A stretch of 41,244 bases of DNA, taken from NCBI GenBank assembly GCA_007130605.1, contig SLSF01000038.1, positions 1-41,244 of the forward strand, written 5' to 3'. The translations under genes and the position numbers were made by a program. A model generated the notes under the pieces. The model made no database searches. It was given only the letters and a program-made list of their open reading frames with translations, and was not told the DNA's origin. Below, piece after piece: positions 1 through 41,244 of this stretch (positions are counted from its first letter, which is position 1; each line of letters begins with the position of its first letter). The stretch is from Gemmatimonadota bacterium. GTDB taxonomy: Bacteria > Gemmatimonadota > Gemmatimonadetes > Longimicrobiales > Gaopeijiaceae.

Positions 1-51
1 ACGATGTGAATCCCTGCCGGAATCCAACCCCCATCCCAACGGACCCGTTCG

Positions 52-1266
52 ATGCAACTTTCCCGTGGTGTCCTGAGCCTCCTCACCGTGGCCCTCATCT
101 TCGCCGTCGTGGGTGGCGGAGTCGCGTGGAGGATCATGACCGATGATTCCGACAATGGCGGCAACCAATCCGAGCTGCCCGACACCGAAGGGGTGGAGGT
201 GGCGTCGGCCGACCTCTTCGCAGGGGCTTCCCCGGTCGCGGGCGCGGAGGTCCTTCAGGACACCCTCTGGATCCATGTGACCGCGAGTGGCGAGGCCGAT
301 GCCAATCGGCGGAGTGTCCTGGCTTCGCGTTCCTCCGGGGTCATCGAGGAGGTCTTCGTCCGCGAGAACGACTACGTGGAAGCCGGCAACCTCCTGGTTC
401 AGCTCGACACCATCGAGGCCGCCATCGCCCTGGCGGAGGCCCGGGCTGCGCTGGCCACCGCGCAGGCCGAGTACCAGGAACGCCAGCTCTTCGGGGGAGA
501 CGCCGGGGGCCTGATCCAGGGTCTGACGCCCGAGGAGGCGGCGGAACGGGAGCGGCTGATCCGCATCGAATCGGGCCTCGAGGGACGGGAGTTCGACCTG
601 CAGCGGGCCGAGCTCGAGATGGAGCTCACCCGGGTGCGGGCGCCCTTTTCCGGACGGATCGCCGACCTGGAGGCGGTGGAAGGCGCCTTCGTGGGGTCGG
701 GCTCCGACCTCCTGACCCTGGTACAGATCGATCCCATCCGGGTGCAGGCCCAGGTCCTCGAGTCCGACATCCTCTACCTCGACACCGGCCGCCGGGCCAC
801 GGTGCGCTTCACCTCGCTCCCCGGCGAGACCTTCGAGGCCCGGGTCGAATCGGTGAACCCTGTGGTCGATCCGGAGAGCCGGGCCGGACGCGTCACCCTG
901 ACTCTGCCGAACCCCGACGGGATGATCCGTCCCGGGATGTACGCCTCGGTCACGGTGGATGGACAGGCGTACCCGGACCGGATCCTGGTCCCCCGGGAGG
1001 CCATCACCGAGCGGGGCGAGGAGCGGCGACAGGTGGTCTTCGTCGCCGGCAACCTGAACGAACAGGGCGAGGGGATCACCGAGTGGCGATACGTGACCAC
1101 CGGTCACAGCAACCAGACCCACATCGAGATCATTCCCGGCGAGGGGACCTTCATGGTGGAGCCCGGCGAGATCGTCCTGGTCCAGGGCCATCACTACATC
1201 GCTCACGACACGCGGATCCGGCTCACCGACGACGTGGTGGCCGAGGGGGGGATTCCCGGACGATGA
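52..1266 (+). CDS. RND efflux periplasmic adaptor (MFP/HlyD family)
   Basis: This 404-aa protein links an inner-membrane RND pump to an outer-membrane channel. Residues about 8-27 form one hydrophobic N-terminal segment with no lipobox, so it is probably anchored by an uncleaved helix. A biotinyl-lipoyl-like half domain lies at about 86-120, a short helical hairpin at about 121-190 and the second lipoyl half at about 190-230, with the RAPFSGRI motif typical of adaptors. A beta-barrel and membrane-proximal domain follow. The hairpin carries a Gly-rich insert near residues 148-156. The ATG has only a weak upstream Shine-Dalgarno. The stop overlaps the next ATG by 4 bases (ATGA), so the operon is translationally coupled to the TolC-like gene and two permeases. 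Substrate cannot be told from sequence; drugs, lipids or metals are all possible. Confidence 0.93.
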   Translation: MQLSRGVLSLLTVALIFAVVGGGVAWRIMTDDSDNGGNQSELPDTEGVEVASADLFAGASPVAGAEVLQDTLWIHVTASGEADANRRSVLASRSSGVIEEVFVRENDYVEAGNLLVQLDTIEAAIALAEARAALATAQAEYQERQLFGGDAGGLIQGLTPEEAAERERLIRIESGLEGREFDLQRAELEMELTRVRAPFSGRIADLEAVEGAFVGSGSDLLTLVQIDPIRVQAQVLESDILYLDTGRRATVRFTSLPGETFEARVESVNPVVDPESRAGRVTLTLPNPDGMIRPGMYASVTVDGQAYPDRILVPREAITERGEERRQVVFVAGNLNEQGEGITEWRYVTTGHSNQTHIEIIPGEGTFMVEPGEIVLVQGHHYIAHDTRIRLTDDVVAEGGIPGR

Positions 1267-2693
1267 CTTCCCGACTCCTCTCCTCCTCCAGGCCCTGGTG
1301 GGGCGCAGGGATCCTCTCGCCCATCGCACTCCTCCTCTTCCTCCCCGGCTGGGCCACGGGACAGGAGGCCGATCCCCTCACCCTCGAGGAGGCCTTCCGA
1401 CGGGCCCTCGCCTCGAACCCCGCGTACATCCAGACCTCCAACGACCTGGAGTTGAACCGGATCGATCGCCGGGACGCCTGGCTCAGCATCCTCCCCCAGC
1501 CCAGCATCACCTTCCTCAACACCTCGATGAACTGGCAGCGCCAGACCGTCCTCGAGGACCTGGACGGGACGCCCCTCCCGAATCCCGAGACCGCCATGGT
1601 ACAGACCTCGCGGAGCAACCAGGGGGCGACCCTCGGCTTCACGGTGAACTTCCAGAACTTCCTGAACCTGCGGGAGCAGGAGACCCAGGCCGAACTTCGC
1701 CGGACGAATGTGGTGCGGGAGTACCAGGAACTGGAAGCCGATGTGACCCAGGCCTTCTTCGAGGTTCAGGAGCGGGCGGTCACCGTCGAGCTCGAAGAGG
1801 AGCTCCTGGAAACCGACCTCCAGAACAAGGAGGCGGCGGAGCGACTCTACCGGCTCGCCCGCCGGGATCGGATCGACCTGGTGCAGGCGGAGCTCGACCT
1901 GGCCGAACAGGAGAGTGCCCTCGAGGAGGCCCGCTTCGAGTACGAGAACGCCTTCCTCTCGCTCCGGAACCTCATCGGCGACCCCGACCTGGGGACCTTC
2001 CGGATCGCCGAGGTGCCGGTGCGGGTCTTCGATCCGTCGGTCCTGGACGAGGAAGAGCTGGTCTCCTTCGCCCTCGCCCAGGCGCCCCCGGTCCTGCAGC
2101 AGGAGGCGTCCATCGAGTCGGCTCGGCGGCAGTTGACCCAGGGGCGCGCGGAGTGGCTTCCCACCCTCAGTGTCAGCCTGAATACCTCGCGGCAGGAGTT
2201 CGTGCGGGACAGCGGAGGCGCCTTCCTCCAGCCCCTGCCCGACGCGGGTTGGGACCGGAATGTGGGTTTCCAGCTCAATTTTCCGGATCTGGGGCAGTAC
2301 TTCAACCGCCAGAACAACCAGCGCTCCCGGGCCATCTCGGTGGAGAACGCCCAGGAGCAGCTCCGACAGGTCCGGATGGAGCTGGACCAGAACATCCGGA
2401 CCCTCCTGGTAAACCTTCGCTCGGCGTACCGCTCGGTCGAGCTCCAGGACCGCCGTGTGGCCCTCGCCCAGGAACAGCTTGAGCTCCAGTTCGAGTCGTA
2501 CCGGCTCGGACGGGTGGACTTCCTCCAGCTCCAGGGCGCCACCGAGTCCGCGGCCCAGGCGCGCCGGCAGGCGCTCCAGGCCCGGTACAGCTTCGAGAGC
2601 GCCCGCATCTCCCTCGAGCGCGCCCTGGGGGTCCCCCTCGAAGTGCCCGAAGGGGCCTTCATGGAGACCACCGACCTTCCGGGAGGGAACTGA
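1263..2693 (+). CDS. TolC-family outer-membrane efflux channel
   Basis: This 476-aa protein is the outer-membrane factor of the efflux system. The ATG at 1263 is chosen because it overlaps the adaptor stop (ATGA) and gives a signal peptide with a hydrophobic core at about residues 15-30 and likely cleavage near ATG/Q. The frame is open further upstream, but that stretch is the shadow of the adaptor gene. Two long alpha-helical, Glu/Arg/Gln-rich repeats, each followed by segments with alternating hydrophobic residues, match the OEP duplication of TolC. Family members trimerise into a beta-barrel plus periplasmic alpha tunnel. The gene ends two bases before the GTG of the first permease, consistent with a single four-gene transcript. 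Confidence 0.92.
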   Translation: MTSRLLSSSRPWWGAGILSPIALLLFLPGWATGQEADPLTLEEAFRRALASNPAYIQTSNDLELNRIDRRDAWLSILPQPSITFLNTSMNWQRQTVLEDLDGTPLPNPETAMVQTSRSNQGATLGFTVNFQNFLNLREQETQAELRRTNVVREYQELEADVTQAFFEVQERAVTVELEEELLETDLQNKEAAERLYRLARRDRIDLVQAELDLAEQESALEEARFEYENAFLSLRNLIGDPDLGTFRIAEVPVRVFDPSVLDEEELVSFALAQAPPVLQQEASIESARRQLTQGRAEWLPTLSVSLNTSRQEFVRDSGGAFLQPLPDAGWDRNVGFQLNFPDLGQYFNRQNNQRSRAISVENAQEQLRQVRMELDQNIRTLLVNLRSAYRSVELQDRRVALAQEQLELQFESYRLGRVDFLQLQGATESAAQARRQALQARYSFESARISLERALGVPLEVPEGAFMETTDLPGGN

Positions 2694-2695
2694 CC

Positions 2696-5600
2696 GTGTC
2701 GCTCTCCCGCCTTGCGGTCCGCCGCCCCGTGGCGGTCTCCATGTTCTTCCTGGCCGTGATCCTCCTCGGCCTCATCTCCTTTGCCCGCCTGCCCATCGAC
2801 CTCCTCCCGGATGTGAGCTATCCGCGGCTGGTCATCTATACCACCTACTCCGATGTGGGACCTTCGGAGATCGAGCGTCTCATTACCGAGCGGGTCGAGG
2901 CGGTGGTGGCGGCCACACCCGGGGTGGAGCGGACGTCGTCGGTCTCCCGCGAGGGCGTCAGCCTGGTGACCCTCCGCTTCGGGTGGGGCACCGACATGGA
3001 CTTCGCCATGCTCAATGTCCGGGAGCGGCTGGACAATGTGCGGGGAAGCCTACCGGACCAGGCGTCGCGTCCGCAGATCCTCAGGGTCGACCCCGAGTCC
3101 GAGCCCATCATGGTGCTCTCGGTGGCCGGATCCGACCTCTGGGAGACAAAGGAGCTGGCCGAGAACGTCTTCCGAAGGCGCCTCGAACAGCTCGACGGGG
3201 TGGCGCAGGCCCAGGTCACCGGGGGGCTCGATCGGGAGATCGTCGTGGAGGTCGTTCCGGAACGGCTCCAGGCGTACGGGCTCTCCATGCAGGATGTGGC
3301 CAATGCCCTCGACGCGGCCAACTTCCAGAGCAGTGGAGGGACCATCCGCGAGGGGCGGGCCCGCTTCCCCCTCCGGACCCTGGGTGAGTTCACCCATGTG
3401 GACCAGATCCGCGACGTGGTGGTGTCGGGAGGACAGACCGGCGGTGCCGGGGGACGTGTGCATGTCAGGGACATCGGGGTCGTCCATGACGGCTTTGCCG
3501 AACGCGACGCCCTGGCGCGGTACAATGGCCAGGAGGCGGTGGGACTCCTCGTCTTCAAGGAGTCGGGGGCGAACACCGTTCGTGTGGCCGAGATGGTGGA
3601 GGAGGTGCTCACCCTCCTCCAGGACGAATTCCCCGAGGTGGCCCTCGATGTGGCGACCTCGCAGGCCGGCTTCATCAGCGACTCCATCGACAATGTGGTC
3701 TCCGCCCTCATCATGGGAGGAGTCCTGGCCTTCCTTGTCCTCTTCTTCTTCCTGAGGGAGCCCCGGTACCCTGTGGCGGTGGCTCTGGCCATCCCCATTT
3801 CGGTGGTGGGGACCTTCGCACTCATGGATGCCTTCGGGGTGTCGCTCAACATCATGAGCCTGGGTGGACTCGCCCTCGGGGTGGGGATGCTGGTGGACAA
3901 CTCCATCATCGTCCTCGAGAACATCTTCCGGCATCGGGAAGGGGGTGCCGATGCCGTCGAGGGCTCCGCCGAGGGCGCTCGCGAGGTGGCCGGTGCGATC
4001 ACCGCCGCAACGCTTACCACCATCGCGGTCTTCCTTCCCATCATCTATGTGGAAGGGGTGGCCGGGGAGCTCTTCCGGGACCTCTCCCTCTCGGTCGCCT
4101 TCTCGCTTCTGGCCTCTCTCCTGGTGGCACTGACCCTCCTGCCCACCATGGCGGCACGCTTCCGCATCGGGGAGCCCCCGACCGAGACGACGGGACCGGG
4201 CCGGATCACTCCGGGGCCCCGACCGAAGGGGATTTTCCGGACCGCGGGATGGATCCTCCGCACCCTCTGGCGCTTCCCCTTCTGGGTCCTCCGCCTCGTC
4301 AAGGGGGTCGTCATCGAGCTCCTCCGCTTCTGGGCCGGCACGGTGGGCAAGGGGATGTCCACCCTCTTCGGGCCCCTCCTGAGGGGTTTCGACCGGGGCT
4401 TCGATGCCTTCGCCGCACAGTACCACCGGGCCCTCGACTGGTCCCTGGACCATCGTGCAGGGGTCCTCGGCATGGCGGCTCTGGCCCTGGGCCTCACCGC
4501 CCTCGCCGGCTTCACCCTCGACCGGGACCTCCTCCCCCGGGTGGACCAGGGGTCCTTCGAGGTGGGGCTCGAGCTTTCCGAGGGGACGGCCCTCGATCAC
4601 ACCGACGAGATCGCCCAGGCGATGGAACGGATCCTCCTGGACCACCCCGATGTGGATGCGGTCTTCGGTACCGTGGGGCGTGACCCCCGGCAGTTCACCC
4701 AGTCCGACGACGGGACCGGGCTCCACACCGCCCGTTTCCAGGTCCGCCTGGCCTCGGGGGCATCGACGGCGCCGGTGGTGGACGACGTGCGCGAGGCGCT
4801 GGCGCTCGCCGGACGGGAGGGCGTGGTCACCATCCTCACCGGACAGGCCACCGCCCTGGGCCAGATCCTCGGCGGGTCCGATGCCGACATCGCAGTGCGG
4901 GTCCGGAGCCAGGACCTGAGCCAGGCCTTTGGCTACGCCGACCAGGTGGTGGGACTCCTCCGCGACGTCGATCTTCTGGAGAATGTCCGGGTGGGCGCCG
5001 ACCGGGGCCAGCCCCAGTACGAGGTCGAGGTGCGCCGGGAGGACGCGGCCCGCTTTGGAATCACCGCCAACGCCGTCGCCAACGCGGTGGAGCAGGGGAT
5101 GCGGGGGGTGCGCGCCACCGAGTTCGTCGAGTTCGATCGACGCATCCCGGTGATGGTGCGGATCCCCGACGAACTCCGCTTCAATGTGTCGACCCTCCAG
5201 GCGCTCCAGGTGCAGGGCATTCCCCTTCGGGAGCTCATCGATGTGGAGCTGGTCATGGGACCGTCGGAGATCCGGCGGGAGAACCAGGGGCGGGTGGTCA
5301 CCGTCCTGGCCGATGTGCGAGGTGGCGGGCTCGACGGGGCCATCGACGAGGTGGACCGGGCACTGGCGGGGCTCCCCCTCTCCGGCGACCTCCGGGTGGA
5401 GGTGGGAGGGGAGAACGAGGAGATGGCCCGCTCCTTCCGGGACCTGGCCTTCGCCTTCGGGCTCGCGCTGATCCTGGTCTTCATGATCCTGGCGGCCCAG
5501 TTCGAGTCCTTCTTCCATCCGGGCACCATCCTGGCCGCCGTCCCCCTGGCCCTGGTGGGGGCGATCCTTGCCCTCCTTGTGACCGGGCAGGGCCTCAACA

Positions 5601-6046
5601 CCATGTCGCTCATCGGGATCGTGATCCTGGTGGGGATCGTGGTGAACGACTCCATCGTGAAGGTGGACTTCATCGTGCAGGCCCGCGAGCGGGGAGTGGA
5701 CCTTCGAAACGCCATCCTGGAAGCCGGAAGGGTCCGACTCCGGCCCATCATCATGACCACGGTCACCACGGTGCTGGGGCTCACACCCATGGCGCTGGGG
5801 ATCGGTCGGGGCGCCGACCTGCGGGCTCCCCTGGCCATCGCGGTCATCGGGGGGCTCCTCCTGGCCACGCTTCTGACCCTCATCATCGTGCCGGTGCTCT
5901 TCTCGGTGGTGGAGAGTGCGCGGGTGGCCCTCCTGGGTGAGGAGGGCGCGCGCCGCCGGGCCCTCCGGACGTCGCCCATTCCCGGCGATGGCGCGGGGGG
6001 AGGCACGGTGGGCCCGGTGACCCCCCAGCCCGGGAGCCCGAAATGA
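2696..6046 (+). CDS. RND efflux permease, first of a tandem pair
   Basis: This 1116-aa inner-membrane, proton-driven pump belongs to the HAE/AcrB-like RND family. The GTG start begins with the canonical LSRLAVRRPVAVSMFFLAVI first helix. Large periplasmic loops follow TM1 and TM7, and twelve TM helices are expected. TM4 has D401-N402 where AcrB has Asp-Asp. TM10 has N984-D985 where AcrB has Lys-Asn, with a lysine five positions later (K989). This VDN/VN pattern is common among HAE pumps outside Proteobacteria. The cytoplasmic linker between TM6 and TM7 (about residues 488-585) is long and carries extra aromatic, basic, helix-like sequence. The stop overlaps the second permease ATG by 4 bases. 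As in MdtBC, two permeases may form a mixed trimer, but that is inference. Confidence 0.95.
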   Translation: MSLSRLAVRRPVAVSMFFLAVILLGLISFARLPIDLLPDVSYPRLVIYTTYSDVGPSEIERLITERVEAVVAATPGVERTSSVSREGVSLVTLRFGWGTDMDFAMLNVRERLDNVRGSLPDQASRPQILRVDPESEPIMVLSVAGSDLWETKELAENVFRRRLEQLDGVAQAQVTGGLDREIVVEVVPERLQAYGLSMQDVANALDAANFQSSGGTIREGRARFPLRTLGEFTHVDQIRDVVVSGGQTGGAGGRVHVRDIGVVHDGFAERDALARYNGQEAVGLLVFKESGANTVRVAEMVEEVLTLLQDEFPEVALDVATSQAGFISDSIDNVVSALIMGGVLAFLVLFFFLREPRYPVAVALAIPISVVGTFALMDAFGVSLNIMSLGGLALGVGMLVDNSIIVLENIFRHREGGADAVEGSAEGAREVAGAITAATLTTIAVFLPIIYVEGVAGELFRDLSLSVAFSLLASLLVALTLLPTMAARFRIGEPPTETTGPGRITPGPRPKGIFRTAGWILRTLWRFPFWVLRLVKGVVIELLRFWAGTVGKGMSTLFGPLLRGFDRGFDAFAAQYHRALDWSLDHRAGVLGMAALALGLTALAGFTLDRDLLPRVDQGSFEVGLELSEGTALDHTDEIAQAMERILLDHPDVDAVFGTVGRDPRQFTQSDDGTGLHTARFQVRLASGASTAPVVDDVREALALAGREGVVTILTGQATALGQILGGSDADIAVRVRSQDLSQAFGYADQVVGLLRDVDLLENVRVGADRGQPQYEVEVRREDAARFGITANAVANAVEQGMRGVRATEFVEFDRRIPVMVRIPDELRFNVSTLQALQVQGIPLRELIDVELVMGPSEIRRENQGRVVTVLADVRGGGLDGAIDEVDRALAGLPLSGDLRVEVGGENEEMARSFRDLAFAFGLALILVFMILAAQFESFFHPGTILAAVPLALVGAILALLVTGQGLNTMSLIGIVILVGIVVNDSIVKVDFIVQARERGVDLRNAILEAGRVRLRPIIMTTVTTVLGLTPMALGIGRGADLRAPLAIAVIGGLLLATLLTLIIVPVLFSVVESARVALLGEEGARRRALRTSPIPGDGAGGGTVGPVTPQPGSPK

Positions 6047-9000
6047 TCGGCCTCTCCATCCGCCGTCCGGTGGCCATCGCAATGGTCTACATCTCGGTGG
6101 GCCTCCTGGGGGTCGCCGCGTGGAACAATATTCCCATCGAGCTCCTTCCCGACGCTTCGTTCCCCCAGCTCACCCTCTCCTACCAGTGGCCGGGGGCCTC
6201 GCCCGAGACGGCGGAGGCCTTCGCCACAGCCCCCATCGAGGCGGTGGTTCAGCAGGTTCGCGGTGTCGAGTCGATCGCCTCGACGACCCGGGAGGGGAGT
6301 GGCACCATCCGGGTCGAATTCCAGCGCGATGTCGACATGGACTTCACTCGCCTGGACCTCATGGAGCGGGTGGCGACCCTCGAGGAGGACCTTCCCGACG
6401 GGGTCAGCCAGATCAATGTGCAGCCGTACGTGCCCCGCGACTTCCAGGACCAGGCGACGCGACCCCTCCTCTCGTACACCTTCACCGGCCCCCTCCTCCT
6501 GGAGGCGCTCCGGCTCCACATCGAGCAGGTCCTGGTCCCCGAGATCCTTCAGGTTCGCGGGGTCTCCGACGTGGAGGTGCAGGGGGGACGGGCCCGCCTC
6601 CTCGAAATCGAGCTCGACGAGGACCAGATCGCGGCGCTGGGGCTCTCCCCCGACCAGGTGTCCGCCGCCATCAACCAGCTCGACCTGGTGCGCGAGGCCG
6701 GTGCCATCCGCGACGGCACCCGGGAGTGGTCCCTCACCATCCGGTCGCGGCCCGCCACGGCCGCGGACTTGCGCCAGGCGCTCCTCCCCCTCCCCTCGGA
6801 GCAGCTCCGACAGACGCCCCTTCGCCTCGACGACGTTGCGGTGGTGCGCGACACCTTCGAGGAGGCGCGCTCCCACTACCGGATCAATGGGAGCCCGGCG
6901 GTGGGATTCCGGATCTACAAGCAGTACGGGACCAACACCGTCCGCCTCTCGGAGCAGGTGCGGGAGCGGATCCGGGAGCTCGAGGCGCTGAACCCCCCGG
7001 GGACCGAACTCCTCCTCATCGACGACCAGGCCGAGGAGATCCACAGCCAGCTCACCGATCTCAGGACCCGGGCGCTCATCGCCGCCGGGGTCATCTTCCT
7101 GGTGCTCCTGGGCTTCCTCAGGGCGTTCCGCACGGCGGCGGTGGTCTTCAGCACCATCGCCTTCTCCATCCTGATTGCCCTGAACCTCATCTACTTCGGG
7201 GGGCTGACCCTCAACCTCCTCACTCTCATGGGGCTCGCCCTGGGCTTCGGGCTCATCGTCGACAACTCCATCGTGGTGCTGGAGAACATCTTCCGGAAAT
7301 GGCAGGAGGGAGCGGACCCACCGGCGGCGTCGGAGAAGGGGGCCCGCGACGTGGTGCTTCCCATCGTCGCCTCCACCGCCACCACCCTCATCGTCTTCCT
7401 CCCCTTCCTCTACCTGCAGGGGGAGCTCCGGGTCTACTACCTTCCCCTGGCGGTGGTGGTGGCGCTCACCCTGGTGGCGTCGATCTTCGTGGCCTTCACC
7501 TTCATTCCGGCACTCACCGCCCGGGTCCTGGGACGGCGGAAGGCCCCCGAGGCGGCCACCTATGCGGTGGCGGGGACCGGGAGCGGTGACGCCACGCCCA
7601 TGTCGATGGCCCCGAACCCGCTTTCTTCCCACCCCCCGGGTGGATCGGCGGGCCCCGAAGCGCCCCTCGATCCGGACGACCCGGATCGGAATGTCCCCCT
7701 CTATGCCCGCGAGGGGAAATCCCCCATCTACATCCGCTTCTACTCGGGGCTCCTGGGCTACACCCTCCGCTTCCCCTGGGTCACGGTGGCGGTGGCGATC
7801 ATGGCGTTCGCCGGCACCTTCTACCTCTTCGACAACTATGTGAATCGCGGGGTGGTCTGGGGCGGGGGTTTCGGCCAGCAGCGTTCCACCGTCACCATCA
7901 CCCTCCAGCTCCCCCGGGGTACCGACCTGGAGCGGGTGAACCAGCTCACCGGCTTCTTCGAGGACCGGCTTCGCACCATGCCCGAAGTGTCCCGTTTCGA
8001 GGCCAATGTGAGCCAGGAGACGGGCCGGATCGTGGTGGAGTTTCCCGAGGAGCTCGAATTCACCGCCATCCCCCTGGTGATCGAGGAGCGATTGCGGGCC
8101 TTCTCGCTGAACTTCAGTGGCGCCAATGTCCGGGTCTTCGGGCAGGGGCCCTCCTTCGGTGGAGGGGGAGGGGGATCGGCACCGAACTACCGGATCACTC
8201 TCCTGGGCTACAACTACAACCGGCTCGCCGATCTCGCCGAAGACATGGGGGAGCGCTTCTCGGCCCACACCCGGATCCACGAGGTGAACACCAACGCCAC
8301 CGCCGGTTTCTCGCGTACGCGGGCCACAGAGTTCGTCACCGAGATCGACCGGGAGGCGACGGTCCGCCACGACATCTCGGTGGCCGAGGCGTCGCAGCTC
8401 ATCCAGGCCTCGCTCCGGGGCGCCGGGCGCTCGGGACTGGTGAAGCTCGGAGGTGAGGAGGTCCAGTACGAGGTGAAGCTGGCAGGGTACCGCGAGGCCG
8501 ACGTGCGGCGGCTCCTGGAGACCATCGTGACCACGTCGCGGGGTTCGCGGATCACCATCGGCGACCTTGTGAATGTGCGGGAGCGGGAGGTACTCAGCAT
8601 CATCAACCGCGAGGACCAGCAGTACGAGCGGACGGTGGCGTACGAGTTCCGTGGACCCACTCGCCTGGGGAACATGGTGCGCGACGAGGTGGTGGAAGCG
8701 ACGGTGCTCCCCGCCGGGTACTCCATCCGGGAGCGGACGCCGTGGCAGATCTCCAGTGCCGACGAGCAGCAGTTCCTTCTTGTGCTCCTCGTCTCCATCG
8801 GCCTCGTCTTCATGGTGACGGCCGGGCTCTTCGAGTCGGTCCGTCAGCCCCTCTGCGTCCTCCTGGCGGTTCCCATGGCGCTCATCGGGGTCTTCCTGAC
8901 CTTCTTCTTCGTCGATGCCACCTTCACCCGCGAGGCGTACATCGGGGTCATCATGATGGGGGGGATCGTAGTCAACAATGCCATCTTGCTCGTGGACCAT

Positions 9001-9369
9001 ATCAATCGGGTCCGATCGGAGACGAGTCTGCCCATTTTCGATGCCATCACCCGGGGCACCCTGGAACGGGTGCGCCCGATCCTGATGACGACGACGACGA
9101 CGGTGCTGGGGCTCCTCCCTCTGGTCCTCTTCATGCCCTCGGCCGACGCCACCATCTGGAATGCACTGACCTATTCCCTCATCGGCGGGCTCCTCTCGTC
9201 CACCATCTTCGTCCTCACCACGACCCCGGCCCTCTACTACCTCTTCGAGCGGATCGGTCGCTCCGAGGAGGCGCTCCATGGGCCTGCGGCCGTACTGGCG
9301 CGGGCACCGTCGCCGGCACCGTCGGGTCCGGCGCTCCAGGGCGACCCCCCGCCCCTGCCCGGGAACTGA
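6043..9369 (+). CDS. RND efflux permease, second of a tandem pair
   Basis: This second HAE-type RND permease (1108 aa) starts at the ATG overlapping the previous stop. It begins with the usual first helix (LSIRRPVAIAMVYISVG). TM4 carries D407-N408 and TM10 carries N978-N979, so it too lacks the AcrB Asp pair and Lys. The TM6-TM7 linker (about residues 500-570) is Pro/Gly/Ala-rich and looks disordered. A Gly-rich run (GGGGGG) lies in the second porter domain near residue 707. It is the last gene of the efflux operon; strong GC hairpins follow within 50 bases of the stop. It is clearly divergent from its neighbour, so this is an old duplication or a co-adapted pair rather than a recent copy. 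Confidence 0.95.
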   Translation: MIGLSIRRPVAIAMVYISVGLLGVAAWNNIPIELLPDASFPQLTLSYQWPGASPETAEAFATAPIEAVVQQVRGVESIASTTREGSGTIRVEFQRDVDMDFTRLDLMERVATLEEDLPDGVSQINVQPYVPRDFQDQATRPLLSYTFTGPLLLEALRLHIEQVLVPEILQVRGVSDVEVQGGRARLLEIELDEDQIAALGLSPDQVSAAINQLDLVREAGAIRDGTREWSLTIRSRPATAADLRQALLPLPSEQLRQTPLRLDDVAVVRDTFEEARSHYRINGSPAVGFRIYKQYGTNTVRLSEQVRERIRELEALNPPGTELLLIDDQAEEIHSQLTDLRTRALIAAGVIFLVLLGFLRAFRTAAVVFSTIAFSILIALNLIYFGGLTLNLLTLMGLALGFGLIVDNSIVVLENIFRKWQEGADPPAASEKGARDVVLPIVASTATTLIVFLPFLYLQGELRVYYLPLAVVVALTLVASIFVAFTFIPALTARVLGRRKAPEAATYAVAGTGSGDATPMSMAPNPLSSHPPGGSAGPEAPLDPDDPDRNVPLYAREGKSPIYIRFYSGLLGYTLRFPWVTVAVAIMAFAGTFYLFDNYVNRGVVWGGGFGQQRSTVTITLQLPRGTDLERVNQLTGFFEDRLRTMPEVSRFEANVSQETGRIVVEFPEELEFTAIPLVIEERLRAFSLNFSGANVRVFGQGPSFGGGGGGSAPNYRITLLGYNYNRLADLAEDMGERFSAHTRIHEVNTNATAGFSRTRATEFVTEIDREATVRHDISVAEASQLIQASLRGAGRSGLVKLGGEEVQYEVKLAGYREADVRRLLETIVTTSRGSRITIGDLVNVREREVLSIINREDQQYERTVAYEFRGPTRLGNMVRDEVVEATVLPAGYSIRERTPWQISSADEQQFLLVLLVSIGLVFMVTAGLFESVRQPLCVLLAVPMALIGVFLTFFFVDATFTREAYIGVIMMGGIVVNNAILLVDHINRVRSETSLPIFDAITRGTLERVRPILMTTTTTVLGLLPLVLFMPSADATIWNALTYSLIGGLLSSTIFVLTTTPALYYLFERIGRSEEALHGPAAVLARAPSPAPSGPALQGDPPPLPGN

Positions 9370-9684
9370 ACCCCCCTTCCCGGATCTGATCCGCGATCCC
9401 GGCCCCGGGCACGGACCCGGGGCCGACGGCGAGGAAGGGGCAGGGGAGGGTCGGGCGACGGACGCCCCGGGCGGGGATCCACTCCCCACCCGGGCGACGG
9501 GCTTCCGGAGGAGGGGCCGGGGGTTGCGGCCCCCGCTCGATCCTGGCGACCTTCAGCGGTGCCCGTGGACGACTCCCGGGAGTCCTCTTCAGGCCGGGCA
9601 CCTCCGTAAATGGGACCCCGCGCGGCGCATGGCCGCGTCCGCCGGGCCCCGCCCGCCCTTTTCACGGCCGCCACCCCCTCCGAC
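9370..9684. other. 315-bp gap between RND operon and gltX, hairpin-rich
   Basis: No convincing gene was found here. The gap holds several GC-rich inverted repeats: CGGATC-T-GATCCG at 9381-9393, the 10-bp stem at 9400-9425, CGGGGG/CCCCCG at 9518-9535 and the 14-bp perfect palindrome GACTCCCGGGAGTC at 9571-9584, followed by CTCTTC. Terminator activity for the efflux operon and a promoter for gltX are both expected here. No -35/-10 pair close to consensus was recognised. Confidence 0.5.
9400..9425 (+). terminator. Candidate terminator hairpin after the RND operon
   Basis: A perfect 10-bp GC stem (9400-9409 with 9416-9425, 6-base loop) starts 31 bases after the last permease stop. There is no T-run after it, so intrinsic termination is uncertain. 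Just before it is a small perfect inverted repeat, CGGATC-T-GATCCG (9381-9393). Confidence 0.45.
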
Positions 9685-11142
9685 ATGACCCTTCGCGTAC
9701 GCTTCGCACCCTCTCCCACCGGCTTCCTCCATGTGGGTGGAGCCCGGACCGCTCTCTTCAACTGGCTCGAGGCTCGCCGAGAGGGGGGCACCTTCATTCT
9801 CCGTGTCGAGGACACCGACCAGGCGCGTTCGTCGCCGGAGATGACCCGGGCGATCCTCGACGGGATGCGCTGGCTCGGGCTCGACTGGGACGAGGGGCCC
9901 TACTTCCAGAGCGAGGGGATCGACCGCCACCGCTCCCAGGCGCTGGAACTCCTGGAGAAGGGGCTCGCCTACCGCGACTTCGTCTCCCCCGAGGCGCTGG
10001 CCGCCATCCGCGAAGAGGACCCCGACCGGGCCCTCCGGCATCCGCGCCGCCAGGCCGAGGCCCTGGGCGAGGAGGAGAGCCGGGCCCGCGCAGAGGCAGG
10101 AGAGCCCTTCGCCATCCGCTTCCGTGTGCCCGACGGAGTGGTGGAGTGGAACGATCGGGTGCACGGCGAGACCCGCTTCGACACCCGCGAGATCGAGGAC
10201 CTGGTGATCCTCCGCGCCGACAGCACCCCCACCTACAACATGGCGGTGGTCTCCGACGACGGCGCCATGCGGGTGACCCTGGTCATGCGGGGCGATGACC
10301 ACATCTCCAACACACCGAAGCAGATCCTCCTCCACCGGGCGCTGGGACAGCCCGTGCCGGAGTTCGCCCACCTCCCCATGATCCTGGGGCCCGACGGGAA
10401 ACGTCTCTCCAAGCGCCACGGGGCCACTTCGGTGGAATCGTACGAGGGAGAGGGGATCCTCCCCGAGGCCATGGTGAATTTCCTGGCCCTCCTGGGGTGG
10501 TCCGCCGGCGACGACGAGCAGATCTTCACCCGCGAGGAGCTGGTCCGGGCCTTCTCCCTCGACCGGGTGCTGAAGAAGAGTGCGGTCTTCGACCAGACGA
10601 AGCTCGAGTGGCTGAATGGTCGCCACCTGACGGCGCGCTCCCCCGAGTCGCTCCGGCCGGAGCTCCTGGCCCGCTTCGGGCCCGAACGGGAGGTGGCCGA
10701 GGCCCGGCTCGACCAGGACCCCGAGGGAGCTCGGCTTCTCATCACCCTCCTCAGGGACCGTGCCCGGACCCTCAACGACCTGGCGACCCAGTCGCGGATC
10801 TACCTTCTCGACACCTTCGAGTACGACGAGAAGGCGACGGGGAAGCACTGGTTCCGGGATCCGGAGATGGCGCTGGGGCACCTCCAGGCCCTCCACAACG
10901 GGCTTGCCGAGGTCGACTGGACCGAAGAGGCGCTGGAGGCACGGGTGCGGGCCATTGCCGACGCCCGAGGGGTCGGTGCCGGCAAGGTCATCCATCCCCT
11001 CCGCGTGGCCCTCACCGGCCAGATGGCGAGCCCCGGGATCTTCGAGGTTCTCGTGATTCTCGGCCGGGAGCGGGCCCTCCAGCGGCTCGATGGGGCGATG
11101 GAGCGCATCCGAAAAGGGAAACAAACGATTCCGGAATCTTGA
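9685..11142 (+). CDS. gltX: Glutamyl-tRNA synthetase
   Basis: This 485-aa class I aminoacyl-tRNA synthetase charges tRNA-Glu in the cytoplasm. The class I HIGH signature appears as PSPTGFLHVGGAR near residues 9-21, and the KMSKS equivalent GKRLSKR is at 238-244. The length fits bacterial GluRS. The frame is open upstream to 9610, but ATG 9685 gives the standard N-terminus (MTLRVRFAPSPTG) directly. Whether it is discriminating, or also charges tRNA-Gln for the GatCAB route, cannot be decided here; no glnS or gat genes are in the window. It is followed after 93 bp by the LexA-like gene, whose candidate -35 element overlaps the gltX stop codon. Confidence 0.97.
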   Translation: MTLRVRFAPSPTGFLHVGGARTALFNWLEARREGGTFILRVEDTDQARSSPEMTRAILDGMRWLGLDWDEGPYFQSEGIDRHRSQALELLEKGLAYRDFVSPEALAAIREEDPDRALRHPRRQAEALGEEESRARAEAGEPFAIRFRVPDGVVEWNDRVHGETRFDTREIEDLVILRADSTPTYNMAVVSDDGAMRVTLVMRGDDHISNTPKQILLHRALGQPVPEFAHLPMILGPDGKRLSKRHGATSVESYEGEGILPEAMVNFLALLGWSAGDDEQIFTREELVRAFSLDRVLKKSAVFDQTKLEWLNGRHLTARSPESLRPELLARFGPEREVAEARLDQDPEGARLLITLLRDRARTLNDLATQSRIYLLDTFEYDEKATGKHWFRDPEMALGHLQALHNGLAEVDWTEEALEARVRAIADARGVGAGKVIHPLRVALTGQMASPGIFEVLVILGRERALQRLDGAMERIRKGKQTIPES

Positions 11143-11179
11143 CGTTCCCTTTCGGGAGGGGTTAACCTCAGACGTTCGA
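11139..11179 (+). promoter_or_regulatory. Candidate promoter and GACGTTC repeats before the LexA-like gene
   Basis: TTGACG (11139-11144) overlaps the gltX stop and is followed after 17 bp by TTAACC (11162-11167), so the -35 is good and the -10 poor. GACGTTC occurs at 11141 and again, as GACGTTCGA, at 11171-11179, exactly 30 bp apart (about three helical turns). The GACGTTCGA 9-mer recurs upstream of the Rossmann gene at 22851. A role as operator for the repressor encoded immediately downstream is inferred. Confidence 0.4.
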
Positions 11180-11235
11180 GCCCGGGGTGCGGTGCACTCG
11201 GCCCCTCCCCGGGGAGCCCTTTCTGGAGATCCCGG

Positions 11236-11883
11236 ATGCCCGAGGCCTTGAACAGCCTGGAACAGCAGATCCTGGACTACATGGTTCGGTACCTGCGCAC
11301 GCACACCTACCAACCCTCGATCCGGGAGATCGGCGAGGAGTTCGGGATCCGGAGTACGAAGACGGTTTCGGAGCACCTTCGCTCCCTCGACGAGAAGGGC
11401 TACCTGCAGCGGGACCCGTCGCGGTCCCGCGGGATCCGGATCCTGGGGCTCGACCTGAGCCCCCAGACGCTGAGCGTTCCCTGCTACCAGGAGCTTCCCG
11501 ACGACTCCGGAGGCTTCGTCTCCGACGGGGTCGAGGCGTACCTCTCTGTGGACCGCCGCCTGGGTGGCGCCAAGGGATGCTACTTCGTGCGGGCCCGGGA
11601 AGAGCGCTTCGCTCCTCTGGGGATCGAGGAGGGCACCCTCCTTCTCATCGAGCCTTCCGCTTCGGCGGAGGACCTCTCCGACGGCGACCTGGTGGTGATC
11701 CGAGGGCAGGGAGAGCTCGATCTCGCCAGGGTGGAGAGCAATGGGGCGCGGCTGCGATTCCGGCCCGCCCGCTCCGGTGATGGGTCCATCGAGGTGGAGG
11801 AGTCCGGGGTCACCGGCCGGGTGACCGCCACCTACCGCCGACTCGACGGGGCGCCCGTCACTCCCCCGGCCACCGCCCACTGA
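11236..11883 (+). CDS. LexA-like repressor with degenerate S24 peptidase domain
   Basis: This 215-aa protein has the two-domain architecture of LexA. Residues 1-70 form a winged HTH very close to LexA (QPSIREIGEEFGIRS, then SRGIRIL). Residues about 80-200 align with the S24 self-cleaving domain. Aligned by eye with E. coli LexA, the Ala-Gly cleavage site is replaced by PDDSG (about 88-92), the nucleophile Ser119 by R124 and the general base Lys156 by A164. The core folding segments and the C-terminal SGVTGRVTATYRRL strand remain. It should therefore bind DNA but not self-cleave after RecA activation. It may be a second, non-SOS LexA paralog. A canonical lexA may exist elsewhere in the genome. 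It lies between gltX and tadA. Confidence 0.85.
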   Translation: MPEALNSLEQQILDYMVRYLRTHTYQPSIREIGEEFGIRSTKTVSEHLRSLDEKGYLQRDPSRSRGIRILGLDLSPQTLSVPCYQELPDDSGGFVSDGVEAYLSVDRRLGGAKGCYFVRAREERFAPLGIEEGTLLLIEPSASAEDLSDGDLVVIRGQGELDLARVESNGARLRFRPARSGDGSIEVEESGVTGRVTATYRRLDGAPVTPPATAH

Positions 11884-11937
11884 TCCGGCTCCGGACCCCT
11901 CCGGGCCCGGTGACCCGCTTCGAATCCGGGACCGGAC

Positions 11938-12480
11938 ATGTCCGAGGACACCCTCGATCCCACCCTCCCCGGCGAAGGCCGGCCCCTGGCCCGTCCCGGC
12001 CATCCCGGGGCACTCTCGGTGGAGGCTCCCACTCCAGGTGACGTGCGCTGGATGGCTCGGGCGCTGGAGCGGGCTCGGGAGGCGGCCCTCCGCGGCGAGG
12101 TGCCCGTGGGCGCCCTCCTCGTCCGCCAGGGCCGGATCATCGCCGAGGGAGGGAACCGGACCCGAACCCACCCGGATCCCACCGCCCACGCCGAGGTGGA
12201 GGTGATTCGGAAGGGTGCACGGATCCTGGGGGACTGGCGCCTCCTGGGGTGCACCCTCTATGTGACCCTGGAGCCGTGCAGCCAGTGCGCAGGGAGCATC
12301 GTTCTCGCCCGAATCCCAAGGCTCGTCTTCGCGGCACCCGACCCCAAGGCCGGAATGGTGGGGAGCCTCGGGAACCTGGTGCAGGACCGCCGACTGAACC
12401 ACCGGGTCCGGGTCACGGCCGGAGTCCTCGCCGAGCCCGCCGCCCTCCTCCTCCGGGACTTCTTCAGAGAGCGACGATGA
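11938..12480 (+). CDS. tadA: tRNA-specific adenosine deaminase
   Basis: This 180-aa zinc enzyme converts A34 to inosine in the anticodon of tRNA-Arg(ACG). Zinc and catalytic residues are visible: H84 and E86 in PTAHAEVE, then C114 and C117 in EPCSQCAG. The core begins near W38-M39 (WMARALERAREAALRGEVPVGA), so about 35 N-terminal residues exceed the E. coli enzyme. These are Pro/Gly-rich and may be disordered, or the true start may lie further in. The FDPKAG-type loop appears as APDPKAGMVGS. The stop overlaps the ATG of the following lipoprotein gene (ATGA), so the two are translationally coupled although functionally unrelated. Confidence 0.93.
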   Translation: MSEDTLDPTLPGEGRPLARPGHPGALSVEAPTPGDVRWMARALERAREAALRGEVPVGALLVRQGRIIAEGGNRTRTHPDPTAHAEVEVIRKGARILGDWRLLGCTLYVTLEPCSQCAGSIVLARIPRLVFAAPDPKAGMVGSLGNLVQDRRLNHRVRVTAGVLAEPAALLLRDFFRERR

Positions 12481-13961
12481 CGACGGGAAGCTCCCGAATG
12501 GTCCGTCACGCCCTGGTGGCCCTCCTCCTGGTGGCATCCGGGTGCGTGCGGGTGGACCCGGCGTCGCCGCCACCGGCTCCTGCCGACCTTCCTCCCCCTT
12601 CCGGCGAGCGTCCCCTCCCCCCGGCGGGGGAGCCGGAGCGGGAGCCGGCCGAGGTGCCGCCGCCGGGGGATGATGCCGGGACCCCGCCGGACCGTGCCAT
12701 CATGCCACCGGACGACGCCATCTTCCCGCCGGACGCCGTCGAGGGGGCCGAGGGTGTCGGAGGGGCCGAGGCGCGGGACCCGGCACTTCCTCCCCTCCGC
12801 CTTCCCCCGGTGGAGGAGGTGCGCGGGCTCTGGGTGGTTCGGACCGCCCTCACCCACCCCGACTCCGCCCGCATTGCGGTGCAGCGGGCGGCCGATGCCG
12901 GCTTCAACACCCTCTTCGTCCAGGTGCGGGGTCGGGGTGACGCCTACTACCGCTCCCCCCGGGAGCCGAGGGCGGCGCCCCTCCTGGGGCTTCCCGACCA
13001 CTACGACCCCCTCCAGGTGGTCCTCGACGAGGCCCATGCGCGAGGGATCGCGGTGCATGCCTGGGTAAACATGAACCTGGTGGCCAGCGCCCTTCTCCCG
13101 CCCACCGCGCCGGACCATCTGGCCCGCTCCAGACCGGATCTCCTGGCGGTCCCCAGGGAACTCGCGCCCGGGCTCCACCGGATGAACCCGTGGGATCCCC
13201 GCTACTTCGATGCCCTTGCGGAGTGGACCGTCCGGAATGCCGAGCGGGTGGAGGGGATCTATTCCAGTCCGTCCCATCCCGAGGCCCATGAGCACCTGGT
13301 GGGGGTCGTCTCGGACCTCCTTCGGGCCTACCCCCTCGACGGACTCCACCTGGACTACATCCGCTATCCCTCGCCGGACTTCGACTACTCCCGCTCGGTC
13401 CTGGAGGATTTCCGGGGATGGGTTCGGGTGCAGGGCGTCGATGTCCGGTGGGCCGAGTCCCGGGTGGGGGAGGATCCCTTCGCCTACGTCGACCACTTTC
13501 CCGCCCTCTGGGACCGGTACCGGCAGGAGCGGGTGACCGAACTGGTCCGCACCATCTACCTCACCGCCCGGGCCCTCCAGCCGGAGCTGGTGGTGTCCGC
13601 CGCCGTCTTCGCCTCCGCCGCCGACGCCCGGAATGCCCGCTACCAGGCGTGGGAGGGGTGGCTTCGCACCGGAATCGTCGACGCGGTGGCTCCCATGGCG
13701 TACACCACATCGGAGGAGCGCTTCGCCGAACAGATCGCCCGGGCCTCCACCGCGGCAGGAGGACGACGGGTCTGGGCCGGCCTGGGGATCTACCAGGACA
13801 CCTTCGAGGGGGCGGTCCGGAAGGCGAGGCTCGCCCGCTCCCTGGGGGTCGGAGGGGTCACCCTCTTCTCCTACGACTGGGCGGTGGACCCCGACGGCGG
13901 CGCAGGGGCCGTCGGGGCCTACCTGGATCGCTTCTCCAGCGAACTCTGGGGCGTACGCTGA
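12477..13961 (+). CDS. GHL10/DUF187-type glycosidase lipoprotein (DigH-like)
   Basis: This 494-aa predicted lipoprotein begins at the ATG overlapping the tadA stop. The N-terminal hydrophobic stretch ends in a lipobox (VASGC), followed by about 85 residues very rich in Pro, Ala and Glu that look like a flexible tether. The remaining region is a glycosyl-hydrolase-like family 10 domain, an (alpha/beta)8 barrel. It starts at [11 protein letters not shown], has [10 protein letters not shown] at residues 289-298 with D293 as a likely active-site acid, and MAYTT further on. The E. coli relative DigH (YddW) cleaves denuded peptidoglycan glycan strands, so a cell-envelope role is plausible; substrate is not proven. 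The frame is open upstream through tadA, but only as a shadow. Confidence 0.85.
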
Positions 13962-14082
13962 GGTCCGCCGGCCCCGGCCACTCCCGTCCCACCGCGGCGC
14001 GCCGGGCTGGACTGCTCCGGCCTCGGCCACTTCGATCGCTCTGCCGGAGCCCCGAACCGCACGTCGAGGCCGCCGGGCGCCC

Positions 14083-15738
14083 CTACTCCTGGATCGGCAT
14101 CCCCGCCGGGTGGTCTCCCGCCGGGTCCTTCCCGAAGAAGCGGAGCACCAGGTAGAGGAGGACCAGTCCGATGAGGATGGAGAAGATCGGGTGGATCCAC
14201 TCGGCCGCCGCCGGGATCTCGCCCACAAGGAGCGCCACCACCGCCACCACCAGTGCGTAGGGGAGCTGGGTGCGCACATGATCCACCAGATCGCACGCCG
14301 ACGCCATCGACGAGAGCACGGTGGTGTCGGAGATCGGCGAACTGTGGTCACCGAAGACCGCGCCGGCCATCACCGAACTGATGGTGCCCAGGAGGATGGC
14401 GTAGTGCTCTCCTCCGGCGAATCCCACCCCGGCCCCCATGGCCACCGCCAGGGGGATCACCACGGGGAAGAGGATCGCCATCGTCCCCCACGAGGTGCCG
14501 GTGGAGAAGGCGGTGAGGGCGGCGATGATGAAGACGAGCCCCGGGAGGATGGTGAGGGGCAGGGTGTCCTGCAGGAGCGAGGCGAGGTAGGGGCCGGTGC
14601 CGAGATCTCCGGTGACCCCGCCCAGTCCCCAGGCGAGCACCAGGATGATGACCGCCAGGAGCATGGACTGGATCCCCCCCACCCACGCCTCCAGGGCTCC
14701 CTTGATGGAGAGGATGCCCTGGGAGACCACCAGGGCGATGGCGACGCCGCACCCGGCGAACGACGCCCAGAGGAGCGACGCGAAGGGGTCGGCATTCCCG
14801 ATGACCGCCACGATGGAGCGCTCTCCCGCCGCGAGTCCCTGTGCGCCCGTGCCCCAGAGAGAGGCGAGCGCCACCAGGATCACCACCAGGACCGGCACCG
14901 CGGCATTGTACCAGCGGTGGGGGGCGCCCTCGGGGGGCTGGAGCGCCGGGTCACTCGGATCGGAGGCCGGCATGGAGCCCGGCCGGACCAGTCCTCCCCC
15001 GGTGTGCGCCCGCCGCTCGGCCCGGTACATGGGCCCGAAATCCTTCTTCATCACCACGATCATGAGGACGAAGAAGAGGGCGAGGATCGGGTAGAAGAGG
15101 TAGGGGATCGAGTGGAGGACCATCAGGAAGGCGTTGTCGGCGCCCGCCTGGAGCTGCGCCTGGAGCGCCGGGTCCGTCGTGCCGTCGGCCAGGGTCTGCA
15201 TGGAGTCCCGCACCTGGGTGATCTGGAAGCCGATCCAGGTGGTGACCACCGCGCTCACCGCCAGGGGTGCGGCGGTGGAGTCGACGATGTACGCCAGCTT
15301 CTCCCGCGAGATGAAGAGCCGGTCGGTCATGGGCCGAAGGGCGTTCCCCCGGATCAGGGTGTTGGCGTAGTCGTCGAAGAAGATGAAGACCGCCGACGCC
15401 CATGTGAGGAACTGCCCCCGGGTCCGGTTGGTGGCCAGCTTCTCGAGCTCGGCCACGATGCCCTGCGTTCCGCCACTTCGCGCCATGACCCCCACCATCC
15501 CTCCAAGGAGGAGGCTGAAGACGACGATGGCCATGTGGTCGGGGTCGATGAGGGCGTCGACGAGAAAGTCGAGGGACGCCGCCGTCCCCGTGAGCGGGTT
15601 GAAGCCCATGAGGGCCAGCGCCCCGATCCAGACGCCCGCGAAGAGCGAGAGGACGACTTCGCGGGTGATGAGGGCGAGGGCGATGGCGACGAGGGGGGGG
15701 ATCAGGCTGAGCCAGCCCGGCTCGATGGGAAGGTCCAT
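14083..15738 (-). CDS. NhaC-family Na+/H+ antiporter
   Basis: This 551-aa polytopic inner-membrane protein has about eleven to twelve hydrophobic segments. Family features include [20 protein letters not shown] near the N-terminus, [42 protein letters not shown] and [20 protein letters not shown], plus [18 protein letters not shown] near the C-terminus. Conserved Asp and Ser/Thr residues in broken helices fit cation exchange. NhaC proteins swap internal Na+ (or coupled organic ions) for protons. A hydrophilic loop in the middle (about residues 245-275) is Pro/Gly-rich. The gene is convergent with the DigH-like lipoprotein and divergent from pyrR, separated from it by 259 bp. It is apparently monocistronic. 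Confidence 0.9.
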
Positions 15739-15916
15739 GGAGGGCGCGATCCGTTGGGTTCATTGAGGAATGTGGAGTGCGGAACGTGGAGAACTTCACC
15801 CTTCGGGCTCCGCAGGGCAAATGAAGGTTGGGTGCGGAGGGCGTGGACGAGGGGTGAGGTCCCCCGGGCAGGGTCCAGCGGGCCTCGGGACGGGTGCCCC
15901 TGGCGACGGCGCGACA

Positions 15917-15945
15917 TTGACCTCCCCACCGGGCCGGGATACAAT
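15917..15945 (+). promoter_or_regulatory. Sigma70-type promoter of the pyr operon
   Basis: TTGACC (15917-15922) and TACAAT (15940-15945) are separated by exactly 17 bp. They match the -35 and -10 consensus at 5 of 6 positions each. Transcription would start near 15952, giving a leader of about 45 nt before the pyrR ATG. Confidence 0.8.
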
Positions 15946-15956
15946 GTGCCGGCCTC

Positions 15957-15970
15957 CGGACGGTTGTCCG
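15957..15970 (+). promoter_or_regulatory. Small hairpin in the pyrR leader
   Basis: CGGAC-GGTT-GTCCG forms a perfect 5-bp stem-loop about 28 bases before the pyrR ATG. The leader is too short for a full antiterminator/terminator pair and no terminator is visible. If PyrR acts here, binding near the translation start, as reported for mycobacterial PyrR, fits better than attenuation. It does not clearly match the Bacillus PyrR-binding consensus. Confidence 0.3.
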
Positions 15971-15997
15971 AATTCCCTTCCTCCCGCTCCCCGAGCC

Positions 15998-16573
15998 ATG
16001 CCCCAACCCACGCCTCCCGACGACTCGCGGGTCACCCTCCTGGATGCCGATGCTGTAGATCGGGTCCTCGCCCGAATGGCGCGCGAGATCGTCGAACGAA
16101 ACGAGGGGACGGAGGGGCTCGTGCTCCTGGGGATCCGCCGCCGGGGGGTGGAACTCGCCGAACGGATCCGGAGCTCCATGGAGGCCGAGGAGGGGCGTGC
16201 CATCCCGGCCGGCGCCCTCGACATCACCCTCTACCGCGACGACCTGGGGACGGTGGGGCCGCGCCCGATCATCGGGGAGTCGGACCTCCCACTCGAGGGG
16301 GTCGACGACCGCACGGTGGTCATTATCGACGATGTCCTCTTCACCGGTCGGACCTCCCGGGCGGCCATGAACGAGCTCATGGACTGGGGGCGGCCCCGCC
16401 GCATCCTTCTCTGTGTCCTGGTGGACCGGGGGGGACGGGAGCTGCCCATCCAGCCCGACATCGTCGGTCGCCAGGTCGGCGCCCTCCCGAACCAGATCGT
16501 CGAGGTCCTGGTGCCCGAAGAGGACGGCCGCCTGGCGGTGGAGCTCATCACCCGCGCACCGGAGGCGAGGTGA
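15998..16573 (+). CDS. pyrR: PyrR: pyr operon regulator / uracil phosphoribosyltransferase
   Basis: This 191-aa protein has a type I phosphoribosyltransferase fold. The PRPP-binding motif [18 protein letters not shown] includes D111-D112 and TGRT at 115-118. The [15 protein letters not shown] loop and the [19 protein letters not shown] segment are diagnostic for PyrR rather than Upp. PyrR binds pyr mRNA in response to UMP/UTP and often has uracil phosphoribosyltransferase activity. ATG 15998 is chosen over upstream open frame because it lies about 45 bases after a strong promoter and gives the normal N-terminus. The stop overlaps the pyrB GTG (GTGA), so synthesis of regulator and first enzyme is coupled. 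Confidence 0.94.
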
Positions 16574-17565
16574 GCGACCGCGCACAGCGGGAGGAGGAAC
16601 CGGCCCGTCCCCTGGGCAAGGACCTCATCGGGCTCGAGGAGCTGGACGCGGACCAGATCCGGACGATTCTCGACACCGCCGAGCCCTTCAAGGAGATCTC
16701 GGAGCGGCGGATCAAGAAGGTGCCGGTGCTCCGGGGGCAGACCATCGTGAACCTCTTCCTGGAGCCCTCCACCCGGACCCGGATCTCCTTCGAGTTCGCC
16801 GAGAAGCGCCTCTCGGCCGACACGGTGAACATCTCGTCCACCGGGTCGTCGGTGCAGAAGGGGGAGACCCTGGTGGACACCGCCCGAAACCTCGAGGCCA
16901 TGCGCATCGACATGGTGGTGATTCGTCACTGGGCGTCGGGCGCGGCGCGCTTCCTGGCAGAGCGGATTCCCTCCAATGTCATCAATGCCGGGGATGGCTC
17001 CCACGAGCACCCCACCCAGGGGCTCCTCGACATGCTCACCCTCCGGGACCACCTGGGGGAACTGGCGGGCCGACGCATCTGCATCGTGGGCGACATCCTC
17101 CATTCGCGGGTGGCCCGCTCCAACATCTGGGGACTCCTGAAGCTCGGCGCCGAGGTGGCGGTCTGTGGCCCCCGGACCCTCCTCCCCCGGGGCATCGAGG
17201 AGCTGGGGGTGGAGGTCTTCTCGCGAGTGGAGGAGGCCATCGAGTGGGCCGACGCCCTCAACATCCTCCGGCTCCAGCTCGAACGGATGCAGGGGGGCTA
17301 TGTCCCCTCCCTCCGTGAGTACAACCGGGTCTACGGGGTCTCCACCGCCCGCCTCGAGGCGGCACCCCGCGACGTCCTGATCCTTCATCCCGGGCCCATG
17401 AACCGGGGCGTCGAGATCGACTCCGATGTGGCCGACGGCCCCCAGTCGGTGATCCTGGAGCAGGTGACCAATGGGGTCGCCATCCGGATGGCGGTCCTCT
17501 ACCTCCTGGCGGGGGGCTCGCCCGAGCGGGCCGAGGCGGCGAAGCAGCGCGGGGTGGACCGCTGA
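16570..17565 (+). CDS. pyrB: Aspartate carbamoyltransferase catalytic subunit
   Basis: This 331-aa enzyme condenses carbamoyl phosphate with aspartate in pyrimidine synthesis. Carbamoyl-phosphate-binding STRTR is at 67-71, HPTQ at 147-150 and HPGPMNRG at 273-280, all intact. The start is the GTG that overlaps the pyrR stop by 4 bases; there is no ATG before the conserved [10 protein letters not shown] region, and the very long open frame upstream has no homology and is a high-GC artefact. No pyrI regulatory subunit is present, so this is probably a class B or C type enzyme controlled by PyrR rather than by a CTP-binding subunit. pyrC follows after 45 bp. Confidence 0.96.
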
Positions 17566-17610
17566 TGGTGCCCCCGACCCCGACACCGAATCACTGAACA
17601 GGGATCTCCC

Positions 17611-18912
17611 ATGAGCCAGCGCCCCATTCTTCTGAAGGGGGGACGGGTAGTCGATCCCGCCCAGTCCCTCGACGAAACCGTCGACCTCCTCCTGGCCGAC
17701 GGGACGGTGGCCCGGATCGGCACCGACCTCGACGTCCCGGAGGGCACCGAAGTGGTGGACTGCTCCGGGACGGTGATCCTTCCGGGGCTCATCGATGTCC
17801 ATGTGCACCTCCGGGAGCCGGGCGGCGAGCACAAGGAGACCATCGCCAGCGGAGCCCGCGCCGCCGCGGCCGGGGGGTTCACCGCGGTCTGCGCCATGCC
17901 CAACACCGATCCGGTCATCGATTCGCCGGCCACCGTGGGCTTCGTGGCGGCGGCGGGCCGCGATGCGAAGGCGTCGCGGGTCTACCCGGTGGGTGCCCTC
18001 TCGGTGGGGCAGAAGGGCGAGCAGCTCACCGAGATCGGCGAGTTGGTGGAGGCCGGGGCGGTGGCCATCACCGATGACGGCCTCCCGGTAATGGATTCCG
18101 GCCTCATGCGCCTGGCCCTGGAGTACGCGCAGGCCTTCGGGATCCCGGTGGCCGACCATGCCGAAGATGTGGGGCTCTCGAGGGGGGGCGTCATGAACGA
18201 GGGGGTCGTCTCGGCGCGCCTGGGCCTCAAGGGGAAGCCCAACGCCGCCGAAGATGTCCACATCGTGCGCGAAGTCCTCCTGGCCGAACTCACCGGGGGG
18301 CACATCCACCTGCAGCATGTCTCCACCCGTCACGGAGTCGAGGCGATCCGGCAGGCGAAGGCCCGCGGGGTGAAGGTGACAGCCGAGGCGTGTCCCCATC
18401 ACCTCCTTCTCACCGACGAGGCGGTGGATGGGTACCGGACCGACGCCAAGATGAATCCGCCGCTTCGTTCGGAGGAAGATCGGGAGGCGGTCCGGGAGGG
18501 CTTTCTCGATGGCACCCTCGACCACCTGGCCACCGACCACGCGCCCCATCACTACGAAGAGAAGGAGCAGGCCTTCGACGGCGCCCCCTTCGGCATCGTG
18601 GGACTCGAGACGGCGGTGGGGCTCATCCTGACCCACTTCGTGCACACCGAGGCGCTCGACCTGGCCACCTTCGTGGAGCGGGCCAGCGCTCAGCCCGCCC
18701 GGGTCTTCGGCCTGGAGGGGGGGCACCTGAAGGAGGGGGGAGCCGCCGATGTGACCGTGCTCGACCTGGAGCGGACGTGGACGGTGGATCCGGAGCGCTT
18801 CCTCTCGCGGAGCCGGAACACCCCGTTTGCCGGGTGGGAGCTCCGGGGCGGTCCGGTCCGCACCATCGTGGGGGGGCGGACGATCTGGACCCTGGCCGAG
18901 GGGATCGTCTGA
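17611..18912 (+). CDS. pyrC: Dihydroorotase (class I)
   Basis: This 433-aa amidohydrolase closes carbamoyl aspartate to dihydroorotate, the third step of pyrimidine synthesis. Metal ligands H64 and H66 lie in the DVHVHLREPG motif. AITDDG and ADHAED follow, and ATDHAPHHYEEK around D309 supplies the catalytic Asp. Length and motifs fit the bacterial class I (Bacillus PyrC) type, which associates with PyrB in some organisms. The ATG is preceded by a short spacer after pyrB. The gene ends the pyr operon and faces rpsT; a symmetrical hairpin lies between them at 19033-19067. No pyrD, pyrE, pyrF or carAB are in the window. Confidence 0.96.
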   Translation: MSQRPILLKGGRVVDPAQSLDETVDLLLADGTVARIGTDLDVPEGTEVVDCSGTVILPGLIDVHVHLREPGGEHKETIASGARAAAAGGFTAVCAMPNTDPVIDSPATVGFVAAAGRDAKASRVYPVGALSVGQKGEQLTEIGELVEAGAVAITDDGLPVMDSGLMRLALEYAQAFGIPVADHAEDVGLSRGGVMNEGVVSARLGLKGKPNAAEDVHIVREVLLAELTGGHIHLQHVSTRHGVEAIRQAKARGVKVTAEACPHHLLLTDEAVDGYRTDAKMNPPLRSEEDREAVREGFLDGTLDHLATDHAPHHYEEKEQAFDGAPFGIVGLETAVGLILTHFVHTEALDLATFVERASAQPARVFGLEGGHLKEGGAADVTVLDLERTWTVDPERFLSRSRNTPFAGWELRGGPVRTIVGGRTIWTLAEGIV

Positions 18913-19032
18913 GGGGGGGGACGTCGCAGGGGAGTGCGGAGGGCCACGGCACGTTGTCCCCGGGCTTCTCCCCCTCCATCGGTCGCCGCCTCCTTCACGG
19001 CCTCCCGAGGCCCTTCGGTTGCGGGCACACGA

Positions 19033-19067
19033 AAGGCGCGACCCCCGCACCCGGGAGGTCGCGCCTT
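19033..19067. terminator. Bidirectional terminator between pyrC and rpsT
   Basis: AAGGCGCGACC (19033-19043) pairs perfectly with GGTCGCGCCTT (19057-19067), an 11-bp stem between convergent genes. The motif ACACGAA (19027-19033) leads into the stem. Flanks are only weakly T-rich. The sequence between 18913 and 19150 otherwise shows nothing gene-like. Confidence 0.65.
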
Positions 19068-19150
19068 CGTTCATCACTCCAGCCGGACCCCATGCACGGA
19101 TCCGGTGGCCGAAGCCCGCGGATCCGGAAGTGACTTCCGGCCGGTAGTGA

Positions 19151-19411
19151 TCAGTCCTGCTTGAGGTCGTTCACCCGCTTGTGGAGCTGCGCCTTCAGGC
19201 GGGCGACCTTGTTGGGATGGAAGAGGTTCTTCCGCGCCGCCCGGTCCAGGAGCGAGGAGACCTCGCGCAGCCGTGCCTCCGCCGTCTCGAAGTCGTCGGC
19301 GGCCCGCACCCGCTTCATTCCCGTGCGGATCCGCGAACGGGCCACCCGGTTCTTCGCCTGCCACTTCCGGCCCAGCTCCATCCGCTTCTGCGCCCTCTTG
19401 ATATTCGGCAT
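19151..19411 (-). CDS. rpsT: 30S ribosomal protein S20
   Basis: This 86-aa, Lys/Arg-rich protein binds 16S rRNA in the small subunit. MPNIKRAQKRMELG is the usual S20 N-terminus, and AARKNLFHPNKVARLKAQLHKRVN is the conserved C-terminal helix. The frame is open 18 codons further upstream (to 19465), but ATG 19411 gives the family start and lies about 50 nt downstream of a near-consensus promoter. It is monocistronic and convergent with pyrC. It is flanked upstream by the 74-bp-phased palindrome array. Confidence 0.95.
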   Translation of the reverse strand: MPNIKRAQKRMELGRKWQAKNRVARSRIRTGMKRVRAADDFETAEARLREVSSLLDRAARKNLFHPNKVARLKAQLHKRVNDLKQD

Positions 19412-19468
19412 TCTCTCGTTCCTTCCGTATTCGTGTTCGAACCCATCACGACCAATGTGTAGCAAGGG

Positions 19469-19497
19469 AATATAGGGGCAGTGGGGGGGCGGATCAA
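19469..19497 (-). promoter_or_regulatory. Promoter of rpsT
   Basis: On the minus strand, TTGATC (complement of 19492-19497) and TATATT (complement of 19469-19474) are separated by exactly 17 bp of C-rich sequence. Transcription would begin near 19462, giving a leader of about 50 nt before the rpsT ATG. Confidence 0.7.
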
Positions 19498-19570
19498 TGG
19501 ACGGGGGTTGGGCTCTCGCGATTCGGGTGGGTGGAGGTTGCAGATCAAGCCTCTCTCCGTTGCCGAAACG

Positions 19571-19586
19571 GTAGCGTATACGCTAC
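19571..19586. repeat. Palindrome GTAGCG-TATA-CGCTAC (array copy 1)
   Basis: This is a perfect 16-bp palindrome, the first of three GTAGCG-N4-CGCTAC elements spaced exactly 74 bp start to start. It is followed by AA, giving an extended right end CGCTACAA. It lies upstream of the rpsT promoter and in the gap before the site-2 protease gene. It looks like an operator for a dimeric DNA-binding protein. Confidence 0.85.
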
Positions 19587-19644
19587 AACCATCGCTGAAC
19601 GTCGATTCCGATAGGTCGGAGGCTGGGGTGAGCGACCGGGGACT

Positions 19645-19660
19645 GTAGCGTTTACGCTAC
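19645..19660. repeat. Palindrome GTAGCG-TTTA-CGCTAC (array copy 2)
   Basis: Both 6-bp arms are identical to copy 1 and only the central four bases differ (TTTA). It starts 74 bp after copy 1. The 29 bp before it share about 17 identities with the 29 bp before copy 3, so the array may derive from an old 74-bp duplication. Confidence 0.85.
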
Positions 19661-19718
19661 CAGGGTCCGCAGGATCCCGTGCCCATGAGCCGGAGGTGGG
19701 GACGCGCGATGTGAGGTT

Positions 19719-19734
19719 GTAGCGTTTTCGCTAC
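19719..19734. repeat. Palindrome GTAGCG-TTTT-CGCTAC (array copy 3)
   Basis: This third copy has identical arms and centre TTTT, and starts 74 bp after copy 2. It lies 121 bp before the site-2 protease ATG. 74 bp is close to seven turns of B-DNA, so proteins bound at all three would face the same side of the helix. Confidence 0.85.
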
Positions 19735-19855
19735 ATCGTGCACGCCCGGAGGCCGACCCCCGCGGCCAAGGCACCGGCAGGCCATCGAAGCAGGAGGGTC
19801 GCCCCTCGCCCCTCGGGGTGGTCCACCCCGGCGCCATCGGGTAGCTTCATCGACC

Positions 19856-20515
19856 ATGATCTGGATACTCCTGATACCCATCCTCCTCCTCTCCATCGTG
19901 GTTCACGAGGTGGCCCACGCCTGGGTGGCGCGGAGAGAGGGGGACGACACGGCGGACCGCCTCGGGCGGATCACCCTGAACCCCATCCCCCACCTGGATC
20001 CGGTGGGATCGCTTCTGGTGCCCGCCATCCTCATTGCGCTCCCGGGGAGCTTCATCTTCGGATGGGCCCGTCCGGTCCCGGTGAACCCGGCCAACTTCCG
20101 CGACCCGGTGGGTGGCGACATCCGGGTCACCCTGGCCGGCCCCGCCTCGAACCTGGTCCTGGCCCTCGCCTTCACCCTCCTCATGGTGCCGGCGGCAGCC
20201 ATGGCCGGAGGGGTCGAGGCCGCCATGGATCCGGAGCGGGGAAGCCTCTTCGTGACGGCGTGCTTCTATGGCATCCTCATCAATCTGATCCTGGCCATCT
20301 TCAACATGATCCCGGTCCCTCCCCTCGACGGATCGCATGTCCTCCGGCACCTCCTCCCCCAGGGGATCCGGAAGGCGTACGACTCGGTGGGCCGCATCGG
20401 GATCCTCGTCCTCCTGGGCTTCCTCTTCCTGGTGCCGCAGGGATTCCAGATCATCATGGCGCCGGTCCTCTTCCTGGCGGGGGTCCTCATATCCCTCGTC
20501 GAACTCCTGGTCTGA
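19856..20515 (+). CDS. Site-2 protease family metallopeptidase (M50B)
   Basis: This 219-aa intramembrane zinc protease has HEVAH (H17, E18, H21) in its first TM helix and the second metal motif NMIPVPPLDGSH (N150 to D158) in a later helix. About five to six TM segments are visible. This compact form, without PDZ or CBS domains, is common directly upstream of scpA in bacteria. Substrates are unknown; family members cleave anti-sigma factors or membrane remnants. Its stop is separated from the scpA ATG by two bases, so it heads a tight operon with scpA, scpB and an RluB-type gene. The phased palindrome array lies just upstream and may control this operon. Confidence 0.9.
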   Translation: MIWILLIPILLLSIVVHEVAHAWVARREGDDTADRLGRITLNPIPHLDPVGSLLVPAILIALPGSFIFGWARPVPVNPANFRDPVGGDIRVTLAGPASNLVLALAFTLLMVPAAAMAGGVEAAMDPERGSLFVTACFYGILINLILAIFNMIPVPPLDGSHVLRHLLPQGIRKAYDSVGRIGILVLLGFLFLVPQGFQIIMAPVLFLAGVLISLVELLV

Positions 20516-20517
20516 CG

Positions 20518-21474
20518 ATGGCGCGCTCCGGTACCGTGGAGGGGGAGAGAGGAGGCGGCTTCCTGGTGGAGATCGATCGCTTCCGGGGACCCCTCGACCT
20601 CCTCCTGCACCTGATCCGCCAGCAGGACATCGACATCTTCGACATCCCCATCCGGCGCATCACCGATCAGTTCCTGGGGGCCGTGGAGGGGATCCGAGCC
20701 GCCGACCTGGATTCGGCGGGAGAGTTCCTGGAGATGGCGGCCACCCTCATCCGGATCAAGGCCCAGATGCTCCTCCCCCGTCCAGAGAGCGACGACGACG
20801 AGGATCCCCGGGCCGAGCTGGTGCGCCGACTCCTGGAGTACGAGCAGGTCCGGGAGATCACCCAGCGGATGGAGCGGGCCGAGGCGGAGCGATCCCGTCG
20901 CTTCACCCGGGGCTTCGTCGAGCCCCGTCCTCGCCCCGCCGTCGACGACGTTCCCCTGGAGACCACCTGGGACGAGGTCTTCGGCGCCGCCCTCGACGTC
21001 ACCCTTCCCGTGGTGGTCGACGACACCCACCGGGTGACGCCCCGCACCGTCTCGATGGATGACAAGGCCGCGCTGATCCTGGACCGCCTCGAGACGGAGC
21101 ATGGCCTGGAGTTCCGGACCCTCCTGGCCCCCTTCGCCCATGGGGACCCCGAGTTCCGGATGCATGGGGTCATGACCCTTCTGGCCGGGCTCGAGCTCAC
21201 CCGCAGGCGCCGGATCCACCTCCGGCAGTCGGCGCCCTTCCATGAGCTCTGGATCTACCGGTGGGAGGGGCCCGAGCCCGACGACGGCATGGCCGAGGGC
21301 GCCCTCCCCGACACCCTCGGACCCGACCACGGCCTCCCAGCCGACGCCACTGCCGACGATCTCGAGCCCAGCGACCCCATCCCCGCCAAGCCCGCGTGGG
21401 ACGACTCCGAGCCCGACAAGACCATCCCCGACCCCCCCATCCGTTCCCGCAACGACCCCCCGGGAGAGCCATGA
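20518..21474 (+). CDS. scpA: Segregation and condensation protein A (kleisin)
   Basis: This 318-aa kleisin joins SMC and ScpB in chromosome condensation. The N-terminal signature FLVEIDRFRGPLDLLLHLIR is followed by DIFDIPIRRITDQF and EFLEMAATLIRIKAQMLLP, the SMC-neck-binding helices. A winged-helix-like C-terminal region includes VMTLLAGLELTRRRRI. The last 65 or so residues are Asp/Pro-rich and low-complexity, longer than usual. The ATG at 20518 lies 2 bp after the protease stop; the longer open frame upstream is a shadow. The stop overlaps the scpB start (ATGA). Confidence 0.94.
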   Translation: MARSGTVEGERGGGFLVEIDRFRGPLDLLLHLIRQQDIDIFDIPIRRITDQFLGAVEGIRAADLDSAGEFLEMAATLIRIKAQMLLPRPESDDDEDPRAELVRRLLEYEQVREITQRMERAEAERSRRFTRGFVEPRPRPAVDDVPLETTWDEVFGAALDVTLPVVVDDTHRVTPRTVSMDDKAALILDRLETEHGLEFRTLLAPFAHGDPEFRMHGVMTLLAGLELTRRRRIHLRQSAPFHELWIYRWEGPEPDDGMAEGALPDTLGPDHGLPADATADDLEPSDPIPAKPAWDDSEPDKTIPDPPIRSRNDPPGEP

Positions 21475-22091
21475 ACGCCGAGCAGATCGTGGAAGCGGTC
21501 CTCTTCGCCAGCGACGCCCCCCTCCGCCCCGACGAGATCGCCCGCGCCGACGAGTCCCTCGACGAGGACCGGGTGGAGGTGGCCCTCGAGTGGCTGCGGC
21601 GGCACTACCTGGAGTCGGACCGGGCCTTCGACCTGGTGGAGATCGCCGAGGGGTACCAGCTCCAGACCCGCCCGGAGTATGCCCCCTACCTGGAGCGCTT
21701 CGACACCGTGCCGAAGCCGTCGCGCCTCTCGGGCCCCGCGCTGGAGACCCTGGCCATCATCGCCTACCGACAGCCCCTGGGGCGCCTCGAGGTGGAGTAC
21801 ATCCGGGGGGTGGGATCGTCGGGGGTCATCCGGACCCTGGTGGATCGGGGACTCATCGAGGTGGTGGGGCGGGGCGAGGGACTCGGGCGCCCCCTCCTTT
21901 ACGGCACAACCCTCCGCTTCCTGGAGCACTTCGGCTTCCGGTCCATGGAGGACCTCCCGCGGCCGGAGGAGCTTCCCATCGTCCTCCGCGACCGGAACTC
22001 CCCCATCCTTCCGGAGGACGAAGAAGACGGGAACGGGAACGCCCCGGACCAGGAGGAACTCGAGCTGGAGGACGCCGATGGCGAAGGATAG
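21471..22091 (+). CDS. scpB: Segregation and condensation protein B
   Basis: This 206-aa protein has two winged-helix domains and dimerises on ScpA. Family signatures include EQIVEAVLFASDAPL at the start, PSRLSGPALETLAIIAYRQPL, then EVEYIRGVGSSGVIRTLVDRGLIEVVGR and YGTTLRFLEHFGF. The acidic C-terminal tail is a common feature. The start overlaps scpA by 4 bases and the end overlaps the pseudouridine synthase start by 14 bases, consistent with a single coupled mRNA. Confidence 0.95.
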   Translation: MNAEQIVEAVLFASDAPLRPDEIARADESLDEDRVEVALEWLRRHYLESDRAFDLVEIAEGYQLQTRPEYAPYLERFDTVPKPSRLSGPALETLAIIAYRQPLGRLEVEYIRGVGSSGVIRTLVDRGLIEVVGRGEGLGRPLLYGTTLRFLEHFGFRSMEDLPRPEELPIVLRDRNSPILPEDEEDGNGNAPDQEELELEDADGEG

Positions 22092-22833
22092 GGCCGGGAC
22101 ACCCGAGGGTGAGTCCATGCGCCTCCAGAAGTTCCTCTCCCGCGCCGGCATCGCCTCGCGCCGCGCCTCGGAGGGACTCATGGCCCAGGGCCGGGTGAAG
22201 GTGAACGGCCGTCGGGTGACGAGTCCGGGGATGAGCGTGACCCCCGGCGTGGATCGGGTGGAGGTGGATGGCGAGGTGGTCTCGCTCGAGCCCTTCCGAT
22301 GGATCCTCCTGAACAAGCCGCCGGGCACCGTCACCACCGCCAGCGATCCCGGGGGCCGCCCCACCGTCTACTCGCTCCTCCCCGAGGGCGCCCGCTCCCT
22401 GAACTATGTGGGGCGCCTCGACATGGAGACCGAGGGGCTCCTCATCCTCACCAATGACGGGGATGCCCTCCACGGGCTCCTCCACCCCTCGTCGGAGATC
22501 CCCCGGGAGTACCGGGCGCGGGTGAAGGGGGTACCGCCGCCGGCACGTCTCCGCTCCATGGAGGGGGGAATCCAGCTGGAGGACGGGCCCGCGCGTCCTG
22601 AGTCGGTGCGTCTCCTCCGGACCTTCCCCGGCGACGAGGCCGAGATCTCCCTCGTACTGAGGGAGGGACGAAAGCGGGAGGTGCGACGGATCTTCGAGGC
22701 CATCGGCCATCCGGTGATCACCCTCCGGCGGGTCGCCTTCGGGCCCCAGCGCCTGGGAGATCTTCCCCGGGGGAAGTGGCGGGAACTCCAACCCGAGGAG
22801 GTTCGGGCCCTCCGAGAGGCGGCGAGCCAGTAG
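22078..22833 (+). CDS. Pseudouridine synthase, RluB/RsuA type
   Basis: This 251-aa enzyme modifies uridine in rRNA. An S4 RNA-binding domain (about 14-60) is followed by the RsuA/RluB catalytic domain with GRLDMETEGLLILTNDG; D115 is the catalytic Asp. FRWILLNKPPGTVTT and REGRKREVRRIFEAIGHPV also fit. Position after scpAB is typical of RluB, which forms pseudouridine 2605 in 23S rRNA, but RluE/F-like specificity is not excluded. ATG 22078 overlaps scpB; the alternative ATG 22117 (MRLQKFLSRAG) would give the shorter classical N-terminus. A compact hairpin sits at its stop codon. Confidence 0.9.
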   Translation: MAKDRAGTPEGESMRLQKFLSRAGIASRRASEGLMAQGRVKVNGRRVTSPGMSVTPGVDRVEVDGEVVSLEPFRWILLNKPPGTVTTASDPGGRPTVYSLLPEGARSLNYVGRLDMETEGLLILTNDGDALHGLLHPSSEIPREYRARVKGVPPPARLRSMEGGIQLEDGPARPESVRLLRTFPGDEAEISLVLREGRKREVRRIFEAIGHPVITLRRVAFGPQRLGDLPRGKWRELQPEEVRALREAASQ

Positions 22834-22859
22834 TTCGGTCCAACCGAACGGACGTTCGA
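22833..22859. promoter_or_regulatory. Overlapping palindromes with an SOS-box-like site
   Basis: GTTCGGT-CCA-ACCGAAC (22833-22849) is a perfect 7-bp hairpin at the end of the pseudouridine synthase gene. It overlaps CGAAC-GGAC-GTTCGA (22845-22859). The latter matches the actinobacterial SOS box TCGAAC-N4-GTTCGA at 11 of 12 fixed positions and resembles the Bacillus LexA box. It lies about 92 bp before the Rossmann gene. TetR-type operators can look similar, so the regulator is uncertain. Confidence 0.45.
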
Positions 22860-22950
22860 TTGATTTCCCGGAAGGGATCGCGCCCGCACGGTGCGAACCT
22901 TACCTTGTGGACGATTTTTCACCCGATCCTCCGAACCCCCTGGACGCATC

Positions 22951-24612
22951 ATGGAACTGAAGGACCAGACGATTCTCCTCCTCGGTGGCGCCGGCCTCGT
23001 GGGCCTGGCGGTGGCTCGCCGGATGCTCGATTTCTCACCGGCCCGCCTGGTGGTGTGCGGTCTCCGGCGGGAGGAGGCCGAAGAGGCGGTGGAGGCGCTC
23101 CGTCAGGACCCCGATGCCGGGGAGACCCGGATCGAGCCCTTCTGGGGGGATCTCTTCGTTCCGGAGGCGTACTCGAAGGCACCCCGGGGGGACATCCTTG
23201 CCGATGACACCGCCCGTGCGCTCTATGTGGATGACCTCTACGCCGAGCTCACCGACGAGGTCTTCCGCCGTTCGGCGCTGGGCACCCTCCTGGTGGATGT
23301 GGCCCCCGACGTGGTGGTGGACTCCATCAACACCGCGGGAGCCCTCGCCTACCAGGATGCCTTCCGCTCGGCCGCCGGGCTGCGCCAGGAGGCCCGCGAC
23401 GGAACGGTCTCCCTCGCTTCCGTGGAGCGGCACCTCTCGACCCTCTACCTTCCGCAGCTCATCCGGCACACCCAGATCTCGCTGGAGGGGATGAAGCGGG
23501 CGGGCACCCGGATGTATGTGAAGATCGGGACGGCGGGCACGGGGGGGATGGGGTTGAACGTTCCCTTCACCCACGCCGAGGAGCGCCCCTCCAGGGTCCT
23601 CCTGGCCAAGAGTGGTCTCGCCGGCGCCCAGTCCCTCCTCCTCTTCCTCATGGCCCGGACGCCCGAAGCCCCCGCGGTCAAGGAGATCAAGCCGACGGCG
23701 GCGATCTCGTGGAAGGCCATCGCCCAGGGGCCCATCCGGCGCGCCGGACTTCCGGTGCCCCGCTCCGATGCCCTCCGCCCCCTCCCTCTCTCGGAGGCCT
23801 TCGGTGCCGAGGTGGAGGCGGACGCATGGACTACCCTGGAGGAGCCCCTGGAGGGGGTCTACGTGGACTCGGGCGAGAATGGCTACTTCGCCGCCTCGGA
23901 GTTCGAGACCCTCACGGCGCTGGGGCTCATGGAGTATGTGACCCCCGAGGAGATCGCCGAGAATGTGATCCGGGAGATCCGTGGGATTCCCTCGGGGAAG
24001 GATGTGGTGGCGGCGCTGGACGGGAGCACCATGGGGCCCACCTACCGGGCGGGCATCCTCCGGAGCCAGGCCATCGAGCGGATGGAGGAGATGGAGGCGG
24101 AGGCGGGGGTCCATGGGGTCTCGTACGAGATGCTCGGCCCGCCCCGGCTCTCGAAGCTCCTCTTCGAGGCCGCCATCCTCCGACGCCTCCTGGAGACGGT
24201 GGCGCGGGGGTGCGAACTCGATCCGGCGGCGCTCTCCCAGCGTGCCCGTGCCCTCATCGAGGAAGACGACGACCTCCGCCAGCGGATCCTCTCCATCGGC
24301 CTGCCCATCCTCCTGCCCGATGGCGAGACCCTCCTTCGGGGTCCCCGGGTGAAGGTGCTTCCCGAGGAGGGCGAGTCGGTGGACCTGCAGGTCCTGGTCG
24401 ACCGGGGCTGGGTCGACCTGGGGGCAGACAACTGGCTCCGGTGGCGGGATCGCTTCCGTGGGTTTCGCGATGATGTGGCGAGCCGGGTCGGCCTCGAGTC
24501 CGGTTCCCGCGGTGACCACGAGTACGGCGATGCCGCCGGCGCGATCCGGCCGGGCCGGATGGGGGCGTGGATCTTCCGCTACGAGGACCGTGGCGAGCGG
24601 ATCAAGCGTTGA
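22951..24612 (+). CDS. Unrecognised protein with N-terminal Rossmann NAD(P)-binding fold
   Basis: This 553-aa protein starts with TILLLGGAGLVGLAVARRML, a GxxGxxG dinucleotide-binding motif typical of extended SDR/epimerase folds (residues about 7-26). A VDVAPDVVVDSINTAGAL segment and MYVKIGTAGTGGMGLN follow, the latter resembling a modified catalytic region. No clear Tyr-x-x-x-Lys catalytic pair was found by eye. The C-terminal 200 residues are charged and helical with no recognised domain. It is about twice the length of an ordinary SDR. ATG 22951 is chosen because the Rossmann strand starts immediately after it. It stands alone, with the SOS-box-like site about 92 bp upstream. Function is unknown; a sugar or lipid dehydrogenase is only a guess. 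Confidence 0.75.
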   Translation: MELKDQTILLLGGAGLVGLAVARRMLDFSPARLVVCGLRREEAEEAVEALRQDPDAGETRIEPFWGDLFVPEAYSKAPRGDILADDTARALYVDDLYAELTDEVFRRSALGTLLVDVAPDVVVDSINTAGALAYQDAFRSAAGLRQEARDGTVSLASVERHLSTLYLPQLIRHTQISLEGMKRAGTRMYVKIGTAGTGGMGLNVPFTHAEERPSRVLLAKSGLAGAQSLLLFLMARTPEAPAVKEIKPTAAISWKAIAQGPIRRAGLPVPRSDALRPLPLSEAFGAEVEADAWTTLEEPLEGVYVDSGENGYFAASEFETLTALGLMEYVTPEEIAENVIREIRGIPSGKDVVAALDGSTMGPTYRAGILRSQAIERMEEMEAEAGVHGVSYEMLGPPRLSKLLFEAAILRRLLETVARGCELDPAALSQRARALIEEDDDLRQRILSIGLPILLPDGETLLRGPRVKVLPEEGESVDLQVLVDRGWVDLGADNWLRWRDRFRGFRDDVASRVGLESGSRGDHEYGDAAGAIRPGRMGAWIFRYEDRGERIKR

Positions 24613-24657
24613 TGGCGGATGCTCACTCCCCGGCCTTGATCCGGACCCCGATGGGAA

Positions 24658-24676
24658 CCCCCGGGCCGCCCGGGGG
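24658..24676. terminator. GC hairpin after the Rossmann gene
   Basis: CCCCCGGG-CCG-CCCGGGGG is a perfect 8-bp stem with a 3-base loop, 46 bases after the stop at 24612. It lacks a T-run. The rest of the gap up to 24804 shows only the strong Shine-Dalgarno AAGGAG (24795-24800) of the next gene. Confidence 0.4.
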
Positions 24677-24804
24677 AACTATGAAACAGGCGATCGGATC
24701 GTGGGGAGACGCACCTTCACCGGGAAGTGCGCCGTCCGCCGATCTCACTGTCCATTCACCGGTGGTCCCTCGGCTGCCGACGAACCACAAGATGAAGGAG
24801 CGCC

Positions 24805-25896
24805 ATGCTGACCCATGATGAGCTCGTGGATCTCTATCGGACCCATCGGAAAGACCGGGTTCTCACCGTATACCTCAATGGCAGGGCCACCGACTTCGCA
24901 GAGCGAAGCGCCTGGCGCCGGCGTTTCGAACAGGGCGTTGGCGAGACCCGGAAGCGGCTCCAGGGCGCAGGCGGAGAGGAGGAAGCGACGTTCAACAAGG
25001 CGCTGGAGCATGTGAAGGGCGCCATCTCCGGTTTCGACCAGTTTCTGCCGGGCAATGGATTCGTCGCCTTCGCCACCCCCGAGGGTCTGGTGCATGCCAG
25101 CGCCATCCGGGTTCCCATGCCCGATCTGGTCCGGTGGGAGGATGGCATCCGGGTCGCCCCCTACGTTCGCGCGCTGAAGCAGGAGCGTCCGGTGGTGATG
25201 GCCCTCGTCGACTCCCGCCGTGCGCGGATCTTCGAGTACAAGTCGGGCGAGCTCACCGAGCCGGTGAGCCTGAATGCCGAGACCTTCCTGGGGGACCTCA
25301 GTGACATCAATGTCTCGAAGCGCCCCACCGCCCACTCCGGGGTGCGCGGCAAGACCGGAACCGATGCGGCCCAGAAGGCGCTGGGGACCGGGTCGGACCG
25401 GATGATGAAGCAGCTCGCCGAACAGGTCCGGGACCGGATGGGCAAGTCCGGCCACCTGGTTCTCGGGGGAACCTCCGAGGCGGTGGCACACATTCGGGGC
25501 GCCCTCCCCGGGAACATGAATGGCCGGATGATCGAGCAGACCTCTCTCCGGGTGGAGATGACCGACTCCGAGGCGCGTGACGCGCTGGAGAAGGCGGCGT
25601 CGGAGCTGAACCAGCGCAACCAGGAGAAGCTCCTGGAAGAGGTGGAGAACCAGGCGAAGAGCGGAGGGCGCGGTGCCCTCGGCGCCGAGGGGGTCGAGAA
25701 GGCCCTCCGGGAGGCCCGGGTCGACACCCTCCTCCTCTCGCGGGGATTCATCCATGCGAACCCCGACTACGCTGACCACCTGGTGGGTGCCGCCTTCGAG
25801 CAGCACGCCGAGGTGGAGGAGCTTTCGCTCAACGGCGCGAGCCGACTCGATACCGAGGGTGAGGGGATCGCGGCACGGCTCCGTTACACGCTGTAG
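24805..25896 (+). CDS. Bacterial archaeo-eukaryotic release factor-like protein (baeRF)
   Basis: This 363-aa cytoplasmic protein resembles the baeRF family, bacterial relatives of the aRF1/eRF1 and Pelota fold. The middle segment RPVVMALVDSRRARIFEYKS is highly characteristic. The C-terminal part has the L7Ae/eRF1-domain-3-like order VDTLLLSRGF, then VGAAFEQHAEVEELSLNGAS and a final RLRYTL. The N-terminal region (LYRTHRKDRVLTVYLNG) matches the usual start of the family. No GGQ is present, so peptide release is not expected. Experimental roles are poorly known; ribosome hibernation or rescue has been proposed. A strong Shine-Dalgarno (AAGGAG) precedes the ATG by four bases. It appears monocistronic. 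Confidence 0.82.
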   Translation: MLTHDELVDLYRTHRKDRVLTVYLNGRATDFAERSAWRRRFEQGVGETRKRLQGAGGEEEATFNKALEHVKGAISGFDQFLPGNGFVAFATPEGLVHASAIRVPMPDLVRWEDGIRVAPYVRALKQERPVVMALVDSRRARIFEYKSGELTEPVSLNAETFLGDLSDINVSKRPTAHSGVRGKTGTDAAQKALGTGSDRMMKQLAEQVRDRMGKSGHLVLGGTSEAVAHIRGALPGNMNGRMIEQTSLRVEMTDSEARDALEKAASELNQRNQEKLLEEVENQAKSGGRGALGAEGVEKALREARVDTLLLSRGFIHANPDYADHLVGAAFEQHAEVEELSLNGASRLDTEGEGIAARLRYTL

Positions 25897-25945
25897 TACG
25901 CCCGTTCTTCGACGGCCTGTCGGTGAAGGCCGCACACGAGTGGAT

Positions 25946-25978
25946 GGGGGAGGGGCTCTGGATCGAGTCGCCTCCCCC
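25946..25978 (+). terminator. Terminator-like hairpin after the baeRF gene
   Basis: GGGGGAGG (25946-25953) pairs with CCTCCCCC (25971-25978), followed by TTCTACCTT. ACACGAG lies a few bases upstream (25934-25940), resembling the ACACGAA seen before other hairpins in the window. Confidence 0.55.
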
Positions 25979-26030
25979 TTCTACCTTCGTGGACCGTTGC
26001 ATCGTGCCTCCCCCGGGAGCCGATGCCCCC

Positions 26031-26104
26031 GGGCCCGTAGCTCAGGTGGTTAGAGCACTCGACTCATAATCGAAGGGTCGCAGGTTCGAGTCCTGCCGGG
26101 CCCA
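26031..26104 (+). tRNA. tRNA with CAU anticodon, probably tRNA-Ile2 (else Met)
   Basis: A complete cloverleaf is visible: acceptor GGGCCCG/CGGGCCC, D-stem GCTC/GAGC, anticodon loop CTCATAA, T-stem GCAGG/CCTGC with TTCGAGT, and discriminator A. The anticodon is CAT. No start-tRNA features are seen (positions 1 and 72 pair as G-C). C4-G69 and C5-G68 are determinants reported for TilS recognition of tRNA-Ile2, and the anticodon arm resembles E. coli ileX. The top anticodon-stem pair is a C-A mismatch. The 3' CCA is not encoded. With lysidine at C34 it would read AUA; without it, it would be an elongator Met tRNA. No integrase lies beside it. Confidence 0.9.
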
Positions 26105-26190
26105 CTTCGCCACACCCACGACACCCGGACCCCATCGCACGTGGACCACGCCCCGAATCCCCCCTGTAGACGATCCGCGAGGACGGACGG

Positions 26191-26946
26191 ATGACGCCCT
26201 GGGTCCTCCGGCTGATCATCCTCAACGCCATCGTCTTCCTGGTCACCCTCCCGCAGCTCAACCAATGGGCGATGCTCTTCGGCTTCCGGGTCGTCGACAT
26301 CGTGCAGAGGCCGTGGAGCCCCATCACCTACATGTTCCTCCATGGAGGCCTCTGGCACCTGGCCTTCAACATGATCGGGCTCTACTTCTTCGGGCCCAGG
26401 CTCGAGGCACGGATCGGCTCCCGCCACTTCATCGCCCTCTACTTCGTGGCGGGGCTCGCAGGGGCGGCCTTCTCGGTGCTCACCCCCTTCTCCCTCATCG
26501 TGGGCGCCTCCGGGGCGGTGCTCGGGGTCCTCCTGGGCTTCGCACGCTACTGGCCGAAGGAGCGGATCTACATCATGGCGATCCTCCCCATGGAGGCCCG
26601 GGTTCTCGTCATCGTCTTCGCCGTCCTTTCCATCGGCGCCGGCTTCATGGGGGTCGGGGGGATTGCGCACTTCGCCCACCTGGGAGGCTTTGCCGGGGCG
26701 TGGGTCTACCTCTGGTTCATGGATCGCAACTCGCCCGCCGAACGATTCCGTCGCCAGGTGGAGCGGGCGCAGGCACCTCCGAAGCCCACGAGCCAGCTTC
26801 TCGGGCACTGGCGGTCGGTGGCCACCGACCGCCTCCACCCCCTGAACCGGGAGGAGTTCGAGCGGATCCTCCGGAAAGCCGAGCTGGAAGGGGTGAGCAC
26901 CCTCTCCACGGCCGAGCGTGCCTTCATGGAGCGGGTCTCGGAGTAG
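26191..26946 (+). CDS. Rhomboid family intramembrane serine protease
   Basis: This 251-aa protein has six hydrophobic segments. The catalytic serine lies in GASGAVLG (S107) and the catalytic histidine in HFAHLGGFAGAW (H163). The oxyanion-side motif HGGLWHLAFN (H51, H56, N60) is intact. The last 60 or so residues are a basic, hydrophilic cytoplasmic tail. Rhomboids cleave TM helices of membrane proteins; the substrate here is unknown. It follows the tRNA by 86 bp and is convergent with the cysteine-rich lipoprotein gene. The start ATG (TPWVLRLIILN) immediately precedes the first TM segment. Confidence 0.92.
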   Translation: MTPWVLRLIILNAIVFLVTLPQLNQWAMLFGFRVVDIVQRPWSPITYMFLHGGLWHLAFNMIGLYFFGPRLEARIGSRHFIALYFVAGLAGAAFSVLTPFSLIVGASGAVLGVLLGFARYWPKERIYIMAILPMEARVLVIVFAVLSIGAGFMGVGGIAHFAHLGGFAGAWVYLWFMDRNSPAERFRRQVERAQAPPKPTSQLLGHWRSVATDRLHPLNREEFERILRKAELEGVSTLSTAERAFMERVSE

Positions 26947-27021
26947 GTCGCGGGACGCCGGTGGTGCCTCGGGTGGCGGGCCCGGGCGCACGGGACGCGC
27001 CCACCCGCCTCCGGCGGCCCT

Positions 27022-28092
27022 TCAGGGAACGACGGCGCGGGCCAACACGATGGAGCCGATGCGGAAGGACTGCTCGACGGGGGAGCCGTCGCCGATGTAG
27101 GGGGCCAGGAGGAGCTGGTTGAAGCGCATCTCCGGGTGGCGCCCGGTGCGGAAGAGGGTCTCGTCCGACGAGACCACCACCTCGCCATCGACCCAGAGGC
27201 GGATGCGTCCATCGGGTACCCCCACGCCATCGATGATGGAATTCATGACCACGACGGCCTCCACCAGCCGCCATCCGCCGGCGTCCTCGGGACCCTCCTC
27301 GGCCAGGACCGGTTCGTCGGCGTGCCAGGAGCGGCTGCTGTACCAGCGGTCCTCCCCCGTGGGGTAGCACGACCGCCCCTGCACCTCGCCCACGAGACCG
27401 TTGCATGCGGCGACGGAGCGGTCCTCCCCGAAGGGATGGTCCTCCACCCGCCCCCCGTCGCACCCCACCACCGAATCGTCATCGCGAAGCACGCACGCCG
27501 GGTCCACATTCCGGCTGTCCTGCAGGGCCACAAGGGGGGTGCCCCCGATCTGCTCCACATAGACGGTGAGATGGGTGCGCGCCGGACCCACGAAGCGGTC
27601 GTCCAGATTCGTCATGAGGTAGAACTCGTGGGGATGATAGGGACGCCCGGAGCCCTCCCACCCCGGGTCGTAGCGCACCCGGTAGGCGAGGTGGACCCCT
27701 TCCGATTCCTCGAACTCCAGCCGGCCGGGGTGGCCGTCGGCACACCCGGTGCCTCCCGGGGCGAAGCGGCAGAGGAAGGCGCGCTCCCCGGCGTACCCGG
27801 CGGGCCCGCCCTCGACGATCCGACCCGACGGACCGTCGTACCACCCCCGGTTCTCGAAGCGGGCGTCCTCGAAGCGCTCCACGGCCAGGAGCTCGCCCCG
27901 CCAGGGGGCCGCCGCCTCCGAAGCCGCGGTGTCAGTGGCGGTTTCGAGGTCGGGTGGGCCCGGCTCGGCGGGGGCCTCCGCCAGGTCGCAGGCAGAAAGG
28001 GGGAACAGGAGTGCCAGGGCCAGGAGGGCGATGGGGTGGAGGGCAACGGAGAGGAGGGCCGGGACACCCTGGGTGGGGGAGTGTGCACGCAC
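27022..28092 (-). CDS. Cysteine-rich hypothetical lipoprotein
   Basis: This 356-aa product is not assigned to a family. A GTG start two bases after the upstream gene's stop gives a signal peptide with lipobox LSAC. Six further cysteines, in pairs (LCRFAPGGTGC, DPACVLRDDDSVVGC, AACNGLVGEVQGRSC), could form three disulfides outside the cytoplasm. The order of beta-rich segments, with HLAYRVRYDPGWEGSG, WRLVEAVVVMNSI, GRIRLWVDGEVV and a final FRIGSIVLARAVV, resembles secreted concanavalin-like or polysaccharide-lyase jelly-roll proteins. That is a guess from pattern, not a motif match. It is the last gene of a three-gene minus-strand operon with a release-factor-like protein and a PAS response regulator. 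Confidence 0.75.
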   Translation of the reverse strand: MRAHSPTQGVPALLSVALHPIALLALALLFPLSACDLAEAPAEPGPPDLETATDTAASEAAAPWRGELLAVERFEDARFENRGWYDGPSGRIVEGGPAGYAGERAFLCRFAPGGTGCADGHPGRLEFEESEGVHLAYRVRYDPGWEGSGRPYHPHEFYLMTNLDDRFVGPARTHLTVYVEQIGGTPLVALQDSRNVDPACVLRDDDSVVGCDGGRVEDHPFGEDRSVAACNGLVGEVQGRSCYPTGEDRWYSSRSWHADEPVLAEEGPEDAGGWRLVEAVVVMNSIIDGVGVPDGRIRLWVDGEVVVSSDETLFRTGRHPEMRFNQLLLAPYIGDGSPVEQSFRIGSIVLARAVVP

Positions 28093-28094
28093 GG

Positions 28095-28448
28095 TCAGTC
28101 GTCTCGTGTGGGAGGACGGCGGAGCTTCTTCTTCCGGGAGCGCTTCCGCTTCTTCTCGAGCCGCTTCTTCTTCTCCCTCCGGGGGACCCGGGTGGGGATC
28201 CGCTTCTTCTTCTTCCGGTAGCGCTTTCGGAGCTTCCTGCGGAGGCGCTCCAGGGCGATCTTCCGGTTCCGGTGCTGGCTTCGTTCATCGCGGGCCACCA
28301 CCACTTCTCCGGTGGGCAGGTGGGTGAGGCGGACCGCCGAGTCGGTGGTGTTCTGGTGCTGTCCGCCCTTGCCGCCGGCACGAAAGGTCTCGACCCGGCA
28401 CTGGCCCAGGAGCTCCCGGTCACCGGTGGGGATGCGGGGGCGACTCAA
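28095..28448 (-). CDS. RF-1-domain ribosome rescue factor (GGQ protein, ArfB/mtRF-R-like)
   Basis: This 117-aa protein contains only the catalytic release-factor domain: [21 protein letters not shown], with GGQ at residues 28-30, then [19 protein letters not shown]. It lacks the stop-codon-recognition domains of RF1/RF2. A long Lys/Arg tail (about residues 68-117) resembles the ArfB/YaeJ or mtRF-R (C12orf65) tail that enters the empty mRNA channel. It should hydrolyse peptidyl-tRNA on stalled ribosomes or, like mtRF-R, on split large subunits. The likely start is a TTG overlapping the upstream stop (TTGA); no ATG precedes the conserved region, so the start is uncertain. Being coupled to a two-component-type receiver gene is unusual. 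Confidence 0.87.
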
Positions 28449-29593
28449 CCGTCCGGCACCCCCACGGGAAGGGCGTCGAGGGAGAGGAGAAGGCCCTGCA
28501 GGCTGCCTCCGCGTCCGGTGAGGGCGGCAAGGACCGCCTCCCGCTCCTCCTCGTGTCCTTCCCGGGAAACGAGGCGGACGGCCCGGACGGCCCGGTCACG
28601 GCCTCCGGCGGCCACTTCCTCGAAGGCGCGGGCGAGCTGGTCCTGGTCGGCAGGGTGGAAGAGGGTCCAGATACCCCGACCCTCGAGGGCCGTGGGCTCC
28701 TCGCCCACGAAGCTCGCCAGTGCCGGGTTCACGGAGCGGAGGTGGCCATCGGGATCGGCGACAGCGACCCCGCACCGGGTGACCTCGGACAGGACCCGGA
28801 AGCACGCCGCTTCCTCCTCCACCTCACCGGTGGAACGAAGGCCGGTGAGGTCCTCCACCGACCCCTCCACGTACTCGGGCTTTCCGCCGGGGCCCCGATG
28901 CACCCGGGCAGTGATCCGAAGCCGGATCACCCGCCCACTCCCCGACTGGACCCGGGTCTCGAAACCATTCACCAGCCCCTGGTCCTCGAGGGTCTGGAGG
29001 AAGCGCTCCCGGTCCCGGGGCGAGACGAAGAAGTTCTTGGCCAGTACCTCGCGGAGGGTGTGGCGGTCGGGAAAGTCGAGGGTTCGGATGAGGGCCGGAT
29101 TCGCCTCCAGGTACTCGCCTCCCGGACCGACCCGGAAGAGGCCCAGGGGCAGGTGGTCGAACATCCCCCGGTTCCGCTCCTCGCTCCGACGGAGCTCCTC
29201 CTGGGTTCGGTGACGCTCCACCGCGTAGCGGACGGCCCGCTCCAGGACCTCGGGCTCCATCTCGCCCTTCACCAGGTAGTCCACCGCCCCCGACCGCATG
29301 GCTTCCAGGTCGACCTCGCGGGATCCCTTTCCCGTGAGGAGGATCACCGGGGTCCGCACGGCGAGGGAGCGGGCCTTCCTGAGGAGGTCGACTCCGGTCT
29401 CGGCCCCCATCATGTAGTCCATGAGACAGACGTCGTGCCGGTGCTCCTGCAGTCGGCTGAGGCCGTCGTGGAAGGTCGAGACCCATTCGGTGTCGACCTT
29501 CGCCCCCGGAATCGTCTCCAGGAGCGAACGGGTGATGAGTGCGTCGGATTCCTCGTCGTCGATGATGAGGACCCGGAGGATCGAGGTAGCCAT
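28445..29593 (-). CDS. Response regulator with two PAS domains
   Basis: This 382-aa cytoplasmic protein starts with a CheY-like receiver (residues 1-125): acidic pair D12-D13, phospho-acceptor D59 (LMDYMMGA), switch T87 and K109 (DYLVKG). Two PAS folds follow, about 138-255 ([29 protein letters not shown], with PAC-like [11 protein letters not shown]) and about 262-370. There is no HTH, GGDEF, kinase or other output domain, so it is either a signalling adaptor or a stand-alone receiver read by partner proteins. The ATG at 29593 gives the normal receiver start; the frame remains open upstream only as a shadow. Its stop overlaps the release-factor TTG. Confidence 0.88.
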
Positions 29594-29947
29594 GAACTCT
29601 CGCGTTGGAGCCGGTTGGGTGCCGGGTCGGCCGGAGCGCCACTGGGTCCCCGACCGCCACGCCGTCCCCCCAACGTAGTGCGGGGGGAGGGGGTCGGGAA
29701 AGGAGGGCCCGGGTGGAGCCCTGTAGTCCGCCATCCGCGCACCTCGGGCCTCCCCTTTCCACCCTGGATTGCCGGAGCCGTTCGCTGGCCCGGTTCATGC
29801 ACGGTTCAAGGTCGGATGGGGGAGGATCCTCCAGCCGGCGGAGGGGTTCCATTTCCAGTACTTCCGGGGCTTTGTTGTCGATCGGGCGCCCCGGCTGCCC
29901 TGGATGGAGGGCTCCCAACCCTCGGATAAGTTGAGGTCGTTCACGGA
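29594..29947. other. 354-bp divergent gap between the PAS regulator and the AI-2E-type permease
   Basis: No gene or strong repeat was recognised. Promoters for both directions are expected. GATAAG near 29916 is a possible -10 for the permease, but no good -35 was found at the right distance. Confidence 0.45.
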
Positions 29948-31036
29948 ATGTCGGAAAACACCATGTGGGGGCCGGGGGCCCGCTTTCTCTTCATTGCGGC
30001 GAGCGCGGTGGTGGTGGTCGCAGGGCTCCGCGCCGCGGCGCCGATCCTCCTGCCCTTCTTTCTCGCCCTGTTCCTGGCGATCCTCTCCCTTCCCATCATG
30101 TACTGGCTCCAGCGGCGTCGGGTGCCCACGCCCCTGGCGATCCTCCTGGCGGTACTGGTGGACCTGGCCATCTTCGGGGTGATCATCCTCCTGGCCATGC
30201 AGTCGGTGGCCGACTTCCAGGAACGGCTTCCCCAGTACGCTCGACGGTTCCAGAATCTCTACTCCTCCTGGATCGAGAGTGTGCAGGACATGGGAATTCC
30301 CGCCGGGGAACTCCTCTCCGCCGAGATCATCTCGGTTTCGGCGATCCTCGATCTGGCCGGGGGCACCCTCACCCGGATCGCCTCGATCCTCTCGAACGCC
30401 TTCATCGTCGGCCTGATCATGGTCTTCATGCTGGCCGAGGCCTCGATCTTTCCCGAGAAGTTCCGGGCGGTCCTGGGTCGGAATGGAGGGGACCTGAGCC
30501 GCTTCGCCAAGATCACGGGGGAGGTCCAGGAGTACCTCTTCATCAAGACCCTGGTGAGCCTGGCCACCGGGCTCACCATCGGTTTCTGGGCGTGGATCAT
30601 GGGACTCGATTTTCCCGTGCTCCTGGGCCTCATCGGCTTCGTCCTGAACTATGTGCCCACCATCGGTTCGATCCTGGCGGCGATCCCGGCGATCCTCCTC
30701 GCCCTGGTCCAGACCGGGAGCATCGGTCTCATGGCCTTCGTGGCGCTGGGCTATGTGGGGATCAATCTCGTGTTCGGGAACCTCATCGAGCCCCAGCTCC
30801 TGGGGAGACGGCTCGGTCTCTCGACCCTGGTGGTGATCCTCTCCCTCATCTTCTGGGCATGGGTCTGGGGACCGGTGGGTGCACTCCTGGCGGTTCCCCT
30901 CACCATGGTGCTCAAGATCGGTCTCGAGAACACCCAGGACCTGAAGTGGATCGCCCTCCTCCTGGACAAGGAGCCGGCCACCGAGCCACCGGATCGCAGC
31001 GGACCCGCTTCCATCGATCACGACGAAGGAGTCTGA
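29948..31036 (+). CDS. AI-2E family transporter (PerM/YdiK-like permease)
   Basis: This 362-aa inner-membrane protein has about seven to eight TM helices. Family signs are the N-terminal pair of helices (ILLPFFLALFLAILSLPIMYWLQRR), the long amphipathic segment around residues 80-130, and the C-terminal block GFVLNYVPTIGSILAAIPAILLAL, then GNLIEPQLLGRRLGLSTLVVILSLIFWAWVWG. Members export small molecules or act as Na+/H+ exchangers; autoinducer-2 export is known only for some. The acidic last 25 residues are cytoplasmic. A small hypothetical gene follows after 4 bp, so the two are probably co-transcribed. Confidence 0.9.
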   Translation: MSENTMWGPGARFLFIAASAVVVVAGLRAAAPILLPFFLALFLAILSLPIMYWLQRRRVPTPLAILLAVLVDLAIFGVIILLAMQSVADFQERLPQYARRFQNLYSSWIESVQDMGIPAGELLSAEIISVSAILDLAGGTLTRIASILSNAFIVGLIMVFMLAEASIFPEKFRAVLGRNGGDLSRFAKITGEVQEYLFIKTLVSLATGLTIGFWAWIMGLDFPVLLGLIGFVLNYVPTIGSILAAIPAILLALVQTGSIGLMAFVALGYVGINLVFGNLIEPQLLGRRLGLSTLVVILSLIFWAWVWGPVGALLAVPLTMVLKIGLENTQDLKWIALLLDKEPATEPPDRSGPASIDHDEGV

Positions 31037-31040
31037 CTCC

Positions 31041-31538
31041 ATGCCTGATACGGATGCCCCTCTCGGTGCCCTTCCCAACTCCGCCCGCCTCTGGGTCTTC
31101 GGAGCGAGCCGACCCCTCGCCCCCGGTGAAGAGGCCCGGCTGCTCGCCGAGGTCGATGGCTTCCTGGAAGGATGGAAGGCCCATGGTCACCCCCTGGCCG
31201 CAGCGAGGGACTGGCGCTACGGGCGCTTCCTCCTGGTGGCGGTCGACGACCGGGTCACCCCGCCCTCGGGGTGCTCCATCGACGCCCTGGTGCGACGGTT
31301 GAAGGGGCTCGAGGAAGAGTTCGATGTCGATCTGGTGGGGAGTGCGCCCATCTGGTTCCGCGATGGCGACGAGATCCGACGGGTCAGCCGCCCCGACTTC
31401 AAGGCCCTGGCCCGCGACGGCGAGGTCGACGCCGAGACGGTGGTCTTCGACCTGAGTCTCACCCGCCTGGACGCCCTCCGCGCCGGCAAGTGGGAGACCC
31501 GCGCAGCCGAGAGCTGGCACCGGCGCTACCTGGACTGA
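31041..31538 (+). CDS. Conserved hypothetical protein with GCSID motif
   Basis: This 165-aa soluble protein has no signal peptide or TM segment. It contains SARLWVFGASRPL, a linker with HGHPLAAARDWRYGRFLLVAVDD and the motif PSGCSIDALVRRLKGLE, then a charged C-terminus ending in ESWHRRYLD. From memory, similar short proteins with a GCSID motif occur in Bacteroidota and relatives, sometimes mislabelled as ABC transporter ATPases although no Walker motif exists. The conserved Cys in GCSID suggests a functional or metal-binding role. It follows the AI-2E-type permease by 4 bp with AAGGAG upstream. It converges on the minus-strand secreted-protein gene. Confidence 0.75.
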   Translation: MPDTDAPLGALPNSARLWVFGASRPLAPGEEARLLAEVDGFLEGWKAHGHPLAAARDWRYGRFLLVAVDDRVTPPSGCSIDALVRRLKGLEEEFDVDLVGSAPIWFRDGDEIRRVSRPDFKALARDGEVDAETVVFDLSLTRLDALRAGKWETRAAESWHRRYLD

Positions 31539-31591
31539 GGGCCAGCCGCGCGCATCCTCCAACCGCTCGCACCCAATCCCCGATACACGAA

Positions 31592-31626
31592 GGCGCGGAC
31601 CGGAGAGAAAACGTCCGGCCCGCGCC
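31592..31626. terminator. Bidirectional terminator between convergent genes
   Basis: A 12-bp stem with one mismatch (31592-31603 with 31615-31626) encloses AGAGAAAACGT. ACACGAA (31585-31591) leads directly into it, as in the pyrC-rpsT terminator. It lies between the GCSID gene and the secreted-protein gene, both ending here. Confidence 0.6.
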
Positions 31627-31663
31627 CTCTTCAACGGCGCTTCGAGCGCATGCGGAGGGGATA

Positions 31664-32902
31664 TCAGCCTCCGGTCTGCGCCTCGTCCATCATCCGCTGG
31701 ATCATCTCCCCGAAGTCGATCTCCTCGTAGCCGGCGAGCTCCTCGTACATGGCGGCCACGAACGAGGGAGCGGCGGGATCGTAGACCATGTTGGACTTGA
31801 TGGAGTTCATCCGGAGGAGCGGCTGGATCCGGGCCGGCTCCTCCTCGGGCTCGGCATCGCCCCCACCGCGGCCTCCGAACATTCCGCGGATGGCTCCGGC
31901 GGCCGCATCGCGCATGGCCTGGCCGGCCTGTCCGGCAAGTTCGCTTCCCATGGACTCGGGCTCCCAGGCGAGGAGGTCGTCGCGGGAGTACTCCACCTCG
32001 CTGGGCAGGAGGGCGACGGTGGTGGAAGAGCGCACCGTGGTGCCCTCGAGCTCGGAGATGGCCTCGGCGATCTCCATCATTCCTGCCGAGATGCGCGGAT
32101 CCCACATGGCGAGGGCTTCCGCACCCGACTCCTGTCCACTGGTATCGTAGATCTCCGCCATCTCCTCGGCGAGCGCCCTGAGCTCGGGGTCTTCGGCCAT
32201 CCGCTGGGCCCACTCCTCGTAGAGGGCCTCGGTGTCGGGGAAGTCATCGCTCTGCCAGAGCTCCACCAGGATGAGGAGGATTCCCCCCTCCTGGGTCTCG
32301 GCGCCCTCGATTTCCTCGGTGCCCTCGAGCTCGGCGGTGACGAAGTACCGGCGTGCCTGGATCCCGTCGGCGACCTGTTCGGTCTCACCGGTGGCCTCGG
32401 TGGAGATCCGGAAGTCCCACTCGATGGCCGATTCCTCCTGGGCGCGGCGGACCTCCTCCATCGCCTCTTCCTGCTGGCGCATGGCTTCCTGGAGTTCCTC
32501 GTCCTCCTCCATCTCGAGCATCGCCTGCGCCATCATCTCCTCCATCTGGCCCGCCATGTCCACCGCCTGCGCGAAGGTGAAGCGCATGTAGGTGCGGGAC
32601 TCGTGGTCGATGTGGAGCATGACCTGCTGGTCCAGGTCGAGAACGGTGCTGGTGTGTCCGTCATCCTGGCGGAGCACAGATTCCTCGATGAAGAGGGCGT
32701 GCCGGCTCTCCATCCCACTCATGGGAGATCCGGGGAGGGCCCGGAGGAGTGCGCCCATGGTTCCGGGAATCTCGAAGTCGGTGGTCTCCTCCCAGGAGAC
32801 GGAGCGGACCTGGGCCTCTGCCGGGTCCGGAATGGCGGTGATGGCAAGAAGGACGAGGGCGGCGATGCCCGCCTGGACGAAAACTCGGGATGTCATGGTC
32901 AT
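31664..32902 (-). CDS. Secreted hypothetical protein, Met/Glu-rich
   Basis: This 412-aa product has a clear Sec signal peptide (hydrophobic core FVQAGIAALVLLAITAI, cleavage AEA/Q). It was not assigned firmly to a family. The segment TVLDLDQQVMLHIDHESRTYMRFTFAQ resembles DUF4412-type secreted proteins that bind or sense envelope material, but that is weak. It is followed by a Met- and Glu-rich helical region (about 125-165, MEEMMAQAMLEMEEDEEL). A Gly/Glu-rich spacer lies near residue 355. The methionine density (MEEMM, MMDEA) is striking and could bind soft metals, but could also be helix packing. ATG 32902 is preferred over the upstream open frame; 32896 is an alternative. Confidence 0.75.
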   Translation of the reverse strand: MTMTSRVFVQAGIAALVLLAITAIPDPAEAQVRSVSWEETTDFEIPGTMGALLRALPGSPMSGMESRHALFIEESVLRQDDGHTSTVLDLDQQVMLHIDHESRTYMRFTFAQAVDMAGQMEEMMAQAMLEMEEDEELQEAMRQQEEAMEEVRRAQEESAIEWDFRISTEATGETEQVADGIQARRYFVTAELEGTEEIEGAETQEGGILLILVELWQSDDFPDTEALYEEWAQRMAEDPELRALAEEMAEIYDTSGQESGAEALAMWDPRISAGMMEIAEAISELEGTTVRSSTTVALLPSEVEYSRDDLLAWEPESMGSELAGQAGQAMRDAAAGAIRGMFGGRGGGDAEPEEEPARIQPLLRMNSIKSNMVYDPAAPSFVAAMYEELAGYEEIDFGEMIQRMMDEAQTGG

Positions 32903-33095
32903 GCTCCGTCGGGTAAAGCGGGGTTCGTGCGGAGGGCCGTAGTGCCCTCGCACGGTTATGCGTAAAGGGGCGCAGGGATCCGCCAATCGAGCGTTCGGGG
33001 CTCCCTCGTTCAGACACGAAACCCCGGGGTCATCGTTCCATCTTCGAAGTCCCCGGCATCACTCGCGGGGTCACGGCTACCCACCGTCCGGGGGC

Positions 33096-34181
33096 TCAGG
33101 GCTCCAAAGCGTTCGGTTTCCCGGATCCGGGCAGTCGGTGGGCCAGGTAGCGGGCGGCCTCGGCCTCGGCCCAGAAGCGCGGCGCCCAGGGGCCGGGGCC
33201 CTCGACGAAGCCCACATGGCCTCCGCGTCGGGGAAATCCGGCCAGGAGCCAGGGATTCTCCCGGACGGCGTCGCGAGGCGCCGAACGGGGCGGCAGGAAG
33301 GGGTCGTCGTCGGAGTGAAGAAGCAGGGTCGGGATCCGGATGGACCGGAGGTGTGGCCCGGACGACGACTGCCGGTAGTAGTTCCACGCATCGTCGAAGC
33401 CATGGAGGGGCGCCGTTGCGACCTCGTCGAACTCACGAAGAGTCCGGGCGCGGTGGAGCGCATCCCAGTCCAGGAGGGGACGGAGGAGGGCCTCCTTGGC
33501 CTTGGACTTCTCCAGGAGTGAACGAAGGAAGTAGCGGGTGTAGAGGCGCCCCATCGGTCCCGCCTCCAGCGCCCGGGTTCCGGCCACCAGGTCGAAGGGA
33601 ACGGAGATGGCGACGGCGGCATCGACGAGGGATACCGGGGTGCCCTCGTCGATGGCCCGGATCCCGGAGATCCCCAGGTGCCGGAGGAGGACATTCCCCC
33701 CCAGTGAGAAGCCGACTGCCCCCAGGGGACGGTGGGGGAAGCGTTCGCGAAGGCGCCCCAGGGCCCAGATCAGGTCCCCGGTCTCACCCGAATGGTAGAA
33801 GCGCGCCACCCGGTTCGGTTCGCCGGAACACGATCGGAAGTTGAGCCCGATGGGGAGAAGGCCCTGGTGATGGAGCTCCCGCATGAGCACCCGCACGTAG
33901 CCTCGTCCCGTCGATCCCTCGAGCCCATGGAGGATGAGCACGGGGGGGGCATCGGGTCGCGGAGGGGGGGCGAAGTCCAGGTCGAGGAAGTCGCCGTCGG
34001 GGGTCTCCCACCGCTCCCGTCGAAGCCCCGGATCGGGGGTGGGGCGGAGGAACTTGCCCGCAAGAGTCTGCAGGTGCGCCCCGGGTAGCCAGGAGGCGGG
34101 GCGGAACGGGCGGGGGGTGTGGCCCCGGTGGATCCGTGTACGGTCCGGTCCCATTCCGGAGGGGTCGAGCGCTGCAGGCAT
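33096..34181 (-). CDS. YheT-like alpha/beta hydrolase (AB-hydrolase 4 family)
   Basis: This 361-aa protein matches the YheT/EMB8/ABHD1-3 group. PASWLPGAHLQTLAGKFLR is the hallmark N-terminal motif. VLILHGLEGSTGRGYVR carries the oxyanion loop, GFSLGGN the nucleophilic serine, HSDDDPF the acid and GGHVGF the histidine, so the triad is intact. Relatives act as lipid or ester hydrolases. ATG 34181 gives the family start; the frame remains open to 34568, but that stretch lies in structured non-coding DNA. TATATT (complement of 34188-34193) is 6 bases before the ATG and would give an almost leaderless message if it is the -10. Confidence 0.88.
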   Translation of the reverse strand: MPAALDPSGMGPDRTRIHRGHTPRPFRPASWLPGAHLQTLAGKFLRPTPDPGLRRERWETPDGDFLDLDFAPPPRPDAPPVLILHGLEGSTGRGYVRVLMRELHHQGLLPIGLNFRSCSGEPNRVARFYHSGETGDLIWALGRLRERFPHRPLGAVGFSLGGNVLLRHLGISGIRAIDEGTPVSLVDAAVAISVPFDLVAGTRALEAGPMGRLYTRYFLRSLLEKSKAKEALLRPLLDWDALHRARTLREFDEVATAPLHGFDDAWNYYRQSSSGPHLRSIRIPTLLLHSDDDPFLPPRSAPRDAVRENPWLLAGFPRRGGHVGFVEGPGPWAPRFWAEAEAARYLAHRLPGSGKPNALEP

Positions 34182-34321
34182 GGGTGAAATATAGTCCTTT
34201 CCGGACTTCCGGCCCACCGTGTGGCGGATCCGGGCCCCGTTCCAGGACTTTCCGTTCATGGGGTCGGCGCCTGGAGGGACGAAGCGAACCCTGTCTCCAC
34301 ACAGGTCGACTCGTTTCTCAA

Positions 34322-34394
34322 CGCTTGCGCTCAGCGTCATCGCATAGACCGCAAAGTCCACAACCGACGATTCTCGCAAGCGACGGTTGTGGAC
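34322..34394. repeat. Interleaved inverted repeats (pseudoknot-like)
   Basis: CGCTTGCG (34322-34329) is complementary to CGCAAGCG (34375-34382), and GTCCACAACCG (34356-34366) to CGGTTGTGGAC (34384-34394). The order is A-B-A'-B', with A' inside the loop of B, as in an H-type pseudoknot. The 11-bp stem continues as CAA/TTG after a one-base bulge. Confidence 0.7.
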
Positions 34395-34596
34395 CTTGTT
34401 CCTATATGGAGCGTTTCGGTGCCCACGTCGTGCGAGTCCCCCACGAGTGTGGAGTCCTGGTTCGGATGTCGGGCTTTGGCCCCCGCCGGGTCCATCCCGC
34501 CCGCCATGAGGGGTCCGGGCCGGGTGGGATGGAACCCTGTCCTCGGGAGGAAGCCTTCCGCCCGCCATCGCCCGATCCGGATTCTATGCGAATATC

Positions 34597-34649
34597 GACG
34601 AAAATCCTGCAAACGCCTTCGAAGGCGCGGCGTTTTCAGGATTTTCGTC
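34597..34649. repeat. 21-bp near-perfect inverted repeat with nested palindrome
   Basis: 34597-34617 and 34629-34649 are reverse complements at 20 of 21 positions (arms begin GACGAAAATCCTG). The centre contains the perfect 14-bp palindrome CGCCTTCGAAGGCG (34614-34627), giving two alternative folds. There is no terminator-like T-run beyond TTTTCGTCC. Confidence 0.8.
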
Positions 34650-34852
34650 CTGCGAACCCGACGCCCCTGCCCTTCCCACTCGGCCCGGAACCGTCACTCG
34701 AAACGAGAAGGACTGGGAGGGAACCGGCCCTGTCCCGGTCCCACTCCGGGATCGAGCTTCCGCGGTTGGAGCCCCGACGTGAACGCCGCATCCACATCGA
34801 ACGGGAAGAAAGCGCGCAAGCGCTACACTCGGAGGGAGGGATGAAGGTGATC

Positions 34853-34868
34853 GTGGCGTAAACGCTAC
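34853..34868. repeat. Distant copy of the GTAGCG palindrome
   Basis: GTGGCG-TAAA-CGCTAC differs from the 19.6-kb array consensus by one base in the left arm. It is 57 bp before the EamA transporter ATG. A half-site CGCTAC with a degraded left arm lies at 34811-34826, 42 bp away (four helical turns). Confidence 0.65.
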
Positions 34869-34924
34869 AGCCAGGGTGGCCCCGGGGATTCCCTTCAGCG
34901 TCGAGACCGTCAGATTGGGAGACC

Positions 34925-35830
34925 ATGACCCCCACGCCCCCACCCTCGGAATCGCCCCCCATCCCCCCGGCCCTCGCCCTCGGCGTGGCCATCGTGGCAT
35001 TCTCGTGGGCGGGTCCCCTGGTCCGCTTCACCGATGCGCCGGCACTCGCCGTCGCCCTCTGGCGCCTCCTCTTCTCGGTGGCCTTCCTGGCACTGGTCGT
35101 CACCCTCCGCCGCGAGGGTTGGCGTCCCCTCGCCCGCCTCTCGGGCCGGGACTGGTTCCTGGCCGCCGGTGCGGGCATCCTTCTCGCCTTCCACTTCTGG
35201 AGCTGGATCGCTTCGATCCAGTTCACCTCGGTGGCATCGTCGGTGATCCTGGTATCGACGCAGCCCCTCTTCGTCGCCCTCCTTTCGGCCCTCCTCCTCA
35301 AGGAGCACCCGGTGCGCGGGGAGTGGGTGGGGATGGGGGTGGCGGTGGCAGGAGCGGCGTGGATCGGATGGGGTGACGCGGGGCACGGTTCCCGGGCCCT
35401 CCTGGGGGATGCCATGGCGGTGGGCGCCGCCGTCCTGGCTGCCGCATACTACATCGTGGGACGGGCGCTCCGGAGACGGGTGGACCTCTGGAGCTATGTG
35501 ACGGTGGTGTATGGCGCCGCGGCCCTCACCCTCCTCCTCCTGGCGGGAGGCCACCCCGGGGTCCCCCTGGTGCGGGGATACGGGGCCACCGACTGGTGGG
35601 TCTTCCTGGCCCTGGCGGCAGGCCCCATGATGCTGGGACACACGGGGGTCAATTACGCCCTCCGCTACACCCGCGCCTACCTGGCGAATCTGGCGGTCCT
35701 GGGTGAACCCATCGGCGCGACCCTCATCGCCTGGCTCCTCCCGGCCATCGCCGAGCGTCCCGACATGACCACCGTGGTGGGAGGTGGGCTGATCCTGGTC
35801 GGTGTGGCCATCGCGCTTCGGGCGCGCTGA
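34925..35830 (+). CDS. EamA/DMT-family transporter
   Basis: This 301-aa protein has ten predicted TM helices arranged as two EamA repeats (about 19-145 and 155-299). The first repeat includes AIVAFSWAGPLVRFTDAPALAVALWR and the second AGPMMLGHTGVNYALRYTRAYLANLAVLGEPIGA, with a conserved Glu-Pro near the last helices. DMT exporters move amino acids, metabolites or nucleotide-sugar-like compounds; the substrate is not predictable. The first 15 residues are Pro/Ser-rich. The gene stands alone, preceded by the distant GTAGCG palindrome and followed by 19-bp tandem repeats. Confidence 0.92.
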   Translation: MTPTPPPSESPPIPPALALGVAIVAFSWAGPLVRFTDAPALAVALWRLLFSVAFLALVVTLRREGWRPLARLSGRDWFLAAGAGILLAFHFWSWIASIQFTSVASSVILVSTQPLFVALLSALLLKEHPVRGEWVGMGVAVAGAAWIGWGDAGHGSRALLGDAMAVGAAVLAAAYYIVGRALRRRVDLWSYVTVVYGAAALTLLLLAGGHPGVPLVRGYGATDWWVFLALAAGPMMLGHTGVNYALRYTRAYLANLAVLGEPIGATLIAWLLPAIAERPDMTTVVGGGLILVGVAIALRAR

Positions 35831-35848
35831 GGGGAGCGGGGACCGGCC

Positions 35849-35924
35849 GGGACGGACGAGATTCGACGGGACGGACGAGATTCAGCGCCACGAACGAGAT
35901 TCAACGGGACGGCGGAGGTTCCGC
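35849..35924. repeat. Four tandem 19-bp repeats
   Basis: Units start at 35849, 35868, 35887 and 35906. The first two differ at two positions, the third matches the first at 15 of 19 and the fourth at 14 of 19. The core is ACGGACGAGATTC. They fill most of the 133-bp gap between the convergent EamA and MscS genes. Graded divergence suggests an old repeat that is not currently expanding at its right end. Confidence 0.85.
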
Positions 35925-35963
35925 GGGAACGTCGCCGCCTCCGGCTCCGGGACTCTCGTCCAC

Positions 35964-37493
35964 CTACTTCCTGCGCTCCCCCTTCTCGCCAGACGGACGC
36001 TGGAGGAGGTCGGGTTCGTCCGATTCCTCGAGTTCCCGGGAGATCTCGTCTTCGATGGTTCGATCCGGTGACACGTCGGGGGCCGCGAGGGGGGCCTCCG
36101 ACGGGGTCTCGGCGCCCTGGGGATCCGCGGTCCCGGCCTTCTCTCGAGGCGTGGACGGCTTCGGAGGGCTTTCGGAGGAGGGGGAACCGGGGAGGCCCTT
36201 CTCCGCATCGCCTCCCTCCGGCCGTCCATCTTCCAGGATCCGGACCCCGTACTCCGGAGCAGGGGTCTCGATGCCCAGGGCCTCGAAGCGTTCCTTGATG
36301 GCCCGGGTGGCCTCCGATCGCACCTTCGAGAAGTCGGCCACCGTCTGATCGATCCATCCGGAGAAGCGGAGTTCCACCGTGGAGTCCCCGAAGCCCTGGA
36401 CCCGGGCCGAAACGGCGGGGGTTTCGAGCACCCCGGCCAGCTCCGCCAGGGTGGTACGGCCCGCCTCGAGGGCGCGGCCCAGGGGCTCCGAGGGGGCCAC
36501 CCCTACCATGACCACGAAGCGCCGCCGGGGATTTCGTGTGAAGTTGGTCATGACACTCTTGAAGACCATTGCGTTCGGGATCCGGACATGGTTCCCGTCG
36601 AGGGTCATGAGGATGGTCTCGCGCCCGGTGAGCCGGACGACCCGTCCTTCGTGTCCGCCGACCTCCACATGGTCGTTGTGGGAGAAGGGCTGGCGCAGCG
36701 AGAGGAGCACCCCCGCCAGGTAGTTCTCGACGATGTCCCGGAAGGCGAAGCCGATGGCGATCCCCGCGACACCTGCCGCGCCCAGGACCGCGCCCACCAG
36801 CGCTGTGGCCGCCATGAGCTCCAGCGCCAGGACGATGCCCACCAGCCCGATGACCACCCGAAGACTCTGGCGGAGGAGGTTCCGGGTGAAGGGGTTGGGA
36901 TCTCCCTTCCGGGGCCGGAAGAACCATCGTCCGGCCAGCCATGCCAGCCCGAGGAAGGCACCGATGATGAAGAGGCCGAGAAGGAAGGAGGGGATGAAGC
37001 GGATGGCCCGGTCGGTTTTTTCCCGGAGTCGTTCCATCGCCGGAGTGAGACGTTTCCGGAAGTCGGTCTCCACCTCGATCCGGTTGTCCACCCAGACGAT
37101 CCCCGGAACCTCGGCGGCGAGGGTGCCGGCGCGCTCCCGATCCTCGGCACTCATGGCCGTGCCCGAGAGCTCCAGGATCCGACCCTCCACCCCGATCCGG
37201 ATCTCCCGAAGCCCGTCGATCCTCCGGTAGATCGCCAGGAGTTCACCGAGGCCGTCTGCCAGCAGCTCCACCTCGGGGGCCGGGTCCACGGTCACGACCG
37301 GGTCCAGGGTGTCGGCGGGCACCTGGGTCCCGGCGACCGCCTGGGGTCCTCCCAGGAGCGCCAGGAGGATCAGGCCGAGGATGGTGGCCGGGGCGCCACC
37401 GCGCCATGGCGAAGGCACGCCTGCGGCGGGGGCCCGCTGCGTCGATCCGGACCTCCGGAGAATCCGGGAGGGTGCTGGAAAGCGAAAGGTCAT
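35964..37493 (-). CDS. MscS-type mechanosensitive channel with N-terminal BON-like domain
   Basis: This 509-aa protein has a signal-like hydrophobic segment (about 37-54), then a BON-like domain (about 85-140; GRILELSGTAMSAEDRERA, VPGIVWVDNRIEV) predicted to be periplasmic. Three TM helices and the MscS pore helix follow (ALVGAVLGAAGVAGIAIGFAFRDIVENYLAGVL), then the beta domain with PFSHNDHVEVGGHEGRV. The C-terminal 100 or so residues are Pro/Glu/Ser-rich and disordered. It would release solutes under membrane tension; the BON domain may tie the channel to the envelope or to lipids. The ATG is supported by the signal segment. It is divergent from the HEAT-cyclophilin gene with a 213-bp gap. 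Confidence 0.88.
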   Translation of the reverse strand: MTFRFPAPSRILRRSGSTQRAPAAGVPSPWRGGAPATILGLILLALLGGPQAVAGTQVPADTLDPVVTVDPAPEVELLADGLGELLAIYRRIDGLREIRIGVEGRILELSGTAMSAEDRERAGTLAAEVPGIVWVDNRIEVETDFRKRLTPAMERLREKTDRAIRFIPSFLLGLFIIGAFLGLAWLAGRWFFRPRKGDPNPFTRNLLRQSLRVVIGLVGIVLALELMAATALVGAVLGAAGVAGIAIGFAFRDIVENYLAGVLLSLRQPFSHNDHVEVGGHEGRVVRLTGRETILMTLDGNHVRIPNAMVFKSVMTNFTRNPRRRFVVMVGVAPSEPLGRALEAGRTTLAELAGVLETPAVSARVQGFGDSTVELRFSGWIDQTVADFSKVRSEATRAIKERFEALGIETPAPEYGVRILEDGRPEGGDAEKGLPGSPSSESPPKPSTPREKAGTADPQGAETPSEAPLAAPDVSPDRTIEDEISRELEESDEPDLLQRPSGEKGERRK

Positions 37494-37706
37494 GAGGCCA
37501 AGCTATATCGGCACATGCGCGGGGACCAGCGCGCCTCCGACCTGGAGTGGCTTGTTCCCTCCGCCATGGAAGGCGATCTTTCGCCCCGGTTGATCGCAGT
37601 CTCGGGTGCGTGTGTCGGGAGGGCATGTTCTTCCGTCAAGGTCCTCCCTGGTTCCCGAAGTGCGCCCGCACCCGACTTGTCCCCGAACCGACAGACCCGA
37701 AACGCC

Positions 37707-39875
37707 ATGATTCGAAGCATTCGTACGAAGCGAAGCGCCAGCGCATCTTCCGGGCGGCTTCCCACGGCCTCCCTCGTCCTTCTTGCGGTCTTCACCCTCC
37801 TGGGTTGCGACGCCGGCGACACCGACGACGCACCTGGAATCCCGGTGGAGCCACCCGAAGCCCTGGAATCGGCCGGGCTCTTCGAGGTCCCCGGGCTGGT
37901 GGAGGTCCTGGAACTCCAGAACCTGCGCGACGGCGAGGCCCTCGTGGAGCGCCTCGCACATGACGATGCCGAGGTCCGGTCTCGTGCCGCCTTCGCACTG
38001 GCCTCGGTCCGCGACCCGGAGGCCTTCGAGCCCCTGGTGGACCTCCTGGCAGACCCCTCGGTGGAGGTGCGGCGCGATGCGGCCTTCGCCCTGGGCCACA
38101 TCGAGCTTCCCGACGAGGGACGGGCCCTTCTGGACGCTCTCGAAGGAGAAGGGGCCGCCGTCGTCCGGCGTCGCATCCTGGGAGCGCTGGGGGGCCGGGC
38201 CGGCGAGGCCGTGGCCGGTGAACTCGCCGGATGGGATCCCGGTGAGGAGGAGGCGCGGGAGTACTGGCTGGCACTGTCCCGGATCGGACTCCGGGAGGTG
38301 GGCCTGGAGGGCGCGGGGGTCGTGGAGCGCCTGGTGGAGGGGCTCCGCTCCGAGGACCCGGCCGTGCGGGAACGGGCGGCTTATTTCTTCGGCCGCATGT
38401 CCGACCCCGAGGCCTGGGAGGTCCACGTGGAGCAGGTGCGGGAGGCCCTCGACCGCCTGGATTCCGATGAGCGCACCGCCATGCACCTCCTTCCGGCCCT
38501 CGGTCGCCTCCGGGACCGGAGCGACGCCCCGCGCTTTCTCGAATGGATGGCCGAGTCCGATGACTGGCGGATCCGGGCGAATGCCGTGCAGTCGGTGGGC
38601 ACCAGCGCGCTCCTCGAGACCGCAGGGGTGAGGGACGCCCTCTGGGAGCGGGTGGAGAGCGACCCGTCCACCCATGTCGCGGTGCTCGCAGCCAACGCGC
38701 TCCTCGCCGGCTTCCGGGTCCCCGACCAGGTGACCTCGCGGGCACGGGCCTGGCTCGAGGTGGACCCCGAGGCATGGCGAACCCACCTCCCCTTCGTGGA
38801 GCACTTCGGCATGATGGGTGATCCGGAGATCGTGAACGCCTGGGTCGACTTCCACCTACCCCGGTTCCCCGAGATCGCGCACCGTGCACCGGAGCTCCTG
38901 GCGGCCAATCCGACGCCCGACGCCGGACAGCGCATCTTCGACCTGGCCCGGGGCGACGACCCCCTCGCCGAACGGGCGGTCATGTCCTTCCTCTCGACCC
39001 GGTGGGAAGTCTGGGTCTGGGAGCCCGACGCCATTGCGGTCTTCTACGACCTCTTCGAGGAGAAGGTCCTGGAGGGAGATCCCCGCCCGGCGAGGCACGC
39101 CGCCATCGCGCTGGGAGACCTCCTTTTCCAGCCCTTCGGAAGCCGCGTCCTTCTCGAGGAGGCGTACCGGGGGCGCGTCGAGAGGTCGACCGAGGAGGAG
39201 GTCCCGGTTCTCCGCGCGATTCTCGCCTCCCTTGCAACCATCGGGGACCCGGACGCCGTTCCCCTCATCGAGGAGCAGCTCGGCCACGAGGACTTCCGGA
39301 TCCGGAAGGCGGCGGCGGCGGCGTACGAGGAGCTCACCGGACAGGAGGTGCGGGGACTCGAGATTCCGGACCCCGAGATCCCCCTCGACGTCGAGTACCT
39401 GAGGGAGCTGGGACCCGCCCCCCTCCTCGTTCTCGAGACCACCCGCGGGACGATCCGGATTCGGCTGGCTCCGGAGCAGGCACCCGTCACCGTCCAGACC
39501 ATCGCCCGCTACGCCGAAGAGGGCCTCTACGACGAGGTGCACTTCCACAGGGTCGTCTCCAACTTCGTGATCCAGACCGGGGACTTCGCCGCCGGCGACG
39601 GGACGGGCGGACCCGGGCAGGCCCTTCGGACCGAAGTGACCCAGATCCCCTTCCAGCGGGGAGTGGTGGGAATGGCTTCGTCCGGGTGGGATACCGAGGG
39701 GAGCCAGTTCTTCATCACCCATTCGGCGCAGCCCCACCTGGACGGCTCCTTCGGGCAGAGCGGAGACTGGATGGCGTATACCGCCTTCGGCTGGCTCGAG
39801 GAAGGCGAGTCGGCCCTCGACCGTATCCAGGAGGGGGACCGGGTGGAGCGTGCCTGGATCGAACGATCCCCCTGA
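37707..39875 (+). CDS. HEAT-repeat lipoprotein fused to a cyclophilin-type peptidyl-prolyl isomerase
   Basis: This 722-aa predicted lipoprotein (signal peptide with lipobox TLLGC) begins at ATG 37707; the longer open frame upstream is a shadow of the MscS gene. Residues about 60-560 are a run of HEAT/armadillo-like helical pairs (for example DDAEVRSRAAFALASVRDPE and PSVEVRRDAAFALGHIE). Residues about 575-722 are a cyclophilin domain: TTRGTIRIRLAPEQAPVTV, FHRVVSNFVIQTGD, GSQFFITHSAQPHLDG and AFGWLEEG. The catalytic Arg of FHR and the Gln of IQTGD are kept. The HEAT solenoid may present client proteins at the outer-membrane periplasmic face. A hairpin follows the stop. Confidence 0.9.
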   Translation: MIRSIRTKRSASASSGRLPTASLVLLAVFTLLGCDAGDTDDAPGIPVEPPEALESAGLFEVPGLVEVLELQNLRDGEALVERLAHDDAEVRSRAAFALASVRDPEAFEPLVDLLADPSVEVRRDAAFALGHIELPDEGRALLDALEGEGAAVVRRRILGALGGRAGEAVAGELAGWDPGEEEAREYWLALSRIGLREVGLEGAGVVERLVEGLRSEDPAVRERAAYFFGRMSDPEAWEVHVEQVREALDRLDSDERTAMHLLPALGRLRDRSDAPRFLEWMAESDDWRIRANAVQSVGTSALLETAGVRDALWERVESDPSTHVAVLAANALLAGFRVPDQVTSRARAWLEVDPEAWRTHLPFVEHFGMMGDPEIVNAWVDFHLPRFPEIAHRAPELLAANPTPDAGQRIFDLARGDDPLAERAVMSFLSTRWEVWVWEPDAIAVFYDLFEEKVLEGDPRPARHAAIALGDLLFQPFGSRVLLEEAYRGRVERSTEEEVPVLRAILASLATIGDPDAVPLIEEQLGHEDFRIRKAAAAAYEELTGQEVRGLEIPDPEIPLDVEYLRELGPAPLLVLETTRGTIRIRLAPEQAPVTVQTIARYAEEGLYDEVHFHRVVSNFVIQTGDFAAGDGTGGPGQALRTEVTQIPFQRGVVGMASSGWDTEGSQFFITHSAQPHLDGSFGQSGDWMAYTAFGWLEEGESALDRIQEGDRVERAWIERSP

Positions 39876-39896
39876 CCCGGAGCCCGGACTTCCGGG
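39876..39896 (+). terminator. Weak terminator-like hairpin after the HEAT-cyclophilin gene
   Basis: CCCGGA (39876-39881) can pair with TCCGGG (39891-39896) around a 9-base loop, directly after the stop and 8 bases before ATAATTT. The stem is short and the signal modest. Confidence 0.35.
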
Positions 39897-39910
39897 GTTC
39901 CCGGGATAAT

Positions 39911-39939
39911 TTGGAACCTGGGACCGGTTCAAGTGCAAT
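39911..39939 (+). promoter_or_regulatory. Candidate promoter of the PD40-type lipoprotein gene
   Basis: TTGGAA (39911-39916) and TGCAAT (39934-39939) are separated by 17 bp, four of six consensus matches each. The start of transcription would be near 39946, about 24 nt before the ATG. Confidence 0.5.
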
Positions 39940-39969
39940 AAGACCGGACGGTTACGAACGCAGACCCAG

Positions 39970-40965
39970 ATGGAGACAAAGCGAATGGAGTGGAGAACTT
40001 CCGGCCGACCGATCCTCGCCCTGGCGGCGATCCTGATCCCCGCCACCTTTGCGGGATGCGAGATGGATGACGCCCGTGACGATGGCCCACCGGACCTCCC
40101 GGGGCCCATCGCCCAGGCCATCGACGCCCCGGGACCCTTTCCCATCCAGCTCCTGCCCCCGGCCGGTGAGCTGACCGACGGAATCGCAGTGGAGCCACTG
40201 GGATCCTTCGTCGTGACGGCGGCCCTCGACGCCGACCCCATCGAGTCGGTGCTCTCGATGCACTACTGGAACGAAGAAGAGGAGCGGTGGGGCGAGCCTC
40301 GCCAGCTTCACTTCAGTGAGGCCGGCTTCGGGGACTCCTCGCCGGCACTGGCACCAGACGGCTCCTATCTCCTCTTCGCTTCGGCGCGCCCCGGGGACAA
40401 TCCGGCGGCCGGGGATGTGAATATCTGGATCGCCCAGCGGGAGGGGGAGAGCGATGGAGAGATCCAGTGGACCGATCCATGGCTGGTGCCCGCGGTCTTC
40501 TCCCCCGCCTGGGACGGGGCACCGTCGCTGGCGGGTGACGGCTCCCTCTACTTCTCCTCCATGCGGGAGGGACCGACCGAGGGCCTGAATCTCCATGTGG
40601 CGCCCTTCGAAGATGGAATGTGGATGGCGCCGCAGAAGCTCCCCGAGCCGGTGAACTCTTCCGTGGACGACTCGGATCCCTACATCTCGCCCGACCAGAG
40701 CTTCATGGTCTTCGCATCGAACCGGGAGGGGCTCTGGAACCTCTACCTGGTCCATGCCGAGGGCGAAGGATGGGGTGAGCCCCAGCTCCTCGACGCCGCC
40801 AGCGACGAGAGCGCCAATGATCGGGCCCCCTACATGACCGCGGCGGGCTCCCACCTCTTCTGGGTGCGTGATGGCGAGGTCATGGCCGCCCCGGCAGAAG
40901 CCGTGGGCATCGAGGCCCGAGACACCGAGTCCGAGGTTGCACGAGCGGGGGCGGGTGAGGGCTGA
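39970..40965 (+). CDS. PD40/TolB-like beta-propeller lipoprotein
   Basis: This 331-aa predicted lipoprotein has a lipobox TFAGC after a hydrophobic segment. At least three PD40-type blades are visible: SSPALAPDGSYLLFASARPG, APSLAGDGSLYFSSMREG and SDPYISPDQSFMVFASNREG, each followed by strand-turn patterns ending in a Leu/Trp-rich segment. These repeats resemble TolB and the PD40 proteins found near OmpA/SusD-type systems. It may bind peptides, glycans or a partner at the outer membrane; no enzyme site is seen. ATG 39970 is preferred; ATG 39985 is possible. It lies 94 bp after the HEAT-cyclophilin gene and may be a separate transcription unit. Confidence 0.85.
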   Translation: METKRMEWRTSGRPILALAAILIPATFAGCEMDDARDDGPPDLPGPIAQAIDAPGPFPIQLLPPAGELTDGIAVEPLGSFVVTAALDADPIESVLSMHYWNEEEERWGEPRQLHFSEAGFGDSSPALAPDGSYLLFASARPGDNPAAGDVNIWIAQREGESDGEIQWTDPWLVPAVFSPAWDGAPSLAGDGSLYFSSMREGPTEGLNLHVAPFEDGMWMAPQKLPEPVNSSVDDSDPYISPDQSFMVFASNREGLWNLYLVHAEGEGWGEPQLLDAASDESANDRAPYMTAAGSHLFWVRDGEVMAAPAEAVGIEARDTESEVARAGAGEG

Positions 40966-41016
40966 CTCGAACCCCGGGGTGAGCCGGGGACACCGGGAGC
41001 CGTCCGAGGCATCCCG

Positions 41017-41244
41017 GTGACCCCGCCACCCCCCACCGGACCCACCCTGGATTCCTTCAGGGAGCGAGTCCGGGATCGTTCCCTGAGGGTAGGGATCGTC
41101 GGCTTCGGCTACGTGGGGTCGTGCCTGGGCGCCGTCCTCGCGGACCGGGGCTTCTCCATTCTCGCCATCGATGTGGACGAGTCGCTCATCGCCGGTGTCC
41201 GCGAGGGCAGGGTCCCCTTCAACGAGCCGGGGCTCGCCGAGGCG
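41017..41244 (+). CDS. Nucleotide-sugar dehydrogenase (UDP-glucose/GDP-mannose type), 5' part
   Basis: The gene runs off the window end; 76 codons are visible. Translation gives LRVGIVGFGYVGSCLGAVLA, the GxGxxG NAD-binding signature of UDP-glucose and GDP-mannose dehydrogenases, then FSILAIDVDESLIAGVREGRVPFNEPGLAE, which matches this family closely. Such enzymes oxidise UDP-sugars to uronic acids for envelope polysaccharides. The GTG at 41017 with GAGG a few bases upstream is the likely start; no ATG occurs in frame before the conserved region, and the extra 24 N-terminal residues are Pro-rich. Which sugar it uses cannot be told. Confidence 0.85.
   Translation, partial: MTPPPPTGPTLDSFRERVRDRSLRVGIVGFGYVGSCLGAVLADRGFSILAIDVDESLIAGVREGRVPFNEPGLAEA

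Follow-up and report, generated by a model that had tools for sequence, protein, structure and literature searches.

A clade-wide LexA paralog of Gemmatimonadota that has repeatedly lost the cleavage site and catalytic dyad, probably a regulator uncoupled from RecA and the SOS response

The LexA protein of Synechocystis PCC 6803 is non-cleavable and regulates non-SOS genes, with a role outside the SOS response suggested and control through phospho-Ser173 proposed (PMC7567884, PMC3091678). The papers treat it as its host's LexA rather than as a paralog next to an intact one. In Leptospira interrogans, LexA2 accompanies LexA1 as a paralog whose DNA-binding domain has diverged and which has its own operator; it is located in a prophage-like region, and its level falls after UV, presumably because it is cleaved (PMC3789691). 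IrvR of Streptococcus mutans and HdiR of Lactococcus are LexA-like proteins with altered control that self-cleave to expose a degron and are removed in a degron-dependent manner (PMC7101444). How non-cleaving LexA proteins are controlled is a question for which Synechocystis has been the main case to date. We found no description of LexA in Gemmatimonadota in the literature, which is weak evidence since it covers open-licence papers only. Here we describe a second LexA, LexA2, of this phylum. We conclude, with a probability of roughly 0.8, that it is an old Gemmatimonadota LexA paralog that acts as a dimeric DNA-binding regulator, uncoupled in the window lineage from RecA and SOS.

The window, a stretch of 41,244 nucleotides from a Gemmatimonadota genome, carries lexA2 at positions 11236 to 11883 (all window coordinates given here are on the forward strand). 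The open reading frame starts with ATG, has GGAG just upstream, and encodes a dyad-less LexA paralog of 215 amino acids. Residues 5 to 70 (11248 to 11445) form a LexA-type winged-helix DNA-binding domain that passed the Pfam cut-off for LexA_DNA_bind (PF01726, E = 6e-18, 64.7 bits versus a cut-off of 23.7). The Pfam Peptidase_S24 score was slightly below its cut-off (21.2 versus 23.3 bits), and the score for the lexA equivalog TIGR00498 did not pass the curated cut-off (95.2 versus 110.95 bits). AlphaFold2, run with a 61-row family alignment, gave a confident two-domain model (mean pLDDT, 89.3), and a Foldseek search with this model returned as top solved matches only LexA structures, from Thermotoga and E. 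coli, with E values of about 1e-12. Both domains are therefore predicted to have the LexA fold. The initial annotation had stated that the helix-turn-helix and the overall S24 fold are kept, and the PF01726 match and the structural comparison bear this out.

We aligned LexA2 with LexA by phmmer against solved LexA chains, by a 167-row MAFFT alignment, and by hhalign of the window family against canonical LexA (E = 1.8e-38). The three methods gave a single register in which the dyad and the cleavage bond are replaced. By MAFFT and hhalign, R124 (11605 to 11607) aligns with the catalytic Ser (S119 in E. coli) and A164 (11725 to 11727) with the catalytic Lys (K156 in E. coli), and D89-D90 (11500 to 11505) stands in place of the Ala-Gly cleavage bond. 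An alignment by eye in the initial annotation had put R124 at Ser119, A164 at Lys156, and PDDSG at Ala-Gly, and the HMM alignment that it recommended agreed to the residue. Because P88-D89-D90 aligns with A83-A84-G85 of E. coli, the Asp at the Gly85 position is the same change as in the solved LexA G85D mutant (1jhf). K113 is the sole lysine of the C-terminal domain and aligns right before the strand that runs toward the Ser position, so that no alternative Ser-Lys pair is evident. Across the family, the Ser and Lys columns have no conserved replacement, with D, E, or R at one and Y, H, or F at the other. The dyad loss is no sequencing error, since it is common to the entire bacterial family of the window genome (f1). 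With the Ala-Gly, Ser, and Lys motifs all lost, the protein is predicted to be insensitive to RecA-driven self-cleavage, and we infer from these residues that its lineage has lost that activity permanently. Since it lacks the dyad and the cleavage bond and falls below the equivalog cut-off, LexA2 should not be classified as a LexA in the strict sense.

The initial annotation had also advised a check for a second, canonical lexA in the genome, and one was found, fully intact, on another contig. This second S24 protein, LexA1 (contig C340, L001:1258-1872), has 204 residues and carries VAAG, GDSM, and ATVKK, that is, all of the motifs. A LexA1 query matched 283 of the 295 genomes of the class, and the Ala-Gly, Ser, and Lys were intact in all 30 of the aligned LexA1 copies. 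LexA2 of the window lineage would act outside SOS, with a separate canonical LexA1 available for that response. LexA2 shares with canonical LexA, as represented by E. coli LexA and LexA1, the two-domain fold, the winged helix, the S24-type C-terminal domain, and the end of the dimer strand; it differs in the missing Ala-Gly, Ser, and Lys, in its recognition helix, in its gltX/tadA neighborhood, and in its His-ended tail.

A search of the same 295 genomes with the window protein found a second LexA in f1, in two other families of the same order (f2 and f3), and in f7 and f9. None was found in f4, f5, f6, f8, or f10, with genome G160 of f6 as a possible exception. Outside the class, six genomes searched with a dyad-intact LexA2 gave a single LexA-type match in five and none in the sixth, and the named relatives are Gemmatimonadota metagenome-assembled genomes. 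Within f1, the match was stronger than LexA1 alone gives in 86 of 94 genomes. Genomes without a strong match (about 8 of the 94, some of them incomplete) include G095 and G104 of genus g11, G086, and five others. Real gene loss is suggested by g11, a small-genome genus of which both sampled members lack LexA2, and the genomes without a strong match indicate that the gene may be dispensable.

We analyzed 133 LexA2 proteins with their flanks, the window's included. The upstream neighbor, gltX (glutamyl-tRNA synthetase, 9610 to 11142, named from sequence), was directly upstream of lexA2 in 107 of the 133 loci, and the downstream neighbor, a tadA-like deaminase gene (11938 to 12480, likewise named from sequence), followed in 104 of the 105 loci outside f7. 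The f7 loci have a TonB-like open reading frame, named from its sequence only, in place of tadA. At one f9 locus (L054:2162-2330), genes for tRNA-Gln and tRNA-Glu lie between gltX and lexA2. In five proteins of the f1 genus g2 (L036, L039, L041, L042, and L063), the LexA domain is apparently preceded by about 20 additional N-terminal residues; gltX was not found directly upstream at these loci. LexA2 looks like a gene inherited vertically from an ancestor within the class. A recent phage origin was not supported: the eight listed phage matches were 36 to 39% identical, none reaching 60%, and the chromosomal neighbors are kept.

The self-cleavage motifs were unevenly retained among the 133 proteins. 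Ala-Gly, Ser, and Lys were all kept in 27, and one had the dyad but not Ala-Gly; 105 lacked Ser and/or Lys, with all three motifs missing in 93. The dyad was kept in 13/13 proteins of f3 and 15/28 of f7 and was missing in 79/79 of f1, 7/7 of f2, and 6/6 of f9. In a maximum-likelihood tree made without the catalytic columns, LexA2 formed one clade apart from LexA1 (SH-aLRT, 100), and the dyad state changed at least eight times, six of these changes being forced by well-supported branches. The exact number of losses is uncertain, since the tree came from a quick search and many of its short branches are unresolved. The changes are most simply read as losses because LexA1 and the LexA of Firmicutes are intact. 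The dyad-intact sister proteins survive, so that the clade holds a natural series of the transition.

Mean pairwise identities in the DNA-binding and C-terminal domains were 0.72 and 0.34 for dyad-less LexA2, 0.75 and 0.54 for intact LexA2, and 0.82 and 0.74 for LexA1. Within f1, the DNA-binding domain had a median pairwise dN/dS of 0.12 and the C-terminal domain one of 0.53, figures that are rough because many pairs are nearly saturated at synonymous sites. The fast C-terminal domain is not peculiar to dyad loss, as intact f3 pairs gave a dN/dS of 0.48. The family's invariant columns are almost confined to the DNA-binding domain, and since this domain stays constrained in dyad-less lineages, lexA2 is a living gene. 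LexA2 is expected to function as a DNA-binding regulator in the manner of the LexA family.

The recognition helix region (STKTVSEHL..., residues 40 to 52, 11353 to 11391) differs from that of LexA1 at residues 41, 42, and 45, where T41, K42, and S45 are fixed in LexA2 versus L41, A42, and H45 in LexA1. E. coli LexA contacts DNA through Ser39, Asn41, Ala42, Glu44, and Glu45 (PMC3091678), and in these contact columns LexA2 has S40, K42, T43, S45, and E46 versus S40, A42, T43, H45, and E46 in LexA1. The contact residues are mostly fixed within each paralog, with E46 at 80% in LexA2. Because positions of the recognition helix are fixed differently in the two proteins, LexA2 probably reads an operator of its own, distinct from that of LexA1, and would bind it as a LexA-type dimer, presumably as a repressor. 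Leptospira offers a reported parallel, with different operators for its two LexA proteins (PMC3789691).

We examined the control region of lexA2 for a promoter and for an operator. A putative promoter (11139 to 11168) overlaps the gltX stop codon and consists of TTGACG (11139 to 11144), an 18-nucleotide spacer, and TAACCT (11163 to 11168); a strict consensus scan did not call this pair in the window. The pattern TTGAC-N(17-19)-TAnnnT occurred upstream of lexA2 in 50 of 79 f1 loci versus 0.2 expected from shuffles, which argues that lexA2 probably has a promoter of its own. A search for gapped palindromes upstream of lexA2 gave nothing beyond the level of shuffled sequences and no palindromic operator stood out, so that autoregulation is unsupported. 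The conserved element CTTGACAC-N-TTAGGATA was rejected as an operator, as it fits a sigma-70 promoter instead; three genomes had a single exact copy apiece, and a fourth and the window genome had none. In one f7 genus (L059, L123, and L129), the promoter is followed by an imperfect palindrome similar to TTGTGCTACAGCGTACAA, a possible local operator, and this candidate was dropped because its genome-wide recurrence was no higher than that of a reversed control. Between the putative promoter and the start codon, the window has an inverted repeat, CCCGGGG/CCCCGGG (11181 to 11213), and hairpins of other sequence sit seemingly at the same place in L056, L058, and L061.

Two features were gained in f1. 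Cys83 (11482 to 11484), just ahead of the relic cleavage site, is present in 77 of 79 f1 proteins and elsewhere in 0/30 LexA1, 2/13 f3, and 2/28 f7 proteins. The f1 proteins also have a tail that runs about 12 residues past the canonical LexA end, and 75 of the 79 end in His. The commonest ending is Thr-Ala-His, as in the window protein (11872 to 11880), and others are TQH, TPH, and TTH. In a set of 39 f1 representatives of less than 70% identity, the last residue is His in 38, position -3 is Thr in 31, and Cys83 is present in 37. Synonymous variation in the codons for Thr, Ala, and His shows that the constraint on the tail acts on the protein. AlphaFold2 gave the tail no secondary structure and the lowest confidence of the model. 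Dyad-less lineages outside f1 have no such tail, and in genus g5 (L101 and L103 to L105) it is swapped for one ending in Arg.

With its self-cutting off-switch lost, LexA2 must be controlled some other way. One group of Lon degrons, known from SulA and from Lon substrates of Yersinia, depends chiefly on a C-terminal His and disfavors Arg or Asp at that position, and Caulobacter LarA uses a C-terminal His likewise (PMC11986505, PMC10665427). A Lon gene was present in the window genome and in 19/19 genomes searched. The Yersinia motif x-L/I-L/I/V-H (PMC11986505) was not matched, as the LexA2 tails lack bulky hydrophobic residues beside the His. By analogy with these substrates, the conserved tail is a candidate degron, and in f1 its turnover by Lon would replace self-cleavage as the off-switch. 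We put release by this route forward tentatively, with the odds against it, and keep redox or metal sensing at Cys83 as our second-choice candidate. The wider scenario, in which a C-terminal His degron and Cys83 were fixed after self-cleavage had decayed, so that removal by Lon or sensing through redox, and not RecA, now governs the repressor, is possible but doubtful.

Other explanations would give LexA2 a different off-switch. It could respond to damage indirectly, through heterodimers with LexA1 or competition for shared sites, and be freed when LexA1 is cleaved. Both paralogs do occur in one genome, and LexA2 retains the end of the LexA dimer strand (G194, V196, and R201), but the recognition helices are unlike at fixed positions and the C-terminal domains have diverged to about 24% identity in the hhalign profile alignment, which makes such a link unlikely. 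Cleavage in trans by a dedicated protease has a precedent among SOS-like repressors: in Deinococcus, DdrO is cut by IrrE, an M78 peptidase. Although 56 of 129 class genomes have M78 peptidases, we found no PF06114 (M78) match in the window genome (93% complete) or in two congeners, and the conserved neighborhood holds no protease gene; with an IrrE-like trans-cleaver absent from the window genus, we rejected that candidate and regard a DdrO/IrrE-style mechanism as quite improbable.

The two remaining rivals deny either the function or the loss. A decaying gene whose C-terminal domain drifts and that regulates nothing would fit the C-terminal dN/dS of about 0.5, which nears 1 in some pairs, and the absence of the gene from some genomes. 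Against this, the reading frames were intact in the loci read, the DNA-binding domain has a dN/dS of about 0.12, synteny has been kept long-term, and Cys83 and the C-terminal His are near-invariant over the 39 representatives. We therefore reject the pseudogene reading on the dN/dS values and the gained, conserved residues and give decay very little credence. Least credible is self-cleavage by an unrecognized catalytic pair or bond, as the lone lysine of the C-terminal domain is distant in sequence from the Lys site and neither catalytic column has a conserved substitute anywhere in the family.

The nearest functional precedent is Synechocystis LexA, in which, as in the window LexA2, neither the Ala-Gly bond nor the catalytic Ser is present. 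The initial annotation had cited cyanobacterial LexA proteins with lost catalytic residues that act outside SOS, and this precedent is real: in the Synechocystis protein, Gly-Gly replaces Ala-Gly and Asp replaces Ser (PMC3091678, PMC7567884). It belongs to a different phylum. In LexA2 the Lys is lost too, and loss of self-cleavage has occurred six or more times. Also different from that precedent are the occurrence of LexA2 as a paralog next to an intact LexA, its spread over several families, and the gained residues. Compared with LexA2 of Leptospira, the Gemmatimonadota protein sits among conserved chromosomal neighbors, and its cleavage machinery is missing. IrvR and HdiR expose their degron by self-cleavage, whereas LexA2 has none and its candidate degron is the natural C terminus. 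The clade-wide paralog, its dyad-intact sisters, the repeated losses, and the conserved Cys83 and C-terminal His all go beyond the initial annotation.

One clade therefore offers intact, partly lost, and fully lost LexA2 in related genomes, mostly beside a canonical LexA. This series allows one to ask whether loss of the SOS switch alters the regulon, with Cys83 and His215 as named residues, and an annotation of "LexA" in Gemmatimonadota need not imply SOS control.

Follow-up and report, generated by a model that had tools for sequence, protein, structure and literature searches.

Three palindromes with the same arms, set at an exact 74-bp step in the gap between a ribosomal protein gene and a protease gene, raise the question of what kind of sequence they are and what might recognize them. 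They lie in the window, as we call the whole 41,244-nucleotide stretch of Gemmatimonadota DNA analyzed here. An initial annotation had read them as dimer-type operator half-sites with fixed arms and free centers, helically phased and resembling operators of XRE/HigA-type antitoxins, and had reported a fourth copy in front of an EamA transporter gene. Re-examination gave three exact GTAGCG-N4-CGCTAC sites at 19571, 19645 and 19719, with a step of 74 bp and the centers TATA, TTTA and TTTT, and Pfam assigned to the genes around both loci the identities given earlier (ribosomal protein S20, peptidase M50, ScpA, ScpB and EamA). The features of the first locus are as follows.

19151 to 19411, minus strand: rpsT, ribosomal protein S20 (Pfam PF01649)
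19469 to 19497, minus strand: rpsT promoter, sigma-70-like, TTGATC-17-TATATT (direct reading of the sequence)
19565 to 19777, no strand: mosaic repeat, a stretch resembling other intergenic regions of the same genome
19571 to 19586, no strand: palindromic site 1 (GTAGCGTATACGCTAC), exact match
19587 to 19644, no strand: 58-bp spacer of the 74-bp unit, resembling the spacers of other arrays
19645 to 19660, no strand: palindromic site 2 (GTAGCGTTTACGCTAC), exact match
19661 to 19718, no strand: 58-bp spacer of the second 74-bp unit, more diverged
19719 to 19734, no strand: palindromic site 3 (GTAGCGTTTTCGCTAC), exact match
19856 to 20515, plus strand: site-2 protease, peptidase M50 (Pfam PF02163)
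20566 to 22091, plus strand: scpA and scpB (Pfam PF02616 and PF04079)

The whole-genome search that the initial annotation had proposed was carried out on the 3.0 Mb assembly (342 contigs, 93% complete) and returned 101 exact GTAGCG-N4-CGCTAC sites, compared with one for a reversed-pattern control. Every one of them was retrieved, in 55 stretches that total 536 kb with the window; there they form 56 clusters, the window array being one of them, and several contigs start or stop within the repeats. When up to two mismatches were allowed, 50 of the 56 clusters held two to five sites and the other six held one; at the same tolerance the window contains nine matches against 0.78 expected, a number reached in none of 100 shuffles. 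As judged with a simple purpose-made gene caller that missed some genes, 54 of the 56 clusters lie outside called genes, and such a dispersed extragenic palindrome in high copy has the hallmark of REP elements. The sequence around the sites is itself repetitive: 46 of the 255 intergenic regions of the fetched stretches belong to one similarity network, and seven further regions share a back-to-back type of array. Three modules could be distinguished, namely the palindrome arrays (module A), a 53-bp self-complementary repeat (module B) and a hairpin-rich repeat (module C). Dispersed copies are 91-97% identical over 178-453 bp, and a 501-base query spanning modules A and B matched 42 places in the genome. 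The palindromic units are thus interspersed with other conserved modules, as in BIMEs, and since both spacers and flanks are mosaics of repeats we regard the family as BIME/REP-like. Open reading frames within the elements, searched for a hidden gene, gave no Pfam match among those tested. Elsewhere in the genome, a 679-aa open frame (L029, 6322-8358; G000:C123, 11321-13360) ends 25 bp before an array; it has no Pfam match and was passed over by codon-usage gene calling. A gene for a DUF222 protein (L044, G000:C228, 7295-8575) is located 461 bp past a triplet of back-to-back sites.

The same mosaic organization accounts for the fourth copy. A site with one mismatch is indeed present at 34853, yet it is not a lone operator, since it sits at one end of a mosaic-repeat stretch. 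Two such stretches (34202-34479 and 34515-34877) make up this second locus, and the element from 34202 to 34877 consists of module C, module B and one module A site.

34202 to 34545, no strand: module C, a dispersed repeat rich in hairpins; both same-genus genomes (G001 and G002) have similar copies
34597 to 34649, no strand: module B, self-complementary 53-bp repeat
34853 to 34868, no strand: one-mismatch site (GTGGCGTAAACGCTAC), close to where the second mosaic stretch ends
34925 to 35830, plus strand: EamA transporter (Pfam PF00892)

The position of the clusters relative to genes was also analyzed. Among the 42 clusters with two called neighbors, 17 lie between convergent, 19 between tandem and 6 between divergent genes. 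The convergent class was in excess both over array-free gaps of at least 60 bp (20/184, P = 2e-5), drawn from the array-bearing stretches rather than from a random genome sample, and over all adjacent gene pairs (59/400, P = 1e-4). Furthermore, of 61 neighbors whose 3' end faces a cluster, 23 are no more than 25 bp away from it, compared with none of 35 whose 5' end faces it (P = 8e-6, two in-gene clusters left out), and the stop codons of nine genes are TAG triplets supplied by the GTAG of a site. This preference for convergent and unidirectional gene ends, with TAG stops contributed by the repeat, is also found for GTAG-REPs, according to excerpts of PMC3733652. Of the 97 immediate neighbors listed, 95 were scanned against Pfam, three of the scans showing 25 families of 27, of 39 and of 47; among the matches listed, the neighbors have mixed core functions, few of which recur (S20, L21, L31, tyrosyl-tRNA synthetase, DNA ligase, RNase E/G and others). 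An all-against-all comparison of the flanking proteins produced groups of no more than four.

These observations bear directly on the proposal that the sites are promoter operators of a single regulator with a large regulon, for example an XRE/HigA-type antitoxin. Dimer-type half-sites and helical phasing would suit an operator, and the window array, which belongs to the divergent minority, does lie between two gene starts; the lower share of divergent gaps was also not significant by itself (6/42 vs 47/184, P = 0.16). Against this stand the frequent placement between convergent genes, the absence of any start-facing neighbor within 25 bp and the mixed core functions of the scanned neighbors. 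Even in the window, 73 bp separate the rpsT promoter from the array, and G001 and G002 have a similar promoter sequence with no array in the corresponding gap. A search of the genome gave a single HTH_3 match, compared with six in each same-genus genome, and no match to the ParE toxin family PF05016, the toxin family searched. An antitoxin or toxin gene adjacent to the sites (toxins sought as PF05016 only) together with a promoter position was not found, and we consider the operator reading, including its antitoxin version, very improbable.

A second line of evidence came from the distances between sites. The clusters provided 91 consecutive spacings of up to 130 bp between sites with at most one mismatch, distributed as follows.

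16-17 bp: 11
30-31 bp: 5
40-44 bp: 44
52 bp: 2
61-65 bp: 5
72-74 bp: 20
79 bp: 1
85 bp: 2
128 bp: 1

Save for the back-to-back units at 16-17 bp, these values form a ladder with steps of about 10.5 bp, and the helical phasing first noticed in the window array therefore holds across the genome. Of 80 spacings longer than 20 bp, 79 differed by no more than 2 bp from a multiple of 10.5, compared with 42% of all integers between 25 and 130, and the strongest period in the 6-20 bp range was 10.6-10.7 (R = 0.876). The period persisted once similar spacers had been merged into 27 groups and was matched by none of 5000 random sets. About half of these groups are 42-bp-like, however, and when each distinct spacing was counted once the ladder reached only P = 0.098, so a few lengths used repeatedly carry it. 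The commonest spacer families could be descendants of one 42-bp and one 74-bp ancestor. Conversely, among the 44 spacings of 40-44 bp there are 15 whose spacers stay apart from the main group (cutoff, the 99.9% level of shuffled spacers), and one 64-bp and one 65-bp unit cluster with the 74-bp family, as if about one turn had been lost; these unlinked spacers and shortened units speak for constraint over mere descent. When compared with one reference spacer, 28 of 50 spacers scored 2 or less, a figure with no null behind it. The back-to-back units (11 of the 91 spacings), at 1.5 turns, do not conform to a strict one-face arrangement.

Regular steps between 16-bp palindromes also recall partition sites. 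Excerpts of PMC9178275 describe the parS site of the F plasmid (sopC) as dimer-bound 16-bp inverted repeats at 43-bp steps, and the arrays could be dispersed, centromere-like sites of this type for a partition protein. Besides this shared geometry, a canonical parS near parB has one of the arrays at a distance of 100 bp. The only match to PF02195, the one partition family searched, nevertheless has two exact canonical parS sites within 2.3 kb, and its HTH stretch is almost the same as in its relatives. Because canonical parS sites are present and the HTH stretch is nearly unchanged, binding of the arrays by ParB is unlikely and was set aside, and a parS-type role as a whole appears extremely improbable. 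At this locus near parB (L167, G000:C259; 2793-2901, 3001 and 4234), the array has four sites at 31-bp steps, 100 bp from the exact canonical parS, and lies beside a gene for a MerR/B12-binding regulator, upstream of the single ParB match.

Conservation within the unit was examined next to the spacing. The half-site consensus is T-GTAGCG-T-W around an A/T-rich center. In the 153 sites of multi-site clusters there are 70 half-site changes, 45 of which are A3>G and give GTRG ends; both arms are changed in five sites, and the changes match each other in two. In aligned long copies (11 of 14), 257 of 264 arm cells (97%) equal the consensus, compared with 660 of 853 spacer cells (77%) and 73 of 88 center cells, although the value for the arms is inflated because most copies were collected via their exact sites. 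Fixed arms around free centers, as described for the window array by the initial annotation, are supported genome-wide.

Inverted repeats at gene 3' ends may also act as RNA, and the sites could be hairpins or terminators at the ends of transcripts. By direct reading, each could form a stem of 6-7 bp with a 4-base loop, and longer stretches fold better than shuffles, partly owing to the palindromes themselves. In an alignment of 21 units of 74 bp, however, the arm stems show no compensatory changes; the one pair with compensatory cells in the RNAalifold structure lies outside the arm stems. Variants that tolerate a G.U pair show no clear bias toward the transcribed strand (10 with, 5 against), no T run follows the sites in arrays inspected by eye, and helical spacing would be pointless for RNA. 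At the gathering threshold, the Rfam matches in the window and at four array loci were all tRNAs. With its stems uncompensated, the RNA model was set aside as quite improbable. Since changes in one arm are not compensated in the other, the constraint on the arms looks like that of a duplex site bound by a putative dimeric protein rather than that of a hairpin.

The family was absent from the relatives searched. Neither same-genus genome has an exact site, and among 38 relatives seven genomes beyond this pair have one to eight sites, compared with zero to eight for the reversed control. The 501-base A+B query matched nothing in 18 relatives, nor did module B in the same number searched. Module C gave 13 matches in G002 and three in G001 but none in 16 other relatives; because similar copies occur in all three genus genomes examined, module C looks older than the palindrome arrays. 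Comparison by eye with the congeners, which are too diverged for the purpose, yielded no exact insertion boundary or target duplication. Among 395 genomes sampled from the phylum, a pair of exact sites at a distance of 42-72 bp occurs only in the genome under study. A wider search of 84,980 species genomes, from which records of the present genome or a very close one may be missing, found 11 stretches with a pair 44-74 bp apart; seven carry Bacteroidetes lineages in their titles, and no spacing ladder emerges among the 11. These stretches of unrelated genomes (L082-L092) have the same GTAGCG/CGCTAC arms in mostly GC-rich flanks, one of them (L087) with six copies at 32-bp steps. A 659-base element found no match in plasmid and phage records, and viral contigs contributed one stretch with a pair, in which the flanks differ. 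An analogue with other arms was sought in 520 kb of the approximately 3.5 Mb of G002, where no clustered palindrome family with 6-base arms was found. The family is therefore species-specific within the genomes covered.

Another explanation is a purely selfish, REP/REPIN-like miniature element, in which the palindrome is the hairpin recognized by a single-strand transposase, the arrays are dimers and clusters that transposition left over and the spacing stems from a few founder units. The GTRG palindrome ends, the siting behind genes with TAG stops taken from the sites, the high identity among dispersed copies and a ladder unproven at one vote per distinct spacing all fit this explanation. It sits less well with the transposase search, as the Y1 (RAYT) family PF01797, present in one of 11 genomes searched, was not found in the 93%-complete genome itself. 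According to excerpts of PMC3733652, GTAG-REPs by definition carry their GTAG as an unpaired tag on one end of the stem-loop, whereas here GTAG pairs with CTAC within each unit, at both ends. The uncompensated arm stems, and arms and spacing that are kept while spacers decay, likewise argue against it. Overall, we consider a purely selfish origin unlikely, though the likeliest of the alternatives.

On balance, the arrays probably represent a species-specific, dispersed, BIME-like mosaic family whose unit is a duplex site of a putative homodimeric protein, set in whole-turn arrays behind genes. The unit T-GTAGCG-TW/WA-CGCTAC-A would be the double-stranded recognition site, TGTAGCGTAAACGCTACA being the sequence predicted to be bound. 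Units stand mostly in arrays of two to five, whole helical turns apart, a spacing that would place neighboring dimers on one face of the DNA and make cooperative binding possible; both binding and cooperativity are what we infer from arms and phase, while the family itself, its spacing, position and arm conservation, and its absence from the relatives searched, were observed directly. The arrays lie mostly behind genes and not at promoters, and they might have spread by duplication via a putative enzyme, which is a guess. Equally speculative, by analogy with REP/BIME repeats, is that bound arrays at gene 3' ends act on DNA topology, read-through or nucleoid folding. It is conceivable, though doubtful, that a recently spread repeat has become, or carries, a genome-wide system of helically phased, dimer-binding arrays behind genes that would serve chromosomal architecture or gene-end insulation with its own putative DNA-binding protein, in one species and in none of its congeners. 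It has long been asked whether REP and BIME repeats are parasites that spread or are retained because they serve a function. In this family the spacers have decayed while half-sites and whole-turn spacing largely have not, which points to selection on the bound structure, and the combination of phase, arms and a single species offers a clean handle for testing such selection.

Compared with known repeats, the family is new and species-specific, an analogue of the broad BIME/REP class and perhaps one of its members; REP and BIME repeats bind proteins according to excerpts of PMC2817692. Among the matches listed in open-licence literature, no description of the motif itself or of helically phased REP arrays was found. 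Like the GTAG-REPs and BIMEs described in excerpts of PMC3733652, the units are short extragenic palindromes with GTRG ends, present in many copies, clustered and species-specific, and they lie behind genes and between convergent genes within mosaic repeats. Unlike them, they hold GTAG inside the stem at both ends, have a spacing that tracks the helical repeat and lack compensatory arm changes, and no Y1 transposase was found with them. REPINs (PMC3116915, in excerpts) are likewise dispersed palindromic units joined by a spacer, whereas the unit here is 16-18 bp long and itself palindromic, with no associated transposase found. The F plasmid parS likewise consists of 16-bp inverted repeats, with steps of 43 bp there (PMC9178275, in excerpts) and of 42-43 bp here, but the present repeats form 56 dispersed clusters with several step lengths, and the sole ParB found is encoded near canonical parS sites.
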